The notes beneath the pieces were generated by a model. It was not told the DNA's origin, did no database searches, and saw nothing but the letters and a program-made list of their open reading frames with translations. A stretch of DNA of 64,000 bases from Gracilibacillus sp. YIM 98692 (GTDB lineage Bacteria; Bacillota; Bacilli; Bacillales; Amphibacillaceae), in the NCBI RefSeq assembly GCF_010993965.1, contig NZ_WIXM01000005.1, forward strand, positions 1 to 64,000, given 5' to 3'. The first letter of the stretch is position 1. Each line of letters opens with the position of its first letter. This document shows, one piece after another, positions 1 to 64,000 of the stretch. A program made the translations under genes and the position numbers.

Positions 1-13
1 TAAATTAAGTATA

Positions 14-75
14 CAAAAAAACCCCCTATAAAGTAGTCCTTTTTTCAAAGTGTCTACTCTATAGGGTGCATTTTA
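14..75. terminator. Bidirectional terminator-like hairpin at left edge
   Basis: CCCTATAAAGTAG (24-36) pairs with CTACTCTATAGGG (54-66) with one mismatch. An A-run lies on the left (15-21) and a short T-run on the right, so it could stop transcription in both directions. It probably closes a gene left of the window; no coding region is visible between it and 535. Confidence 0.55.
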
Positions 76-128
76 AATGATGCGGTCTTTTTTTCATTAT
101 AGAAAGCAAGAATAAGTAAGTTATCATT

Positions 129-204
129 GAGCATGAGAGCACATCATATACATTTGCACTCTCACCATCTCTTCCTATGTGTAAGCAAAATTCGATAAGA
201 GAGT
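129..204. repeat. Degenerate phased GAGAGC/GCACTC word cluster
   Basis: GAGAGC at 135, GCACTC at 156 and GAGAGT at 199 sit about 21 or 43 bp apart. This looks like a decayed relative of the clearer arrays at 7607-7715 and 23104-23210. The rest of the gene-free stretch up to 376 shows nothing else I recognise. Confidence 0.3.
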
Positions 205-376
205 CGGATACGGATTTTAGTGATTGATTGTAGGGGGTGTGTGGTTATTGGTGGATTTGTTGTGATTCGAGGCATGAGGCTGGATCTTTACCGAAGAAAA
301 TGAATAAAATGCAAAAAAAAGTAAATTTATTTTGGGATCTGTATTGCACTTTCCAGTCTAATCCTATAAAATTGAG

Positions 377-406
377 TTGATAAGTCGGAATTAAAATTCA
401 TAAAAT
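377..406 (+). promoter_or_regulatory. Probable sigma-A promoter of the cysD operon
   Basis: TTGATA (377-382) and TAAAAT (401-406) are separated by 18 bp, about 130 bp before cysD. The segment from about 359 to 393 (TAATCCTAT ... GGAATTA) resembles from memory the sites bound by the cysteine regulator CymR; that part is inference. No S-box or T-box structure was seen in the leader. Confidence 0.45.
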
Positions 407-534
407 AGCATGAGTGTTTTGGAAAATTGTGGAGTACCATGTGTGAGAAATGGTATAATCAAAAATGGATTTATTATTCATGATATGAAAATTAATAGGT
501 TTGAGGTAGTCGTAGGAATGGAGGGGGAAATTTT

Positions 535-1437
535 ATGACACAACAATTGTCACATCTTGATCAACTTGAGGCTGAAGCCATATATATTATTCGCGAAGTA
601 GCGGCAGAATGTGAAAATCCCGTGATGTTATATTCGATCGGGAAAGACAGCTCGGTGATGCTGCATTTAGCATTGAAAGCTTTTTATCCGGAGAAACCGC
701 CGTTTCCTTTCATGCATATTGACACGACATGGAAGTTTAAAGAAATGATAGATTTCCGTGATAGAAGAGCGAAGGAATTAGGCATTGATATGATTGTGCA
801 TACCAATCAAGAAGGAAAGAAACAAGGGATTAACCCATTTGATCATGGGGCGAACTATACGGATATTATGAAGACGCAAGCGTTGAAGCAAGGTTTAGAT
901 AAGTATGGTTTTGATGCGGCGTTTGGCGGCGGTCGTCGTGATGAGGAGAAATCTCGTGCGAAAGAGCGCGTATTCTCTTTCCGTAACCAAAATCATGCAT
1001 GGGATCCGAAAAACCAGAAGCCGGAAATGTGGAAACTCTATAATACTCGTATTCAAAAAGGCGAAAGTATGCGTGTATTCCCATTGTCTAACTGGACGGA
1101 AAAAGATATTTGGCAGTATATCCGCAAAGAAAATATTGAAATTGTGCCATTATATTTTGCCAAAGAACGTCCGGTTGTGGAACGGGAAGGCAATATTGTG
1201 ATGATCGATGATGACCGTATGAAGCTAGAGCCTGGCGAGAAGGTTGTGAACAAGAAAGTTCGCTTCCGTACCCTGGGTTGCTACCCTCTAACTGGTGGTG
1301 TGGAATCCGATGCGGATACGTTGGACGAAATTATCGAAGAAACATTAGGTGCGGTATCGTCGGAGCGTACGAGCCGAGTGATTGACCAAGAAGCGGCTGG
1401 AAGCATGGAACGTCGTAAGAGAGAGGGGTATTTCTAA
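535..1437 (+). CDS. cysD: Sulfate adenylyltransferase small subunit CysD
   Basis: The 300-residue protein matches the usual length of CysD, the ATP-pyrophosphatase subunit that makes adenosine 5'-phosphosulfate (APS) from sulfate and ATP. The PP-loop SIGKDSS lies at residues 34-40, followed by the [15 protein letters not shown] block near 131 and the [11 protein letters not shown] block near the C-terminus. The start is supported by GGAGGGGG 9 bp upstream. The next gene, cysNC, begins two bases after the stop, so the two subunits are almost certainly co-translated. It opens a sulfate assimilation operon of four genes; PAPS reductase and sulfite reductase are not in this window. Confidence 0.96.
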
Positions 1438-1438
1438 A

Positions 1439-3265
1439 ATGAAGAGTCTATTAAAGTTTATTACATGTGGTAGTGTGGATGATGGAAAATCTACATTAAT
1501 TGGACATATGTTATATGATGCGAAACTATTATTTGCCGATCAAGAAAAAGCGTTGGAACTAGATTCCAAGGTTGGCAGCCGCGGCGGCGAAATCGACTAT
1601 TCGCTTTTGCTTGATGGATTGATGGCAGAGCGTGAACAAGGGATTACGATTGACGTTGCATATCGTTATTTCACAACAGATGACCGTTCGTTTATTGTGG
1701 CCGATACACCTGGTCATGAAGAATACACAAGAAATATGGCTGTAGGGGCATCTTTTGCTGATTTAGCCGTGATTTTAGTAGATGCCACCAAAGGGGTTAT
1801 TACCCAAACGAAACGTCACGCGCGCATTTGTGCGTTGATGGGGATTAACCACATCGTTTTAGCCGTGAATAAAATGGACTTAATCGGCTATGATGAGAAG
1901 CGTTTTGAGGAAATTAAGCAAGACTTTTTACAAATGACATATGGATTGAATGTGAAAAGCATTCAAGTGATCCCTGTCTCCGCGACAGAAGGGGACAACA
2001 TTACCGAAAAGTCTGATAACACCTTATGGTATCAAGGGGAACCGTTATTGCCATACTTAGAAAATATTGATGTCGATGATGACGCGAACCAAGAGCATTT
2101 TGTGATGCCAGTGCAGCGTGTGAGTCGTCCGAATCATACATTCCGTGGTTTCCAAGGACAGGTCGAAGCTGGTCAGCTTTCGGTTGGCGATGAGGTAATT
2201 ACGTTACCGAGTCAAGAAAAAGCGAAGGTCAAAAGCTTGTTGAATACCGATCAAGAAGTCAAGGATGTTAGCGACGGCCAAGCGATCACCGTACAGTTGG
2301 ATAAAGAAGTGGATGTGTCGCGAGGCTGTGTGTTAACGACATCGGAAAACATTCAAGTCACGGATATGTTCACGGCGAATATTCTGTGGATGGATGATAC
2401 CGAATTAGTCGAAGGTCGTAACTATTTAGTCAAAGTCGGTACGAAGTTGCTTCCAGGTACGGTGATGTCGATTAAACATAAGATTGATATCAATACTGGA
2501 AAAGAAGTGCCGGCCGATCGTATTTTCAAAAACGAGTTGGTAGAATGTGATATTTCCCTTTCGGAAAATATGGTGTTCGATAAGTTCGCCAACAACGAAG
2601 CGATAGGCGGTTTGATTTTAATTGACCGTGTGACGAATATGACATCAGCTTGCGGTGTGATCGAGCATGCTTTACGTCGTTCGACCAATGTTGTTTGGCA
2701 AGAGACAGACATTACACGTGACTTCCGTGCGCAGCAAAAAGGGCAAAAGCCTTTAACGTTATGGTTTACGGGACTATCTGGTTCTGGTAAATCCACGTTA
2801 GCCAATGAAGTGGAGAAAAAGCTTGTGGCGACAGGCCATCATACAATGTTGTTAGACGGAGATAATGTACGTCACGGCTTAAACAAAAACTTAGGCTTTA
2901 AAGAAAATGATCGTGTCGAAAATATTCGCCGGATTGCCGAAGTGGCGAAGTTGATGAATGACGCGGGTCTGATTACATTGACTTCGTTTATTTCGCCATA
3001 TGAAGCAGACCGTCAAAATGCGCGAAATGTTGTGGGCGATTCCTTTATTGAAATTTTTGTCAGCACACCATTAGAAGAATGTGAGAAACGAGATGTGAAA
3101 GGTTTATATAAGAAAGCAAGAGCGGGTGAGATTCCGAACTTTACCGGTGTTTCCAGTCCTTATGAAACACCAGGAAACCCAGAAATTGAAGTGGACACGA
3201 GTCAATACAGCCTAGAAGAAGCAACCGACTATGTCGTGAAAGAGATTATGAAATATTTAGATTAA
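1439..3265 (+). CDS. cysNC: Bifunctional sulfate adenylyltransferase GTPase subunit / APS kinase (CysNC)
   Basis: This 608-residue fusion has an N-terminal translation-factor-type GTPase (P-loop GSVDDGKST at 11-19, DTPGHEEY near 90, NKMD near 145) that drives the CysD reaction. A C-terminal APS kinase (P-loop GLSGSGKST from about 444, then DGDNVRHGL) makes PAPS. The ATG at 1439 just follows the cysD stop and gives the expected N-terminus MKSLLKFITCGSVDD; an in-frame ATG at 1382 inside cysD is rejected. Having the kinase suggests a PAPS route, consistent with cysQ downstream. A strong terminator follows at 3275-3315. Confidence 0.96.
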   Translation: MKSLLKFITCGSVDDGKSTLIGHMLYDAKLLFADQEKALELDSKVGSRGGEIDYSLLLDGLMAEREQGITIDVAYRYFTTDDRSFIVADTPGHEEYTRNMAVGASFADLAVILVDATKGVITQTKRHARICALMGINHIVLAVNKMDLIGYDEKRFEEIKQDFLQMTYGLNVKSIQVIPVSATEGDNITEKSDNTLWYQGEPLLPYLENIDVDDDANQEHFVMPVQRVSRPNHTFRGFQGQVEAGQLSVGDEVITLPSQEKAKVKSLLNTDQEVKDVSDGQAITVQLDKEVDVSRGCVLTTSENIQVTDMFTANILWMDDTELVEGRNYLVKVGTKLLPGTVMSIKHKIDINTGKEVPADRIFKNELVECDISLSENMVFDKFANNEAIGGLILIDRVTNMTSACGVIEHALRRSTNVVWQETDITRDFRAQQKGQKPLTLWFTGLSGSGKSTLANEVEKKLVATGHHTMLLDGDNVRHGLNKNLGFKENDRVENIRRIAEVAKLMNDAGLITLTSFISPYEADRQNARNVVGDSFIEIFVSTPLEECEKRDVKGLYKKARAGEIPNFTGVSSPYETPGNPEIEVDTSQYSLEEATDYVVKEIMKYLD

Positions 3266-3274
3266 GAACATGTT

Positions 3275-3315
3275 AGAAAAGCTACTATCAAGGTCAAGGT
3301 AGTAGCTTTTCTTTA
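3275..3315 (+). terminator. Terminator after cysNC
   Basis: AGAAAAGCTACTA (3275-3287) pairs perfectly with TAGTAGCTTTTCT (3300-3312) across a 12-nt loop. The T-rich arm ends the hairpin, so cysDNC probably ends here and the permease gene has its own promoter or depends on read-through. Confidence 0.75.
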
Positions 3316-3339
3316 CATGTTAAGAAAAGTATAAAATTT

Positions 3340-3470
3340 TAGCACGAAGTTACTCGACGTAGTTAAAATTTTAAGGTGCGAAGTACGACGAACAGGACGT
3401 TCTAGTATCGGCGATGGTCACAGGACGTGACCGATATTAGCCGATGCAAGTGCAACTACGTCTCTGACTT
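3340..3470. repeat. Intergenic element with twin AGGAC-loop hairpins
   Basis: GAAC-AGGAC-GTTC (3390-3402) and GGTCAC-AGGAC-GTGACC (3416-3432) are two perfect hairpins with the same AGGAC loop, 28 bp apart. They lie in a GC-richer stretch than the flanks. The region contains no credible gene and looks like a dispersed structured repeat. Confidence 0.5.
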
Positions 3471-3540
3471 CGCCAAAGGCTCGTCAATCGCCGAGTTTTC
3501 TTTACTATTTTGATTGTATGAAGGAAAGGGGTATTTCCCG

Positions 3541-5319
3541 ATGACCCTGGAGATGATTTTTGTATTGGTGATGATTGTTGCCATGTTCGCAGCACTGATT
3601 TTAGAAGTGGCACGTGCTGATATGGTGATTTTTACCGTGTTAGTAGTGTTTGTGACGACTGGGCTTTTAACCACAGAAGAAGCGTTTAGCGGGTTTGCCA
3701 ATGAAGGGATGCTGACGGTTGCCCTATTATTTATCGTCGCAGGAGCCGTGCAAAAGCATGGTGTAATCGAACAATCGATGAAAAAGTGGTTAAATAAAAG
3801 CAAACATGTCACCAACTCGATGCTGCGTTTTTTTCTGCCTGTCTCCTTTGCATCCGCCTTTTTAAATAACACACCGATTGTTGTTACCTTTACCCCGATG
3901 ATTAAAAAATGGTGTGAGGAAAGAGGAATTGCCCCGTCCAAATTTTTAATTCCTTTGTCTTATGTGACGATTTTAGGTGGGACGATTACGGTCATCGGAA
4001 CATCTACAAATCTAGTGGTGCATGGGATGCTCTTGGAAAATGGCTTGGATGGGTTTCATTTATTTCAGTTTGCCATTGTTGGGATCCCATTAGCGATCGT
4101 CGGGATTTTGTATATATTTACAATCGGCTTCAAGCTGCTTCCAGCATATAAAGGATTTCGTGATCGAATCCAAGAAGATACCAGAAAATTTATGGCGGAG
4201 ATGTTTGTCACGCCAGATTTCCCTTACCATCATGCGACGGTAAAAGAAGCTGGCTTAAGAGATCTTAAAGGGTTATATTTGGTCGAAATCATCCGTGAAG
4301 AAGAAAGGATCTCACCAGTTAAGTCTACGACTGTCATCTTGCCAGGAGATCGGCTTATTTTTACAGGGCTTATTTCTACTATTGCTGAGCTGCAAAACAT
4401 TAAAGGGCTTGAATTGGAAACGGGGACGCATTTAGAGTTAGATGATTTAAATAATGGGCATGTACAGCTGATTGAAGCCGTCGTATCACATCAATCGTCG
4501 CTTTTAACCAAATCGATTAAACAATCCCAATTCCGATCCCGATTTGACGCCGGAGTTTTGGCGGTTCACCGTAACAATGAACGGATCAAAAGCAAGATAG
4601 GGGATATTGTCCTCAAGCCAGGAGACATCTTATTGCTTTTAGCAGGTTCCGATTTTGTTAGAAAAAATCAGCAGTCCTCTGACTTTTATGTTGTTTCTTC
4701 CATGGACACTCCGTCCAACTTACAAGAGAATAAGGGGAAGGGCTGGTTTTCCGTCAGTGTGCTGATCTCGATGATTCTCTTGGTGACGTTTGGAGTCTTA
4801 AGCATGTTTAAGGCCATGCTTTTAGCTGTGATTATCTTTTTTGTTACCAAAGTGATTACAGTAGAAGAAGCCAAATCTTATGTCCAGTTTCATGTCTTGT
4901 TGCTGATCGCCAGTGCGTTTGGTGTAGGGGCGGCAATGACGAAAACCGGGTTAGCTTCATGGATAGCGAACGGTTTGTTAGCATTTGGAGAGCCACTCGG
5001 GATTATCGTTATTTTATTTTTACTTTATCTGCTCACTAATATTTTTACTGAGATTATTACCAATAGTGCTGCGGCTGTCTTAATGCTGCCAATTGGGTTG
5101 GAGATGGCCGAGGCTTTACAAGTTGATTATATGGGATTTGCGATTACGATTGCGATTGCTGCTTCGGCAAGCTTTATTACACCGATTGGTTATCAAACCA
5201 ACTTGATTGTATATGGGCCGGGCGGTTATAAATTTAGCGATTATATGAAAATCGGGGCCCCTTTAAGTTTGATCGTGATGACGATTACGGTGATGATTGT
5301 AAATATAGTGTGGTTTTAA
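3541..5319 (+). CDS. SLC13/DASS-type permease with two TrkA-C domains (probable sulfate transporter)
   Basis: The protein has about 592 residues: hydrophobic N- and C-terminal halves, each with repeated membrane segments, flank two cytosolic TrkA-C-like domains (about 205-395; RDLKGLYLVEI and IVLKPGDILLLLAG mark the units). The NNTP motif in the first half and the matching TNSAAA region in the second half are typical of this divalent-anion transporter superfamily. The ATG at 3541 has AAGGAAAGGGG at proper spacing; a start at 3514 lacks one. Sulfate is inferred as the substrate from its place between cysNC and cysQ. Confidence 0.85.
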   Translation: MTLEMIFVLVMIVAMFAALILEVARADMVIFTVLVVFVTTGLLTTEEAFSGFANEGMLTVALLFIVAGAVQKHGVIEQSMKKWLNKSKHVTNSMLRFFLPVSFASAFLNNTPIVVTFTPMIKKWCEERGIAPSKFLIPLSYVTILGGTITVIGTSTNLVVHGMLLENGLDGFHLFQFAIVGIPLAIVGILYIFTIGFKLLPAYKGFRDRIQEDTRKFMAEMFVTPDFPYHHATVKEAGLRDLKGLYLVEIIREEERISPVKSTTVILPGDRLIFTGLISTIAELQNIKGLELETGTHLELDDLNNGHVQLIEAVVSHQSSLLTKSIKQSQFRSRFDAGVLAVHRNNERIKSKIGDIVLKPGDILLLLAGSDFVRKNQQSSDFYVVSSMDTPSNLQENKGKGWFSVSVLISMILLVTFGVLSMFKAMLLAVIIFFVTKVITVEEAKSYVQFHVLLLIASAFGVGAAMTKTGLASWIANGLLAFGEPLGIIVILFLLYLLTNIFTEIITNSAAAVLMLPIGLEMAEALQVDYMGFAITIAIAASASFITPIGYQTNLIVYGPGGYKFSDYMKIGAPLSLIVMTITVMIVNIVWF

Positions 5320-5339
5320 AAAGGAAGGAGTTTGTTGCA

Positions 5340-6125
5340 ATGTTATATGATTTATTTCAAGTATCGTTAAAAGCTGGGGAAGAGATTTTAGATGTTTATG
5401 CGCATGACTTTGATGTTGAGTTCAAAGAGGATGATTCCCCGCTTACCCAAGCCGACCAACGAGCACATCAGGCGATTGTGGCAGGATTGAAAGGTGTCGG
5501 GGGAGAGATTCCTGTTTTGAGTGAGGAAGGAAAAGAGATCGATTATCAAGAACGTAAAGATTGGGATCAATTTTGGCTGGTCGATCCTTTAGATGGAACG
5601 AAGGAGTTTATCAAAAAGAACGGCGAATTTACAGTGAACATTGCTTTGATCGAAGGTAAATATCCAGCTTTAGGTGTTATTTATGCACCGGCATTAGATG
5701 AGTTTTATTTTGGCAGTAAAGAGAAGGGGGCCTTTAAGCTGGTTGATGCTTCGAAAGCGGTAATTGCTAATGAAGAAGATTTGTTGGAAAAGAGCATTCG
5801 CTTGCCAGAAGTGAAGCAGAATGACGTAACCAATGTGGTAGCGAGTCGTTCGCATATGTCGCCAGAAACTGAAGCCTTTATTGAGGAATTAGAGGGCAAA
5901 GTAGAAGTCGTGTCCTCGGGAAGTTCGTTGAAATTTTGTTTAGTAGCGGAAGGAAAAGCCGATTATTATCCTCGATATGCTCCTACAATGGAATGGGACA
6001 CTGGTGCAGGTCAAGCGATTGTGGAAGCTGCAGGTGGTAAAGTCACCAGACATGAAGATGGAGAGCGTTTTTATTACAATCGTGAGGATCTGTTGAATGG
6101 ATGGTTTTTGGTGAGTAAAACATAA
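5340..6125 (+). CDS. cysQ: 3'(2'),5'-bisphosphate nucleotidase CysQ
   Basis: This 261-residue inositol-monophosphatase-fold enzyme should convert PAP, the by-product of PAPS reduction, to AMP. The metal-binding motifs LSEEGKEI, VDPLDGTKEF and EWDTGAGQA are intact. The start at 5340 follows AAGGAAGGAG by about 10 bp; the longer reading from 5310 overlaps the permease and lacks a ribosome site. Its place after an APS kinase and a permease supports a sulfate role rather than inositol recycling. Confidence 0.9.
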   Translation: MLYDLFQVSLKAGEEILDVYAHDFDVEFKEDDSPLTQADQRAHQAIVAGLKGVGGEIPVLSEEGKEIDYQERKDWDQFWLVDPLDGTKEFIKKNGEFTVNIALIEGKYPALGVIYAPALDEFYFGSKEKGAFKLVDASKAVIANEEDLLEKSIRLPEVKQNDVTNVVASRSHMSPETEAFIEELEGKVEVVSSGSSLKFCLVAEGKADYYPRYAPTMEWDTGAGQAIVEAAGGKVTRHEDGERFYYNREDLLNGWFLVSKT

Positions 6126-6143
6126 ATATTAGGTCGGTTTGTG

Positions 6144-6190
6144 CCTGTTAGTTCTGCGGATGAAAAAAGTAGAACTGGCAGGTATTTTAT
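6144..6190 (+). terminator. Terminator after cysQ
   Basis: CCTGTTAGTTCT (6144-6155) pairs with AGAACTGGCAGG (6171-6182), allowing a G-T pair, and is followed by TATTTTATTA. It ends the sulfate operon. Confidence 0.65.
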
Positions 6191-6349
6191 TATGACATAT
6201 TAAGACGCGGGTCTAGTAATTTTGCCCGTGAAACCTCTCTCTAGGATTCTACGAATAATATAAGGTATAATAACATAGTCTTGTTTTGTAAAATGGTCTA
6301 TTAAAGTTATTTAGTTTTATATGTATGTTTACATATGGGAGGGAATCCT

Positions 6350-7090
6350 TTGAAGCAAAATATTTATGACCATCCTGTTTTCTTTAAAGAATACACGTCT
6401 TTACGTAAAAGTAGTGTCACTTATAACGATTTTATCGAACAACCAGCGATAAAATCAGAAATTTCAACACTCCGTGATAAATCTATTTTGGATTTAGGAT
6501 GTGGAACAGGTGAATTTGCAATGTATTGCATGGAGAATGGTGCAGCTAAAGTAGTCGGAGTGGATATTTCCGAAAATATGATAGAACAGGCTAAAAGGGA
6601 AAATCACCATGAGAACATAGAATATATTTGTATGCCAATAGAAGATTTGGCATTAGAAAATCAGAAATTTGATATTATTATAAGCTCCTTGGCCGTTCAT
6701 TATATTGAGGATTATACAAGTCTTGTGGTGAAGGTAAATGATTGGTTAAAACATAATGGAGAATTCATTTTTTCAACAGAGCATCCGATCGTAACTGCTC
6801 GAAAAGAGGGAAATAATTGGGTAAAAGATGAGGATGATCATAAATTACATTGGGCGTTAGATCATTATCAAGAAGAAGGGAAAAGAGAGCAGCATTGGTA
6901 TATTGATGGGGTCGTTAAATACCATAGAACCATTTCGACATTGGTCAATACCCTTATAGAGAATGGATTAGTACTAGAAAAAATAACAGAGCCACAGTCT
7001 ATTCCTGATGGATTAGAGAGAATGCCTAAATTAGTAAATGAAAAACGGAGACCGTCTTTTATTGTGATGAAATCTAGGAAAAATAAGTGA
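6350..7090 (+). CDS. Class I SAM-dependent methyltransferase
   Basis: About 246 residues with a Rossmann-type core: motif I ILDLGCGTGEF, the acidic end of strand 2 (VVGVDIS), and a post-motif II region FDIIISSLAVHYIED. The family methylates small molecules or tRNA; the substrate cannot be told. I prefer the TTG at 6350 because GGGAGGG lies just upstream; an ATG at 6335 overlaps that ribosome site and has none of its own. It appears to be a single-gene unit with a hairpin after it. Confidence 0.8.
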   Translation: MKQNIYDHPVFFKEYTSLRKSSVTYNDFIEQPAIKSEISTLRDKSILDLGCGTGEFAMYCMENGAAKVVGVDISENMIEQAKRENHHENIEYICMPIEDLALENQKFDIIISSLAVHYIEDYTSLVVKVNDWLKHNGEFIFSTEHPIVTARKEGNNWVKDEDDHKLHWALDHYQEEGKREQHWYIDGVVKYHRTISTLVNTLIENGLVLEKITEPQSIPDGLERMPKLVNEKRRPSFIVMKSRKNK

Positions 7091-7110
7091 ATGTTATGCT
7101 TTATGCCGGT

Positions 7111-7148
7111 GCTATTCTGACAAGAAAAGGAGTAGCTCTATTTTTAAT
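7111..7148 (+). terminator. Terminator-like hairpin after the methyltransferase gene
   Basis: GCTATTCT and AGGAGTAGC form a bulged stem followed by TCTATTTTTAA, 25 bp after the stop codon. The stem is imperfect. Confidence 0.45.
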
Positions 7149-7166
7149 AGAATGGTGTAAACTTAC

Positions 7167-7234
7167 GGATAAATCCTTAAAACTTTAGGATAAATCAAAA
7201 TAGTCACGGATAAAATATCAAAACTTCCGGATAA
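7167..7234. repeat. Phased GGATAA word array (four copies, ~20.7 bp period)
   Basis: GGATAA occurs at 7167, 7188, 7208 and 7229, steps of 21, 20 and 21 bp. Text between the words is AT-rich and only loosely similar (AAAACTT or CAAAACTT before some). The step is about two turns of B-DNA. No gene lies here. Confidence 0.55.
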
Positions 7235-7255
7235 CAGGAGGGTACATAGTTGTAT

Positions 7256-7290
7256 AAAAAAAGACTGCAAACTAAGCGTGATGCAGCCTA
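7256..7290 (-). terminator. Minus-strand terminator of the small membrane protein gene
   Basis: Read on the minus strand, GGCTGCA pairs with TGCAGTC (one G-T pair) and is followed by seven Ts (plus positions 7256-7262). Confidence 0.6.
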
Positions 7291-7301
7291 ATGAGATTTC
7301 C

Positions 7302-7508
7302 CTATGAATTTTTATCTTTCATGAACTGTAAATGATTCGAAATATCTCTTAAAATTGCATTCTTTTCTTTTTGTGTTTTCATAAAAGCAACCGCAAACCA
7401 AATGACTAGACCAATCATCACGATCGAAAAAATAAAAGGTAAGATAGCGAACAAACCAAACAAGTTCATCGAATTATTAGCTGACTCTTGCACAACAGTA
7501 TCTGACAT
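7302..7508 (-). CDS. Small single-pass membrane protein, unknown function
   Basis: The 68-residue product starts MSDTVVQ, with GGAGGTGA at ideal spacing; a GTG at 7523 would bury that ribosome site and is rejected. One membrane segment spans about residues 17-41 (LFGLFAILPFIFSIVMI...), followed by a charged tail KTQKEKNAILRDISNHLQ. Its own ribosome site and terminator argue that it is a real gene. I do not recognise a family. Confidence 0.65.
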   Translation of the reverse strand: MSDTVVQESANNSMNLFGLFAILPFIFSIVMIGLVIWFAVAFMKTQKEKNAILRDISNHLQFMKDKNS

Positions 7509-7606
7509 ATGTATCACCTCCACAGTTAATATATTAACAAATATTCCCTTTTATTAATAGCCAATAGTGTACTAACTTATTCTTCCAAGAATGTAATAAT
7601 TAGCAT

Positions 7607-7715
7607 GAGCGCATATTCATCTTTTTCGCGCTTTCCCTTATATCAATGTGCTCTCGTATCTCATTTATGCTCTCTTATCTCCATCAAGTGCTCTCTGATC
7701 AAAATTTACGCTCTT
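7607..7715. repeat. Phased GCTCTC/GCGCTT word array (~20.6 bp period)
   Basis: GAGCGC at 7607 is followed by the reverse-complement-type words GCGCTT (7628), GCTCTC (7650, 7669, 7690) and GCTCTT (7710); steps are 21, 22, 19, 21 and 20 bp. The same word order recurs at 23104-23210. No coding region lies in this gap. Confidence 0.6.
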
Positions 7716-7760
7716 TCCCCATATGTGTGTGTAAGGTGCTAAACCTTCATCTAAAAATAG

Positions 7761-7774
7761 AGAAACGTTTTCAT
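7761..7774. promoter_or_regulatory. LacI-type operator upstream of its regulator gene
   Basis: AGAAACGTTTTCAT contains the near-palindrome GAAACGTTTTC, matching the two sites before the lipoprotein gene at 8925. It lies 31 bp before the regulator start, consistent with autoregulation; a cre reading is also possible. Confidence 0.5.
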
Positions 7775-7804
7775 TTATGGTATGCTTTTATTTGAGGTGA
7801 TACT

Positions 7805-8770
7805 ATGGCAACGATAAAAGATGTTGCGAAGCTAGCGGGTGTAGGAATTAGCACGGCTTCGCGAGTTATTAATAAATCTGGATATGTGAGTGAAAGTACA
7901 AAAACGAAAGTCCAAGATGCTATTAATAAATTAGGATATGTTCCCAATGAAACGGCTAGAGCATTTGTGACCCAAGATAATAAAATTGTGGCACTATTTT
8001 TACCATCGATTCATCACGCTTTTTTCTCTGAACTTGCTTATTATATTGAAGATGAATTGGATAAAAACGGTTACAAGATGCTCTTATGTAACTCTACTGG
8101 CAACATTCAGAAAGAACTGAGCTATATCAGTATGCTTAAGCAGAACAAAGTATCTGGTATTATCGGGATTTCTTATAACGAAATTGAAAATGAAATTCAT
8201 AATTCGATGCCAATTGTGTTGGTAGACCGTCATATTGGATCGATACCTTATGTATCTAGTGATAATTACGGCGGGGGAAAGATCGCTTTTCAAGTATTAA
8301 AGGACACGGGATGTCAGCATCTTGCTTATATTGGATCTTATTCAAACCATGTACTAACTGAAGTAGAAAAACGACAAAAAGGGTTTGAAGATGCAGCAAA
8401 AGAAGATGGAATGGATTATGTCATCTATACAGAAGAAGATCCGATTAAAGATCAAACAGCATTTTTAAAGCGATTTCTAACTCAATATAAAAACGTCGAT
8501 GGGGTTTTTGCTGAGAATGATCTTATGGCATTAGAGCTTTTTGAACTTGCCAAGGAACAAAATATTAAAGTTCCCGAAGAGCTGTCTATTATAGGTTATG
8601 ATGGCATTAAAGTTTATGAAGTGTTAAAATCAAAAATTTCATCGATCAGACAACCAGTAGAAGTAATGGGAAGAAGTTTGGTGGAATTATTAATCAAAAG
8701 AATAAATGGTTCTTATGTAACGCCAGTTATACATCCGGTTGAATTTGTGAAAGGGGAAACAACGCGTTAA
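7805..8770 (+). CDS. LacI family regulator of the fructan locus
   Basis: The 321-residue protein starts with a classic LacI helix-turn-helix (TIKDVAKLAGVGISTASRVIN, residues 3-23, plus hinge helix to about 55). A periplasmic-binding-like sensor domain follows, with IIGYDG near the C-terminus. It sits just upstream of a sugar importer and two GH32 genes in the same direction. Three matching operator-like sites (7761, 8833, 8891) suggest it represses itself and the operon until a fructose-containing sugar binds. The inducer is inferred from the GH32 neighbours. Confidence 0.9.
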   Translation: MATIKDVAKLAGVGISTASRVINKSGYVSESTKTKVQDAINKLGYVPNETARAFVTQDNKIVALFLPSIHHAFFSELAYYIEDELDKNGYKMLLCNSTGNIQKELSYISMLKQNKVSGIIGISYNEIENEIHNSMPIVLVDRHIGSIPYVSSDNYGGGKIAFQVLKDTGCQHLAYIGSYSNHVLTEVEKRQKGFEDAAKEDGMDYVIYTEEDPIKDQTAFLKRFLTQYKNVDGVFAENDLMALELFELAKEQNIKVPEELSIIGYDGIKVYEVLKSKISSIRQPVEVMGRSLVELLIKRINGSYVTPVIHPVEFVKGETTR

Positions 8771-8792
8771 GGGAAAAATATTAAAATATGGA

Positions 8793-8821
8793 TTGACAAT
8801 ACGAAGGGGATTATATATACT
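8793..8821 (+). promoter_or_regulatory. Sigma-A promoter of the fructan importer operon
   Basis: TTGACA (8793-8798) and TATACT (8816-8821) are 17 bp apart. The first operator (8833) begins right after the expected start point. Confidence 0.7.
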
Positions 8822-8832
8822 AAACTCAAAGA

Positions 8833-8846
8833 TGGAAACATTTCCA
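8833..8846. promoter_or_regulatory. Operator 1 of the fructan operon
   Basis: TGGAAACATTTCCA is a near-perfect palindrome at about +7 of the predicted transcript, where LacI-type repressors block initiation. It shares TGGAAAC with operator 2. Confidence 0.6.
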
Positions 8847-8890
8847 CAAAGTTTAGAAAAGGGGTTATCCCCTTTTAAAATCCACTAATG

Positions 8891-8904
8891 TGGAAACGTT
8901 TTCT
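8891..8904. promoter_or_regulatory. Operator 2 / cre-like site of the fructan operon
   Basis: TGGAAACGTTTTCT lies between the promoter and the lipoprotein start at 8925. It matches operator 1 and also the loose cre consensus, so it may bind the local LacI protein, CcpA, or both. It is 58 bp from operator 1. Confidence 0.55.
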
Positions 8905-8924
8905 TTTAAAGAGGAGGAGAAGTT

Positions 8925-10241
8925 ATGAAAAATATAATTAGTTTTCTGATGATCTTGTTGATTTTCTTGGCATTAGTTGCATGTTCTAACTCATCAAATA
9001 ATGCTTCTGAAAACAGTGATGCAGAAGAGGAAGTAAAAGAGTTGGAAGTATGGGTACATGTTCCTGCTGATGACCCAGAAGGAGAAAACTATGATGTGAG
9101 AGCGAAAGAATTCGAAGAAGCTCATGAAAATGTAGACGTGACGGTAGAACATATCGTCAAAACAGGGGGAGGCAGCGGCTATAATGATCGGGTCAATGCA
9201 GCGATCACTACTGGAGAACTGCCAGACATTATTGCATTAGAGAGCGTATATACTGCTTCTTATACGGATTCTGACATTCTATTACCGCTGAATGAATATT
9301 TGGATGAAGCAACATTTGATTCCTACCTGGATACGATCATTTCAGCTGGCAGTGTAGGAGATAATATTTACGCCTTGCAATCTTTTGATTTATCATCACC
9401 CGTTTTCTATAACGAGGATTTATTTGAAGAAGCAGGCATTGAGGTGCCAGCAGATGAAAATGGCAATTGGACATTGGATTTAGCTTGGAGTTATGAAGAA
9501 TTTTTAGAGAATGCGAGAAAGCTTAAAGATCACATGGGACAAGAACCTGTCCACATGTTTACCGAAAATAACGGTTGGCATATGTATGCACATTCCCCTA
9601 TTATTTTTTCCAATGATGCGAGAATGGTCGGAGAAAATGGTCTTGATACAGAAGGTTATTTAGATAGCAATAATACAAAGGAAGCATTACAATTCATAGA
9701 CACATTATTTAGAGATGGCATTGTAGCTTCCACTACTAGAGAAGATGCCTTTGCTTTAGAGGAAGCGGCGATCAGTTTTGAAGGACCATGGATGGTGGAT
9801 GTATTTGAAAATGAGTATCCAGAATTGAATTGGTCGATCATGCCTTATCCGTATGGTAAAGATGGGCATCAATCAGCACCGCATGGCAGCTGGTATATCG
9901 CAGCAACGCAAAACACAGAATATCCAGAACTGTCAGCTGAGCTAGTAGCACATTTAACAAACAAAGATAGTGCGGTCAAAATGGAAGAAGAAGCTGGATT
10001 AATTCCAGGTCATCAGGAGTTGCTAGATTCCTCCGAAACATATAGTGATTATCCAAGAAAGCTTATGTTAGATCAGTTAGTCAATACGAACCATCTGAAG
10101 CCAAAATCCCCTATTTTCCCAGTGTTGGAAGATGCACTTGGTGACATTATGGAAGGAATTGCATTAGATAATGGATCACTCGAAAGTCTCATTAATGATG
10201 CGAAGGAAAAAGTAGAGCGTGAGGCAGATAGGTTTAAGTAA
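8925..10241 (+). CDS. Sugar ABC transporter substrate-binding lipoprotein (fructan locus)
   Basis: A 438-residue extracellular binding protein with a lipoprotein signal (hydrophobic residues 4-19, lipobox LVAC, Cys20), then an acidic linker and a type-1 solute-binding fold (EVWVHVP... near the start, ITTGELPDIIALES near 95). It should deliver fructo-oligosaccharides to the two permeases encoded next. GAGGAGG precedes the ATG. It is the first structural gene after the regulated promoter; the ligand is inferred from the GH32 genes downstream. Confidence 0.9.
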   Translation: MKNIISFLMILLIFLALVACSNSSNNASENSDAEEEVKELEVWVHVPADDPEGENYDVRAKEFEEAHENVDVTVEHIVKTGGGSGYNDRVNAAITTGELPDIIALESVYTASYTDSDILLPLNEYLDEATFDSYLDTIISAGSVGDNIYALQSFDLSSPVFYNEDLFEEAGIEVPADENGNWTLDLAWSYEEFLENARKLKDHMGQEPVHMFTENNGWHMYAHSPIIFSNDARMVGENGLDTEGYLDSNNTKEALQFIDTLFRDGIVASTTREDAFALEEAAISFEGPWMVDVFENEYPELNWSIMPYPYGKDGHQSAPHGSWYIAATQNTEYPELSAELVAHLTNKDSAVKMEEEAGLIPGHQELLDSSETYSDYPRKLMLDQLVNTNHLKPKSPIFPVLEDALGDIMEGIALDNGSLESLINDAKEKVEREADRFK

Positions 10242-10306
10242 GGATTAGAAAATAGTGAGTGTACGCTAAGCCGTACACTTCCTATTCCATCAAAGGAGTA
10301 TTTGTT

Positions 10307-11212
10307 ATGCATAATCTCAAGCAAAAGATGAAACAGAATAAAACTCTTGATTTTATTTTTAGTGGAAAAATATTATTTTTGCTTCCGGCTTTTACACTGA
10401 TCAGTATCTTTGTTATTTATCCACTAATGTTAGCCGTTGGTTATTCTTTTACTGATTATTATTTGCTGAAACCAAATGATATATCTTTTGTTGGATTTGA
10501 TAACTACATGGAAATAGCTTATGACAAATATGCTAAGAAGGCTTTCTTTAATTCAGCGAAATACGTTATTTATATTGTGCCATTACAGGTTATTTTATCT
10601 TTATTTTTGGCCACTTTGATTGCGAAAAAGTCCAAAACGAACACACTTTTTCGAACGGCTTTCTTTTCACCATATATTTTGTCTATTATCGTTGTTTCCT
10701 TATTGTGGAAAAATATCTTAGATCCCAATTCAGGAATTGTAAACGAATTTTTGGCTTCATTAGGTTTTGCGAAACAAGAGTTTTTCTCTGACCCAAATTT
10801 GGCACTCCCGACCATTTCCTTCATTATTCTTTGGCAAGGGATCAGTTTTCAGATGTTAATCTTAATGGCTGCTCTTCAGGATATACCATCTTCTCTTTAT
10901 GAAGCAGCTTCTATGGAAGGGGCAAATGCTTGGCAGAAATTCAAACATATTACGCTTCCTAGTATAAAAGGTCAGGTCGTATTTGTACTAATTGTCGTAA
11001 CTACAGGAACTTTTAAAATCATCATTGAACCTTTAGTTTTAACAAATGGCGGACCACAAGGCAGTACATCAAGTATTCTTCTATATATGTTTGAACAAGG
11101 AACAAGGTATCGTCAAATAGGTTATTCCAGTGCCATCACTGTGATTTTTGCCTTCATCTTGATTTTCATTGCCTTTGTTCAAAGAAAGCTAGTAAAGGAG
11201 GAAGAAGGGTGA
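10307..11212 (+). CDS. Sugar ABC transporter permease, MalF type (fructan locus)
   Basis: A 301-residue CUT1 permease with about six membrane segments and the ATPase-contact EAA loop YEAASMEGANAWQKFKHITLP in its second half. The ATG at 10307 follows AAAGGAG by about 8 bp; a longer reading from 10259 lacks a ribosome site. It overlaps the next permease gene by 4 bp. It pairs with that permease to form the import channel. Confidence 0.9.
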   Translation: MHNLKQKMKQNKTLDFIFSGKILFLLPAFTLISIFVIYPLMLAVGYSFTDYYLLKPNDISFVGFDNYMEIAYDKYAKKAFFNSAKYVIYIVPLQVILSLFLATLIAKKSKTNTLFRTAFFSPYILSIIVVSLLWKNILDPNSGIVNEFLASLGFAKQEFFSDPNLALPTISFIILWQGISFQMLILMAALQDIPSSLYEAASMEGANAWQKFKHITLPSIKGQVVFVLIVVTTGTFKIIIEPLVLTNGGPQGSTSSILLYMFEQGTRYRQIGYSSAITVIFAFILIFIAFVQRKLVKEEEG

Positions 11213-12051
11213 AAGGGTTTACGGTCATTCGTTTATTAAAATATATCGTATTAATCGCCTTTGCTATTTTGTTCTTATTTCCCACTGTTTGGATGTTTGT
11301 GAGCAGTACAAAAACCGTGGCGGAAATTTCAGAAGAGATAGGTTCGATACAAAGCTTTATACCGAACTTCAGTAATATTCAAAATTGGTTAGTGCCTTAC
11401 CAAGAAATGTTTAGCCGATTTAATTTCTCGATCCATTTCTTTAACAGTGTTTTTTACACTTTTGTTATTGTATTCGGAAGCTTATTAGTGAATTCACTGG
11501 CAGGATATGCTTTAGCTGTATTTGATGTACCCTTTAAAAAGTTTATTACAGGCGCTTTAATTATTTTAATTATTTTCCCATTTCAATCTGTATTTATTCA
11601 AATTTTTATCATTATCAATCAATGGAATCTGACAAATACAGTTTGGGGATTAGCGCTTCCTCATATTGGAAGTGCCTTTTATATTTATCTGTTTATGGTA
11701 TTTTTTCAAAAAATCCCTAAAGAACTAAGGGAATCTGCCTATATAGATGGAGCATCTAATTGGAAGATATTCACCAAAATAGTGATACCAATCTCCAAAC
11801 CTATTTTTATGACCATTGGTATATTAGTTTTTGTCGGTGCCTGGAATGATTATGTTTGGCCGCTAATGGTTTTTACAGAAGAGAGTAAATATCCATTATC
11901 AGTTGCGGTAAATATTATGAATGAAACAAAGCCTGCTTATTTAAACCAAGTTATGGCAGGATTAACTGTTACCACTATTCCGATTCTATTAGTCTATATT
12001 ATGGGGCAAAAATACATTACTCCTCAGAATTCTTCATCTGGGATTAAATAA
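11209..12051 (+). CDS. Sugar ABC transporter permease, MalG type (fructan locus)
   Basis: A 280-residue CUT1 permease of the inner pair. The GTG start at 11209 overlaps the previous stop and follows AAAGGAGGAAG. The EAA loop reads RESAYIDGASNWKIF. Six membrane segments are evident. No ATPase gene is present in the locus, so a shared MsmX-like ATPase is expected to energise it. Confidence 0.9.
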   Translation: MKGFTVIRLLKYIVLIAFAILFLFPTVWMFVSSTKTVAEISEEIGSIQSFIPNFSNIQNWLVPYQEMFSRFNFSIHFFNSVFYTFVIVFGSLLVNSLAGYALAVFDVPFKKFITGALIILIIFPFQSVFIQIFIIINQWNLTNTVWGLALPHIGSAFYIYLFMVFFQKIPKELRESAYIDGASNWKIFTKIVIPISKPIFMTIGILVFVGAWNDYVWPLMVFTEESKYPLSVAVNIMNETKPAYLNQVMAGLTVTTIPILLVYIMGQKYITPQNSSSGIK

Positions 12052-12064
12052 TGAGAGGTGTGTT

Positions 12065-14272
12065 ATGAGTCTAATATATGATCTTCCTTTTCGTGAAGGA
12101 AAAGGTAATCAAACAAAAGAAGCGATTCGCGGCAATATATTGCCCATTCATTATGTATTCAATCATGCAAAATATAAAGCAAATTGTTCTCCTAATTGGG
12201 TGGAATCACCTGTTTCTGGATATGCAGTGGACTTTGATGGTTATTCCACTTATATCCAAGATCAACCTTTAGAAGTGAATGGATCTTTTTCTATATCAGC
12301 CTTTCTTGCACCTAGGTGCTTTGAAGCATGTCACGGGGATGTACCTACTACTATAATTGATCAGCTTGATCCGTCGAGTCAACAAGGATTCGCTTTAAGT
12401 ATTTTCCGTCATGGGGAAGTGCAATTCGAATTAGGTGATGGCAGAAATATTTATCGATTTAGAACCGATAGACAACTTGAATTGTTTATAAAATCTTTCC
12501 TAACGGTGACATTTAACCAAGAAGAACACTCCGTTACGATTTATATAAATGGAAAGAAGGAAATAGAAAGTACAAACATCAAACATTTCCGGCCTGCTGA
12601 TATCGCGTTATCCATCGGGTTAAATAATCACCCATTTGAGATTAGTGACGTGTTTAAAGGTGGTATGTTTGCTGGACTGATAGATTTTATAAAGGTATAT
12701 AATCATGCACGGACAGATAAGGACATTCATAAAGAATATGAGAAAATACGTGACAAGCGATCAGTGCCATTAGAAGATATCGAGCTCGATGAACAAAAAC
12801 TATTAGATGATGTACATCGCCCTCAATATCATGCCATTCCTCCGCAACATTGGATGAATGAGCCACATGCTCCTTTTTACTATAAAGGGAAATATCACTT
12901 ATTCTATCAGAAAAATGCATCTGGTCCTTATTTTTCCCATTTACATTGGGGACATTGGACAAGTGATGATTTAGTATTTTGGAAAAATGAAAAAACGGCT
13001 CTCTTTCCGCAAAAGGGAGATTTGACACCATCGGGGGTATGGTCTGGTTCCGCCACCATAGGGCCGAATAACACGCCTTATCTTTTCTATACCTTTGCTA
13101 ATTTCAACAAAACATACAATCAAGGTGTAGCAATTGCTCGTCCAGAAAATATAGAAGATATCCATTTAGTTGATTGGAAAATGGAACCACAAGGAGCCAT
13201 TTATCAAACCGATCAACAAGGAATGCCTGCACAATTTCGAGATCCATTTGTTTGGAAAGATGAAACAGAAGAAAAATGGTATTTGATCATTGGAGGCGGT
13301 GTGAAAGATAAAGGGCCTACAGCTTGGGTATATACATCCACTGATTGTGAGAATTGGGATTTTGAAGGGGAATTATTTTCAGTAGATAGCAGTCTTTATC
13401 CATACCTCGGAACCAATTGGGAGCTCCCTGTTTTATTACCAGTACGTGATCAGCAGGGGCAAGTGAAGTATGCCTTTATTTTTATGAGTTTCTTTGATGA
13501 TGAATCGAAATACGAAGTGGATACCTATTATTATTTGGGAGAATTCGATAAGCAAAAAGTCGAATTTATTCCGGATACAAAAGAACCGCAATTAATGGAT
13601 TACGGTCGGTTTAAATTCAGCGGCCCAAGTGGATTTGTCGATCCTGTTACAAATAAAACGATTGTTTTCTCCATTCTTCAAGGAGATCGAAACGAACAAG
13701 AAGAATATGATGCAGGATGGGCCCACCACGCAGGACTGCCCATTGAGTTATTTTTGGAAAATCAGGAGTTACGCATTCAACCTTTAGAAAATTTAGCTTC
13801 ATTAAGACAAGAGCTGTTAGTCCATGAAAACAATAAGTCTATGGAAGAAGTCAATCATAAATTGAAAAACATTCATGATAAAATGCTTGAGATCTTGATT
13901 GAATTTGAAGAAACAGAGAATCTAGTTGGACTAGAGTTAAAGAAGGATCCTACTAACCAAGAAAAAACAAAGCTTCTTTTTGATAAAGCAATCGAAAAAG
14001 TTTGGCTGGATAGAACGGAAAGCAGAAAGGATAAAGAGGGCGATATTCAAGGCGGACCACTAAAACTGGATGAAGGTTTGAAAGCCCATATTTTTATTGA
14101 TCATTCTGCGGTGGAATGTTATTTGAATCAGAAAAAGATGATTTCCAGCAGAGCCTACCCTGTATTACCTAATAGTGATTATCTATCCATTATTGGTAAC
14201 ACGGATACTAGAATTAAATCTATCAAAATTTTTAAACTACAATCTATTTGGAAAAACGAAAGAGATGAGTGA
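12065..14272 (+). CDS. Cytoplasmic GH32 fructan-active enzyme with variant nucleophile motif and N-terminal LamG-like domain
   Basis: The 735-residue protein has no signal peptide. Residues 1-235 form a LamG/concanavalin-like domain; residues 258 to about 565 form a GH32 five-bladed propeller; a C-terminal beta-sandwich follows. The motif that is normally WMNDPNG reads WMNEPHAP, placing Glu266 where GH32 enzymes have the nucleophile Asp. The other catalytic positions are present: Asp393 in FRDPF and Glu453 in WELP (usually WECP or WEMPDL). It closely resembles the first catalytic half of the secreted protein at 16308. It may be a transferase or an exo-enzyme with unusual linkage preference; activity cannot be told. 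Confidence 0.85.
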   Translation: MSLIYDLPFREGKGNQTKEAIRGNILPIHYVFNHAKYKANCSPNWVESPVSGYAVDFDGYSTYIQDQPLEVNGSFSISAFLAPRCFEACHGDVPTTIIDQLDPSSQQGFALSIFRHGEVQFELGDGRNIYRFRTDRQLELFIKSFLTVTFNQEEHSVTIYINGKKEIESTNIKHFRPADIALSIGLNNHPFEISDVFKGGMFAGLIDFIKVYNHARTDKDIHKEYEKIRDKRSVPLEDIELDEQKLLDDVHRPQYHAIPPQHWMNEPHAPFYYKGKYHLFYQKNASGPYFSHLHWGHWTSDDLVFWKNEKTALFPQKGDLTPSGVWSGSATIGPNNTPYLFYTFANFNKTYNQGVAIARPENIEDIHLVDWKMEPQGAIYQTDQQGMPAQFRDPFVWKDETEEKWYLIIGGGVKDKGPTAWVYTSTDCENWDFEGELFSVDSSLYPYLGTNWELPVLLPVRDQQGQVKYAFIFMSFFDDESKYEVDTYYYLGEFDKQKVEFIPDTKEPQLMDYGRFKFSGPSGFVDPVTNKTIVFSILQGDRNEQEEYDAGWAHHAGLPIELFLENQELRIQPLENLASLRQELLVHENNKSMEEVNHKLKNIHDKMLEILIEFEETENLVGLELKKDPTNQEKTKLLFDKAIEKVWLDRTESRKDKEGDIQGGPLKLDEGLKAHIFIDHSAVECYLNQKKMISSRAYPVLPNSDYLSIIGNTDTRIKSIKIFKLQSIWKNERDE

Positions 14273-14278
14273 TTCAAT

Positions 14279-15778
14279 ATGAAAATCAATACGAAAAAGA
14301 CAAACGAGACTTACCGACATCATTATCATCTAATGCCGGAATACGGCTGGATGAATGATCCTAATGGCTTTTCCTTTTTTAACAATAGATATCATTTATT
14401 TTATCAGTATTACCCGTATGATACTGTTTGGGGGCCAATGCATTGGGCTCATGCTGTTAGTGATGATTTAATGAAATGGGATCATGAAAAAATCGCTTTA
14501 AAACCTGATAAAAGTTATGACAAAAATGGTGTTTTCTCAGGATCAGGGCTTCAAGTAGGGAATGAACATTGGTTGTATTATACCGGGCATACTGATTCGT
14601 TCCTCGATATTTTATATGATCAAGATTTGAAAAAGAAAGAGGGGGTGATAGAAAGCGAAGAAGTTGTTCCTTATATTAGACAGGTTCAATGTTTAGCCAA
14701 GTCAGCGGATGGTATCACATATGAAAAATATGAACATAATCCAGTCATTTCTTCCCAACAGGTTCCCGCCAACATAAGAATGGAAGATTTCCGAGATCCA
14801 AAAGTTTGGAAGCATCATGATCGATTCTATATGATAGTTGGAGCAAAGAGTCATGAGGATGTTGGACATGTTTTATTTTACCAGTCTAATGATGGTGTCA
14901 CGTGGGAATATTTAAATCAACTCTCTCTAGGTCCAGCGTATGGAACGGCATGGGAATGCCCGGATTTAATTGAATTAGATGGAAAGCATGTGTTGATTTT
15001 TTCTCCTCAAGAAATTCCGCGTATCGGGTATCGTTATGAAAACATTCATTCTACGATGGCATTAATCGGAGAGTTCCATTATGAGACAGGTGAATTCATA
15101 GTGGAAAACGAACAGGAACTGGACCAAGGCTTCGACTTTTACGCTCCGCAAACTACCTTGTCTGAAGAAGGAAAACGGGTGATGGTTGCTTGGATGAATA
15201 TGTGGGATATGGAATATCCTTTACATTTACTAGGACATGGGTGGAATGGTTCCATGACACTGCCGCGAGAACTATCGTTGAAAGATGGAAAGCTTATTCA
15301 AAAACCGTATCATAAAATAGACAAATATAGAGAGAAAAAGATAGAGTGGAGTCATTTTAGCATAAAAGATGATTATATGAATGATAGGTTACTTGGGAAT
15401 TGTCAGCAAATGGAACTTCAATTTCATATGGATGATAGTGATTATTTTAGCATGGAATTTTTTAAAGGGGACCGAGAAAAAATCTTATTAAGCTTTGATA
15501 AATCTAGGAATGAAATAGTCCTAGATCGGCGAAATGCTCAATTCCCTATTAAAAATTTAGTGATCCATAATGATTTTACGAGAAGTCAGTTTATAGATTT
15601 AAATCAGAAAGTTAAGCTAAACATTTTTTTAGATGTTTCTTCGATCGAAATTTTTGTGAATGATGGGGAACACGTATTTACTTCATTATTCTTTTCAAAA
15701 GAATTAGGAGAGCAAGTGTTGCTTCATTCAGAAGGTAAGACACATATCGATGAATTGATCAAGTGGGAACTTAGCTAA
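14279..15778 (+). CDS. Cytoplasmic GH32 beta-fructosidase (sucrose-6-phosphate hydrolase / fructan hydrolase type)
   Basis: A 499-residue canonical GH32 enzyme without signal peptide. The nucleophile is Asp27 in WMNDPNG, the transition-state Asp173 lies in FRDPK, and the acid/base Glu226 in WECPDL. A C-terminal beta-sandwich completes the usual length of about 490. It should release fructose from imported oligofructosides or sucrose. The gene starts 6 bp after the preceding GH32 gene, so the two are made together. No PTS gene is near, so unphosphorylated oligosaccharides are the likelier substrate. Confidence 0.9.
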   Translation: MKINTKKTNETYRHHYHLMPEYGWMNDPNGFSFFNNRYHLFYQYYPYDTVWGPMHWAHAVSDDLMKWDHEKIALKPDKSYDKNGVFSGSGLQVGNEHWLYYTGHTDSFLDILYDQDLKKKEGVIESEEVVPYIRQVQCLAKSADGITYEKYEHNPVISSQQVPANIRMEDFRDPKVWKHHDRFYMIVGAKSHEDVGHVLFYQSNDGVTWEYLNQLSLGPAYGTAWECPDLIELDGKHVLIFSPQEIPRIGYRYENIHSTMALIGEFHYETGEFIVENEQELDQGFDFYAPQTTLSEEGKRVMVAWMNMWDMEYPLHLLGHGWNGSMTLPRELSLKDGKLIQKPYHKIDKYREKKIEWSHFSIKDDYMNDRLLGNCQQMELQFHMDDSDYFSMEFFKGDREKILLSFDKSRNEIVLDRRNAQFPIKNLVIHNDFTRSQFIDLNQKVKLNIFLDVSSIEIFVNDGEHVFTSLFFSKELGEQVLLHSEGKTHIDELIKWELS

Positions 15779-15810
15779 CCATAAAGGGGTGAGTGTATAA
15801 ACACCGCTCC

Positions 15811-15917
15811 AGAAATATACTTCGCTTTCCGGGGGCACGGCTTCAGCTTCCTCGGCAGCAAGCTGCCTGCGGGATCTTCAGCTCGCGCTGTTCCCCCAGG
15901 AGTCTACGTATATTTCT
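15811..15917 (+). repeat. Palindromic element A1 (forward copy of a pair)
   Basis: A ~107-bp element bounded by AGAAATATAC and its exact complement GTATATTTCT. The interior carries the family signature: CGCTTTCCG, CTTCAGCTTCCTCGG, GGGATCTTCAG and CAGGAGTC. It is paired with the inverted copy A2 in the gap 15779-16307, which otherwise holds only the cre box before the next gene. Confidence 0.8.
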
Positions 15918-15977
15918 TCCGCTGATGTGAAGTGAAAATCATGATTATTTCTCACTCAAAACGAGCACTGATCCAAG

Positions 15978-16095
15978 CTGCGGAAAAATGCGAGACTCCT
16001 GTGGGAAAGGAACAGTCTGAAGACCCCGCAGCGAGCGTTTTTTGCTCGTGAGGAGGCTGAAGCGTTCCCCACGGAAAGCGAGTGTTTTTCCGCAG
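15978..16095 (-). repeat. Palindromic element A2 (inverted copy of a pair)
   Basis: A 118-bp element bounded by CTGCGGAAAAA and TTTTTCCGCAG. It carries the family signature in reverse (GACTCCTGTGGG ... CGGAAAGCGAG). A short tract GATTAAGCACTC follows it, and its complement also precedes copy A3. Confidence 0.8.
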
Positions 16096-16258
16096 CGACG
16101 ATTAAGCACTCATCTTTAAACGAGTGGGAGGAAAATATTTATAAGTTATTTCGCCGTTTATGGATTATGTGCAATTAGGCTTATTATAAAAAGCAACAGT
16201 TTTTTAGAAAACAGTCTTAAAATAAGTTTGAGTTGTTTAGTTTTTTAATGAATTTAAA

Positions 16259-16272
16259 TGAAAGCGTTTTAT
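16259..16272 (+). promoter_or_regulatory. cre box before the secreted double GH32 gene
   Basis: TGAAAGCGTTTTAT fits the CcpA consensus TGWAARCGYTWWCA except near its end. It lies 36 bp before the start codon, so carbon catabolite repression of the secreted enzyme is likely. Confidence 0.55.
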
Positions 16273-16307
16273 TTTAGTTTAACACAAAGAGGAGGAAAGG
16301 AAAAAAG

Positions 16308-19300
16308 ATGATTAAACAGATTAGTATATGTTTTATGATAATCTTGCTTTATTGCAGTCATTGGATGATTTCAGAAAATATAACGGTTGTAAAAGCTGCC
16401 AATACCATTACAAACCCAGGATTTGAAACAGGGGACTTGTCAGGTTGGGAGATCGTCGATGGCACAGCTTTTACGGACGCAGATATCAGCTCGGATTCAG
16501 AGTATTGGGACAAACAATCCTTTAATCAACGTAATTTCTGGCATATTTGGGGAGGAAGAGGAGACAATTCGAAAGTTGGCGTGATGCAAAGTGAGACTTT
16601 TACGCTTGGAGGAGATGGACAAATAGATTTTCTTACTGGAGGTGACAATGATTTAGATAATCTATATGTTGCCTTAGTAAGAGAATCAGATGGAGAAGAA
16701 TTGATGAAAGCAACCGGTACAGGCACAGACACTTACAGTAGGGTGGAATGGGATGCATCAGCACATACTGGTACTGTCGTTCGAATAAAAATCGTGGATA
16801 ATAGTACAGAAGGGCATATCAATCTAGATGATGTAAATGTACCGCCAACTCCGTCCTTACATGAGCATATTGAACCGTCGATCTATAACCATGATTTTGA
16901 GTATACAGCATTACCACCGAATGAAATAAGAGGGTGGGAAGTGGTGAGTGGTGATGCATTTGGCCCCGATAGTTTAGTCCATGAAAATGAATGGAGCCAA
17001 GGGGATATGTTTCATCATGAAGGGGATTACCATTTGTGGAGTTTTCAAGATGGTGGTGATGCACCAACAGGTGAATTGCATTCTGAAACCTTTACACTAG
17101 ATGGGTCAGGCGGCATCGATTTTCTGATTAGCGGTGGTGAAGATGAAGAAAACTTATATGTGGCGTTAGTAAGAGAATCCGATGGAGAAGAGCTATTTAA
17201 AGAAACAGGGCGAAATACAGAAAAATATCAAAGGGTGTTTTGGGATGCATCCAAATATATAGGGGAAGCAGTCTATATAAAAATTATAGATAATGCAACA
17301 GGTGATTGGGGACATATAAATGTCGATGACTTCCATGTGTACAATTCTGTATATGATCAGGATTTAATTGGTTATTGGAATTTGGACGAAGGCACAGGAA
17401 AAGTCACGACAGAACAGGTATCAGGCATACAAAACCCAGTGGATTATCATTTGAATGAAGGCGCTTTCCAAACTTCACAAGATCCATTGTGGCGAAGTGA
17501 CGGGATTTCCAATAGCGCTTTATTGTTTGATGGATATTCTACTTGGGTGACACAAACTCCGGATAAATTCCCTGCACCGGATAGCGCCATCACAGTGGAA
17601 GCATGGGTAGCACCACGTAATTTCGAACATGGTGATGAAGGCAGGTTATCCGCTATTGTCAATCAGCATGATCGGGAAGAAAAAGAAGGATTCATTTTAG
17701 GTAATTTTCGCCATGGCACTTGGGGCCTTAAGTTCGGAACTGGATCAGATTGGTATGAAGTCATGTCCGATACACTTTTACCTTTAAAAGAGTGGTCCTA
17801 TATAGCGGCAACGTATGATAGTGCATCAGGGGAAGCCGTTCTTTATCAAAATGGTAAAAAAGTAGCTTCACGAGATTTCCCTGCTGGCCAAAAGATGAAA
17901 CCAAGCGTGAAAGATTTATTAATTGGTAAAAACAATGATGGCATGTGGTTATATGGATATGATTTAAATATGTTCAGTGGTTTAATAGATGAGGTGAAAA
18001 TTTACAATCAAGCATTAAGTGCAACAGAAATTCAGAATGCTTATGATTCATATCTAAGTCATTTGAATGGCAATTTACCCACTCCAGATATGAAAATGGA
18101 TAGAAGTATTCTGGCAAATGATAAACATCGTCCGCAATTTCATATGTCACCTCCAAACCATTGGGGAAATGAACCGGGAGGACCTATTTATTTTAATGGA
18201 CAGTACCATGTGTTTTATCAAAGTAATCCAAGAGGACCTTTTTGGAATCATATTCGTTGGGGACATTTAGTGAGCGATGACATGGTACATTGGCGAGATG
18301 TGGATGATGCTGTGATACCAGGTAAACATGATGTGGATCCTGATGGTGCCTGGGCTGGCGGAGCTGTCGTGGATGATAATGATGTACCGGTTATTTTTTA
18401 TACCGCAGGAGATGATCGTGATTTTCCTAATCAGCGGATTAACATTGCGAGAAGTACTTATCCAGAAGATGGGGATAATGATTTAAATCGATGGGAAAAG
18501 AACCAGGAAGTAATATTAGAACAGCAAGAGGGAGAGGGAATTCAAGGAGAATTTCGCGATCCATTTGTTTTTAAAGATGGAGATACATGGTATATGCTGG
18601 TGACTTCAGGGAAAGAGGATGAAAATGGCGATCCTATTGGAGGTACAGCACTTGTATACTCCACGAAAGATTCTAGCTTTGAGAATTGGACATTTGAGGG
18701 AGATTTATTTGTAGGAGATTATGATCAGTATCCCAAAACAGGCCGTGTATGGGAATTGCCAATATTACTGCCATTGGGAGACAGTGGAAAGTATATCTTT
18801 TTAATGAATCCTGCTAAAACATCCAGACAAGAATATCAATCGAGATACACCTATTATTGGATTGGAACTTGGGATCCGGATACAGCTCGTTTTATTCCTG
18901 ACAAGGAAGAGCCCACTTTATTAGATGTTGGGGAGCATTTTACTGGTCCAGCAGGTATGGTAACTCCAGATGGAAGAACGGTTATTCACAGCATAACGCA
19001 GGGACGAAGACCTGGTAATGATGATTATGATGCTGGCTTTGCTCATAATTATGGATTACCGCTAGAGGTTTCCTATCGATCAGATGGTAAATTGGGAATG
19101 CAGCCTATTCAAGAGCTGGAACAATTAAGAGGGGAACAATTAGTTGATATTACCTCAGATACATCATTTGACGATGCGAATCAGATTCTTTCTTCTGTAA
19201 ATGGAGATATGTTGGAAATTGAATTAGAGATAGATCATGGCTCTGCTAATGAAGCGGGGATTAGTTTAAGACGTTCACCAAATGGAGAAGAAGAAACGAT

Positions 19301-22298
19301 CGTGTATCACAAAGAAAGTAGCCAAGAACTCTGGATAAATCGTTTGAAATCCAGCCTTGATCCGGATGTGGAAAAATGGTATCAAGGTGGAAACGCAGAT
19401 ATAGGGACAGATAATATTAAACTTCATATTTATGTGGATCGTTCAGAGATTAATGCGTATTTAAATGGATTAAAAGGTTTAACGACAAGAGCATATCCAA
19501 CTCGCGATGATGCGACTGGATTAAAGCTTTGGGCAAATGATAATAGGGATACTGTTGTAGTTAAATCACTTAAGGTTTGGGAAATGAATTCGGCCTATAC
19601 CCCTGTAAAGGCTGCAGGAGTTTCGTTAAGTCCGAGTAGTATGGAGTTAATAGAAGGGGATAGTGAATTACTCACAGCTACTGTTACACCGTCTGATGCA
19701 ACGAATAAAGAAGTGATTTGGACATCGGATAATCCATCGATTGCTACCGTTGTAAATGGTAAAGTAACAGCACATGCTGAAGGAAACGCTACCATAACAG
19801 CGAAAACAAGAGATGGAGGATTTACCGCAACTAGCAACATCAATGTCGTACCTGAACCAGAACATGATGAGTTAGTCAATCATGATTTTGAAACACCTGA
19901 TTTATCAGGGTGGACGATATTGAGTGGAGACGCCTTTACGGATTTAGACGTGACAAGTGCAGACGACTGGGGATGGGGTGGACCATTTAATCATCAAGGA
20001 AACTATCATTTATATAGTATTGATGAAGGCGATGATTCACAAGTTGGTGAGATTCGTTCCCAAAAGTTCATCCTGGGAGGTAATGGACAAATAGATTTTC
20101 TAGTGTCGGGTGGAAATAATATTTATGATTTGTATGTGGCACTAGTGAGAGATTCTGATGGTAAAGAGCTAATGAAGGCAAGTGGTGGAGATCGAGAAGG
20201 ATATACACGTGTTCATTGGGATGCTTCGGAGTATATAGGGGAGAAGGTTTATATAAAGGTGGTCGATCAAGCTACTGGTTCTTGGGGACATATTAACATT
20301 GATGATGTAAATGCTCCGGTGCAGCCCCCTGAGAAATATGATATCACCAATGCCAATTTTGAAAGTGGAGATTTAACAGGCTGGCAAATCGTGAGTGGAG
20401 ATGCATTCAGTAATCAAGATGTCACAACAGATACAGAGTGGGGATGGGATTGCTGCTTCAATCACGAAGGAGATTATCATTTATGGAGTTTTAAAGATGG
20501 CGGTGATAGTCAGGTTGGAGAATTGCAATCCGAACATTTTACACTACGCGGAAGCGGATGGATTGACTTTTTAATAAGTGGTGGAAAAGATATTGATAAT
20601 TTATATGTATCCTTAATTCGAGCATCTGATGGGGATGAACTATTTAAAGCAACTGGCTCAGAAGAGGAAGAATATCACAGAGTGTATTGGGATGCTTCAG
20701 ATTATGTAGGAGAAGAAGTTTTTATTAAAATAGTAGATAATGTCACGGGTGATTGGGGGCATATCAATATCGATGATTTTAACGTATATAACACAGAAAC
20801 GGATGTCACAACAAGTGATCGTTATCAGCAGTATCGCTCTAGCTTTCATTTTACCCCCGACAAGAAGTGGATGAATGATCCGAATGGTTTGGTTTATCAT
20901 GATGGGGAATATCATCTTTTTTATCAGTATAATCCCACTAGCACGACATGGGGCCCGATGCATTGGGGACATGCTGTGAGTACGGATTTAGTAAATTGGG
21001 AGCGGCTTCCTATGGCATTGGAAAAAGATGAAAAGGGTTTCATTTGGTCAGGAAGTGCCGTTATCGATAAAAATAATACAGCTGGATTTGGGGAAAATGC
21101 AATGGTCGCAATGTTTACCCATGAAGAAGGCGGTGAGCAAAGCCAGAGCTTAGCATATAGTACAGATAAAGGAAGAACTTGGTCAAAATATACAGGCAAT
21201 CCTGTCATCGATAATACGGAAAATCTCCCAGTATTTAGAGATCCGAAAGTATTCTGGCACGAAAATTCCAATAAATGGGTGATGTTACTCGCAGCAGAAA
21301 ATGATGCACAAGAACAATTTGTCCAAATATATACATCTCCAGACTTGAAAAATTGGTCTTTTGCCAGCGATTTTGGTAAAACAGAGGGATCACATGATGG
21401 CGTATGGGAAATGCCTGATTTATTCGAATTACCGGTTGATGGGGATTCCAATAACACAAAATGGGTGTTACAAGTGAGCTTAAGTGATGGAGCTCCAGCC
21501 AAAGGATCGGGCGTTCAATATTTTATCGGGGAATTTGATGGGGAAACTTTTACGAATGATCACTCATCAGATACTGTCCTCTATTCAGACTTTGGGGCAG
21601 ATTTCTATGCACCATTAACGTTTGAAAATATACCTTCTCATGATGGAAGACGTATCGAGATGGGGTGGATGAACAATTGGAATTATGGGCAAAGCATTCC
21701 TACATCCATTTGGAGAGGGAAAATGTCTATTCCTCGTGAATTAAAGTTAAAAAATATTTCTGGACAAGGAATACGTTTGGTTCAGGATCCAGTATCAGAA
21801 TTAGAGGTATTACGTGATCAAGTGGATAGTTGGAATGATGAGACAATATCTCCAGATCAAAACCTATTATCAAACGTTACAGGGACAAATGTTGAGATCG
21901 TTGCTGAATTCCAAACCGATACAGCTACTGCATCTGAGTTTGGATTCAAGGTTAGAACAGGGAATGGTCATGAAACAACGATCGGTTATGATCAAGTAAA
22001 TTCAAAGCTCTTTGTTGATCGCGCTGAATCGGGAAAAGCCCATTTTAGCACCGATTTTAATGTGAGACATGATGCCGATATGTCACCAGATAATAATACA
22101 ATAAGTCTTCATATTTATATGGATCGATCATCGGTTGAAGTATTCGGAAATGATGGTCAAGTCGTCTTTACCAATCAAATATTTCCTGATTTAGACAGTG
22201 ACGGCTTAGATGTATATGCTATAGATGGGGATGTTACCTTAAATTCTTTAGATATTTATCACTTAAAACCAGCAGAAATGGGAAATGAAGGTGGTTAA
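16308..22298 (+). CDS. Secreted 1996-residue fructanase with two GH32 catalytic units
   Basis: Signal peptide: residues 1 to about 31 (cleavage after VKAA). Order of parts: two ~150-residue beta-rich modules (32-182, 192-346), LamG-like domain (353-583), first GH32 unit (from 605) with sandwich domain, Big_2-type domain (1099-1185), two more copies of the ~150-residue module (1188-1338, 1345-1498), and second GH32 unit (about 1510 to the end). The first unit has NEPGGP with Glu622 in place of the nucleophile Asp, plus Asp751 (FRDPF) and Glu816 (WELP). The second is canonical: Asp1524 in WMNDPNG, Asp1645 in FRDPK and Glu1701 in WEMPDL. No LPXTG or SLH anchor is seen. It likely degrades levan or inulin outside the cell to feed the importer at 8925-12051. 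AGGAGG precedes the ATG. Confidence 0.9.
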   Translation: MIKQISICFMIILLYCSHWMISENITVVKAANTITNPGFETGDLSGWEIVDGTAFTDADISSDSEYWDKQSFNQRNFWHIWGGRGDNSKVGVMQSETFTLGGDGQIDFLTGGDNDLDNLYVALVRESDGEELMKATGTGTDTYSRVEWDASAHTGTVVRIKIVDNSTEGHINLDDVNVPPTPSLHEHIEPSIYNHDFEYTALPPNEIRGWEVVSGDAFGPDSLVHENEWSQGDMFHHEGDYHLWSFQDGGDAPTGELHSETFTLDGSGGIDFLISGGEDEENLYVALVRESDGEELFKETGRNTEKYQRVFWDASKYIGEAVYIKIIDNATGDWGHINVDDFHVYNSVYDQDLIGYWNLDEGTGKVTTEQVSGIQNPVDYHLNEGAFQTSQDPLWRSDGISNSALLFDGYSTWVTQTPDKFPAPDSAITVEAWVAPRNFEHGDEGRLSAIVNQHDREEKEGFILGNFRHGTWGLKFGTGSDWYEVMSDTLLPLKEWSYIAATYDSASGEAVLYQNGKKVASRDFPAGQKMKPSVKDLLIGKNNDGMWLYGYDLNMFSGLIDEVKIYNQALSATEIQNAYDSYLSHLNGNLPTPDMKMDRSILANDKHRPQFHMSPPNHWGNEPGGPIYFNGQYHVFYQSNPRGPFWNHIRWGHLVSDDMVHWRDVDDAVIPGKHDVDPDGAWAGGAVVDDNDVPVIFYTAGDDRDFPNQRINIARSTYPEDGDNDLNRWEKNQEVILEQQEGEGIQGEFRDPFVFKDGDTWYMLVTSGKEDENGDPIGGTALVYSTKDSSFENWTFEGDLFVGDYDQYPKTGRVWELPILLPLGDSGKYIFLMNPAKTSRQEYQSRYTYYWIGTWDPDTARFIPDKEEPTLLDVGEHFTGPAGMVTPDGRTVIHSITQGRRPGNDDYDAGFAHNYGLPLEVSYRSDGKLGMQPIQELEQLRGEQLVDITSDTSFDDANQILSSVNGDMLEIELEIDHGSANEAGISLRRSPNGEEETIVYHKESSQELWINRLKSSLDPDVEKWYQGGNADIGTDNIKLHIYVDRSEINAYLNGLKGLTTRAYPTRDDATGLKLWANDNRDTVVVKSLKVWEMNSAYTPVKAAGVSLSPSSMELIEGDSELLTATVTPSDATNKEVIWTSDNPSIATVVNGKVTAHAEGNATITAKTRDGGFTATSNINVVPEPEHDELVNHDFETPDLSGWTILSGDAFTDLDVTSADDWGWGGPFNHQGNYHLYSIDEGDDSQVGEIRSQKFILGGNGQIDFLVSGGNNIYDLYVALVRDSDGKELMKASGGDREGYTRVHWDASEYIGEKVYIKVVDQATGSWGHINIDDVNAPVQPPEKYDITNANFESGDLTGWQIVSGDAFSNQDVTTDTEWGWDCCFNHEGDYHLWSFKDGGDSQVGELQSEHFTLRGSGWIDFLISGGKDIDNLYVSLIRASDGDELFKATGSEEEEYHRVYWDASDYVGEEVFIKIVDNVTGDWGHINIDDFNVYNTETDVTTSDRYQQYRSSFHFTPDKKWMNDPNGLVYHDGEYHLFYQYNPTSTTWGPMHWGHAVSTDLVNWERLPMALEKDEKGFIWSGSAVIDKNNTAGFGENAMVAMFTHEEGGEQSQSLAYSTDKGRTWSKYTGNPVIDNTENLPVFRDPKVFWHENSNKWVMLLAAENDAQEQFVQIYTSPDLKNWSFASDFGKTEGSHDGVWEMPDLFELPVDGDSNNTKWVLQVSLSDGAPAKGSGVQYFIGEFDGETFTNDHSSDTVLYSDFGADFYAPLTFENIPSHDGRRIEMGWMNNWNYGQSIPTSIWRGKMSIPRELKLKNISGQGIRLVQDPVSELEVLRDQVDSWNDETISPDQNLLSNVTGTNVEIVAEFQTDTATASEFGFKVRTGNGHETTIGYDQVNSKLFVDRAESGKAHFSTDFNVRHDADMSPDNNTISLHIYMDRSSVEVFGNDGQVVFTNQIFPDLDSDGLDVYAIDGDVTLNSLDIYHLKPAEMGNEGG

Positions 22299-22365
22299 GG
22301 ATAGATCGAATGAAATATCGGTGATGCGGAACAGTTTACTTAACGAAATATAATGATAGGTGAAA

Positions 22366-22398
22366 AAGGGTGGTGCCAGGCGCCGCCCTGTTTGTACG
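22366..22398 (+). terminator. Hairpin after the secreted GH32 gene
   Basis: AGGGTGG ... CCGCCCT forms a GC-rich stem around a GCCAGGC loop region, followed only by TGTTTG. It is a weak terminator candidate about 70 bp after the stop. Confidence 0.45.
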
Positions 22399-22506
22399 TT
22401 AGTAAATTAGCAGGGGAGTTACTAGACTTAATGAAAATTTTAAAGTTTGAAGGTTATTAATTAATATTCGACATATTTTTGCACAATTCTTCTTTTCATG
22501 TTCTAT

Positions 22507-22544
22507 CTCTATTAGATTTTGGTAATAATCTAATAGAGGAGGTG
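22507..22544 (+). promoter_or_regulatory. Hairpin that occludes the ribosome site of the next gene
   Basis: CTCTATTAGATT (22507-22518) is the exact reverse complement of AATCTAATAGAG (22527-22538), with an 8-nt loop. The 3' arm runs into the ribosome site GAGGAGGTGA (22536-22545). Folding would partly hide the site, suggesting translational control. Confidence 0.5.
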
Positions 22545-22549
22545 ATTTT

Positions 22550-23011
22550 ATGTATCTTTTATTTATTTCAGTTTTGGTTTTTGGATTAGTTGTTTATTTC
22601 ATGCCAAAGAAAATCACTTATTTTGAAATGTACACAACATCACTATTTTCAACTGTTTTACAACTAATAATTGATGTATATTTAGAATTTAAATATGATT
22701 TATATGGGTATTTTAGTCCAGGTGTTGACTATATTACACTTTGGGTCGTGTTTTGGATTTTTCCAACAGTTAATATTATATTTTTAAATTTTTACCCCAA
22801 ATCCCGTACATTACTATGTAAAGTGTTTTATATTCTTGGTTGGAGTGCCTTTGCCATAACATATGAATGGTTTGCCGTATATCATTCAGATTTCTTTTAC
22901 TATAATGATTGGAAGCTGTTGTATTCCGTTCCAATATACCCCATACTTTACATTCTTATATTGTTAAACTGGAAAATAATTAAAACGTTACATCTTAAAG
23001 CCTTAAAATAG
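22550..23011 (+). CDS. CBO0543-like multi-pass membrane protein
   Basis: The 153-residue protein has about five hydrophobic segments with conserved-looking aromatic stretches (DLYGYFSPGVDY, TYEWFAVYH). It resembles the uncharacterised CBO0543 family of Bacillaceae membrane proteins. The function is unknown. The ATG follows a perfect GAGGAGGTGA, which is part of a hairpin. It stands alone between the fructanase gene and a convergent monooxygenase gene. Confidence 0.7.
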   Translation: MYLLFISVLVFGLVVYFMPKKITYFEMYTTSLFSTVLQLIIDVYLEFKYDLYGYFSPGVDYITLWVVFWIFPTVNIIFLNFYPKSRTLLCKVFYILGWSAFAITYEWFAVYHSDFFYYNDWKLLYSVPIYPILYILILLNWKIIKTLHLKALK

Positions 23012-23103
23012 TCATTTGCATTTTCGTTTACTAGATCGATAGAAGAATGACTTTAGCCATTATTTACCGAATATTATATAGACCTCCTATGGAAAAGAGG
23101 GAG

Positions 23104-23210
23104 GAGCGCGTAAATTTAAGTCAAAGCGCATTTTAATCGATTCGCGCTTTCTCATATACCAATGTGCTCTCATTTTCATTAATGCTCTCTCACGCGTATC
23201 ATTCGCGCCC
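23104..23210. repeat. Second phased GCTCTC/GCGCTT word array (~20.2 bp period)
   Basis: GAGCGC (23104), AAGCGC (23124), GCGCTT (23144), GCTCTC (23166, 23184) and GCGCCC (23205) step by 20, 20, 22, 18 and 21 bp. The order of words and some spacer text (AATGTGCTCTC) match the array at 7607-7715. Confidence 0.6.
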
Positions 23211-23221
23211 TCACCATGCTG

Positions 23222-24658
23222 CTAAGACAAGAACCGTTTCACATAATCCATATGCTTAGTTAATTCATAACTATAACTTTTATACAATTCCCTTACTAAC
23301 CGGTTCGGATTTCCTAGAAAAAACCGTTCATATTGGGTTTGTCTGCTGCCAAATGCACTCATTGTGGCATCCCAAGCCAGCCGGAATAATTGGACCCGAT
23401 CTTTTGCTTCTAAAGTGGCACTTTGCAAATATTGGTCAAGATCTGGCCTTATCTCTGATTCAAAATCTACCTGCGTTGGAATGGACACCATCCCGCTCGA
23501 ACCTAATAATTGTACAATGTCCGCTATACGAGGATATACCTTTGTAAAAGTAGAAGTAGCTACTTGCAGTGGGGCGACTTCTGGACACATAAGGCCGAAT
23601 GCGTCTTTCTTCGCATTGGATTCTGCTTTGATTAATAAAGCTGTCATTGTCTCATAGGCAGTAATCAATTCAGCCATCATTTCTTGCACATGCGGATATT
23701 CCCTTATGTTAATCGTATCAACGATCGATTCTGCTAGTCCCAGCATGAATTTCGTCTTCACGACCTGCCTGCTCACGATTTGATGCAAGGTGAACGGTGT
23801 AAAAGCACTTTCATTCTTAAAGGTGTTGGATACTTGTAAATGATGATAGAAAAATACCCGTTCCCATGGTACAATCACATGATCAAACACCACGATACTA
23901 TCTGACTCCTCAAAACGGGAGCTAAGAGGATAATCATAAACAATGTCCCCACCCACGAAGGAATCGCGGCTAATGAATCTCAACCCATCTGTATCACTAG
24001 GAATCGCAAAAGCAAATGCGAAGGCCTTATCCGTCACACCGCCAGGAGAAAAAACGATGATCTCATCCGTAATACCGCCTTGTGTTGCGAGCAGCCGAGC
24101 CCCTTGTATCACCAATCCTTCTTCGGTTTCGTCAATAATTTTGGCAGCAATCGGCTCCTTGGAATCTTCAAAATATAGCTGCGAACGATTCACCTGCGGG
24201 CTGATAAATGTATGCGTAAAAGAAAAGTCCTCTTCTCTCGCCTTTTCATAAAAGTCAATCAGACGCTTCGGAAAACAATTCGTTTTTCCTTTTAACAATT
24301 TCGCTGATGCCGCCAAACTCATCAGCACCGTATTCATATAATCAGGACTCCGACCAAGCATGCCACCGCTCATACTCGCCCAATGCTGAAACATTTTCCG
24401 CCGCTTGATCAAATCCTCGATTGTTTTCGGCTGCAAATAAGAAGTCCCAACCGCATCCCCCGTTAAAGGCGAAGAATAAGTCATCACATCTTTGATATCC
24501 TCATCATGCTGCCGGTCATAAAGGGATGCCTGGCTTTTGATCACACCTTTAAAAGCAGGATGTTCCAAGATATCCTTCACTTTCTCCCCATTATGCCAAA
24601 GATCTATCTCACGATTTTTTAAACGATCCATATATTCCTTCCCTGTTATCGCTGGCAT
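23222..24658 (-). CDS. HpaB family FADH2-dependent aromatic monooxygenase (4-hydroxyphenylacetate 3-hydroxylase type)
   Basis: The 478-residue protein matches the oxygenase component that hydroxylates phenolic acids using FADH2 from a separate reductase; Bacillus YoaI is a family member. Typical features are MPAITGKEYMDRL at the start, TYSSPLTGD near 80, HTFISPQVNR and VPWERVFFYH. The ATG at 24658 follows AAGGGGTG with good spacing, so a longer reading upstream is rejected. No flavin reductase is adjacent. The gene is divergent from a GNAT gene and unrelated to the sugar loci around it. Confidence 0.85.
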   Translation of the reverse strand: MPAITGKEYMDRLKNREIDLWHNGEKVKDILEHPAFKGVIKSQASLYDRQHDEDIKDVMTYSSPLTGDAVGTSYLQPKTIEDLIKRRKMFQHWASMSGGMLGRSPDYMNTVLMSLAASAKLLKGKTNCFPKRLIDFYEKAREEDFSFTHTFISPQVNRSQLYFEDSKEPIAAKIIDETEEGLVIQGARLLATQGGITDEIIVFSPGGVTDKAFAFAFAIPSDTDGLRFISRDSFVGGDIVYDYPLSSRFEESDSIVVFDHVIVPWERVFFYHHLQVSNTFKNESAFTPFTLHQIVSRQVVKTKFMLGLAESIVDTINIREYPHVQEMMAELITAYETMTALLIKAESNAKKDAFGLMCPEVAPLQVATSTFTKVYPRIADIVQLLGSSGMVSIPTQVDFESEIRPDLDQYLQSATLEAKDRVQLFRLAWDATMSAFGSRQTQYERFFLGNPNRLVRELYKSYSYELTKHMDYVKRFLS

Positions 24659-24836
24659 CCATTCGCACCCCTTTTTTACGGAAAATAAACTTACTTTATT
24701 ATATTGGTTAGAAAAAAATATGTGCTTGCCCAAAAGACTGCTCCGTCAAGCTAGGCGTCAGAGCCTCCAAATCAAATGACCAAATGCTGCCCGATCACAT
24801 ATACTTTCATTATCGATTGATAGTGGAGGGATCGTA

Positions 24837-25274
24837 ATGATTACCATGGCATCGAATAGCGAAATACAGTATATTTTATCCAATGCGAAGGATGTAGCGA
24901 ATGAAGGGGCGGTATTAGATAATGTCATCAGCCAGGAACAAGCGGTTGAAATAGCATTGGCTGTATTGGATCAAGGCGGCTATTATCTCGTTTACCGAAC
25001 CTCCCATCAAATGCTTGCCGGCTGGATTTTAATTGGAGAAACGATGGATTTTTTAACAGGGAAAACACATGCTTTTCTTTACGAATTGTATGTTCTCCCC
25101 GAGTATCGAAATCTGGGAATCGCCAAGCAATTAATGCATGCAGCGATGAGAAATTGCAAGAGGCGTGGGTATGAGGAAGTTCGGCTCAATGTGTTTGCCA
25201 ATAATTTTGCAAAGGATTTATATGAAAGGATTGGATTTGAGGATTTACAAACGGTAATGTATAAGAAGTTATAG
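24837..25274 (+). CDS. GNAT family N-acetyltransferase
   Basis: The 145-residue protein has the GNAT core. The acetyl-CoA loop VLPEYRNLGIAKQLMHAAM spans about 87-105, and the C-terminal strand reads VRLNVFANNFAKDLYERIGF. The ATG at 24837 follows GGAGGG by 6 bp; ATG at 24846 is an alternative. The acceptor substrate is unknown. It is a monocistronic unit with its own terminator. Confidence 0.85.
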   Translation: MITMASNSEIQYILSNAKDVANEGAVLDNVISQEQAVEIALAVLDQGGYYLVYRTSHQMLAGWILIGETMDFLTGKTHAFLYELYVLPEYRNLGIAKQLMHAAMRNCKRRGYEEVRLNVFANNFAKDLYERIGFEDLQTVMYKKL

Positions 25275-25281
25275 GGTTTAG

Positions 25282-25320
25282 ACCTGTCACTCCTCATTCG
25301 GGAGCGGGCAGGTATTTTTA
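25282..25320 (+). terminator. Terminator after the GNAT gene
   Basis: ACCTGTC and GGGCAGGT close a stem that also contains CTCC/GGAG, followed by ATTTTTATTTTT. Confidence 0.7.
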
Positions 25321-25399
25321 TTTTTCATAAGAAAAAAATCCAAACAAAAGAAGACAAATACATCAAATAAATACATGTTATTTGTGATAGCTTTCCTTA

Positions 25400-25405
25400 T
25401 ATAAT
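25400..25405 (+). promoter_or_regulatory. Probable -10 element of the 921-residue secreted protein gene
   Basis: TATAAT lies just upstream of two cre boxes. A convincing -35 is not visible (TTATTT at 16 bp is weak). Confidence 0.4.
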
Positions 25406-25411
25406 ATTAAA

Positions 25412-25425
25412 TGAAAGCGCTTTAA
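25412..25425 (+). promoter_or_regulatory. cre box 1 before the 921-residue secreted protein gene
   Basis: TGAAAGCGCTTTAA fits the CcpA consensus and overlaps the expected transcription start. Confidence 0.65.
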
Positions 25426-25452
25426 ATTAGGTAAGGAGGGTTGGTGTATTTT

Positions 25453-25466
25453 TGAAAGCGCTTCAA
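25453..25466 (+). promoter_or_regulatory. cre box 2 before the 921-residue secreted protein gene
   Basis: TGAAAGCGCTTCAA is a near-perfect palindrome, 41 bp (about four helical turns) after cre box 1. The pair implies strong catabolite repression. Confidence 0.65.
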
Positions 25467-25488
25467 TGGGAAGGGAGGTTATTTATTC

Positions 25489-28254
25489 ATGACATCTTTT
25501 CTTCAGCTTAACAAAACATCTAGGCTCGTTCTGATGATTTTTTTGCTCGTTTCAGCAGTTTTCATGGTACTTTTTGTTGGTACCGCAAGTGCATCGGCAG
25601 CCATCACCATTGATTCCCACACCGATGGTCAAGATGTACCAGTCGGAGTGGAACGTATTTCTGGTACCTATACGGATGCTTATAACATGGAGCTTGTTAT
25701 TAATGGGACGAAAATGGTGAAAGTGCATATGGATGACCCTAACGGGGATGATGCAGGGACATGGTATTATGATTTAGATACTTCCAATTATGACGGAGAT
25801 ATAGAGTTAATTGCTAAAGGACAGGATGCGATTTCAAGGTATAATACATGGTCTGATTTTCTTCATATTCATGTGGATAATAAAGCAGCTAACGTTCCAG
25901 CAGTCTCGATTGATAGTCCTGCAGATGGCAGCAGTGTCAATGGAAGTGTGAATGTTCAGATATCTGTAGAGGCAAGAAATAGCTTAAATAGTGTGGAAGT
26001 CAGAATAAATGGAGGGGATTGGACGGAAGCTGCATTAAAAGGTTCCAACTATAAATACAATTGGGACACATCAGGTATTGGGGATAAAACATCCAGTATA
26101 GAGGCAAGAGCAATCGATTCGCAGGGCAATGTTGGGAAAAGCTTAACAACGTATGTGAAAGTAGGAGACGGAACAAATGAGACCATATCCGCTGTAAGTC
26201 AAGACCGTGCGATGTGGATTTGGGAAAAGGCTTCTTATCAATTGATTCTCAACCCCGGTTCAAGGACAGTGCTAGATGCGATGGCAAAGGATACCACTAC
26301 ATTTGATCAGGATCCGATTACGACATTATACTTTGGTGTGGATACTTTTAATGGAATGGATATGCTGGAAGATGAAAGGGAAAAAGTACGAGATTTTGTC
26401 AGTTGGGCCCATAACAAAGGCTATCAAGTACATGCACTCATTGCAGGGGGAACCGATCCACCTTATTTTGGTGCGTATAGCAGGTATCATGATTTAGCTA
26501 TTCGTGAATTTGAGAAGGTTATCAATTATAATATTTCATCAGCACCAAATGAAAGGTTTGACGGGGTGAATGTAGATACGGAGCCTTATATATTACCAGA
26601 TTTTAGATCTGATTATCCTTCCGTTCAGCTACAATATTTAGATTATTATGAAAAAATTATGCAAAGAAGGGACACAGCGGGTTATAGTCTGTTAGTAGGT
26701 CCAGCGATTCCAAGGTGGTATGATTCTTCTACGTATGCGGAGAATATAACTTGGAATGGCAGTACAAAGTGGATGTCTGAGCATATACAGGATATGGCTG
26801 ATTATATTTCCATCATGGATTATCGAGATAGAGCAGATGGCAGTCCAGGTATCATTTCAGATGCACAAGGAGAAATGGATTATGCAAATCTTATCGGTAA
26901 GCCGAACTCTGTGATTATTGGTGTAGAAACGAAGGATATTGCAAATGGTGGTGATCCAGAGACTATCTCTTTCCGTGAAGAAGGCCGGACCTATATGGAA
27001 TCAGAGTTAGATAAGGTTTATACTGCTTTTAATGGAGATGATGCCTTTGGAGGTATTGCATTGCATCATTATGACGAGATACGTGACTTGCCATCTTCCT
27101 GGGGACCCTTCGGTTATTTATGGGAACCGCCTTCTGATACAACAGCCCCTTCAGCACTCGAGAGAGATCCAATCGCCACTGCTTTTGACTTCCAAAGTAT
27201 TGATATTGAATATGGCAGAGCTTCTGATAATACAGCGGTAGAGTTTTATCATATTTATCGCAGTACTACAAGTGATTTTACACCTGATGCTAGTAATCTA
27301 GCAGCAACATCAAGGGGTCTTTCCTATACGGATAAAGGTTTACTTCCAAACACGATGTATTACTATAAGGTAGCTGCTGTGGACGTACAAGGGAACATTG
27401 GTCCGGTATCTGCTGAAGCCTCTGCAGTTACGGACGATACGACATTAAAGCCTATGATTATTAACGGTATGGATGTGACGTATGATGGTGAAAGCGGTAA
27501 GGTTTCTCTACAAGTCGTAGATAAAGATACATTACAAGGGATTCAGGCTGATGTACATGGAAGATTTACTCATATGGGCGGAAAATATATCGATATATCG
27601 ACAGGTACGAATGGAAATATGTCAGCCACATCCGAATCTGTGGTTGAAAATTCGGGAGAGATAGGATTTGAGCCGAGAAGAATCATGTCCGATGGATATT
27701 ACTGGGCACAAGCTTATGATAATCCTCACACAACGTCCACCACATGGTTTCAAGAAACCTATACAGTTTCTGAAGATGCCCATGTCCGTGGAGGAGATTA
27801 TGCAGACATGAACTTTGGTACAGACACCATCATTGAAATAAAAGATGCATCAGGAGGAACCTATTATGATCGGCTGGGATTCTTTAAATTTGACTATTCT
27901 AGCTTCTCTGGTTCAGCAGTAAATTCGGCTGTATTATATTTTTATTTAAATACTGGTGTAACGGATGAAACCGTTTCTTATGTGCCTGTAACCATAAGAG
28001 GGTTGCATACGGATAATTGGAATGAAAGCACGATAAACTGGAACAATCGCCCTAGTATAAGCGATTCTACTACCATCGGAACAATCGATGTCACTGGAGC
28101 AGGATGGTACAGTATGGATGTAACAAGCTTTATTAACAATGAAATGGAAGATAAAGTGGCCTCATTTAGATTTTCTGATGATGCCACAACGGATAGGCTG
28201 GTTAAAGTAGACAGTAAAGAGAATGCGAATCCGGCTTATCTTGTGCTGGAATAA
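25489..28254 (+). CDS. Secreted modular protein with Ig-like, TIM-barrel-like, FN3 and DNRLRE domains (putative glycan-active enzyme)
   Basis: Signal peptide: residues 1 to about 37 (TASASA-A). Two Ig-like domains follow (about 38-130 and 138-230). A ~310-residue central domain (235-545) looks like a beta/alpha barrel: strands such as ITTLYFGVDTF, GYQVHALIAGG, FDGVNVDTEPY, YSLLVGPAIP, YISIMDYRD and VIIGVETKD occur in order. Asp358, Asp363 and Glu365 in the third strand are candidate acids. Then come an FN3 domain (551-648), an unassigned beta-rich domain (650-753) and a C-terminal DNRLRE-type domain (754-921). Two cre boxes precede it. I do not recognise a named glycosidase family. Confidence 0.75.
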   Translation: MTSFLQLNKTSRLVLMIFLLVSAVFMVLFVGTASASAAITIDSHTDGQDVPVGVERISGTYTDAYNMELVINGTKMVKVHMDDPNGDDAGTWYYDLDTSNYDGDIELIAKGQDAISRYNTWSDFLHIHVDNKAANVPAVSIDSPADGSSVNGSVNVQISVEARNSLNSVEVRINGGDWTEAALKGSNYKYNWDTSGIGDKTSSIEARAIDSQGNVGKSLTTYVKVGDGTNETISAVSQDRAMWIWEKASYQLILNPGSRTVLDAMAKDTTTFDQDPITTLYFGVDTFNGMDMLEDEREKVRDFVSWAHNKGYQVHALIAGGTDPPYFGAYSRYHDLAIREFEKVINYNISSAPNERFDGVNVDTEPYILPDFRSDYPSVQLQYLDYYEKIMQRRDTAGYSLLVGPAIPRWYDSSTYAENITWNGSTKWMSEHIQDMADYISIMDYRDRADGSPGIISDAQGEMDYANLIGKPNSVIIGVETKDIANGGDPETISFREEGRTYMESELDKVYTAFNGDDAFGGIALHHYDEIRDLPSSWGPFGYLWEPPSDTTAPSALERDPIATAFDFQSIDIEYGRASDNTAVEFYHIYRSTTSDFTPDASNLAATSRGLSYTDKGLLPNTMYYYKVAAVDVQGNIGPVSAEASAVTDDTTLKPMIINGMDVTYDGESGKVSLQVVDKDTLQGIQADVHGRFTHMGGKYIDISTGTNGNMSATSESVVENSGEIGFEPRRIMSDGYYWAQAYDNPHTTSTTWFQETYTVSEDAHVRGGDYADMNFGTDTIIEIKDASGGTYYDRLGFFKFDYSSFSGSAVNSAVLYFYLNTGVTDETVSYVPVTIRGLHTDNWNESTINWNNRPSISDSTTIGTIDVTGAGWYSMDVTSFINNEMEDKVASFRFSDDATTDRLVKVDSKENANPAYLVLE

Positions 28255-28290
28255 AACGACGTTAAGAATGCGTTTAAGTGTTGGTATTTC

Positions 28291-28536
28291 ACCGTTCGGG
28301 TTCGCTCTAGGCGGACGCTTTCACCTAAAGGCACAAGTGCAACATCTACTCAAGCACAAATCGCTTTCGTAGTGTTTTCTATGCCGCTAAGCATGGCCTC
28401 AGCCAGGGGGACTACTTGAAATAACATATTTGTTCCCTTGCACTATGGAGCCTACTACGAAGCTATACTAGAAGACACAGGTGCATCCTGCGGGGTCTTC
28501 GGACTCATGCTTTTCCCGCAGGAGTCGCCGCCTTCC
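28291..28536 (+). repeat. Long dispersed repeat B, copy 1
   Basis: A ~246-bp sequence that recurs at 32082-32329 in the same orientation with roughly 20 differences by eye. It is GC-richer than its surroundings and ends with CGGGGTCTTCGGACTC and CCCGCAGGAGTC, words shared with the A elements. The two copies bracket the YesMN-like operon. Confidence 0.8.
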
Positions 28537-28568
28537 TATACGGAAATAAAAAAAACTTTGTCAAAATA

Positions 28569-28762
28569 GTACTTAAACCACCATTAAGTACCAAAATGAA
28601 TCACCTCACGACCAAAAATGACACTTATAACGGTGATAAGTGCCAAAATCAAGACTAGATCTAATAAACTTGGTACTTAACAGCTAAATAAATACCAAAT
28701 CAATAAGAAATATAATGAAAATGACACTTATCGTCCACGATTGACGATCTATTTTTAAGTAC
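28569..28762. repeat. Four-unit 52-bp tandem array of small hairpins
   Basis: Units begin with GTACTTAA (28569), ACACTTAT (28621), GTACTTAA (28673) and ACACTTAT (28724), steps of 52, 52 and 51 bp. In unit 1 GTACTTAA pairs with TTAAGTAC; in unit 2 CACTTAT pairs with ATAAGTG; both have 7-nt loops. A CCAAAATSAA-like tail recurs at the same offset in units 1-3. No coding region lies here. Confidence 0.65.
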
Positions 28763-28987
28763 AATAATTCACATACTCTCTATCATTTTAACATAAATTC
28801 CCAATATTCTTGATTAATCTTTATAAGTGCTGAGATTTATTAAATTTTTGCGAGCATGATAACAACACAATTAGCAGCTGATTTAGTCCATCTTTTAACA
28901 GGAGTGCAAAAATTATTGTATAAATGTGATTTGGTATGCTAAAAGGGGTGCTAATTCACATGTTGAAATAGTTTTTTTGCTCATAAT

Positions 28988-29038
28988 CGTTGATATATCA
29001 ACGAAAATAGGAGGTGCATTGGCATGCTAATGCACCTC
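28988..29038. other. Two adjacent perfect palindromes; possible end of the YesMN transcript
   Basis: CGTTGATATATCAACG (28988-29003) is a 16-bp palindrome. GAGGTGCATT/AATGCACCTC (29011-29038) is a 10-bp stem with GCATGC in its centre. On the minus strand the second is followed by CTATTTTCG, so it could act as a weak terminator about 140 bp after the yesN-like gene. The stretches 28763-28987 and 29039-29181 show nothing else I recognise. Confidence 0.4.
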
Positions 29039-29181
29039 TAAAAGCAGTGTTATTTCGTGTTTTCTCCCTATTAACCGAATGGGTTATTCTTAATTTCGGA
29101 GGGCTTTTTCAGTGGCTTTGAATGAGAGCTGCTGGTGGTCGGAAAAAACCATCGGTAAAGGAAGACTTAGAAAATCCCTTA

Positions 29182-30228
29182 TTATTGCATTTGCTTTCGA
29201 TATTCATTAGGTGTCAGACCATAATATTTTTTAAAAGATTTACTAAAATGCGGGTAATCTGAAAATCCTACTTTAAAAGCAATATCCGTAATTTTTAAAT
29301 CAGAATCTTGTATCATCTCTTTCGCTTTTGCCAATCTTAATTTAATTAAGTATTTGATAAAACTAATGTTCATTTCTTCTTTAAAAGAACGACTAAAATA
29401 AGATTCAGAAACTCCAACATAATTAGCTGCTTCTTGTAATGATAACTCCTCTAATGCATAATTTTTTTTCATATATTCCACAGCTTTTAAAATGTTTTGA
29501 CGTGAACCTAAATTTCGAGAGCCTTGAACAGTTTCTATCATATGACTAATTTCTTGTTTGGCTTTTTCCATCATTAATTCCCTTGTATTTGGCCATTTAA
29601 TTTGTTCAGGAAGACAGTTTGGAAGACTTATGTTTCTATTAATTAATTCATTCTCTATATCTCTTAAAAGGTTTTCCAATAACTGTGATAGAGACAGGGG
29701 ATTATTTGGTGTGTGATGATACCCTTCAACGATGGTGTTTATTTTTTCGTAAGCCTTCGCTTCATTCGATGTCCAAATATGTTCAACCATCTCTTTTTTA
29801 TCTGTTTCCAGCAGTATGACCCAATCATTATACTCTGTATAGGAGCGTTCGTTTTTTTTCATTTGTGTATACATTTGATCCATGGTAGAGAGTATTTGAT
29901 CTGGCACAATCGGCTTTAATATAAAGTCAGAAACACCAAAACGGATCGCTTTTTGAGCGTAATGAAAATCATCATAACCAGAAATGATGATAAACTTCAT
30001 AGTTGGATCTATTTTTTTGGCCGCTTCTATGAATTCAAGACCGTCCATTTCAGGCATCCAAATATCTGTAATAACTAGATCGATCGAGTGGTTCTCTACC
30101 AATAAAAGCGCTTCTTTTCCATCTTCCGCAACCCCTGCTACGGAAAATTTATCCTCTATTTTTTCTAGAAGCTTTTGTAAACTTAAGTGAATCATATGTT
30201 CATCATCAACAATGATGACGTTATACAT
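29182..30228 (-). CDS. YesN-like response regulator with AraC HTH
   Basis: The 348-residue protein has an N-terminal receiver domain (VDDEHMIH at the start, phospho-acceptor Asp55 in VITDIWMP, Lys in ILKPI). A middle linker leads to a C-terminal AraC-type double helix-turn-helix (about 245-345; YVGVSESYFSRSFKEE, ITDIAFKVGFSDYPHFSKSFKKYYG). The start at 30228 gives the expected MYNVIIVDDE; the longer frame runs into the kinase gene. It overlaps the sensor gene by 8 bp. It probably activates the importer operon that diverges at 32699. Confidence 0.9.
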   Translation of the reverse strand: MYNVIIVDDEHMIHLSLQKLLEKIEDKFSVAGVAEDGKEALLLVENHSIDLVITDIWMPEMDGLEFIEAAKKIDPTMKFIIISGYDDFHYAQKAIRFGVSDFILKPIVPDQILSTMDQMYTQMKKNERSYTEYNDWVILLETDKKEMVEHIWTSNEAKAYEKINTIVEGYHHTPNNPLSLSQLLENLLRDIENELINRNISLPNCLPEQIKWPNTRELMMEKAKQEISHMIETVQGSRNLGSRQNILKAVEYMKKNYALEELSLQEAANYVGVSESYFSRSFKEEMNISFIKYLIKLRLAKAKEMIQDSDLKITDIAFKVGFSDYPHFSKSFKKYYGLTPNEYRKQMQ

Positions 30229-32035
30229 CGTTTTCCTCCTCCTTTCGATAGGGAAGCATGATTTCCACGATGGTTCCAGTACCTGAACTGCCATCTTTGA
30301 TGTGCAATCCATATGGGGTACCAAAAGCTAAACGGGTTCTTTCATGAACATTCCATAGCCCAATACTTTTAAACTGTTTTTCTTTATCATAGATGTGTTG
30401 GTCATCTAACTCCTTAAAAGCACGGTTATAATCTTCTTTAATTTTTGGATCCATGCCATAACCATTGTCTATCACTTGAATGACATAGTAATCGGACTTT
30501 TTGAAGGTATGAATGCCTATATAGGAAGCTTTCCTTTTATGCTTTTGATATCCGTGTAAAAAGGCATTTTCCACTAATGGCTGCAACGATAAGCGTATGA
30601 TGGAAATGGAATCGAGGCATTCATTATCTATTTGTATATCTACTTCTAAATGCCGATGCCTTTCTTTCTGAATCTCTAAATACGAATGGATATGGTCCAT
30701 TTCTTCCCTCAACGAAACTACTTGCCTTGCATCACCAAGGTTATAACGAAACATATGTGCTAAAGAGGTCGTCATTTTACTGATGACCATATTATTTTCT
30801 AAGATGGCATGTGAGTTAATAATGCCCAGCGTGTTATAGAGAAAATGTGGATTGATTTGAGCCTGCATCGCTTGAAGTGCGGACTCTTTTTGTTTAATCT
30901 GCATTTGTTTTTCTTGTAATTGAGCAATATGAACTTCTTCATATAGTCTCTTTAGTTCATTCACCATCGTGTAAAAACTTCGAAACACATTTCCAATTTC
31001 ATCTTTGCGTTCCTTCATGCTCAAGTTCGGAACAGTTAAATTTCCTAACTCCACTTTCTTCATCAATTTTTGAAGAGTGGAGAGGGAACCAGTTAAAGAT
31101 AGAGAGAATCCTCCAAATACTGAAAGTGCTACTATAACAATAACCCCACCTAACAAAATCGTTAATGATCTTATTTTTAGTAAATCGCTAATAATTTTCT
31201 TATGGGGAAGTTGCGCAATTAAGACCCAATCGGTAGCTTGAAAATGCTCATATATAAAAATTTGTTTTTTATTGTTAGTTGTCGTTGTAAATACGTCACT
31301 TGTATTCGATAGATATCGATTTAATACAGAAGTGCGAACAAACTCTCCAATTCGATTAGGATTCGTATGATAAATGATTTGCCCGGTATCATCCATTATC
31401 CAAACATTTGAATTCTCGATGGACAGGTTATTACTTATATTGGAAATTTGACTCAGGTTGATATCCACAATTAGCAAAGCTTCGTATAAATAAGAATGGT
31501 TGCTGTGTATCTTTCTGGACACTGTTATAACGGGCTGCGAACCAATTTCCCGCAATCCGATGATGTTAAAGTTGTCCATTTCATTCCCACCTTGTAAAAG
31601 TTGATTATTCCTATTCCTGATGTGTTTCATATCTAATAATTCGGTACTCTGATAGAAATTTATCTGTCTGCCTTTTTTGCTAACTAAGGATATACCGACA
31701 ATATCGGACCTTCCATCCATCATTTGTGTAAATAATTCTTTTTCAATTTGTTCGGACAAAATAAAAGAGTCATATTTGCTTAATATATCACTGTTGATAA
31801 ACCTCTGTATTTGACGGTTAGAAATAAAAGGGTAAGTAGAATTTTCTATGTTGGAAATGTACAAGTTCAAGTAATCATTTACTTGCTGAATTAACTTTTT
31901 ATTGGATTGGATAGCTTCTTGCTCAATGGTAGTTGTAGAGGTTTCAAACCAAATATAACCGATGATAGATATAGGTAAACATACAAAAAAGATAAAGATT
32001 AAAAAAAGCTTCTTTTTAATTGAATGTACTTTCAT
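30221..32035 (-). CDS. YesM-like sensor histidine kinase
   Basis: A 604-residue membrane sensor: N-terminal anchor (about 10-30), extracellular sensing domain (about 33-290), second membrane segment (about 295-317), HAMP-like linker, a phospho-acceptor region with His397 in QINPHFLYNTL, and an ATPase domain (N-box VENAFLHG, G-box DNGYGMD). This is the LytS/YesM class used for extracellular sugars. The ATG at 32035 follows AAGGGATG; upstream codons lie in repeat B. It forms an operon with the regulator just after it. Confidence 0.9.
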   Translation of the reverse strand: MKVHSIKKKLFLIFIFFVCLPISIIGYIWFETSTTTIEQEAIQSNKKLIQQVNDYLNLYISNIENSTYPFISNRQIQRFINSDILSKYDSFILSEQIEKELFTQMMDGRSDIVGISLVSKKGRQINFYQSTELLDMKHIRNRNNQLLQGGNEMDNFNIIGLREIGSQPVITVSRKIHSNHSYLYEALLIVDINLSQISNISNNLSIENSNVWIMDDTGQIIYHTNPNRIGEFVRTSVLNRYLSNTSDVFTTTTNNKKQIFIYEHFQATDWVLIAQLPHKKIISDLLKIRSLTILLGGVIVIVALSVFGGFSLSLTGSLSTLQKLMKKVELGNLTVPNLSMKERKDEIGNVFRSFYTMVNELKRLYEEVHIAQLQEKQMQIKQKESALQAMQAQINPHFLYNTLGIINSHAILENNMVISKMTTSLAHMFRYNLGDARQVVSLREEMDHIHSYLEIQKERHRHLEVDIQIDNECLDSISIIRLSLQPLVENAFLHGYQKHKRKASYIGIHTFKKSDYYVIQVIDNGYGMDPKIKEDYNRAFKELDDQHIYDKEKQFKSIGLWNVHERTRLAFGTPYGLHIKDGSSGTGTIVEIMLPYRKEEENDV

Positions 32036-32081
32036 ATAGGAAACATCCCTTACTATTAAAACTGAATGCTGTTGTTTTTGC

Positions 32082-32329
32082 CACCGTCGGGTTCGCTCTA
32101 GGCGGACGCTTTCACCCAAGGGCACAAGTGCAACATCTACTCAAGCAAAAATCGCTTTCGTAGTGTTTTCTATGCCGCCGGGCATGGCCTTAGCCAGGGG
32201 GACTACTTGAAATAACATCTTTGCTCCCTTGCACCGAGGAAGCGTACTACGAAGCTTTACTAGAAGACGCAGGTGCATCCCGCGGGGTCTTCGGACTCAT
32301 GCTTTTCCCGCAGGAGTCGCCGCCTTCCG
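32082..32329 (+). repeat. Long dispersed repeat B, copy 2
   Basis: A direct repeat of 28291-28536, about 248 bp. It begins within 50 bp of the yesM-like start codon, so it lies in that gene's leader. The rest of the gap (32330-32654) shows a few open frames without ribosome sites, and I see no gene. Confidence 0.8.
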
Positions 32330-32654
32330 CTCTCCCGAACTGATGATTGTTTACACCAAAAGCTACAATGTTTTAGAACACGCGATAAAGAAAAATCATT
32401 CCGTATGGCTACAAGTTATTAATAATAATATATGTAATGGAAAGGTTGTCCATGTCTAATCATAGAGTACGATTCGTCCCTGTTAGAAAAGGAAAAAAAC
32501 TTGAGAAGATCAAGGAGGCGTGTGTATATAAAGACGCAGAGGTTCTACAGCTGTTTTTCGGCCTACTGGACAACTTCTATTCAATTAAGAGCAAAAAAGG
32601 ACAAGTGAACAAAGAAAAACCATTCCATATTGCAGGAAAATATTTAATAATCTA

Positions 32655-32668
32655 TGTAAGCGCTATAA
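32655..32668 (+). promoter_or_regulatory. cre box overlapping a -10 element
   Basis: TGTAAGCGCTATAA fits the cre consensus and overlaps TATAAT (32664-32669). No good -35 is visible, as expected of a promoter needing an activator such as the YesN-like protein. Confidence 0.5.
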
Positions 32669-32698
32669 TAAATGCTTAAAAATAGGAGGTTTTAAAGA

Positions 32699-34063
32699 AT
32701 GAAGAAAAATTTATCTGTTTTATTTTCACTCGTAGTAGTATTGGTATTATTTGTGGCGGGATGTACAAATAATTCACCAACTGCAGAAAATTCATCATCT
32801 GATGAAAATGATACATCAAATTCAAAAGAGGAACAAGTGACTATTAACCTTGGTTATTATTCGGGAGGGAAATCTGATGAAAAAATGCAAGAGTTAATTG
32901 ATAGATTTATGGACCAGCATCCCAATATTAAGATAACCACGCAGAGTGCGCCTTATGGGCAGTTCTTCCAAAAGCTAGATACACAAATTGCTGCTGATGA
33001 AGCCCCGGATGTTTGGTTATCAGATGGTGTATTAGTTATGAAGTACGCAGAGCGAGGAGCAGTTAAAGATTTAACGGATTGGATTAATCGAGATTTGGAA
33101 AAAGAAGACTATTATGGATTAGATTTTAATAAGGATGCAGACGGAAAGTATTGGGGGGTTCCGCAAGGGATTCAAATTGGAGCCTTGTATTACAACAAAG
33201 ATCACTTTGATAAAGCCGGTGTAGAGTATCCTAGTGAAGACTGGACTTGGGAAGATTTAAAAGAAGCAGCGGCTAAATTAACATTAGATGCCTCTAATAA
33301 GAAACCAAAGGATGAAGGATTTAATAGTGAAAATATACAACAATTTGGTTTAACATTCTTTAGTATTACGGAGGGTTGGTTCTCTGTTCTTAAATCCTAT
33401 GGTGGAGGGATCTTAGACGATTCATTAAATCAATCCATTATTAATACAGAAGAAAATAAACAAGCGTTTGAGTGGATGGTAGATGGCATGGATAGCGGTA
33501 TTATAACAGACCCAGCTGATTTAAAAAGTTTCCAAAGTCCAATGGCCGTTTTCCCTAGTGGTTCAGCTGCAATGAGAATTGGCATTTATGCTCGTGTGTT
33601 AGCTGCCAACGAAGCCGGTTTAAATTATGATGTAACTTTGCTGCCAAAAGGTCCAGATGGTAAGAGGTTCTCACCCGTTATCGCAAACTCTTGGGTTATT
33701 AATGATAGTGCAAATGATAAGAAAGCAAAAGCTGCTTGGGAATGGGTGAAGTATTGGGCAACGGAAGATGAAGTGCAAAAAGAGTGGGCTGCCCTTGGAG
33801 AAGCGGTACCAGTTAAAAAGTCGGTTGCCAATTCTGAAATATTTTTAAACTCATCTGACACACCTGAAAACAAAGAGGCGTTTTTAGAAAGTTTTGATTT
33901 TGCAGGAACCCTTGATACCAATGCAGTATGGGGTGAATGGGTGGCAAAATTTAATGAGCATGCCCAACGCGCTTTCCTTCAAGAAACAACCATTGATGAG
34001 GCATTAGAAAATGCGGATAAAGAGGTGCAGGAAATTTTAGATGAATTCTATAACGAAGAATAA
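32699..34063 (+). CDS. Sugar ABC transporter substrate-binding lipoprotein (amino-sugar locus)
   Basis: A 454-residue lipoprotein with a lipid-attachment Cys22 (FVAGC), a Ser/Asn/Glu-rich linker and a type-1 binding fold (INLGYYSGG, FPSGSAAMRIG). The ATG follows AGGAGG. It heads an operon with two permeases and is preceded by a cre-overlapped promoter. It is divergent from the YesMN-like pair, its likely regulators. The ligand is unknown. Confidence 0.9.
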   Translation: MKKNLSVLFSLVVVLVLFVAGCTNNSPTAENSSSDENDTSNSKEEQVTINLGYYSGGKSDEKMQELIDRFMDQHPNIKITTQSAPYGQFFQKLDTQIAADEAPDVWLSDGVLVMKYAERGAVKDLTDWINRDLEKEDYYGLDFNKDADGKYWGVPQGIQIGALYYNKDHFDKAGVEYPSEDWTWEDLKEAAAKLTLDASNKKPKDEGFNSENIQQFGLTFFSITEGWFSVLKSYGGGILDDSLNQSIINTEENKQAFEWMVDGMDSGIITDPADLKSFQSPMAVFPSGSAAMRIGIYARVLAANEAGLNYDVTLLPKGPDGKRFSPVIANSWVINDSANDKKAKAAWEWVKYWATEDEVQKEWAALGEAVPVKKSVANSEIFLNSSDTPENKEAFLESFDFAGTLDTNAVWGEWVAKFNEHAQRAFLQETTIDEALENADKEVQEILDEFYNEE

Positions 34064-34081
34064 TTGAAGGGGGCTGATCAT

Positions 34082-35032
34082 ATGGAAAGTGAACGTATCA
34101 ATCGATCACCTACTAATCTGGCAGCAAAAAAACGTAGCTTATTAACTTACGAGGGGAAATGGGGACTTCTTTTAGTTTCCCCTTATCTCATTCAATTTAT
34201 CGTGTTTGTGATTGGACCTTTAATTGCTTCCTTATACTTTAGTTTTTCAAAATACGATATGTTAAATCCTCCTCAATGGATTGGTTTAGAAAACTATGAA
34301 AAGCTGTTTAATGAACCTTTATTTTATAAATCTCTTTGGAATACACTCTATTTTGCCATTTTATTTGTTCCAACCCAAGCTTTCTTCGCTTTATTGTTAG
34401 CAGTAGCTCTTAATCAGAAAATCAAAGCATTAAAGTTATATCGTATGGCACATTTTATTCCAGTTATTTCATCATGGACAGTCGTGATGTATGTGGTAGA
34501 TGCCATTTTCAATCCACGTTTTGGGTTTGCAAACTCTTTTCTTATAAAACTAGGCCTTGAACCACAACGATGGTTAAATGATGAGCAGCTGGTCATTCCT
34601 CTTCTAGTGCTAGTGGCAGTTTGGAAAGGAATAGGTTACATGATGGTCATTTATTTAGCTGGATTACAAAATGTTCCGAATGAACTATATGAAGCAGCTG
34701 ACATGGATGGAGCTGGTACGATAAAGAAGTTTTCATCTATTACCCTGCCATTAATTTCACCAACTACTTTTTTAGTTATCGTTCTAAGTACGATTACCAC
34801 CTTCCAAGCATTTGAACAGATTTATGTTATGACAGGTGGAGCTACTGATATTACGGCAGCAGGTGGGCCGAATAATGCAAGTTTAGTACTGATGCTTTAC
34901 TTGTACCGGGAAGGCTTCTCTTTCTTGCATATGGGATATGCTTCAGCTATCGCTTGGATTCTGTTTACTATTTTATTTATCTTAACGCTGCTTCAGTTAT
35001 GGGGGCAAAAGAAATGGGTTCATTATCAATAA
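34082..35032 (+). CDS. Sugar ABC transporter permease, MalF type (amino-sugar locus)
   Basis: A 316-residue CUT1 permease with six membrane segments after a charged ~35-residue N-terminus. The EAA loop is YEAADMDGAGTIKKFSSITLP. The ATG at 34082 has AAGGGGG at the right distance; the in-frame TTG at 34064 overlaps the end of the previous gene region and lacks its own site. Confidence 0.9.
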   Translation: MESERINRSPTNLAAKKRSLLTYEGKWGLLLVSPYLIQFIVFVIGPLIASLYFSFSKYDMLNPPQWIGLENYEKLFNEPLFYKSLWNTLYFAILFVPTQAFFALLLAVALNQKIKALKLYRMAHFIPVISSWTVVMYVVDAIFNPRFGFANSFLIKLGLEPQRWLNDEQLVIPLLVLVAVWKGIGYMMVIYLAGLQNVPNELYEAADMDGAGTIKKFSSITLPLISPTTFLVIVLSTITTFQAFEQIYVMTGGATDITAAGGPNNASLVLMLYLYREGFSFLHMGYASAIAWILFTILFILTLLQLWGQKKWVHYQ

Positions 35033-35060
35033 ATAAATTCGAACGAGAAGGAGGGGTTAT

Positions 35061-35894
35061 ATGAAGAAGAAGCGTAAGTTTTTTACAGCTAAAACTATAG
35101 GGTATATCATTATAACCATCAGTGCCTTAATTATGGTAATGCCGTTTATTACTGCGCTATTTAACTCTCTGAAAACTTATGCTGAGTTTACAGCCGTTCC
35201 ACCTAAATGGATTCCATCAGTATTCCAGTGGTCTAATTATCCAGAAGTATTTAAGCTTGGTAATTTTATAGATTATACCATTAATAGTTTTATTGTGACG
35301 ATTTTATCGGTTTTAGGTGCGGTCATTTCATGTTCCATGGTAGGATATGCGTTTGCTCGTTTAACATTTCCATTTAAAAATATGTTATTCGTCATGGTAT
35401 TAGGAACGATGATGATACCGCCAATTGTTGTCATTATCCCACACTTCATGATCTTTCAACAGATGAACTTATTAGATACACTCACACCTCTTTGGCTTCT
35501 CGAATGTTTAGCACAACCATTTGGAATATTCTTAATGAGACAGACTTTTTTAAGTATCCCAAAAGACTACGAAGAGTCATCAAAATTAGATGGATGTAAT
35601 CCCTTCCAAACATACTGGAGAATTTTCATGCCTATGGTAAAACCAAGTTTGGCAACAGTAGCCATTTTTACTTTTATGACGAAATGGAACGAAATTTTAG
35701 CTCCTTCTATTTATTTAACGTCTAATGAAAAATTCACGTTGCCAATTGGTATTTTATCACTTGGCGGTCAATGGTTTGGGAATGAACAATATATGGTGGC
35801 AGCTGCATTATTGAGCTTAATTCCTATTTTAATTGTATTCATGTTTGCCGAACGATACTTTGTCAGCAATTTTACAAACTCAGGTATTAAATAG
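35061..35894 (+). CDS. Sugar ABC transporter permease, MalG type (amino-sugar locus)
   Basis: A 277-residue CUT1 permease. The EAA loop reads EESSKLDGCNPFQTYW and the C-terminus NFTNSGIK is typical of the family. GAAGGAGG precedes the ATG. No ATPase gene is nearby. Confidence 0.9.
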   Translation: MKKKRKFFTAKTIGYIIITISALIMVMPFITALFNSLKTYAEFTAVPPKWIPSVFQWSNYPEVFKLGNFIDYTINSFIVTILSVLGAVISCSMVGYAFARLTFPFKNMLFVMVLGTMMIPPIVVIIPHFMIFQQMNLLDTLTPLWLLECLAQPFGIFLMRQTFLSIPKDYEESSKLDGCNPFQTYWRIFMPMVKPSLATVAIFTFMTKWNEILAPSIYLTSNEKFTLPIGILSLGGQWFGNEQYMVAAALLSLIPILIVFMFAERYFVSNFTNSGIK

Positions 35895-35946
35895 GGAATC
35901 TGTATAACTTATACTACGCTCGTCTCCAATGAGTGCTTAATCGACG

Positions 35947-36064
35947 CTGCGGAAAAACACTCGCTTTCCGTGGGGAACGCTTCAGCCTCCTCGGAAGCAA
36001 AAAACGCTTCCTGCGGGGTCTTCAGACTGTTCCTTTCCCACAGGAGTCTCGCATTTTTCCGCAG
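35947..36064 (+). repeat. Palindromic element A3 (forward copy of a pair)
   Basis: Bounded by CTGCGGAAAAA and TTTTTCCGCAG, 118 bp. It carries the family interior CGCTTTCCG, CTTCAGCCTCCTCGG, CGGGGTCTTCAG and CAGGAGTC. It lies between the permease gene and the isomerase gene. Confidence 0.8.
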
Positions 36065-36160
36065 CTTAGAAAGCTTTTCTATTGTATAAAGAAGGAATTC
36101 TTAAAATGTTTATTACAGGGACTTCCTCCTTTTATACATTAGACCATTACTACCAGCGGA

Positions 36161-36274
36161 GACAACATACGTAGACTCCTGCGGGAACAGCGCGAGCTGA
36201 AGATCCCGCAGACAGCGAAGAATGAGCTGTCGAGGAAGCTGAAGCCGTGCCCGCGGAAAGCGAAGTATGTTGTC
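36161..36274 (-). repeat. Palindromic element A4 (inverted copy of a pair)
   Basis: Bounded by GACAACATAC and its exact complement GTATGTTGTC, 114 bp. The interior is that of A2 (GACTCCTGCGGG, GAAGCTGAAG, CGGAAAGCGA). Apart from A3 and A4 the gap 35895-36422 holds only AT-rich sequence. Confidence 0.8.
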
Positions 36275-36422
36275 GGAGCGGATTATAGCAGTGTCAAGAT
36301 GAGGAAGATATAAGCACTAATATTTTACTATGTCGTATAATTGTTCTACTTTTCATTTATGCATGTAAAAAAACCGGGTTTTGCTCGTTTTTTCATTATT
36401 TTTTAAAAAAAGGAGTATGGTT

Positions 36423-37286
36423 ATGAAATTTGCAGCTTTCAGCGGGGTGTTTATCGATTATAGTATTCAACAAGCAATGTCTATTTCTAAGGAATTGGGA
36501 TTTGATGGAATAGAGATTGCTTGCAGAGAACCGCATTTATCTCCCAGCACATCACGTCAAAGAGTGGAGGAAATAAAGCATTTAGCTAGTAAATTGGATC
36601 TCGAAATTCCAGCTCTTGCAGGGTATATGGGGCATTTTTCTACTTCTAGTGATAAGGAATGTGAAAAAGCATTACAAGAATTCAAGCAACTGGTGAAATG
36701 GGCAGATATTCTTGGTGCGGATATGGTACGTGTATTTCCTGGAGGGCCCAATGCATTCCTAGCGGAGGATTATCATTATGAAAAAGCGGCTTTTTGGTTA
36801 AAGAAGTGTGTAGAGGAGGCCAAACCATATTCCATAAAAGTAGTCATGGAAATCCATAATCTTAGTCTGATAGAAACCGTAGAGCAAAGTAAGAAATTAT
36901 TAAATATGGTGGGACACCATGATGATATAGGGGTGATTCATGACGCAGGAAACATGTATATCACAGACACTTCCTACAATAGAGACTCTATTCTTCATTT
37001 AGAAAATCATCTGTTTCATTTCCATGTAAAAGATGTAAAGAGAGTCGAAAAATCTGTAGCACCTGGTACATTTACGAATCTAACGAAAAACGGGGATGAA
37101 CACTTCATGCAGTGTTTGTTAGGGGAAGGAGAGGTAGATCATCAACCATTATTCGATACATTAAATGAAATGGGATACAACAGGTGGATCACTTTGGAAT
37201 GTGCTGCACCGTATCCGCCAAAGGAAAGAATGGAAGCAGACTTCCAAAAGGTTAAAGCAATGATAAATACGAATTCGTATTCTTAA
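36423..37286 (+). CDS. Sugar phosphate isomerase/epimerase (xylose isomerase-like TIM barrel)
   Basis: The 287-residue protein has the AP-endonuclease-2-like barrel of sugar isomerases and epimerases. Likely metal ligands are Glu in VVMEIHNLS, Asp/His in VIHDAGN, His in FHFHVKD and a final Glu in ITLECAAP. The ATG at 36423 has AGGAG seven bases upstream; starts at 36381 or 36417 fit worse. It precedes two MocA-type dehydrogenases, a combination common in routes for oxidised or 3-keto sugars. Confidence 0.8.
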   Translation: MKFAAFSGVFIDYSIQQAMSISKELGFDGIEIACREPHLSPSTSRQRVEEIKHLASKLDLEIPALAGYMGHFSTSSDKECEKALQEFKQLVKWADILGADMVRVFPGGPNAFLAEDYHYEKAAFWLKKCVEEAKPYSIKVVMEIHNLSLIETVEQSKKLLNMVGHHDDIGVIHDAGNMYITDTSYNRDSILHLENHLFHFHVKDVKRVEKSVAPGTFTNLTKNGDEHFMQCLLGEGEVDHQPLFDTLNEMGYNRWITLECAAPYPPKERMEADFQKVKAMINTNSYS

Positions 37287-37312
37287 GAAGGGATAGGAAA
37301 GGAAGTGATTTA

Positions 37313-38314
37313 GTGAGATTTTCGATCATAGGGTGTCAACATCCGCACATCAGTATATTTATTGAAGAAATGATTGGTTTAGGCCATGAATGTGTGGGGA
37401 TTTATGAGCCTGAGAACGTACCCTTAGCGCAAACCATAGCAGAGAGATATTCACTACAAATCGTCCAGGATATGGAGCCCTTATTAGATGAAACAGTGGA
37501 AGTCGTCGGCTGTGCAAGCATTAATAATGAAAAAATAAATATTATCGAGAAGTGTGAGCGGTATGGAAAACATATCATGATTGATAAACCAGCGGTGGTA
37601 AATCGTCAGGATTTCAACAGGTTAAAAGCCGTAGCGGAAAGAGGGAACATTCAAATAGGAATGCTGCTTACAGAAAGATTTAGACCATCTATTTATACAT
37701 TGAAAAAACAGATAGATGAAGGCAGTTTAGGAGATATTGTTAGTATTTCTATGAGAAAACCGCATCAGTTAAATCCTTCTAAGCGCCCATCGTGGCACTT
37801 TTCTAGAGAGCAATCCGGGGGAATTATTATAGATTTGTTTATTCATGATATAGATTTACTTCGTTGGTTGACAGGAGATGAAATAAATTCGATTTCCAGT
37901 TATATGGCAAAAAATATCCTTCCAGAACATCCATCTTTTTATGATGCAGCAGGACTTCAGATTGTCATGAATGATGGTGTTACCTCTCAATTATATGCAG
38001 ATTGGCACACTCCGGATAAAAGCTGGACATGGGGAGATTGCCGTATTTATGTTGTGGGCACACAGGGAGTAGCAGAAATTCGATTGGAAGGAGATCCTTT
38101 TATTTCAGAAGATGATTTGTTGTTGCAAGTTAGTGACAAAGAGGAATTATCTGAAATACCGAAAATCACACCTCCATTTACTCTTACAGAAGATTTTCTG
38201 TATCGTATTCGTGGCGAAAAGGGAATGTTGGGACATCAGGATCTTCTGGCTGCTACAGAAGTTACCGTTTATGCGGATGAACAGGCAAGAAAGATTAAAC
38301 GAACAGGATTGTGA
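37313..38314 (+). CDS. Gfo/Idh/MocA family oxidoreductase 1
   Basis: A 333-residue NAD(P)-dependent sugar dehydrogenase-like protein. The Rossmann start FSIIGCQHPH is unusual, with CQHPH where GxGxxG is common. The usual EKP motif reads IDKPAV, and DLFIHDIDLLRW carries the catalytic His/Asp helix. It uses a GTG start with AAAGGAAGTGA upstream. The substrate is unknown; the variant nucleotide loop leaves cofactor use open. Confidence 0.8.
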   Translation: MRFSIIGCQHPHISIFIEEMIGLGHECVGIYEPENVPLAQTIAERYSLQIVQDMEPLLDETVEVVGCASINNEKINIIEKCERYGKHIMIDKPAVVNRQDFNRLKAVAERGNIQIGMLLTERFRPSIYTLKKQIDEGSLGDIVSISMRKPHQLNPSKRPSWHFSREQSGGIIIDLFIHDIDLLRWLTGDEINSISSYMAKNILPEHPSFYDAAGLQIVMNDGVTSQLYADWHTPDKSWTWGDCRIYVVGTQGVAEIRLEGDPFISEDDLLLQVSDKEELSEIPKITPPFTLTEDFLYRIRGEKGMLGHQDLLAATEVTVYADEQARKIKRTGL

Positions 38315-38354
38315 TAGTTGGAAACGAAACTTCAAATGGAGAGGATGATACAAG

Positions 38355-39377
38355 ATGTCAAAAACAACAAAAACACATTTTGCTATATTAGGTTGCGGCA
38401 TTATAGCAGAAGTGCATGCCCAGGGAATAGCAGAAACAGAAGAAGCAGCATTAATAGCTGTGTATGATACAAACCAGGAAGTTAGCGATCAATTTGCCAA
38501 AAAGCATGGCGCCATATCTTGTCAGAGCCTTGAACAAATGCTAGCAATGGATAATATTGATGTGGTGTGTATCTGTACACCAAGCGGTATTCATCCAGAG
38601 CAAACGATTCAAGTCGCTAAGGCGAAAAAACATGTGCTAGTAGAAAAACCGATGGCTATTAAACAAGAGGACATTGATCCGATGATTCAAGCTTGTGAAG
38701 AGAATCAAGTATTGCTTTCTACCGTTTTTCCACGACGCATGTCACCTCAAGCTAAATTTGCTAGAAAACTAATTCAAGAGGGAAAATTAGGAAAACTAAG
38801 CCTCTCTTCAGCTTATGTCAAGCTGTATCGAAATCAAGAATACTATGACAGTGCTGGATGGAGAGGAACATGGGAAGTAGATGGTGGAGGGGCAATGATG
38901 AATCAAGGAATTCATACGGTGGATATGCTTCAATGGTTAGCAGGCCCTGTTTCTTCTCTTTATGGAAAAACAAAAGCAGTTTTACGTGATATCGAAGTAG
39001 AGGATACCGCTACTTCCTTGTTACAGTTTGAAAATGGGGCAATGGGAATATTAGAGGTTACGACAACAGCATACGATGGCAAGGGGCAACGTTTAGCTAT
39101 TCATGGTGAAAAGGGGACCCTTGAAATAGAAGAGGATGCTATTACGAAATTGGAAATAGAAGGGGAGAAAATAGAACTTCCAGAGTTTGAACCTTTTACT
39201 GTGATACCAGATGGGCATCGCTTGCAAATTAGAGATATGGCTTTAGCTGTGCAGGAAAATCGTACACCCTCCATTCCAGGAACAGAAGGAAGGCATTCAT
39301 TAGAAATAATACTTGGCACCTATGAATCTAGTCGTCTAGCAAAAGAAATCCATTTAGCTCAAAAATCAAAATTGTAA
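38355..39377 (+). CDS. Gfo/Idh/MocA family oxidoreductase 2
   Basis: A 340-residue dehydrogenase with a regular Rossmann motif FAILGCGIIAEVHAQG, VEKPMAI and GAMMNQGIHTVDMLQWL. It likely oxidises or reduces a sugar ring hydroxyl. It shares the operon with a second, more divergent family member and an isomerase, suggesting successive steps. Its stop is 14 bp before the NagB-like start. Confidence 0.85.
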   Translation: MSKTTKTHFAILGCGIIAEVHAQGIAETEEAALIAVYDTNQEVSDQFAKKHGAISCQSLEQMLAMDNIDVVCICTPSGIHPEQTIQVAKAKKHVLVEKPMAIKQEDIDPMIQACEENQVLLSTVFPRRMSPQAKFARKLIQEGKLGKLSLSSAYVKLYRNQEYYDSAGWRGTWEVDGGGAMMNQGIHTVDMLQWLAGPVSSLYGKTKAVLRDIEVEDTATSLLQFENGAMGILEVTTTAYDGKGQRLAIHGEKGTLEIEEDAITKLEIEGEKIELPEFEPFTVIPDGHRLQIRDMALAVQENRTPSIPGTEGRHSLEIILGTYESSRLAKEIHLAQKSKL

Positions 39378-39390
39378 GGAGGTGAGTGAA

Positions 39391-40164
39391 ATGGAAACAG
39401 AATGGAAGCCATTAAAAGTAGCTCAAGTCGATCAACTAAGCATACGTGTTTTTAATAATCGGAAAGAAATGGGAAAAGTTGCGGCAAAAGATGTGGCATC
39501 AAAACTCGTTGAATTATTAGAGCAAAAGGAAACAGTACGAATGGTTTTTGCAGCAGCTCCTTCCCAGATTGAATTTTTACAAGCTCTAACAGCGGAGAAA
39601 GAGATTGAATGGGAACGTGTTATTGCTTTTCACATGGATGAGTACATTGGTCTTGAAGAACATGCTCCGCAAAAGTTTAGTGAGTTTTTGAAAGAGCATC
39701 TCTTTGGAAAATTAAATTTTAGAAAAGTGCACCTCATTGATGGCAGAAATGACTCTGGAGAAGAATGTCAAAGGTATGGGGAACTGATTCGTTCTGAGCA
39801 TATTGATATTATATGCCTGGGGATTGGTGAGAATGGGCATATTGCCTTTAATGATCCTCCAGTTGCAGATTTCTGTGATGAAGAGATTATGAAAGTGGTG
39901 GAACTTGATGCTTCATGCAGACAGCAGCAGGTAAATGATGGTTGTTTTAAGCATGTTGATGATGTCCCAACACATGCATTAACATTAACAATTCCAACCA
40001 TGATGTCGGGTACTTTCTTGTATTGTATTGTTCCGGGTCTATCCAAGAAGGAGGCAGTGAAAAATACATTAACTGGATCTATTTCAACCACATGTCCAGC
40101 ATCGATTTTAAGAGAGCATTCCAATTGTAACATGTATCTGGATCGTGATTCATATGGCATCTAA
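39391..40164 (+). CDS. Glucosamine-6-phosphate deaminase-like protein (NagB family)
   Basis: A 257-residue member of the NagB/6-phosphogluconolactonase superfamily. The active-site segments are FHMDEYIGL, LGIGENGHIAFNDPP (Asp where NagB often has Glu) and a C-terminal STTCPASILREHSN. It should isomerise and deaminate an amino-sugar phosphate to a ketose phosphate. The ATG at 39391 follows AAGGAGGTGA; an upstream GTG overlaps that site. It overlaps the NagA-like gene, as in GlcNAc operons, but its divergence leaves the exact substrate open. Confidence 0.82.
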   Translation: METEWKPLKVAQVDQLSIRVFNNRKEMGKVAAKDVASKLVELLEQKETVRMVFAAAPSQIEFLQALTAEKEIEWERVIAFHMDEYIGLEEHAPQKFSEFLKEHLFGKLNFRKVHLIDGRNDSGEECQRYGELIRSEHIDIICLGIGENGHIAFNDPPVADFCDEEIMKVVELDASCRQQQVNDGCFKHVDDVPTHALTLTIPTMMSGTFLYCIVPGLSKKEAVKNTLTGSISTTCPASILREHSNCNMYLDRDSYGI

Positions 40165-41308
40165 AAACGTATTTAGAGGTATTCATTATAAGTCAAAGAG
40201 ACCCATTGAAGTGACAGTACAAGAAGGTAGGATCTTTGAGATTAAAGAAGTGAACGATGTTAGCAATGCTTCTCTGCCTATCATTGCTCCTGGGCTTGTA
40301 GATCTTCAAATTAATGGGTATAAAGGAAGAGATTTTAATTCAAATCCTCTATCGAAGGAGCTCATTAAGGATGTTTCCCGTGCTCTATTTAAAGAAGGTG
40401 TCACCACATACTATCCAACTATTATAACAAATGGAGATAAAGAAATAGAAGAATCGGTAAATGTGATTACGCAAGCATGTAAAGAAGATGAAATGGTATC
40501 AAACACTATTGCAGGAATACATTTGGAAGGTCCCTTTATTTCACCAGAAGATGGACCGCGGGGGGCACATGGAAAAGAATATGTGAAAGCACCAGATTGG
40601 TCATTATTTGAGAGATGGCAGGCAGCAGCTAATGGAAAAATTAAGCTTCTGACATTATCCCCTGAATGGTCAAACTCATCGGAATTTATTCGTCATTGTA
40701 CAAATAGCGGGGTTAAGGTTTCGATTGGCCATACGGCAGCGACCGTTGAACAAATCCAAGCTGCAGTAGAAGCAGGTGCTGAGATGTCTACCCATTTAGG
40801 GAATGGAGCTCATCTAATGCTGCCGCGTCATCCTAATTATATTTGGGAACAGTTAGCCCAGGATGATCTTTGGACTTGTTGTATTGGAGATGGCTTTCAT
40901 TTGCCGGAGTCTGTATTAAAAGTAATCTTTAAATTGAAAAGGGAACGCGCTATTTTAGTTAGTGATGCTGTTTATTTAAGCGGATTAGAGCCTGGAAAGT
41001 ATACCACGCACATTGGTGGTGAAGTAGTGCTTACGGAAGAAGGGAAACTCCATTTATCACAGCATCCAGATTTACTTGCCGGCTCTGTGCAAATGTTACA
41101 AGACGGAATACAAAACATAGTGGATCGTGGCATTTGTTCATTTGCGGAAGTTTGGGAAGCTGCTTCTATTAACCCTGCACGGTTAATGGAATTGCCTGTA
41201 AAAAAAGGTTTGGAGGAAGACGCACCAGCTGATTTTGTACTTTTACATCAAGGGCCAAAGTACCAAATAAAGCAAACGGTAAAAGCAGGATATACGGTAT
41301 TTGCATGA
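40154..41308 (+). CDS. N-acetylglucosamine-6-phosphate deacetylase-like protein (NagA family)
   Basis: About 384 residues of the amidohydrolase superfamily. The first metal site reads LVDLQINGYKG, the one-metal type also found in Escherichia coli NagA (Q-x-N instead of H-x-H). HLEGPFISP, IGHTAAT, STHLGNG and VSDAVYLSG complete the catalytic set. It should deacetylate an N-acetylhexosamine phosphate, giving the substrate of the NagB-like enzyme. The start overlaps the previous gene by 11 bp; a GTG at 40145 is an alternative. A terminator follows. Confidence 0.85.
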   Translation: MASKNVFRGIHYKSKRPIEVTVQEGRIFEIKEVNDVSNASLPIIAPGLVDLQINGYKGRDFNSNPLSKELIKDVSRALFKEGVTTYYPTIITNGDKEIEESVNVITQACKEDEMVSNTIAGIHLEGPFISPEDGPRGAHGKEYVKAPDWSLFERWQAAANGKIKLLTLSPEWSNSSEFIRHCTNSGVKVSIGHTAATVEQIQAAVEAGAEMSTHLGNGAHLMLPRHPNYIWEQLAQDDLWTCCIGDGFHLPESVLKVIFKLKRERAILVSDAVYLSGLEPGKYTTHIGGEVVLTEEGKLHLSQHPDLLAGSVQMLQDGIQNIVDRGICSFAEVWEAASINPARLMELPVKKGLEEDAPADFVLLHQGPKYQIKQTVKAGYTVFA

Positions 41309-41347
41309 TTGTTACTTCGCGGGATGTATAAGAAATTGCAGGATGTC

Positions 41348-41390
41348 AACCTGTCACGCTCTCATTATGGGGAGCGGGCAGGTTTTTTAT
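41348..41390 (+). terminator. Terminator after the nagA-like gene
   Basis: AACCTGTC pairs with GGGCAGGTT, with GCTCTC/GGGAGC within, followed by TTTTTTATTT. Confidence 0.75.
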
Positions 41391-41622
41391 TTCCTTTTTT
41401 TACCCACATGCATGTTCAAATTTGATATAATATAGAAATCTCATCTACGCATATAACACAAGATTCAACCTTGCCATAAACCAACAAAACTCATCAAAAA
41501 TCAGGGAGTGGCCACCCTTTTTTTACACGTTAGAAGTATAAAAATAATGCAAAAAATAACTGCGACGAACTTTAACGTGGCTTTCAACCATTCTTTCTTA
41601 TCTGAATGCAAAGAATCGCTTC

Positions 41623-41735
41623 GGCAAGATACTTCGCTTTCCGCGGGCACGGCCTCAGCCTCCTCAGAAGCAAAGAACGCTTCTTCCGGGGTCTTCGGAC
41701 ACGTGCTGTTCCCGCAGGAGTCTACGTATCTTGCC
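41623..41735 (+). repeat. Palindromic element A5 (forward copy of a pair)
   Basis: Bounded by GGCAAGATAC and its exact complement GTATCTTGCC, 113 bp, with the family interior. It lies in the long gene-free gap 41309-42233. Confidence 0.8.
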
Positions 41736-41830
41736 TACGCTTAAAGTGATGTTCTAATTTTGAAAGTAGAAAGCTTCTAAAAATCAGTGTTCATGGAATT
41801 CCTCTCACTTGAAAAGAAAACCACAATAAG

Positions 41831-41946
41831 CTGCGGAAAAATGTGACACTCCTGTGTGAACAGCGCGAGCTGAAGATCCCTCGTGGTGAGCGGGCTTCTG
41901 CCGAGGAAGCTGAAGCCGTGCCCCCGGAAAGGGAGCGTTTCCTCAG
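41831..41946 (-). repeat. Palindromic element A6 (inverted, degenerate right end)
   Basis: Starts CTGCGGAAAAA and ends with a decayed match (TTTCCTCAG). The interior is that of the inverted copies. The rest of the gap (41947-42220) is AT-rich with no gene or clear signal. Confidence 0.7.
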
Positions 41947-42233
41947 CGCTGGACTAGCACCCATCTCTAAAAGAATGGGAGAAAGTCCCGCTGATGAGAA
42001 TAGTTTATGTGCAGTTTTGTTCTGATACGAGTTAGTTCATGTAAGGTAAAGCGGATAGGATCGGGCGGGTTTGCTCCTTTTTATTAGAACTAACCATTTC
42101 TCTTTTTACCTAACCATTACGTGAATAAGCGGATAATGGAGGAAACGATAGGTGATTGGATAAATGGAAGATTGTTTATTCCGTTATGTAAGGGTTATCA
42201 TTTGATCAAGTCCTAACGGAAAGGGGGTTGGTT

Positions 42234-43193
42234 ATGGGAGGAAAAACGCAGCAAGTGTTTACGCAAAGATCTAAAGCCTTAGATCGCTTAAATCAAAATC
42301 GTCTGATCCGAAACATTCGTAAACATTGGATGTTATATCTGATGATTGTACCCGGGATTGTCTACTACATTATTTTTAAGTACATTCCACTATTAGGAAG
42401 TGTAATTGCCTTTCAAGATTTTCAAATTTTCAAAGGGTTTTTGGACAGTCCGTGGGTTGGTTTAGACAATTTTAAGTTCTTGTTCAACTATCAAGATTTT
42501 CACGAAGTGTTAAGAAATACGGCTTTGATTGCACTATATCAATTGCTCTTTCAATTTCCAGCACCGATTATTCTCGCTTTACTATTTAATGAGATCCGAT
42601 TATTAGTTTTCAAAAGAACACTTCAAAGTTTATTTTACTTACCGCACTTTCTTTCCTGGGTTGTTGTCGGCGGAATTGTCTTTGAATTGCTAGCACAAGA
42701 AGGGATAATTAATGCGTTAAGAGAAATGGTCGGATTAGCGCCTATTCTATTCATGCAGGAAGAAGCATATTTTAGAACCATTGTGGTAATATCGGGGATT
42801 TGGAAGGAAGTTGGCTGGGGAACGATCATTTATCTAGCGGCTATTACAGCAATTAATCCTAGCTTATATGAAGCGGCCGTTATTGATGGCGCCAATCGAT
42901 TAAAACAAACAATGTATATTACACTGCCTTTAATGCTCCCTACAATTACGGTATTGTTTTTACTTAATATTGGAAACTTCTTAGAGCTCGGTTTCGATCA
43001 GATATACAACTTATTAACACCTATGACATATTCCGTTGGGGACATCATCGAGACGTATGTGTATCGTGCCGGTGTGTTACAAGGTCAGTACAGTTTAACG
43101 ACGGCGATTGGTTTATTCCAGTCTGTGATTGGGTTTGCGTTATTGTGGATCTTTAACAGGCTTGCAAGAAAATCAGAACAGGGGTTGTGGTAA
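42234..43193 (+). CDS. ABC transporter permease, LplB/YtcP-partner type
   Basis: A 319-residue CUT1 permease of the subgroup paired with long binding lipoproteins (LplB-like): N-terminal basic stretch, six membrane segments, and EAA loop YEAAVIDGANRLKQTMYITLP. The ATG at 42234 has AAGGGGG six bases upstream. Its stop overlaps the next start (TAATG). No promoter was clear in the upstream gap. Confidence 0.9.
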   Translation: MGGKTQQVFTQRSKALDRLNQNRLIRNIRKHWMLYLMIVPGIVYYIIFKYIPLLGSVIAFQDFQIFKGFLDSPWVGLDNFKFLFNYQDFHEVLRNTALIALYQLLFQFPAPIILALLFNEIRLLVFKRTLQSLFYLPHFLSWVVVGGIVFELLAQEGIINALREMVGLAPILFMQEEAYFRTIVVISGIWKEVGWGTIIYLAAITAINPSLYEAAVIDGANRLKQTMYITLPLMLPTITVLFLLNIGNFLELGFDQIYNLLTPMTYSVGDIIETYVYRAGVLQGQYSLTTAIGLFQSVIGFALLWIFNRLARKSEQGLW

Positions 43194-44062
43194 TGAAACA
43201 AACATTGGGAGAAAAGTGTTTTCAAATTTTAAATTATGCGGTATTAGCGTTGTTGGCATCTACGATGATCGCACCATTGCTTCATTTATTAGCCGTATCG
43301 TTTAGTTCTCCAATAGCAGCAGATTCCAAAAAAGTATTTCTCATTCCAGTCGAATTTACCTTTGCTACTTGGGAGCATATTTTACAAAATGAAGTATTAT
43401 GGAGATCCTTTTGGATAACGGTTTTTATTACCGTAGTTGGTACCTTGTTGAGTATGTTGTTCACCGTTTTGACAGCGTTTCCATTATCAAGGAAAGAGTT
43501 TATGCTGCGAAAACCGATTATGCTTGCTATTGTGATTACAATGATTTTCAATGCACCGATGATTCCTTTTTTCCTTACGGTTCGAGAAGTAGGATTGATG
43601 GACTCGATTTGGGCACTGATTATTCCTGGTCTCATTAGTACGTTCAATATGGTCATTGTTCGCACGTTTTTTATGGGGATACCAGATGATCTGGATGATG
43701 CTGCTCGCATCGACGGATGTAACGAGTTTAGGCTTTTATTTCAAATTTATTTACAATTATCGAAGCCAGTATTAGCCACCATTGGTTTGTTTTATGCGGT
43801 GGGATATTGGAACACGTTTAAGACGGCGGTGTTGTTTTTAAGGGATCCTAGTTTATGGCCTTTACAAATGAGACTTCGTGCTTTCTTTACCGCGGAAGAA
43901 GAGTTAGCGGCAGTTGATTTGATTATGGGGGATTTTGATTTTAACACGACCACCTTAAAGGCTGCTACGATTATTTTTGCGACAGTTCCGATTGTCTTGG
44001 TATATCCATATTTACAAAAATATTTCGTAAAAGGTGCGGTATTAGGTTCACTGAAGGAATAA
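43193..44062 (+). CDS. ABC transporter permease, LplC/YtcP type
   Basis: A 289-residue permease partner with six membrane segments and EAA loop DDAARIDGCNEFRLLFQIYL. The ATG at 43193 overlaps the previous stop by one base, with GGGG upstream; a GTG at 43187 is an alternative. The C-terminus (KYFVKGAVLGSLKE) is typical of the YtcP/LplC subgroup. Confidence 0.9.
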   Translation: MKQTLGEKCFQILNYAVLALLASTMIAPLLHLLAVSFSSPIAADSKKVFLIPVEFTFATWEHILQNEVLWRSFWITVFITVVGTLLSMLFTVLTAFPLSRKEFMLRKPIMLAIVITMIFNAPMIPFFLTVREVGLMDSIWALIIPGLISTFNMVIVRTFFMGIPDDLDDAARIDGCNEFRLLFQIYLQLSKPVLATIGLFYAVGYWNTFKTAVLFLRDPSLWPLQMRLRAFFTAEEELAAVDLIMGDFDFNTTTLKAATIIFATVPIVLVYPYLQKYFVKGAVLGSLKE

Positions 44063-44088
44063 ATGTTATTTAAGGAGGAGTTTGTATA

Positions 44089-45651
44089 ATGAAAAAGAAA
44101 ATGTTTTTATTTTTCTTATCTGCAATGATGTTGCTTTTACTGTTGGCGGTTGGGTGCAGCGATGATAGTACTACCTCGGAAACAGATGAGGACAACCAAT
44201 CAACAGATTCCGATACAACTGAACAGGAAGGGGAAACGGATGAGGCTGCTACCGTAACCGTTTTTAAGAGTCACATTGGTAAAGGAACGATACCTGAAAG
44301 TGATGATCCACACGTGCAGTATGTGAAAGAAAACACTGGTGTGGAATATCAGTTAGAAACGACTCCTCCAGGATCTGAGCCGGCAGAATATATTAATCTA
44401 ATGGTTGCTTCCAAAGATTTCCCAGATATATTACGACCAATTGGCGGTGTGGAACAGACGTTGATTACGCAAGGAGGAGCACTGGCATTAGACGATCTAT
44501 TGCCTAAATATGCGCCAAACGTTTGGGAGCGTATTCCGGAAGAAGCGTGGAATATTGTTCGATCTGCTTCTCCTGATGGGAAAATATATTATGTACCTAA
44601 AGTATATTTAATTCCAGAACGTGCCGCTTTATTAAGACAAGATTGGCTCGACAATGTTGGATTAGATATGCCGGAGACTTTAGAAGAATACAAAGAGATG
44701 CTGATTGCTTTTCGTGATCAAGATCCAAATGGAAATGGCGAACAAGATGAACTTCCAACAAGTGGACGAGAGTTTGGCAGATGGATGGATCATTTATTTG
44801 CGATGTTTGGTGTGGCGATGTGGGAAGGGTATCCGGAATGGGATATTTACGATGGTGAAATTAATTATGCCGGTACCTCAGACAATATGAAAGCTGCAAT
44901 TTCTTTTATTCGTGAGCTGTACGATGAAAAATTATTAGATAATGAGACGTTCCTAAATAAGGGTGATGTATGGACGGCGAAAATCAACAATAACCTTGTC
45001 GGAAGCTGGTACCACCTCCCAGCAAACCTTCGTGATCGATATGCTGCGATGAAAGAAGGAGACGAAAATGCTTATGTAGCTGGAATGCCAATGCCAGAAG
45101 TGGATGGATATGATGGCTTTATTACGCAAAAAAGCATGGGGGAACCAGAATGGATGATTCCTGTTGCATCTGAGGAGAATGCGGCAAATGCCTTGAAATT
45201 ACTCGACTTTTTCTATGATCCTGCCAATGCTGACTTTATTCAGTATGGTATCGAAGGGGTACAGCATGAAGTCGTAGATGGCGAAAAAAGGTTATTGCCT
45301 TCTTCTGATGATAAACCTATTGCTTTAGGTATGCTGAACTTAACGACAGATGAATCGATGGAAGTGCGTATTAAGAACTCATTCCCAGAAGATCAGCAGC
45401 AAATGGTAAGAGATATTTTTGAGGTAAGCAAAGCGGATGCTAGACGTATCGCTGGGGACGGGATGCCTAGTACCGTTTATCAGGGATATCCAGATATTCA
45501 ATCACATAAGTTATTCCAAGAATATTTGACGAAAATTGTGATCGGCGAGTGGCCGATTGATAAATTTGATGAATTCGTAGAAGAATGGCACCAAGCAGGC
45601 GGTGAAGAAGTCACACAAAGAGTACAAGAATGGTACGACACCGCTAAGTAA
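44089..45651 (+). CDS. ABC transporter substrate-binding lipoprotein, LipO/YtcQ type
   Basis: A 520-residue lipoprotein with lipobox LAVGC (Cys23), an acidic Asp/Glu/Thr linker to about residue 60, and a long binding fold with a Ca-binding-like loop DQDPNGNGEQDE. This length and loop are typical of binding proteins that pair with LplB/YtcP permeases and take up large oligosaccharides. AAGGAGG precedes the ATG. A repeat element follows the stop. Confidence 0.9.
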   Translation: MKKKMFLFFLSAMMLLLLLAVGCSDDSTTSETDEDNQSTDSDTTEQEGETDEAATVTVFKSHIGKGTIPESDDPHVQYVKENTGVEYQLETTPPGSEPAEYINLMVASKDFPDILRPIGGVEQTLITQGGALALDDLLPKYAPNVWERIPEEAWNIVRSASPDGKIYYVPKVYLIPERAALLRQDWLDNVGLDMPETLEEYKEMLIAFRDQDPNGNGEQDELPTSGREFGRWMDHLFAMFGVAMWEGYPEWDIYDGEINYAGTSDNMKAAISFIRELYDEKLLDNETFLNKGDVWTAKINNNLVGSWYHLPANLRDRYAAMKEGDENAYVAGMPMPEVDGYDGFITQKSMGEPEWMIPVASEENAANALKLLDFFYDPANADFIQYGIEGVQHEVVDGEKRLLPSSDDKPIALGMLNLTTDESMEVRIKNSFPEDQQQMVRDIFEVSKADARRIAGDGMPSTVYQGYPDIQSHKLFQEYLTKIVIGEWPIDKFDEFVEEWHQAGGEEVTQRVQEWYDTAK

Positions 45652-45696
45652 TAGAATCACGGATGGAGCCGCCTCATTGCGGTTAACTAGAAATCA

Positions 45697-45814
45697 GCAA
45701 CTGTAATATGCGAGACTTGCGGGACAAGCAACAGCTGAAGATCCCGCAGGAAGCGTATTTTGCTTCCGAGGAAGCTGAAGTGTTGCCCGCGGAAAGCGAG
45801 TATATTTCAGTTGC
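45697..45814 (-). repeat. Palindromic element A7 (single, inverted orientation)
   Basis: Bounded by GCAACTG and CAGTTGC, 118 bp, with interior GCGAGACTTGCGGG, GAAGCTGAAG and CGGAAAGCGAG. It sits between the lipoprotein gene and the AraC regulator gene. Confidence 0.75.
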
Positions 45815-45917
45815 GTGATAGGGAGCTGACTTTACTTGACTTTCGAGGTGCTCCATCCTTACATACTGATATTCACTTTTTATATCATATAAAACAAAAC
45901 TGAAAGTGGGTGATGAT

Positions 45918-48203
45918 ATGTTTCGTCGATGGATATCTGTTTTTAGATCTTGGCATCAGCGGCTCATGACACAAACACCAATTCGGTTACTGTTCATTTT
46001 AATGCTTCCGATTGGCTTAATCATTTTAACCGTTGGCTATTCATCCTATCATATTTCCAAAAGTGTGCTAGAAGAGGAATTAAAAGAACCGCAACAGCAA
46101 ATGCTGCAAATCATTATGAAAGATATCGATAAATATTTAGTAGATTCTAACCAGGTTGCCGTCAAGCTAGCATTGGATAATGATGTATATACGTTTCTCA
46201 CCAGTCCTTTTTCCCATAATTATCAAAATATAAAGGAAGTATATGAAAAACTAGAAACAATTACGAAAAATACCGGATTTATTAAAAGTATTTATATTTA
46301 TGATATCCCAAAAGATAATTTTATCGCCGTGCCACAAGGTTTTAGCTCCAGCAGTTTAAATTTTAACGATGCCAATTGGGTAGAGGTCAAAGACGAGTTA
46401 CAAAATCAATCTATGATAGTGAAATATCGTGATCTGCCAGATGGTGCCGTCAATAAAGGTTCCAACCTGACACTTTTTCGAAAGATTCATATAAAAGGGG
46501 AAGCCCGTGGACTTATTGCGATTAATTTACATGAAAAAGAATTATTTTCTAAGTTGAACCTTTCGGAACAGGCACCATCCAGCAGTATGCGTTTTATTGT
46601 AGATCAACATCATAATATCTTGCACACGACTAATGCACATCATTTTGATAAGGAAACCATCGCATTTGTTCAAAATGAAATCCGTAAAGGGCATGTGCAC
46701 AACCTTTCCTATCAAGATAATATTTTTTTATCCCATCAATTGGAGTCTGCATTTACGGGATGGCAATTTATTTCGGTTGTCGATGAAGATAGTATATTAG
46801 CCAAATCTGAGACGATACGAAATGTCGTATTTTTTGTTTCGATCCTTGCCTTGATTATTGGTTGTATCGCGGTTTTATTGATTAATGTCACACAGCTTAA
46901 ACCGATTGATCGGATTAAACAGTTACTGCCTAAAAATGAACAAAGCGGCTATCGCAGGGATTTGCTTCATTTAGAAACTTTGATTGATGACTTAGTCAGT
47001 GACCATGCGCAGCTATCTCAGTTGATCAAGAAAATGACCAAAGAAGCGAAGGCCAAATTTTTAAGTGATATCCAATCAGGCAAAATCCAAAGTGATGCTG
47101 AATTTCAAGAGAAATGGCATACCTATTTTAAAGGATGGAAGGAAAAACCCATTCATGTGGTTCTATTATCGATCGATGATTACCATTCATGGATGAACGA
47201 AACACCGCAGCAGTATCGGAAAGTGGCCAAGGCTGGGCTGATCAATATGATGGATGAAGTGTTATCCCCCCATTTCCTCGTTCATATGGTGAATCTAGAT
47301 AACGATAAGATTTTGATGATTGCCCAATTAAAAGAAGGAAAAGTGAGTCTAAAAAACCATTTGAGGATCGCCCTTGATAATGTGGAAGAATTACTTGGTT
47401 TTTCCATATCCGCTGGGATGTGTAGTCATGGGGCACATGTTGATTTGTTAAAAGAAGCGTGCCAAAAGGCTGAACTTGCGTTAAGTTATCGATTATATCA
47501 CGGATACGGTCAAGTGTTGGACTATACGGAAGTCGTGGAAGAGAACGAAGCAGAGATCACGAAAGAAGAGACGAAAACCCTTCAAGCCTTAATCACTGCG
47601 ACCGAACAAGTTGGGCCACAAGATACGTTAGAAGAAGTAAATCGTTTCTTTGACTATGTAGAGGATAACATGATACATCCAGTCCCATCGTATCAATATG
47701 TGGCTGAAATGAAACAAACATTATTTAATTCCTTACATGTTCCATTTCCGATCGAGTTGGAAGCGATAAAAACCATGCACTTATCGGATGTGGCAAAAGT
47801 CTTTCAAGAACATATCGCCAAGCAAGTAGAAAATATCAACCATCTACAAGATGTTAAGCGATTCAATTATTGTGAGAAAATGGTGCACTATATGGCGGAA
47901 CATTTAGACGAAGCGATTGGGATCCCGGAGATTGCGGAATCAGTTGGCATAAGTGTCAGCCTGGCAAGTCAATGGTTTAAAGAGGAGAAACAGGAAACAA
48001 TCTATGGTTATTTAACGAAATTGAGAATGCAAAAGTCAGAGGAACTGCTTATGGATACAGATGCTAAAATTGCTGAAATTGCGTTAGCAGTCGGATATCA
48101 GCACGAGAACAGTTTTATTCGGAAATTTCGCGAGTATAAAAAAATGACCCCAGGAAAATTCAGAAAAATGCATGCAGCTGTGCATAACGAAAAAGAAATG
48201 TAA
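45918..48203 (+). CDS. Membrane-bound AraC family regulator (YtdP/YesS-like)
   Basis: A 761-residue one-component regulator: membrane segment near 20-42, extracellular sensing domain (about 45-290), second membrane segment (about 295-318), a long cytosolic region, and a C-terminal AraC double helix-turn-helix (about 660-755; IPEIAESVGISVSLASQWFKEE, IAEIALAVGYQHENSFIRKFRE). The ATG at 45918 follows GTGGGTGATGAT. Such proteins sense an extracellular ligand, perhaps the loaded binding protein, and activate neighbouring transport and glycosidase genes. Confidence 0.85.
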   Translation: MFRRWISVFRSWHQRLMTQTPIRLLFILMLPIGLIILTVGYSSYHISKSVLEEELKEPQQQMLQIIMKDIDKYLVDSNQVAVKLALDNDVYTFLTSPFSHNYQNIKEVYEKLETITKNTGFIKSIYIYDIPKDNFIAVPQGFSSSSLNFNDANWVEVKDELQNQSMIVKYRDLPDGAVNKGSNLTLFRKIHIKGEARGLIAINLHEKELFSKLNLSEQAPSSSMRFIVDQHHNILHTTNAHHFDKETIAFVQNEIRKGHVHNLSYQDNIFLSHQLESAFTGWQFISVVDEDSILAKSETIRNVVFFVSILALIIGCIAVLLINVTQLKPIDRIKQLLPKNEQSGYRRDLLHLETLIDDLVSDHAQLSQLIKKMTKEAKAKFLSDIQSGKIQSDAEFQEKWHTYFKGWKEKPIHVVLLSIDDYHSWMNETPQQYRKVAKAGLINMMDEVLSPHFLVHMVNLDNDKILMIAQLKEGKVSLKNHLRIALDNVEELLGFSISAGMCSHGAHVDLLKEACQKAELALSYRLYHGYGQVLDYTEVVEENEAEITKEETKTLQALITATEQVGPQDTLEEVNRFFDYVEDNMIHPVPSYQYVAEMKQTLFNSLHVPFPIELEAIKTMHLSDVAKVFQEHIAKQVENINHLQDVKRFNYCEKMVHYMAEHLDEAIGIPEIAESVGISVSLASQWFKEEKQETIYGYLTKLRMQKSEELLMDTDAKIAEIALAVGYQHENSFIRKFREYKKMTPGKFRKMHAAVHNEKEM

Positions 48204-48218
48204 GGGGAGGAAATCGCA

Positions 48219-50360
48219 ATGGATCGCAAGCGAATTGTCAAAAAGCATCATCCCATAGTGACAGGAGTGGAGAAGGATGCGCCTTTATCGATTGGCAATG
48301 GAAACTTTGGCTTTAGTGTAGATGTTACTGGGCTGCAATCTTTTCCTGATGCCTATGAAACACCGCTAGGAACTCAGTCTAACTGGGGGTGGCATCACAC
48401 AGGTGGAAAAAATCAATATACAGATCAAGATATCAGCTATCAGTTATACGAATATGAGGATCGAAAAATCAAATATCCAATGAAACCGGGAGAGCATCCT
48501 GAGGCCTTTCATTGGCTCCGACAAAATCCTCACCGTATTCAACTAGGGCAAATCGGGTTTGCATTTTTTAATGAATCAGGCGATAAGCTTGGTATACAAG
48601 ACATTTCTCAGATTCGGCAAGAATTGGATCTATGGAACGGCGTGATCACTAGCTCCTTTTCAGTTAATCAACAGCCTGTAGAGGTTATCACCGTTTGTCA
48701 TCCTAAGCTCGATTTAATCGCGGTACAAATCAAATCGTCCTTACTTAAGAGCCAACAAATGAAAATTGTGCAGGACTTTCCAAATCCTGATGTCACGCAT
48801 AATAGTTGGGATAAGGCAACCAAATTGAATTGGAAGCATCGAGAAGACGAGCGTACGAATCTCAAGCACCAAGAGAAGGATGTCACGCATAATAGTTGGG
48901 ATAAGGCAACCAAATTGAATTGGAAGCATCGAGAAGACGAGCATACGAATCTCAAGCACCAAGAGAAGCAGGAAACTACATTAGAGCGCATCATCGATGA
49001 GGATTCCTATATCGTGCATTGGCATCATCATGATGGGGCGTTTCAACGTATCGATGACCATGCTTTTGAATTAATACCTCGTGATACGACGGATGACTTT
49101 ACGTTTACAGTATCGTTTCATTCTGATAAGCAACAACATGTGCCTTTTGCAGAAGTGTTAGAGGCTAGTCAAAAATATTGGAAAGAATATTGGGAATCAG
49201 GAGCGTTTGTTTCATTCGAAGAAAGCACCGATGATAGAGCGGATGAATTAGAACGGCGGGTTATTCTGTCGCAATTTTTAACAGCGGTGCATAGCAGTGG
49301 ATCGATGCCGCCACAAGAAACAGGCTTTATGTATAATAGCTGGTTTGGTAAAGCACATCTGGAAATGCACTGGTGGCATACGGCTCATTTTCCATTGTGG
49401 GGACGATCTCAGTATCTAGAGAAAAGTTTGAATTGGTATCAACAAATTTTGCCGATTGCCCGCCAGATTGCAGAGAAGCAAGGCTTTTCTGGGGTAAGGT
49501 GGCCGAAAATGGTCGGGATTGATGGGAAGCAGAGTCCTTCTCCTGTTGCACCAGGACTGATTTGGCAGCAGCCTCATCCGATTATGTTAGCGGAATTATT
49601 ATATCGAGCAAATCCAAATAAGGAGACGTTAGAGAAATATCAAGACATCATCTTTCAAAGTGCTGATTTCATGGCGGATTTTGCTAGTTGGGATGAAGCA
49701 AGAAAAGTTTATGTATTAGGACCGCCGCTTATACCGGCACAAGAGTGTCACAAAATGGAGGAGACATCTAACCCAGCGTATGAATTAGAATATTGGAAAT
49801 ATGGATTGAGTGTGGCACAACAGTGGGCGGAGCGACTAGAGGTGAAGGCGAATCCAAACTGGTTAAAAGTAGCGGAGCAGCTTATCGAACCGAAGCATCT
49901 TGATGATGTGTATCTTGCACATGAACATTGTGCCGATACATTTACCGAGAAAAATCATGATCATCCATCTATGGTTGCTGCTTGTGGCATATTAAGAGGC
50001 AGTTTAATCGATCCTGAAATCATGCGGCATACATTGTGGAAGGTTAAGGAAGAATGGCAGTGGGATACAGCATGGGGATGGGATTTCCCTATGTGTGCCA
50101 TGACGGCAGCGCGATTGAACGAACCGGAGTTAGCGATAGATTTTCTATTGATGGATGCGACCAAAAATACTTACATGGTTAACGGTCATAATTATCAACG
50201 ACCAGGATTATCCGCTTATTTACCGGGTAATGGAGGGTTATTAACCGCCATCGCCATGATGGTAGCAGGGTGGGATGGCTATCACAGCGATGCAAATCCA
50301 GGCTTTCCAAAAAATCAGCAATGGAACATTCAAGCAGAAGGCTTCCATCGCTATATTTGA
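48219..50360 (+). CDS. Putative six-hairpin glycosidase with a 30-residue tandem duplication, family unassigned
   Basis: The 713-residue protein has no signal peptide, an N-terminal beta-rich domain (to about 290), and a C-terminal helical part (about 330-690) rich in segments typical of (alpha/alpha)6 glycosidases: HWWHTAHFPLWGR, GVRWPKMVG, VLGPPLIPAQE, YELEYWKYGLSVAQQW and WGWDFPMCAMTAARL. Acidic candidates include the Glu residues in PAQE and ELEYW. A perfect 90-bp duplication, except for one base, lies at residues 191-250. It sits between an AraC regulator and a GH95 gene, so oligosaccharide breakdown is likely. The start has GGGGAGG upstream. Confidence 0.7.
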   Translation: MDRKRIVKKHHPIVTGVEKDAPLSIGNGNFGFSVDVTGLQSFPDAYETPLGTQSNWGWHHTGGKNQYTDQDISYQLYEYEDRKIKYPMKPGEHPEAFHWLRQNPHRIQLGQIGFAFFNESGDKLGIQDISQIRQELDLWNGVITSSFSVNQQPVEVITVCHPKLDLIAVQIKSSLLKSQQMKIVQDFPNPDVTHNSWDKATKLNWKHREDERTNLKHQEKDVTHNSWDKATKLNWKHREDEHTNLKHQEKQETTLERIIDEDSYIVHWHHHDGAFQRIDDHAFELIPRDTTDDFTFTVSFHSDKQQHVPFAEVLEASQKYWKEYWESGAFVSFEESTDDRADELERRVILSQFLTAVHSSGSMPPQETGFMYNSWFGKAHLEMHWWHTAHFPLWGRSQYLEKSLNWYQQILPIARQIAEKQGFSGVRWPKMVGIDGKQSPSPVAPGLIWQQPHPIMLAELLYRANPNKETLEKYQDIIFQSADFMADFASWDEARKVYVLGPPLIPAQECHKMEETSNPAYELEYWKYGLSVAQQWAERLEVKANPNWLKVAEQLIEPKHLDDVYLAHEHCADTFTEKNHDHPSMVAACGILRGSLIDPEIMRHTLWKVKEEWQWDTAWGWDFPMCAMTAARLNEPELAIDFLLMDATKNTYMVNGHNYQRPGLSAYLPGNGGLLTAIAMMVAGWDGYHSDANPGFPKNQQWNIQAEGFHRYI
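48789..48968 (+). repeat. Two 90-bp in-frame direct repeats
   Basis: Copies 48789-48878 and 48879-48968 differ at one base (CGT versus CAT, Arg versus His). Each encodes 30 residues beginning DVTHNSWDKATK. Near identity means a very recent duplication. Confidence 0.95.
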
Positions 50361-50416
50361 TATTAGGTCCTTTTGATTTCCGATCAATCCATTGAAGGTT
50401 GAGTGCTAAATCACCG

Positions 50417-50534
50417 CTGCGGAAAAACACTCGCTTTCCGGGGGCAGCACCTCAGCCTCCTCGCTCACCAACCCCGTTCACTGTGGGGTCTTCTTAAGCT
50501 GCTCTTCCCCCAGGAGTCTCGCATTTTTCCGCAG
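50417..50534 (+). repeat. Palindromic element A8 (single, forward orientation)
   Basis: Bounded by CTGCGGAAAAA and TTTTTCCGCAG, 118 bp. The interior match is looser than in A3. The remaining gene-free part (50535-50700) shows nothing recognisable except AT-rich sequence. Confidence 0.75.
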
Positions 50535-50719
50535 CTTAGATTGATGTTCGTTCTAAGTTAGGAAAAAACATAAATATTTATGAAGTGGAGCATATCATCA
50601 ATCTTACCTCTTAACAGCGAAGTATATTTCCGTAGCGTATTAACAGATATTTTAATGATGTTTACTTATTAAAACTAACAGTCGTTTTGAAAACAGCTTT
50701 AATGAAAAGGATGAGAAAC

Positions 50720-53119
50720 ATGTTTGAAGAGACGGTTAGCCGGCATAAGTTGTTGCTTGCTTATCCTGCGTCATGGTGGCGGAATATGTGGCGAGAGGCT
50801 CTGCCTTCTGGTAATGGAGAGACCGGGGCGGCAGTTTATGGTGGGATTCAGCATGAAACGATTCTGATTAACCATGCTGAACTTTGGCACTTAGGCCAAA
50901 AGCAAGCTTTGCCAGATGTAAGCGATACATTAAAAAGAGTCCGTCAATATATGGACGAAGGGGATTATCATCAGGCGAATTGGCTGCTTGCCAATACATT
51001 AAAAGAAAAGAAATACGAGGCGAAACTAGCCAAACCATTGCCACTCGTCCATTTAAACGTAACCATGGATATCCAAGAGAGTTTCACGAATTACCAACGC
51101 GGAGTCAATATGGAAACAGGGGAAGTGTCCGTAGAATGGACCGAAAAAGACACGAAGTACCAAAGAAATCTTTTTGTTTCTCGTGCTGATTCACTTATCG
51201 TTTACGAGATTCGCGCAGATCAGAAAAATAAGATAGATGCTAGTATCCGTTTAACGTTGCCGCCAACGGATACACCACGAATGCAACATATAGTACAGCA
51301 ACGCGCTGAATCGACGGTAATCCAAACAGAGCCGGACTATTATTATTTCAAAGGAAAAGATGAAGATGGATCAGAATATGGAGCAGTTGCTAGAGTGATA
51401 GCCGATGATGGAGAGTGCGAAGAAACAAATGATCGTCTTCAATATAGGGAAGTAAGTAAATTATTTGTGCTTATCAAAGTTTTTACAGAAGATGAAACAG
51501 GGGATAAATGGGATGCACTAAAAGAAGAACTAGCATTAGAAAATCGAAGCTATCAGCAATTACTAAGCGAGCATGTGGCCGAGCATTCCACCCTTTTTCA
51601 ATCCGCCGATTTTTCCCTAGAGGTAGATGACACCGAATTTAGCAATGAAGTCCTGTTATTGGATGCCTATCAAGGAAAAGTTTCCAATGCCCTTATGGAG
51701 AAGCTGTGGGCGTATGGACGTTATTTATTCATATCTGCTACCAAGGCGAGAGGTCAGCCCTTTAGTATGTATGGACTGTGGGCCGGTGATTATGACTTGA
51801 TGTGGAGTCATCGGATGGCCAATGAAAACATCCAAATGATGTATTGGCATGCAGGAGTCGGGAATCTAACATCGCTTATTCCATCATTGTTTTCTTATTA
51901 TGAAAGTTTGCTAGACGATTTCAGAGATAACGCAAGGAAACTTTTTGGCTGTAGGGGGATCTACATTCCAGCAGGAACGACACCTGGAAATGGAAAGCCC
52001 AATCAAATTGTTCCCGTCATTATGAATTGGACTTCCGCAGCTGGATGGTTAGCACAGCATTTTTACGATTACTATCAATTTACACAAGATCAGGATTTTT
52101 TAGAAAACCATGCGATTCCATTTATGAAAGAAACATTATTATTTTACCAAGACTTTTTAGTAGAAACGGAGGAAGGGACATATCAATATTATCCATCCGT
52201 TTCTCCTGAAAACACACCAAGTAATTATATGCCGAAAAATGGCGAAAATCTCGCTCATCCAATGCCGACAACCATCAATGCGACGATGGATTTTGCTATA
52301 TTAAAAGAATTGTTAACTAATTTATTGGATAGTTGTACACACATATCGCACCCTGTAGAGGAAGTCAAAGTTTGGCGAGAAATGCTAGCCAAAATCCCAG
52401 ATTATCAGCTTAATAGCGAAGGCGCTGTAGGGGAATGGATGAGTCCAAAATTTATTGATAACTATCATCATCGTCATTTATCACACCTTTATCCATTATT
52501 TCCAGGACAAGAGATTATTTTTGATAAAGAAGATTCTCTATCATTAGCATTCCAAAAAGCGGTAAATAATCGAAAGCTAGGAGCGCAAACCAGTTGGTCT
52601 TATGCGCATATGGCGGCAATATATGCGAGATTACAAGACGGAGAGAAAGCGTTGGAATGTTTAGAGAATATTACTCGCTCCTGTTTATTGCCCAACTTCT
52701 TCACCGTGCATAATGATTGGAGGAGAATGGGGATGAGCATGAATGTGCCCTACGCACCCGTTCAGTTAGATGCGAGCTTAGGAATAGTAAACGCGATTCA
52801 AGAAATGCTCCTGTTTGTTTCATCCAAAACAATGAAAATATTGCCATCATTTCCCGGGAAATGGCGAAAGGGAAATGTAAGAAATTTCCGTTTTCATACT
52901 GGTACGATTAGTTTTAGTTGGGATGTGGATCAAGAAATATTAGACGTGGAAATGACCGCGGATCAAGATACAGATATCCAAGTGCAACTCCCAAAATTTG
53001 TGTCATCGATTCAAGCAGATCACGCTTCATCATGGACACAAATCGATGTGGAACAAAACATTTTTCACATCACCTTACCAAAGCATCAAAAGGTTTTGAT
53101 CTCTAGTACGTCTCGTTAA
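50720..53119 (+). CDS. GH95 family glycosidase (alpha-L-fucosidase / alpha-galactosidase type)
   Basis: The 799-residue protein follows the GH95 pattern from end to end: EALPSGNGETGAAVYGG and HAELWHLG in the N-terminal domain, then in the (alpha/alpha)6 barrel a WTSAAGWLAQHFYDYY stretch, PSVSPEN (Glu497, expected general acid), HRHLSHLYPLFPG, and QLDASLG (Asp684, where the family has an Asp in QIDGNFG). No signal peptide is present, so it acts on imported sugars. ATG at 50720 follows AAAAGG; upstream in-frame codons lack ribosome sites. Fucose versus galactose-type specificity cannot be read from sequence. Confidence 0.85.
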   Translation: MFEETVSRHKLLLAYPASWWRNMWREALPSGNGETGAAVYGGIQHETILINHAELWHLGQKQALPDVSDTLKRVRQYMDEGDYHQANWLLANTLKEKKYEAKLAKPLPLVHLNVTMDIQESFTNYQRGVNMETGEVSVEWTEKDTKYQRNLFVSRADSLIVYEIRADQKNKIDASIRLTLPPTDTPRMQHIVQQRAESTVIQTEPDYYYFKGKDEDGSEYGAVARVIADDGECEETNDRLQYREVSKLFVLIKVFTEDETGDKWDALKEELALENRSYQQLLSEHVAEHSTLFQSADFSLEVDDTEFSNEVLLLDAYQGKVSNALMEKLWAYGRYLFISATKARGQPFSMYGLWAGDYDLMWSHRMANENIQMMYWHAGVGNLTSLIPSLFSYYESLLDDFRDNARKLFGCRGIYIPAGTTPGNGKPNQIVPVIMNWTSAAGWLAQHFYDYYQFTQDQDFLENHAIPFMKETLLFYQDFLVETEEGTYQYYPSVSPENTPSNYMPKNGENLAHPMPTTINATMDFAILKELLTNLLDSCTHISHPVEEVKVWREMLAKIPDYQLNSEGAVGEWMSPKFIDNYHHRHLSHLYPLFPGQEIIFDKEDSLSLAFQKAVNNRKLGAQTSWSYAHMAAIYARLQDGEKALECLENITRSCLLPNFFTVHNDWRRMGMSMNVPYAPVQLDASLGIVNAIQEMLLFVSSKTMKILPSFPGKWRKGNVRNFRFHTGTISFSWDVDQEILDVEMTADQDTDIQVQLPKFVSSIQADHASSWTQIDVEQNIFHITLPKHQKVLISSTSR

Positions 53120-53132
53120 AGGAGGGGTTTGT

Positions 53133-53807
53133 ATGCCATTTGAAGGGATATTAGGTGGAGTATATAAGCTTGCGGATTGGATATATACGATTATTTTCAG
53201 TGATCTGCTATGGGTATTATGTAATATTCCTGCGATTTACGTTCTATTTCAATTGTTGTTGGCGGATTCCATTTCGGTTATGTTCCCTTTAGCGTTCATG
53301 CTTGTGCTGCTCTTACCATTCACCTTTTTTCCAGCAACGATCGCATTGTTTGCTGTGATCCACGATTTGAATAATAGAGAAGACCTGTCGATTGTTCGAT
53401 GCTACTGGCATAAATATCGAAGTTATTATAAACGTTCTGTGAAATTAGGACTCTGGTTAACATTGTTATGGGCGATGCTGGTTGTGGATTTTGTATACGT
53501 CCATTCCCTATTTAATGGAGCTATCGATTATATATTTTTAAGTCTGATCTTTTTTGCACTAATGGTTACACTACATATGCTAACTGCTTTGATCAACAGC
53601 GAGAATCCAACTGTCCGGATTCTCGCACTAGCCAAAACTGCTTTTAAAAAAATCACATCTCGTCCTTTAACATCATTCAGCACTATCTTCATCTTGATCG
53701 TATATAGTGCTATCTGCTTATATCTTGCTCCTATTCTCCTCGCACTAACAATTGGATCACTAACCGCACAATTGATGACAAAGGCAGATGGCAGCTTGGT
53801 GGTTTGA
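53133..53807 (+). CDS. YesL-like DUF624 membrane protein
   Basis: A 224-residue protein with about five membrane segments and the DUF624 layout (LADWIYTIIFSDLLWVLCNIP at the start, FFPATIALFAVIHDL in the middle). Its function is unknown. It is usually found in sugar-uptake operons with YesM/YesN and ABC permease genes, as here and at 63026. AAAGGAGGGG precedes the ATG; a terminator follows. Confidence 0.85.
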   Translation: MPFEGILGGVYKLADWIYTIIFSDLLWVLCNIPAIYVLFQLLLADSISVMFPLAFMLVLLLPFTFFPATIALFAVIHDLNNREDLSIVRCYWHKYRSYYKRSVKLGLWLTLLWAMLVVDFVYVHSLFNGAIDYIFLSLIFFALMVTLHMLTALINSENPTVRILALAKTAFKKITSRPLTSFSTIFILIVYSAICLYLAPILLALTIGSLTAQLMTKADGSLVV

Positions 53808-53839
53808 AGAAAAATAGAGTATAACCTTTAAATATACCG

Positions 53840-53880
53840 AAAAAGCATCCATCTTTTTTTTCAATGGATGCTTTTTAATC
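53840..53880. terminator. Terminator after the first DUF624 gene
   Basis: AAAAAGCATCCAT (53840-53852) pairs perfectly with ATGGATGCTTTTT (53864-53876). It is symmetrical enough to act in both directions. Confidence 0.85.
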
Positions 53881-54011
53881 TGTTGAAAAATGCAAGATAT
53901 ACGATTTGGTGAGAAGGAACCTGGTTGTTGGTAGCATAATAGTATATGGGACTGAAAATGTTTATAATTGTTGGAAACAAACATAATAATCAATATAAAA
54001 CATGAAATGTG

Positions 54012-54040
54012 TTGTAATTATGTGTGAAATATATTATTAT
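54012..54040 (+). promoter_or_regulatory. Probable promoter of the class II aldolase gene
   Basis: TTGTAA (54012-54017) and TATTAT (54035-54040) are 17 bp apart. An operator-like word lies just downstream at 54058. Confidence 0.4.
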
Positions 54041-54057
54041 AGTATTAAGGTGTTTAA

Positions 54058-54070
54058 TTTTGTTTGATTT
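54058..54070. promoter_or_regulatory. Putative DeoR operator word
   Basis: TTTTGTTTGATTT is the reverse complement of AAATCAAACAAAA, a word also found at 57347 and, slightly changed, at 57492 and 57521. The shared words point to joint control of the aldolase, kinase and second aldolase genes. Confidence 0.45.
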
Positions 54071-54102
54071 GGAGTTAATTCTAACATGAAAGGGTGGTAA
54101 AA

Positions 54103-54978
54103 TTGACAAGAGTATCAATGGGAGAATTATTGGAGGATGCCAAAAAGCGAAAATATGCAGTGCCATGTGTTAATTCTATTAATCTAGATATGACAAGAGG
54201 GATTATTAGAGCCGCTGAAGAAGTAAATTCACCAGTTATATTGTGTCATGCAGAAGTACATTTTAAGTACACACCCTTGGAGGTCATTGGACCGATTTTG
54301 GTTCAAGAAATGGAACGGGCAAAGGTTCCTGTGGTAGCAATGTTAGATCATGGGAAAGAATTTTCAAATATTATGACGGCGATGCAATTAGGTTTCAATG
54401 CGATTATGTTTGATGGGTCTCAGCTGTCTTATGAAGAAAACGTGAAACAAACCAAAGAAATTGTCAAAATTGCTAAGGAATTTAATGTGTCGGTAGAAGG
54501 TGAATTAGGTTATGTCACTCGTCCGAAAAGTGGTGCGGCAGAAGGAGATGATGATGATTCTATCATAGATGATACGTCGATGTACACGGACCCTCAACAA
54601 GCAGCTGATTTTGTAGAAGAAACAGGTGTCGATACGTTAGCAGTGGCTTTTGGTACGGTTCACGGTATTTATCTGAAAGAGCCACAATTAGACATTGAAC
54701 GTTTAGGGAAAATAAGTGATGCTACTGGTAAACCATTAGTGATGCATGGTGGGTCGGGGCTATCTACAGAAGATTTCAGTAATTCTATTGATCATGGAAT
54801 TAGTAAAATTAATTATTATACGAATATGGCATTAGATGTGGGCCATCAATTAAAGAACGAGTTTTCTACACACAGTGGTCATTTATTCTATCATGATATC
54901 ATGATGAAGACGCTTGATATTTATGCAGAGGAAGCTAAAAAGGTAATGGAAATATTCAGAAGTGGTGGAAAAGCATAG
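54103..54978 (+). CDS. Class II (zinc) fructose/tagatose-bisphosphate aldolase family
   Basis: A 291-residue class II ketose-bisphosphate aldolase: AMLDHGKEF carries the catalytic Asp and zinc His, GELGYVTR the second-site Glu, AVAFGTVHGIY a zinc His, and VMHGGSGLS the third zinc His and loop. It cleaves a ketose bisphosphate to dihydroxyacetone phosphate plus an aldehyde. The TTG at 54103 follows AAAGGGTGG; a GTG at 54094 lies inside that site. Location with DeoR and PfkB genes suggests a catabolic role (GatY/IolJ-like) rather than glycolysis. Confidence 0.88.
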   Translation: MTRVSMGELLEDAKKRKYAVPCVNSINLDMTRGIIRAAEEVNSPVILCHAEVHFKYTPLEVIGPILVQEMERAKVPVVAMLDHGKEFSNIMTAMQLGFNAIMFDGSQLSYEENVKQTKEIVKIAKEFNVSVEGELGYVTRPKSGAAEGDDDDSIIDDTSMYTDPQQAADFVEETGVDTLAVAFGTVHGIYLKEPQLDIERLGKISDATGKPLVMHGGSGLSTEDFSNSIDHGISKINYYTNMALDVGHQLKNEFSTHSGHLFYHDIMMKTLDIYAEEAKKVMEIFRSGGKA

Positions 54979-55025
54979 TTATTATTTTATTTTCATGAAA
55001 TTACTTAATATAATGTATGTGAAAG

Positions 55026-55066
55026 TCCTATTAAGTAAAGTACTTTACTTAATAGGATTTATTATT
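55026..55066. terminator. 32-bp perfect palindrome, terminator or operator
   Basis: The sequence 55026-55057 (TCCTATTAAGTAAAGT followed by its exact complement) has no loop and is followed by TTTATTATT. It lies between the aldolase and DeoR genes. A terminator is the simplest reading; a binding site for the DeoR protein is possible. Confidence 0.55.
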
Positions 55067-55124
55067 AACATGAAAATGTTTGTTCAATATTTTAGATTGT
55101 TTATACATTAGAGGGAGATGCCAT

Positions 55125-55922
55125 ATGGTAGGAAATAAACGACAAATGGAGATGATACAGTTTATTAAAGAACGTATCAATGTGACAACGCAAGAATTGA
55201 TGGAGCAATTCAACGTATCTGATATGACGATTAGAAGAGACTTGAAGAAATTAGAGGACGATGGGCATATTATAAAATTTCATGGTGGTGCGACGATAAA
55301 AGAAAAAGATAGCTCATCACCAGTTAGTGCTGAGGAATTTTCAAACTATGATATTAGTACCCAGATTAGAAGTGCCTCTTATATAGAAGAGAAAAGAAGA
55401 ATTGCTAGTAAAGCAGTATCTATGATTGAAGATGGGGAAAGTATTTTATTAGATGCAGGTACAACCACGTTTGAAATTGCGAAACAGTTAGGTGAAAAGA
55501 AACATTTAACAGTAGTGACAAATGGAATTAATATTGCTCATTATTTACTGGGGAAACCCCATATAAATGTCATCATTCCAGGTGGAGATATGCGTCCAAG
55601 TTCAGAGTCATTAGTCGGACCGGCTACGGTAGATTTTCTAAGTAAATTAACAGTAGATCAAGCGTTTATAGGAAGTGCAGGTATTTCACTGGAAAGAGGT
55701 TTTAGTAATTCTAATATGATTGAAGGTAGTATAAAGTCTACGATGATAAAAATTGCGGCTAAATCGCATATTGTAGCTGATCCTTCCAAATTTCAACATA
55801 ATACACTATATGTGTATGCGAATTTTGAAGATGTTACTTCTATTATTACCAATAAAGAATTAGATGAAAAAATTAAAGCAGATATTATGAATAAAGGAGT
55901 AGTGGACTTGATATTGAGTTAG
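55125..55922 (+). CDS. DeoR family transcriptional regulator
   Basis: The 265-residue protein has an N-terminal winged helix (VTTQELMEQFNVSDMTIRRDLKKLEDDG) and a C-terminal sugar-phosphate sensing domain (LDAGTTTFEIAKQL, FIGSAGIS). The start at 55125 follows GAGGGAG; the frame extends upstream without a ribosome site. It likely represses the surrounding aldolase, kinase and dehydrogenase genes until a phosphorylated sugar binds. Shared TTTGTTTG words at 54058, 57347, 57492 and 57521 are its candidate sites. Confidence 0.88.
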   Translation: MVGNKRQMEMIQFIKERINVTTQELMEQFNVSDMTIRRDLKKLEDDGHIIKFHGGATIKEKDSSSPVSAEEFSNYDISTQIRSASYIEEKRRIASKAVSMIEDGESILLDAGTTTFEIAKQLGEKKHLTVVTNGINIAHYLLGKPHINVIIPGGDMRPSSESLVGPATVDFLSKLTVDQAFIGSAGISLERGFSNSNMIEGSIKSTMIKIAAKSHIVADPSKFQHNTLYVYANFEDVTSIITNKELDEKIKADIMNKGVVDLILS

Positions 55923-55974
55923 GCAGGTATACATTAGTGAGGATGATATTCAATTGAAAATAATGAAAGTGGAC

Positions 55975-56024
55975 AAAAAATAACTCCAACACTTTAATCG
56001 AAAAAGTATTGGAGTTATTTTTTT
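55975..56024. terminator. Bidirectional terminator between DeoR and PfkB genes
   Basis: AAAAAATAACTCCAA pairs with TTGGAGTTATTTTTTT, serving the convergent genes at 55922 (+) and 56039 (-). Confidence 0.85.
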
Positions 56025-56038
56025 ATGTGATATTGTTT

Positions 56039-57238
56039 TTAAATGGTGATATTGTCTTTACTTCCTGTCCAGAGCTGAAATTTATCTTTCCATTGGAAGG
56101 AGCTGTTGGTTGATGGTTGATTTTGTAACATAAGTTTTTCCCAATGATTATCCATTCTTTGCTCAATGTTATTTAGGTGTACGATACCGCCGGTACCTTC
56201 CATAGATTCCACACTATGAGCTCCTGTAGCTACAGATAAGTTCATCGTTTCTTCAATTGATTTTTCTTTTAACATACCAGCTAAAAATCCAGCAATTGTA
56301 CAGTCTCCTGCACCTGTTGTCCCCATTACCTTTGTTTTAAAACATGGAGCCCATAATTCTCTATTTAACCAATTGTTTGACAGTTGTTGATTTTCGGCAA
56401 AAAGAGCGTTGGAAGAGGATCGGAAATATAAACCCAATTCACCGCATTTCAAAAGTACCGCTTTACACCCCATTCTTAATAATTTATTTGAAACAAATTG
56501 TAATAACTCATCATTGACAAAATGAATAATCTCGCTATGTTCTTGAGAGTTTTCAATTTTTTCTTTTAATTCTGTTTGAATATCTGGAAATAACATGTGT
56601 AAAATTTCTTCTATGCTTGGCATGAAAATATCAACGTAGGGTAAGGTGTTATGCAATATTTTTTCCCAATCAACTACTAACTCTGGTGGTGGCATTGCCA
56701 TATCTAAAGAGGTATTAAGCTTCATATTTTTGGCTTTTTTCATGATGTCAACTAAATGTATTCCATTTTCTGTATGCATTTTTTCCATCAGGGGAGGATA
56801 GCCAAAATGAAAATGAGAATGATCTTGTAATAACTGTTCACTAATGTCTTCGGAATGAAAATGATCGTTAACACCAGGATGATGTAAAAAAATTCTATCA
56901 TGTCCCGGGACGTTTAATACTGTGGTGTAAGAAGTATGATTACGGTTATCTATTACCATATAATCAGATAAGTTTTGGTCTATATGATTTAATTTCTCTT
57001 TTAGGATATGTCCAAATTCATCATTACCTATCTTTCCAATTAATGTGGGGCTAAATCCCATTTTATATAGAGCGAGTCCTGTATTAAGCACAACACCTCC
57101 AGTTGAAAATGTGGGAGAACCTATATGATGAAGTGATCCAGGTGTGAAGAAACTTTGTAAATGAACATTAGTCTTTGACTTTATTTCTGGGATAAAATCT
57201 ATCGCAGTATGACCAGCAATGACTATCGATTTATTCAA
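56039..57238 (-). CDS. PfkB family carbohydrate kinase
   Basis: A 399-residue ribokinase-fold kinase. The N-terminal signature GGVVLNTGLALYKMG and the C-terminal anion-hole motif GTTGAGDCTIAGFLAG (catalytic base Asp312) are intact. It is longer than the usual 300-330 residues because of extra sequence around 215-300 and a ~40-residue C-terminal tail. It should phosphorylate the ketose or its phosphate before aldolase cleavage. It is the only minus-strand gene of the locus and faces the Schiff-base aldolase gene across a shared regulatory gap. Substrate unknown. Confidence 0.88.
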   Translation of the reverse strand: MNKSIVIAGHTAIDFIPEIKSKTNVHLQSFFTPGSLHHIGSPTFSTGGVVLNTGLALYKMGFSPTLIGKIGNDEFGHILKEKLNHIDQNLSDYMVIDNRNHTSYTTVLNVPGHDRIFLHHPGVNDHFHSEDISEQLLQDHSHFHFGYPPLMEKMHTENGIHLVDIMKKAKNMKLNTSLDMAMPPPELVVDWEKILHNTLPYVDIFMPSIEEILHMLFPDIQTELKEKIENSQEHSEIIHFVNDELLQFVSNKLLRMGCKAVLLKCGELGLYFRSSSNALFAENQQLSNNWLNRELWAPCFKTKVMGTTGAGDCTIAGFLAGMLKEKSIEETMNLSVATGAHSVESMEGTGGIVHLNNIEQRMDNHWEKLMLQNQPSTNSSFQWKDKFQLWTGSKDNITI

Positions 57239-57346
57239 TCTTTCCCCTCCTTCATGAATAAATAACTTTATAAACTTTAGCGTGCTATATTTATAGAATA
57301 TATTAATATAGCTATAATAAGTTTATAATAAATCACAAACCCAAAA

Positions 57347-57358
57347 AAATCAAACAAA
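57347..57358. promoter_or_regulatory. Putative DeoR operator word in the divergent gap
   Basis: AAATCAAACAAA is the complement of the word before the class II aldolase gene. It lies on the kinase side of the gap 57239-57544, which otherwise contains only AT-rich sequence and the promoter at 57487. Confidence 0.4.
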
Positions 57359-57486
57359 TTAAAACAACAAAAAATCATACAACTAAAATAAAGCGCATTC
57401 ATTGATGTAAATGTTAATATATGTTGTTGAATCAGCATTGTTATAGTGATTTATTAACATTTTCGAACAAAAACGTTTAAAATGTG

Positions 57487-57514
57487 TTGACTTTTGTTTG
57501 GATGGTGATATAAT
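57487..57514 (+). promoter_or_regulatory. Sigma-A promoter of the Schiff-base aldolase operon
   Basis: TTGACT (57487-57492) and TATAAT (57509-57514) are 16 bp apart. TTTTGTTTGGAT (57492-57503) and AAATCAAACAGA (57521-57532) form an inverted repeat around the -10 element, a good place for repressor binding. Confidence 0.7.
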
Positions 57515-57544
57515 GAATTTAAATCAAACAGAGGAGGTTGTTTA

Positions 57545-58399
57545 ATGTCTTCAGTAACTGCAAGAATGAATCGATTGTTTGCAAGTGATGGTAAATGTTT
57601 TGATGTCGCGATTGATCATGGTTTTTTTAATGAGTTCACAATGTTAAAAGGTATTAATTCTATTAAAAATGCGGTTGAGGTTGTTCGAAATGCTAACCCA
57701 GATGCGATTCAGTTAAGTGTTGGTCAGGCACGAATATTACAAGACATCCCAGGTAAAGAGAAACCTTCATTGGTACTTAGAACAGATGCTGCTAATGTTT
57801 ATAATAAAGAACTACCCCATTATGTTTATAGCAATTTAATTGATAAAGCAGTGGAACAAGCGCTTAGAGCAGATGCGGCATGTGTGGTTATTAACCTATT
57901 GCTTTTACCAAATCAACCAGAACTTCACGGGATGTGTGTCGACAACATTACTAAATTAAAAACACAGTGTGAAAGATATGGAATGCCATTAATGGTTGAA
58001 CCGTTAGTCATGCAGCCAAATGATAAAGCTGGCGGATATATGGTAGATGGAGATATTACAAAAATTATTCCATTAGTTCGACAAGCTGTCGAGTTAGGTG
58101 CAGATATAATTAAAGCAGATCCTTGTGATGATATAGAAGAATATCATAGAGTAATAGAAACTGCATCAGGTATTCCTGTATTACCTCGTGGCGGCGGTGT
58201 TGCTTCGGAGTCAGAAGTATTAGGAAGAACTTATAGTTTAATTCAACAAGGAGCATCAGGAATTGTATATGGTAGAAATATTGTCCAACATGAAAAACCT
58301 AAAGAAATGACAGAGGCGTTGATGGCGATTGTTCATGATAATGCTACTCCAAACCAAGCATTGGAAATATTAAATCAGAAAAGTGAAGCTTATGGATAA
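57545..58399 (+). CDS. Class I (Schiff-base) aldolase, DeoC/FbaB/LacD-like
   Basis: The 284-residue beta/alpha barrel protein has FDVAIDHGFFNE (where DhnA-type aldolases read MDHG), a Schiff-base Lys190 in ADIIKADPCDD, and a phosphate-binding end VLPRGGGVASES. This is the family of DhnA fructose-bisphosphate aldolase, LsrF and the Cgl0159-like proteins. It probably cleaves or thiolyses a phosphorylated ketose. It is a second aldolase of different mechanism in the same locus as the class II enzyme at 54103. GAGGAGG precedes the ATG. Confidence 0.82.
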   Translation: MSSVTARMNRLFASDGKCFDVAIDHGFFNEFTMLKGINSIKNAVEVVRNANPDAIQLSVGQARILQDIPGKEKPSLVLRTDAANVYNKELPHYVYSNLIDKAVEQALRADAACVVINLLLLPNQPELHGMCVDNITKLKTQCERYGMPLMVEPLVMQPNDKAGGYMVDGDITKIIPLVRQAVELGADIIKADPCDDIEEYHRVIETASGIPVLPRGGGVASESEVLGRTYSLIQQGASGIVYGRNIVQHEKPKEMTEALMAIVHDNATPNQALEILNQKSEAYG

Positions 58400-59534
58400 A
58401 AAAATGATTAATTTTGCTGTTATTGGCTGTGGTTTAATGGGAAAGGAATTTGCAAGTGCAGTTGGACGTTGGTTACATTTATCAGGGTTAAATTTCAAAC
58501 CGAGAATTATTGCTGTATGTGATCTTAATGATGATGCAATGAAATGGTTTACCGATAATTTGGATACTATTAAATATACAACAAATGATTATCAGGAAAT
58601 TTTACAAGATAACGAAGTAGATGCGGTTTATTGTGCTGTTCCACATAACTTACATAAAAAGTTTTATGTGGATATAATAAATGCCGGTAAGCATCTACTT
58701 GGTGAAAAGCCTTTTGGGATAGATCAAGAAGCAAATCAAGAAATAATGAACGCCATTCAAAATAACCCCGATGTTTTAGTCAGAAGTTCCTCAGAAATAC
58801 CTTATTACCCAGGAAGTTATGAAGTTTTTCATAAAGTTAAAAGTGATGATTTAGGTCAAATCATGGAAGTAGAAGCAGGGTTTTGGCATAGTAGTGATTT
58901 GAACCCTGAAAAGCCTATCAATTGGAAAAGAATCCAGAAAACGAATGGAGAATATGGTTGCATGGGTGATCTAGGGCTGCATGTATTACATTTACCTCTT
59001 CGTTTTGGTTGGGATCTGAAATTATTAGGAGCATCATTAAGCAATATTATGAAAGAAAGACCTAATCAAAATGGGGAAATGCAAGAGTGTGATACTTGGG
59101 ATAATGCAGTGCTTTTATGTGAAGGATCATCAGAAGGAAATTCATTTCCGGTGACCGTTTCTACTAAAAGAATAGCACCAGGACATGCTAATACTTGGTT
59201 TATTAAAGTTTATGGTACAAAAGGTTCGATAGAGTATTCCACTCAAAACCCAAAGCTATTAAGAGTAATGGAATATGAACCAGGTGGAAAGCAGGTATGG
59301 AAAGTAGAAGATGTCCCACATCAATCAGCTTATGAAAGTATTACTGGAGGGATATTTGAATTTGGTTTCTCTGATTCTATTTTGCAAATGTGGGCAGCTT
59401 TCTGTGAAGAATTAATATATGGAAAAGAAAACATGTCTCAACCTTTGTATTGTGCTACTCCAGAGGAAGCGCAGAAGTCTCATGCACTATTTACAGATGC
59501 ATTAAATTACTATAAAAGTGAAGTTAATTCTTGA
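58392..59534 (+). CDS. Gfo/Idh/MocA family oxidoreductase 3
   Basis: A 380-residue dehydrogenase with Rossmann motif FAVIGCGLMGKEF, GEKPFGI and a helix GCMGDLGLHVLHLPL. It starts at 58392, overlapping the aldolase stop by 8 bp (a GTG at 58383 is possible), so the two are translationally coupled. It may oxidise the imported sugar before kinase and aldolase steps. Its stop is followed by a degenerate A element and a terminator. Confidence 0.85.
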   Translation: MDKKMINFAVIGCGLMGKEFASAVGRWLHLSGLNFKPRIIAVCDLNDDAMKWFTDNLDTIKYTTNDYQEILQDNEVDAVYCAVPHNLHKKFYVDIINAGKHLLGEKPFGIDQEANQEIMNAIQNNPDVLVRSSSEIPYYPGSYEVFHKVKSDDLGQIMEVEAGFWHSSDLNPEKPINWKRIQKTNGEYGCMGDLGLHVLHLPLRFGWDLKLLGASLSNIMKERPNQNGEMQECDTWDNAVLLCEGSSEGNSFPVTVSTKRIAPGHANTWFIKVYGTKGSIEYSTQNPKLLRVMEYEPGGKQVWKVEDVPHQSAYESITGGIFEFGFSDSILQMWAAFCEELIYGKENMSQPLYCATPEEAQKSHALFTDALNYYKSEVNS

Positions 59535-59607
59535 CCATTTATTTCAATTGATTTTTTTTGATAAAAATATATAGATTAGATTTTTCACATGGTATATATC
59601 TATCAGT

Positions 59608-59682
59608 AGGAAGAATATGCGAGACTCCTCACAATAAACGAGCCAAACGAACGGGAAAGAGGAGAGTGAGTATATTCTTCCT
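59608..59682 (-). repeat. Palindromic element A9 (internally shortened)
   Basis: Bounded by AGGAAGAATAT and its exact complement ATATTCTTCCT, only 75 bp. Only the outer family words (GCGAGACTCC, GAGTGAG) remain, so the middle appears deleted while the end stem is kept. Confidence 0.6.
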
Positions 59683-59696
59683 TAGTACCAGTAATT

Positions 59697-59727
59697 AAAA
59701 AAAGACTTGATTCTATCAAGTTTTTTC
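59697..59727 (+). terminator. Terminator of the aldolase-MocA operon
   Basis: ACTTGAT pairs with ATCAAGT across a 3-nt loop, with A-runs before and TTTTT after. Confidence 0.8.
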
Positions 59728-59736
59728 ATCATATAA

Positions 59737-59750
59737 TGAAAGCGTTTTAT
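59737..59750 (+). promoter_or_regulatory. cre box before the third importer operon, overlapping a -10
   Basis: TGAAAGCGTTTTAT overlaps the last base of TATAAT (59732-59737). It is identical to the site at 16259. CcpA would block this promoter. Confidence 0.6.
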
Positions 59751-59784
59751 ATTAGTGTTGATGCTATAAAAGAGGAGGTGATGG

Positions 59785-59850
59785 ATGAGAGAAAAACCGT
59801 TTTATATGAAGGCTGAAAAGGGGTTAATAAAAAATAGGAGGTATCTGTAA
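59785..59850 (+). CDS. Short leader ORF coupled to the binding-protein gene
   Basis: A 21-codon frame starting MREKPFYMK has a strong AGGAGG six bases upstream. Its TAA overlaps the ATG of the lipoprotein gene (TAATG). The peptide is basic (3 Arg, 4 Lys) and matches nothing I know. It may serve for translational coupling or be an accident of a strong ribosome site. Confidence 0.4.
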   Translation: MREKPFYMKAEKGLIKNRRYL

Positions 59851-61166
59851 TGAAAAAAAAATGGACTATTGTCTTATTGATGACATTACTAGCCGTTATC
59901 ATGGTTGCATGTAGTGGAGGGGATGTGGATACAACGAATGATAATGAAGGAGATAATAATGGGTCGGATAGCAGTGTAACAAATGATGAAGAAGTAACTG
60001 TCCAAGTATGGTTTGGTCGAGAAGATTTTATTCCAGATGATGCGTTCGAAACGTTCCATGAAGAAAATCCTAATATCAACGTGGAATATGATGTAGTGCC
60101 ATTAGAACAGGCAGATGCCGATTTTCTTAGAAATAAAAATGCTGGGAATGCCCCTGATATATTTCAGGTTTTTCATGAATCAACACAAAATCTAGCAGCG
60201 CAAGGCGCAGTGTTAAATATGAGCGAATACTATGATAAATGGGCGGAAGAAGACCCAGATAGCTATAATAAATTATTAGATCAAGCATTTGATATCGTAA
60301 GTTATGAAGGAGATCCATATGGTTTAGCTATTCACTTTGGTCCATATTTTCATGTTCATCGAAACGATTGGTACGAGGAAGTTGGCTTAGATCCTGCTGG
60401 TCCTGAGACATGGGATGATGTCATTGAACATTCGAGAATGATTAAAGATGCTGGATTAAGTGATTACCCTTATGCAACTGTAGGTGGATCCAATGCACCG
60501 CCGCTTTGGTTCTCGTCTATGTTTGTATCTATGGGAGGAGAATATACCGACTCTAATGCTCCTATCATTGATTCCGAAGCAGGGCGTTATATATTTGAAT
60601 GGCATCAAACGATGATGAAAGAAGAGTTAATGAATCCTGAAACGATCGCTTGGGAATCTGGTGAAATGCGTGGTGGTTTCATTAGTGGCAACGTGGCATA
60701 TATGCCTGAAGCATTAAACATTTATCCAATTATTCAAGAAGAATTAAATTATGAAGAACAATGGTTGCCAACTTATCAGCCTGTTAGATCTGGTATGAAC
60801 GATTACACTCCTGCAAGTTTTAGTTGGCCAATGTTAGTAAACTCAGATACTGAACATCCTGAAGCTGTAACGGAGGTATTGAAGTACTTAAGCAGTGAAG
60901 ACATTTCGAAACAAGTAGCATTACGATACCAACCAACAACCAACGAGGCCGTTTTATTATCTGATGAGTTTGCAGAAGCACATCCATGGTTTGAAAGAGT
61001 GAAAGAAGGATTCTTAAATTCCGAAATTTTACCTAGTCATGTTCGTCAACCAGAAATCTATACGATTTTAAATGATTTTAAACAGGAGGCGTTAACGGAT
61101 TTAGAGGCAGATCCAGAAGAGGTAACAAAACGTTATCAAGAATTAATAGATGAAATCGATGAATAA
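59850..61166 (+). CDS. Sugar ABC transporter substrate-binding lipoprotein (ketose locus)
   Basis: A 438-residue lipoprotein with lipobox MVAC (Cys21), an Asp/Asn/Gly-rich linker and a type-1 binding fold (VQVWFGREDF, GNAPDIFQVFHES). TAGGAGG precedes the ATG. It belongs with the two permeases after it; an inverted repeat at 61176 separates them, perhaps favouring extra binding protein. Ligand unknown, inferred to be the sugar handled by the adjoining kinase and aldolases. Confidence 0.9.
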   Translation: MKKKWTIVLLMTLLAVIMVACSGGDVDTTNDNEGDNNGSDSSVTNDEEVTVQVWFGREDFIPDDAFETFHEENPNINVEYDVVPLEQADADFLRNKNAGNAPDIFQVFHESTQNLAAQGAVLNMSEYYDKWAEEDPDSYNKLLDQAFDIVSYEGDPYGLAIHFGPYFHVHRNDWYEEVGLDPAGPETWDDVIEHSRMIKDAGLSDYPYATVGGSNAPPLWFSSMFVSMGGEYTDSNAPIIDSEAGRYIFEWHQTMMKEELMNPETIAWESGEMRGGFISGNVAYMPEALNIYPIIQEELNYEEQWLPTYQPVRSGMNDYTPASFSWPMLVNSDTEHPEAVTEVLKYLSSEDISKQVALRYQPTTNEAVLLSDEFAEAHPWFERVKEGFLNSEILPSHVRQPEIYTILNDFKQEALTDLEADPEEVTKRYQELIDEIDE

Positions 61167-61175
61167 TAATCAAAC

Positions 61176-61210
61176 ACTTAACGGCAACATATTAATTGTT
61201 GCCGTTAAGT
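61176..61210 (+). other. Intra-operon 14-bp stem-loop
   Basis: ACTTAACGGCAACA (61176-61189) pairs perfectly with TGTTGCCGTTAAGT (61197-61210) around a 7-nt loop, followed by TTTAAAAAA. In this position such a stem typically protects the upstream mRNA or partly terminates, giving more binding protein than permease. Confidence 0.65.
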
Positions 61211-61245
61211 TTAAAAAACGATGGATGCTAGAGGAGGTTTTTTAA

Positions 61246-62136
61246 TTGGATGCTGCGATCAATTTAAAAAAGCAAAAAAGAAGAAAGTTATTAACTCCTT
61301 ATCTGCTAATATTACCAGGTTTTCTCTTTGTTTTTGGTGTATTAGGATATGCGGTCCTTTATGGGACGCTTTTATCTTTGTTTGATATGGATTTAATGAA
61401 AGCGGAAACTGGTTTTGTATTTTTGGATAACTATATATACTTATTTCAAAATGCAGCTTTCTTAAATTCGTTGGTTCGTTCTTTAATCTTCGTGTTTGGC
61501 AGTGTGTCTCTAGGGTTAGTTTTATCACTTTTCTTCGCACTTAGTTTATATAGAGCAACTAGGTTCGGTAACTTTTTAAAAGGGTTAGCTTTAGTTCCTT
61601 ACTTGGTTTCAGGTATTGCAACTGCTGTTATGTTTCGTTTTTTGTTCAGTGGTGATGTAGGATTGATTAATCAAGTTTTAATCACATTAAATTTAGATGC
61701 AGTCAATTTTTTAGCACATCCTAACTGGGCATTATTTGTTGCAGTATTAACAAATACTTGGTTTATTGTCCCATTTGCTACTCTTATATTATTAAGTGGT
61801 ATTCAAAGTATTGACCCTGAATTATTCGATTCAGCAACTGTTGATGGAGCTTCTAAATCCAAAGTACTAACAAAAATTATTTTGCCCTTAATATCTCCGA
61901 TGATGGGGATAAGTCTTGTGTGGCTCAGTTTTGCTAGTTTTAACATGTTTGATGTTATCTTACCTCTTACTGGAGGCGGACCTAATAGAGCAACAGAAGT
62001 ATTGGCTGTTTATATGTATAATGTAGCATTTGATGAATTGAAATACTCATTGGGTAGTGCTGTTATGGTAATCATTCTCATATTTAATGTAGCAACTAGT
62101 GCATTGTATTTAAAAATATTTAATACGGATGATTAA
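61246..62136 (+). CDS. Sugar ABC transporter permease, MalF type (ketose locus)
   Basis: A 296-residue CUT1 permease with a basic N-terminus, six membrane segments and EAA loop FDSATVDGASKSKVLTKIILP. It uses a TTG start with GAGGAGG upstream. Its stop overlaps an ATG at 62136, though the next gene probably starts at 62157. Confidence 0.9.
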   Translation: MDAAINLKKQKRRKLLTPYLLILPGFLFVFGVLGYAVLYGTLLSLFDMDLMKAETGFVFLDNYIYLFQNAAFLNSLVRSLIFVFGSVSLGLVLSLFFALSLYRATRFGNFLKGLALVPYLVSGIATAVMFRFLFSGDVGLINQVLITLNLDAVNFLAHPNWALFVAVLTNTWFIVPFATLILLSGIQSIDPELFDSATVDGASKSKVLTKIILPLISPMMGISLVWLSFASFNMFDVILPLTGGGPNRATEVLAVYMYNVAFDELKYSLGSAVMVIILIFNVATSALYLKIFNTDD

Positions 62137-62156
62137 TGGAAGTGAGGAGGGCGATT

Positions 62157-62996
62157 ATGTTAGCTAAAATTAAATGGAAATTATCAGAAAAAATGTATAT
62201 TATTCCTTTGATTGTATTAGTTATTTGGACGGTAACACCTATGATTTGGGCTTTTTCAGCGTCTTTTAAAACAAAAGTTGAAGTGTACGAAACACCCCCA
62301 ACTATTATTCCTAATTTAATGAATTTTAGTAACTATATGACCGTATTTAACTATGATCACTTCTGGAGATATTTATTTAATAGTACTTTTCTAGCTATTA
62401 CTTCCACAATCATTGCAGTGGTGGCTAGTATTCTAGCAGGCTATGCTTTTGCGCGATATGCTTTTAAATGTCGTCACTTATTGTTAATGCTTATTTTAAT
62501 TCCTAGAATTTTACCAAGAGCAAGTTTGATCGTGCCTTTATTTGCAGGTATCTCCATGGTAGGTTTAGCGGATACTTATTTAAGTTTAGTGATTACTTAT
62601 ACGGCCACAGCTATTCCGATGGCTACTTGGATTTTAGCTGGATTTTTTAAGGTGATACCGAAATCTTTAGAGGAAGCGGCTGCTATTGATGGTGCAAAAT
62701 CATGGCAAATTATGTGGTATGTGATTGTCCCGATGTCTTTACCAGCCATTTTAACAGTCAGTATTTTTTCGTTACGTGAGGCGTGGAACGAATTCCCATT
62801 CGCTTTAGCATTTACGCAATCACAAGAAATGAGGACATTACCTTACCAGTTATTTATGTTACGAGATAGTATGGGGATGCAAGATTGGCCTGTAGTGTTG
62901 GCTTTTACGATTGTTTCCATTTTACCATTATTAATTTTATATTTAATTTTTGAAAAACGTGTGGTGAATGGTATAACGAGTGGGGCTGTAAAATAA
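62157..62996 (+). CDS. Sugar ABC transporter permease, MalG type (ketose locus)
   Basis: A 279-residue CUT1 permease with EAA loop EEAAAIDGAKSWQIMWYVIVP and family-typical C-terminus GITSGAVK. GAGGAGGG at 62144-62151 favours the ATG at 62157 over the one at 62136. Confidence 0.9.
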   Translation: MLAKIKWKLSEKMYIIPLIVLVIWTVTPMIWAFSASFKTKVEVYETPPTIIPNLMNFSNYMTVFNYDHFWRYLFNSTFLAITSTIIAVVASILAGYAFARYAFKCRHLLLMLILIPRILPRASLIVPLFAGISMVGLADTYLSLVITYTATAIPMATWILAGFFKVIPKSLEEAAAIDGAKSWQIMWYVIVPMSLPAILTVSIFSLREAWNEFPFALAFTQSQEMRTLPYQLFMLRDSMGMQDWPVVLAFTIVSILPLLILYLIFEKRVVNGITSGAVK

Positions 62997-63025
62997 ATAA
63001 AATTATTTCATAAGGAATGATGGCA

Positions 63026-63649
63026 GTGAGAAATGATATGTATACCATTTTAAATACTTTCTGTATATGGTGTGTCCGGTTAACTTATGTCAATTTACTT
63101 TGGTTCACTTTTATTATACTAGGTTTCGTTATATTTGGTTTGATGCCTTCCACTGTTGCGATGTTTTCTGTGATCCGTGAGTGGAAAAAAGAAGAGCATG
63201 AAGTCAGAGTGTTTCGGGTATTCTGGTTAAGTTATAAGGAGAATTTTATAAAGTCTAATGCCATTGGTTTGCTTTTAGCTTTCATGGCTGTACCTATCTA
63301 TTTGATTTATTACATGAGTCATTTACTTTTTGAAGTAGACTATAGGTTTTTAGGTTTTGCTTTAACAGTTGGGTACTTCATCATATTTTCTGTCATTGTC
63401 GTCTATATTTTTCCAGTTATGGCGCATTATAATGTAAGGGTATTCACGCAAGTTAAATACGCCTTTTTAATTGGTGTGTCCAATCCGATCACCACTTTGA
63501 TTTTGATAGGGTTATGTTTGGCTGTGTTTTATGTTATTTATTATATTGGTTACGCCTTTTTCTTTGGTGGCAGCACTGTAGCAGCTATGATTATGTGGAA
63601 AGCGTATCATATTTTTAAAAAAATTGAGGGAATACAGGTCAGTGCTTAA
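63026..63649 (+). CDS. YesL-like DUF624 membrane protein (ketose locus)
   Basis: A protein of about 207 residues with four to five membrane segments and the DUF624 marks (LTYVNLLWFTFIILGFVIFGLMP, STVAMFSVIREW). The GTG at 63026 is nine bases after TAAGGA; ATGs at 63017 and 63020 sit too close to that site but are not excluded. Second DUF624 gene of the window, again directly after permease or glycosidase genes. Confidence 0.82.
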   Translation: MRNDMYTILNTFCIWCVRLTYVNLLWFTFIILGFVIFGLMPSTVAMFSVIREWKKEEHEVRVFRVFWLSYKENFIKSNAIGLLLAFMAVPIYLIYYMSHLLFEVDYRFLGFALTVGYFIIFSVIVVYIFPVMAHYNVRVFTQVKYAFLIGVSNPITTLILIGLCLAVFYVIYYIGYAFFFGGSTVAAMIMWKAYHIFKKIEGIQVSA

Positions 63650-63695
63650 TGTATCGTGATAGCCTGCTTACTCTTTTGGATAGGGGGAGATCGGA

Positions 63696-64000
63696 TTGTA
63701 TTCTATCGGCATTGATATAGGTACGACACATATTAAAGTGGCAGTGGTCCATATTCAAAATAGAAGTATAGTAACTTTAAAGAAATGTGTGACCCCTGTT
63801 ATACAAACAGATACAGGGTACTATGAGCGAAATCCTATTGAGATAAGGGATGCGGTATACAATTTGTTGTTGAAATGTACAGATGAATTAGATCATCATC
63901 AGATAACTAGCATTTCGACGGCAAGCTTTGGGGAAGAAGTTGTATTATTGGATGAAAAAAATTATCCGATTGGAAATAGCATAGCATGGTATGATCATAG
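63696..64000 (+). CDS. FGGY family carbohydrate kinase (partial, cut by window end)
   Basis: Translation from the TTG at 63696 gives YSIGIDIGTTHIKVAV, the phosphate-1 motif of FGGY kinases (gluconate, xylulose, rhamnulose, glycerol kinases). About 101 codons are visible, ending IAWYDH, typical of the region WYD/WHD in this family. GGGGGAG precedes it. The rest lies beyond 64000. Together with the PfkB gene, the locus has two sugar kinases. Confidence 0.85.
   Translation, partial: MYSIGIDIGTTHIKVAVVHIQNRSIVTLKKCVTPVIQTDTGYYERNPIEIRDAVYNLLLKCTDELDHHQITSISTASFGEEVVLLDEKNYPIGNSIAWYDH

Follow-up and report, generated by a model that had tools for sequence, protein, structure and literature searches.

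Organisation of the locus

The window analysed here is a stretch of 64,000 nucleotides from Gracilibacillus sp. YIM 98692, and the genes described below all lie on its forward strand. A gene encoding a LacI-family regulator (7805..8770; Pfam LacI and Peripla_BP_3) is followed by a candidate promoter, TTGACA-N17-TATACT (8793..8821, forward strand, read by eye), located 5' of a transporter operon, and by a candidate operator, TGGAAACATTTCCA (8833..8846), with a similar site at about 8891-8904. The same operator sequence was found 5' of the solute-binding protein gene in all five upstream regions inspected in other fetched loci (L011, L012, L014, L015 and L016). The transporter genes encode a solute-binding protein with a lipoprotein-like start (8925..10241; SBP_bac_1, assigned from Pfam and the N-terminal sequence) and two ABC permeases (10259..11212 and 11209..12051), each matching BPD_transp_1.

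A previous sequence-only reading of this region had described two adjacent cytoplasmic GH32 genes and a secreted protein with two GH32 domains, and the corresponding open reading frames (12065..14272, 14279..15778 and 16308..22298) were confirmed. Pfam detects the GH32N propeller and the GH32C sandwich above its cut-offs in all three, twice in the largest, giving four complete GH32 domains. The first gene (12065..14272) encodes a 735-aa protein in which a LamG domain (12065..12757) precedes the GH32 N and C domains (12803..14248); its best-matching named records, at 91%, are from Gracilibacillus orientalis and G. suaedae. The second (14279..15778) encodes a 499-aa GH32 protein. The third (16308..22298) encodes a 1,996-aa protein starting with a signal-peptide-like segment (residues 1-30, 16308..16397), recognised as a hydrophobic stretch by hydropathy and not by a dedicated predictor. 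This segment is followed by two CBM38-like modules (residues 32-180, 16401..16847; residues 190-346, 16875..17345), a LamG domain (17358..18062; Pfam), a first GH32 domain (18114..19595), a Big_2 domain (19614..19832; Pfam), two further CBM38-like modules (residues 1187-1338, 19866..20321; residues 1344-1495, 20337..20792) and a second GH32 domain (20820..22274). The LamG domain of the secreted protein had been recognised in the sequence-only reading, but the Laminin_G_3 match that also heads the 735-aa protein had been missed. Throughout this work cellular location was judged by a hydropathy window only; by this measure the 735-aa protein has no N-terminal hydrophobic stretch.

With regard to co-regulation of the secreted gene through the LacI operator, only a weak cre-like stretch can be discerned by eye 5' of this gene, and a search of the window with a strict cre pattern gave no match. 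The whole genome (4.37 Mb, 69 contigs) contains ten sequences matching the GH32 N-domain family; the match is weak for one of these, a gene that Pfam assigns to GH68.

Motifs and predicted active sites of the GH32 domains

The acidic triad of GH32 enzymes, composed of the nucleophile, the Asp of the RDP motif and the acid/base Glu, is present in all four domains, and the nucleophile is Glu in two of them. The motifs reported earlier were all recovered, reading WMNEPHAP/NWELPVL and WMNDPNGF/AWECPDL in the cytoplasmic proteins and WGNEPGGP/VWELPIL and WMNDPNGL/VWEMPDL in the secreted one, and a variant and a canonical GH32 are indeed paired both inside and outside the cell, with an ABC importer in the same locus. 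Alignment shows that in both variant domains the Asp of WMNDPNG is changed to Glu, RDP is retained and ECPD becomes ELPV or ELPI; the triad corresponds to E266, D393 and E453 in the 735-aa protein and to E622, D751 and E816 in the NEPGGP/WELP domain of the secreted protein. The fetched loci yielded 143 GH32 domains for comparison, of which 78 read NEP (71 with WELP, four with WEMP and three with WELV) and 64 read NDP or SDP (61 with ECP, as WECP, YECP or CECP, two with WEVP and one with WEMP), the last one lacking its N-terminus and belonging to neither class. In this set ECP is thus confined to the Asp class and WEL to the Glu class. WEMP is shared by both, and its sole Asp-class case is the window's own secreted domain.

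The 735-aa protein was predicted by AF2 with a mean pLDDT of 90.9, and the model matches GH32 structures, the TM score by target being 0.74-0.89 for 22 and 0.66 for two of the first 24 of 446 good matches. Since LamG has a lectin-like fold and the nucleophile deviates from the GH32 consensus, the cytoplasmic Glu protein could be a non-enzymatic relic with a sugar-binding or regulatory role. This is very improbable given that E266, D393 and E453 show no variation across an alignment of 48 selected LamG-GH32 proteins, which led us to reject a dead enzyme, and that a Glu nucleophile works elsewhere, in the endo-inulinase of Arthrobacter S37 (PMC5984348).

In the published account of the S37 enzyme (GH32, EC 3.2.1.7), which prints its motifs in the garbled forms WMNDEPNGL and ECMP, kcat fell when Glu323 or Glu519 was changed (E323A, E519A), and the D460A variant had no activity (PMC5984348). 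Mutagenesis thus assigns to S37 a Glu nucleophile, an Asp stabiliser and a Glu acid/base, the same residues as predicted for the Glu-type domains described here. The spacing of the triad, 127/60 residues in the 735-aa protein and 129/65 in the secreted one, is near but unequal to the 137/59 of S37, and the S37 nucleophile at residue 323 compares with positions 298-349 in stand-alone LamG-GH32 copies with a hydrophobic N-terminus. Unlike S37, the Glu copies of the window are either cytoplasmic or fused to a second GH32. Fungal endo-inulinase is likewise described as having Glu43 in place of Asp and Val234 in place of Cys (PMC13416181; PMC6042768), and our alignment of 3rwk shows WMNEPNG and WEVPD; INU2 of Aspergillus ficuum (3rwk/3sc7) therefore resembles the variant in the Asp to Glu change of its nucleophile and in lacking the Cys that follows the acid/base residue. 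Both of these endo-inulinase markers are found in the window, the motif-A Glu at E266 and E622 and the replaced Cys in the WELP of both variant domains, and the predicted active site of the variant most resembles that of endo-inulinases. No Glu-nucleophile GH32 with an N-terminal LamG was named as such among the matches listed, including the best 50 of 446. It should be noted that replacement of the Cys is not exclusive to the Glu class, as the secreted Asp-type domain has WEMP.

Phylogeny of the GH32 domains

A tree of 131 rows was built in one quick search, with two GH68-type proteins from the genome studied here as the root. It excludes L022 and L131, which duplicate L138 and L025, and takes only 15 locus identifiers from an earlier domain set. 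All 73 prokaryotic Glu-type domains fall in a single clade (SH-aLRT 100), to which, in line with the sequence-only reading, both variant domains of the window belong. The nucleophile state changes once on the tree, the first domain of the 1,810-aa proteins of L017 and L020, which reads NDPNG, being scored as Asp. Of the 127 inner branches of this tree 34 are open, and a program warning noted that two long branches meet, those of the Glu clade and of a haloarchaeal Asp row.

INU2 is placed outside the Glu clade, among exo-inulinases, and has no LamG. A tree constrained to include it there is worse by 61 log units (p-AU 0.019), and its membership was rejected on this basis; the Glu nucleophile of INU2 is likely a convergence with that of the prokaryotic clade. 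Motif and architecture would be the basis for any kinship of the Glu clade with S37 endo-inulinase or with cycloinulooligosaccharide fructanotransferases (CFTases).

Within the Glu clade, the two copies of the window are not nearest relatives. The 735-aa protein branches with six orthologues, and the secreted variant domain with L015 and L137, a group joined next by two secreted proteins, from L023 and L027. The cytoplasmic and secreted Glu copies of a haloarchaeon are sisters (98), which points to repeated inside/outside duplication.

The claim that the same two GH32 types occur inside and outside the cell holds for the variant and fails for the canonical pair. The 499-aa protein scores 421 bits against TIGR01322 (cut-off 356.4) and falls in a ScrB-like clade, whereas the secreted Asp domain (NDPNG/WEMPDL) falls in the exo-inulinase/levanase clade, its best PDB sequence relatives being, in order, exo-inulinase 8i12, the endo-inulinase INU2 (3rwk) and exo-inulinase 1y4w. 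An exo mode of action of this secreted domain is nevertheless not secure, because the Cys is lost as in INU2 (WEMP in the window, WEVP in L015) and INU2 is its second-best PDB match.

Recurrence of the paired genes in other genomes

The pair is not confined to the window: the layout recurs in Bacillaceae, in Paenibacillaceae-type genomes and in a haloarchaeon. In Robertmurraya korlensis (L015) the gene order is that of the window, from the regulator and the transporter through the two cytoplasmic genes to a fusion of 1,996 aa. L137, from genome G344, contains these parts too, but the downstream half of its fusion falls in other frames. In L017, L019 and L020 the secreted fusion (1,791-1,810 aa) has the reversed order, Asp then Glu. 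Ten Paenibacillaceae-type genomes (L119-L128, 10 of 20 fetched regions) encode, in this order, permeases, an Asp GH32, a cytoplasmic Glu GH32 and a secreted Glu protein, with a LacI gene 5' of the permeases in eight of the ten. Their secreted protein has a module-LamG-GH32 arrangement with the Glu motif WMNEAHAP and is unfused to an Asp GH32, and their Asp gene encodes 815-829 aa in six cases and 517-531 aa in four. A scan of one of these genes, that of L119, shows a fusion of a PfkB kinase to GH32, which fits the release of free fructose in the cytoplasm. The hydropathy window flagged PfkB-GH32 fusions as hydrophobic; we nonetheless counted them as cytoplasmic, since their PfkB domain begins at residue 1. 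On plasmid pHTUR01 of Haloterrigena turkmenica, a transporter, an Asp GH32, a LamG-GH32 without signal (NEPHAP/WELP) and a carbohydrate kinase are clustered with a 1,404-aa protein that has a twin-arginine-like start, a LamG and NEPHGP/WELP followed by NDPNG/WECP; a syntenic locus in Natrinema sp. SYSU A 869 has the secreted gene annotated as two pieces.

The recurrence of the arrangement in related loci indicates that the pairing is more than chance. That the inside/outside pair is found in bacteria and in an archaeon, with Asp partners from different GH32 clades, further suggests that the pairing itself is selected.

The strength of the cytoplasmic pairing depends on the sample. A Glu copy without N-terminal hydrophobic stretch is present in 17 of 20 sampled genomes with the Glu type, and all 17 have an Asp GH32 no more than about 1.1 kb from one or more of these copies (17 of 18 copies; genome G273 was counted through locus L011). 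Among the loci matching the 735-aa protein, 45 of the 64 Glu genes judged have a same-strand Asp GH32 within 2.5 kb, but this is so for only 6 of the 12 that lack a hydrophobic N-terminus. Most Glu genes in these loci, 52 of the 64, do have such an N-terminus, many of them lipoprotein-like, so that the cytoplasmic form is in the minority there. Away from Glu genes, four of 31 places with an Asp GH32 have another Asp GH32 within 3 kb. The proposal that a cytoplasmic Glu gene always stands beside an Asp GH32 is thus weakened, with 17/17 sampled genomes on one side and 6/12 genes of these matching loci on the other.

Membrane-anchored Glu copies adjoin GH68 genes, and those of the genome studied here and of Neobacillus-type genomes lie next to GH68 or GH68-like genes, as would be expected if the Glu types were beta-2,6 (levan) endo-enzymes and the pair served levan, partly self-made. 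This neighbourhood is weakened as an argument for levan by the ability of GH68 enzymes to make inulin as well. Although levB beside sacB provides a parallel (PMC11540611), the endo-levanase BT1760 retains an Asp nucleophile, Asp41 (PMC6560043), and it is for endo-inulinases that the Glu change is reported (PMC5984348, PMC13416181). We consider this levan reading quite unlikely.

CBM38-like modules of the secreted protein

The four modules of about 150 aa in the secreted protein are related, modules 2-4 being 48, 52 and 53% identical to the first. No Pfam model matched them above its cut-off, and a search of PDB sequences with modules 1 and 2 returned four matches, the best with an E value of 0.18. 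AF2 predicts these two modules as two all-beta units (pLDDT 83.4, pTM 0.58). In Foldseek the best whole-pair matches were weak (TM below 0.4), and one single module matched the carbohydrate-binding module 8xmz with a TM of 0.69 by target. In the CFTase of Paenibacillus macerans (AAG47946.1), a GH32 enzyme, CBM38 is described as residues 32-389, forming two beta-sandwich domains that bind levan or inulin (PMC10076258); the module pair of the window starts at the same position, residue 32, a likeness drawn from the description only. The window protein thus resembles the Paenibacillus/Bacillus CFTases, as described, in the starting position of a module pair within a secreted GH32 protein, and differs from them by its NEPGGP site and by the second, Asp-type GH32 fused behind.

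Across 398 genomes of the class, in which at most two candidates per genome were scored for the LamG-GH32 Glu type, CBM38-like modules were found in 17, LamG-GH32 Glu types in 20 and both in 16 (Fisher p 6e-24, kinship ignored). Ten secreted Glu proteins of 1,493-2,089 aa have the order module repeats-LamG-GH32-module. The modules can also be encoded apart from the Glu protein; in L134 they form a separate gene.

A proposed route for fructan utilisation

From the domains, residues, clades, gene order and recurrence read above, we infer endo and exo modes of action, a substrate and a flow of material. The genes described probably form one fructan-utilisation locus in which an endo/exo division of labour would be laid out twice, the substrate being most probably an inulin-type fructan. 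Outside the cell, the four CBM38-like modules of the 1,996-aa protein would hold the polymer while its Glu domain, with an active site of the endo-inulinase/CFTase type, would cut or transfructosylate internal bonds and its Asp domain, of the exo-inulinase/levanase clade, would trim chain ends. The ABC transporter would import the resulting oligosaccharides. In the cytoplasm, the LamG-GH32 Glu enzyme would open or shorten the imported material and the Asp-type GH32 would release fructose. Sequential action of the two activities on one polymer, as the sequence-only reading proposed, is plausible in this light.

A cytoplasmic endo-type enzyme needs a reason, which could be the import of long chains or of substrates without a free end. 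The second possibility leads to a special case that overlaps the endo/exo reading, in which a secreted CFTase would make fructan rings that are imported, opened by the cytoplasmic Glu enzyme and digested by the Asp enzyme. CFTases are known for making cyclic fructans, namely cyclic inulo-oligosaccharides of 6-8 units, and are reported from Bacillus and Paenibacillus (PMC4835578). This route has real weight because an exo-enzyme could not enter rings, which have no end. It is compatible with the GH32 nature of the P. macerans CFTase with its CBM38, with the two modules from residue 32, predicted all-beta, of the window protein, with the module repeats of the ten secreted Glu proteins, and with the presence of a secreted Glu copy in 12 of the 17 genomes that have a cytoplasmic one. 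By contrast, five of these 17 genomes have no secreted copy, which counts against the wider endo/exo reading too, the likeness to CFTase is known by description and not by sequence comparison, the secreted site of the window reads WGNEPGGP against the WMNEAHAP of the ten Paenibacillaceae-type copies, and the Asp-type domain fused behind might be a competitor for the chains used by the Glu domain. Overall, such a route appears rather unlikely. The more specific proposal of a dedicated cyclic-fructan pathway, with a private ABC importer and a same-clade cytoplasmic lineariser, assembled separately in Bacillota and haloarchaea, is unlikely. For the window itself, the NEPGGP site and the fused Asp domain would fit plain endo/exo digestion at least as well as the cyclic route.

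Comparison with known systems sets the endo/exo reading in context. It had been stated that known fructan loci usually show one canonical GH32 type, which is not supported, since Bacteroides loci combine exo-GH32s with a surface endo-levanase or with endo-inulinases (PMC5967196). Such loci (BT1759, BT1760, BT1765 and kin) resemble the present one in having a surface endo-GH32 and exo-GH32s further in; they differ in that a second endo-type enzyme, placed in the cytoplasm, is not mentioned in the text consulted (PMC5967196). Each part of the locus is of a known kind, and the mirrored pair and the cytoplasmic Glu enzyme were not seen in the literature searched. Among the matches listed in the open-access literature, neither appeared in titles or abstract starts, no title dealt with bacterial use of cyclic fructan rings and no article on a Glu-nucleophile LamG-GH32 family was found; no plasmid annotation naming CFTase occurred among the matches listed.

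In starch utilisation, CGTase, cyclodextrin uptake and cyclodextrinase place related endo-type enzymes outside and inside an importer. The resemblance of the locus to this system is an analogy only, the polymer here being fructan and not starch and the cyclic intermediate hypothetical. Taken together, the loci described here delineate a clade of prokaryotic GH32 enzymes that have Glu as the nucleophile and LamG at the N-terminus, and they name a specific cytoplasmic candidate for the use of cyclic fructans, which makes that question testable. If it were true, the cyclic pathway would be for fructan what the cyclodextrin route is for starch.

Further GH32 proteins and genes near Glu-type enzymes

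The Gracilibacillus genome carries a third LamG-GH32 protein of the Glu type (nucleophile in an NEP motif), a membrane-anchored protein of 803 aa encoded on C8, and two GH68-type genes adjoin it divergently (L086:5050-10966), one of which was assigned by Pfam and the second by similarity. Three tandem GH68-like genes were also found near a membrane-anchored LamG-GH32 Glu-type protein in loci L017, L018, L020, L021, L026 and L078, Pfam having been applied to one of these genes (L017:12534-13877).

In the Paenibacillaceae-type fructan operon of L119, Pfam identified an Asp-type (canonical) GH32 fused with a PfkB-type sugar kinase (L119:5278-7743); genes of similar length occur in L123-L126, L128-L130, L132 and L133, the Pfam assignment being that of the L119 gene only. 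In L121 the secreted Glu-type gene is followed by one (16572-17993) for a protein of about 474 aa that matches GH32 in part and GH43 weakly, and similar genes are present in L120, L122, L124, L125, L127 and L128. Secreted Asp-type GH32 proteins of about 1,250 aa show SASDPNG in place of WMNDPNG (L011:15987-19775, L012:15318-19124 and L078:5816-9556).

A Catenovulum adriaticum plasmid carries two very large, divergent GH32 genes (L140:4855-14548); one of the encoded proteins is 34% identical to a Paenibacillaceae-type secreted Glu-type protein across 85% of the latter.

Among the 17 sampled genomes with CBM38-like modules, G099 (module at C1:850919-851500) is the single exception in which the genome search gave no LamG-GH32 Glu-type match.

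Apparently interrupted secreted genes and an inverted repeat

The secreted gene appears to be broken in two genomes (L137:13374-18999 and L139:15446-19701), its pieces lying in different frames or being annotated as separate genes. In the window, a large imperfect inverted repeat (15811-16096), with arms of up to 44 nt that are 71-80% complementary, separates the gene encoding the 499-aa GH32 from the secreted gene; it may represent a small mobile element or fold into a structure in the transcript.
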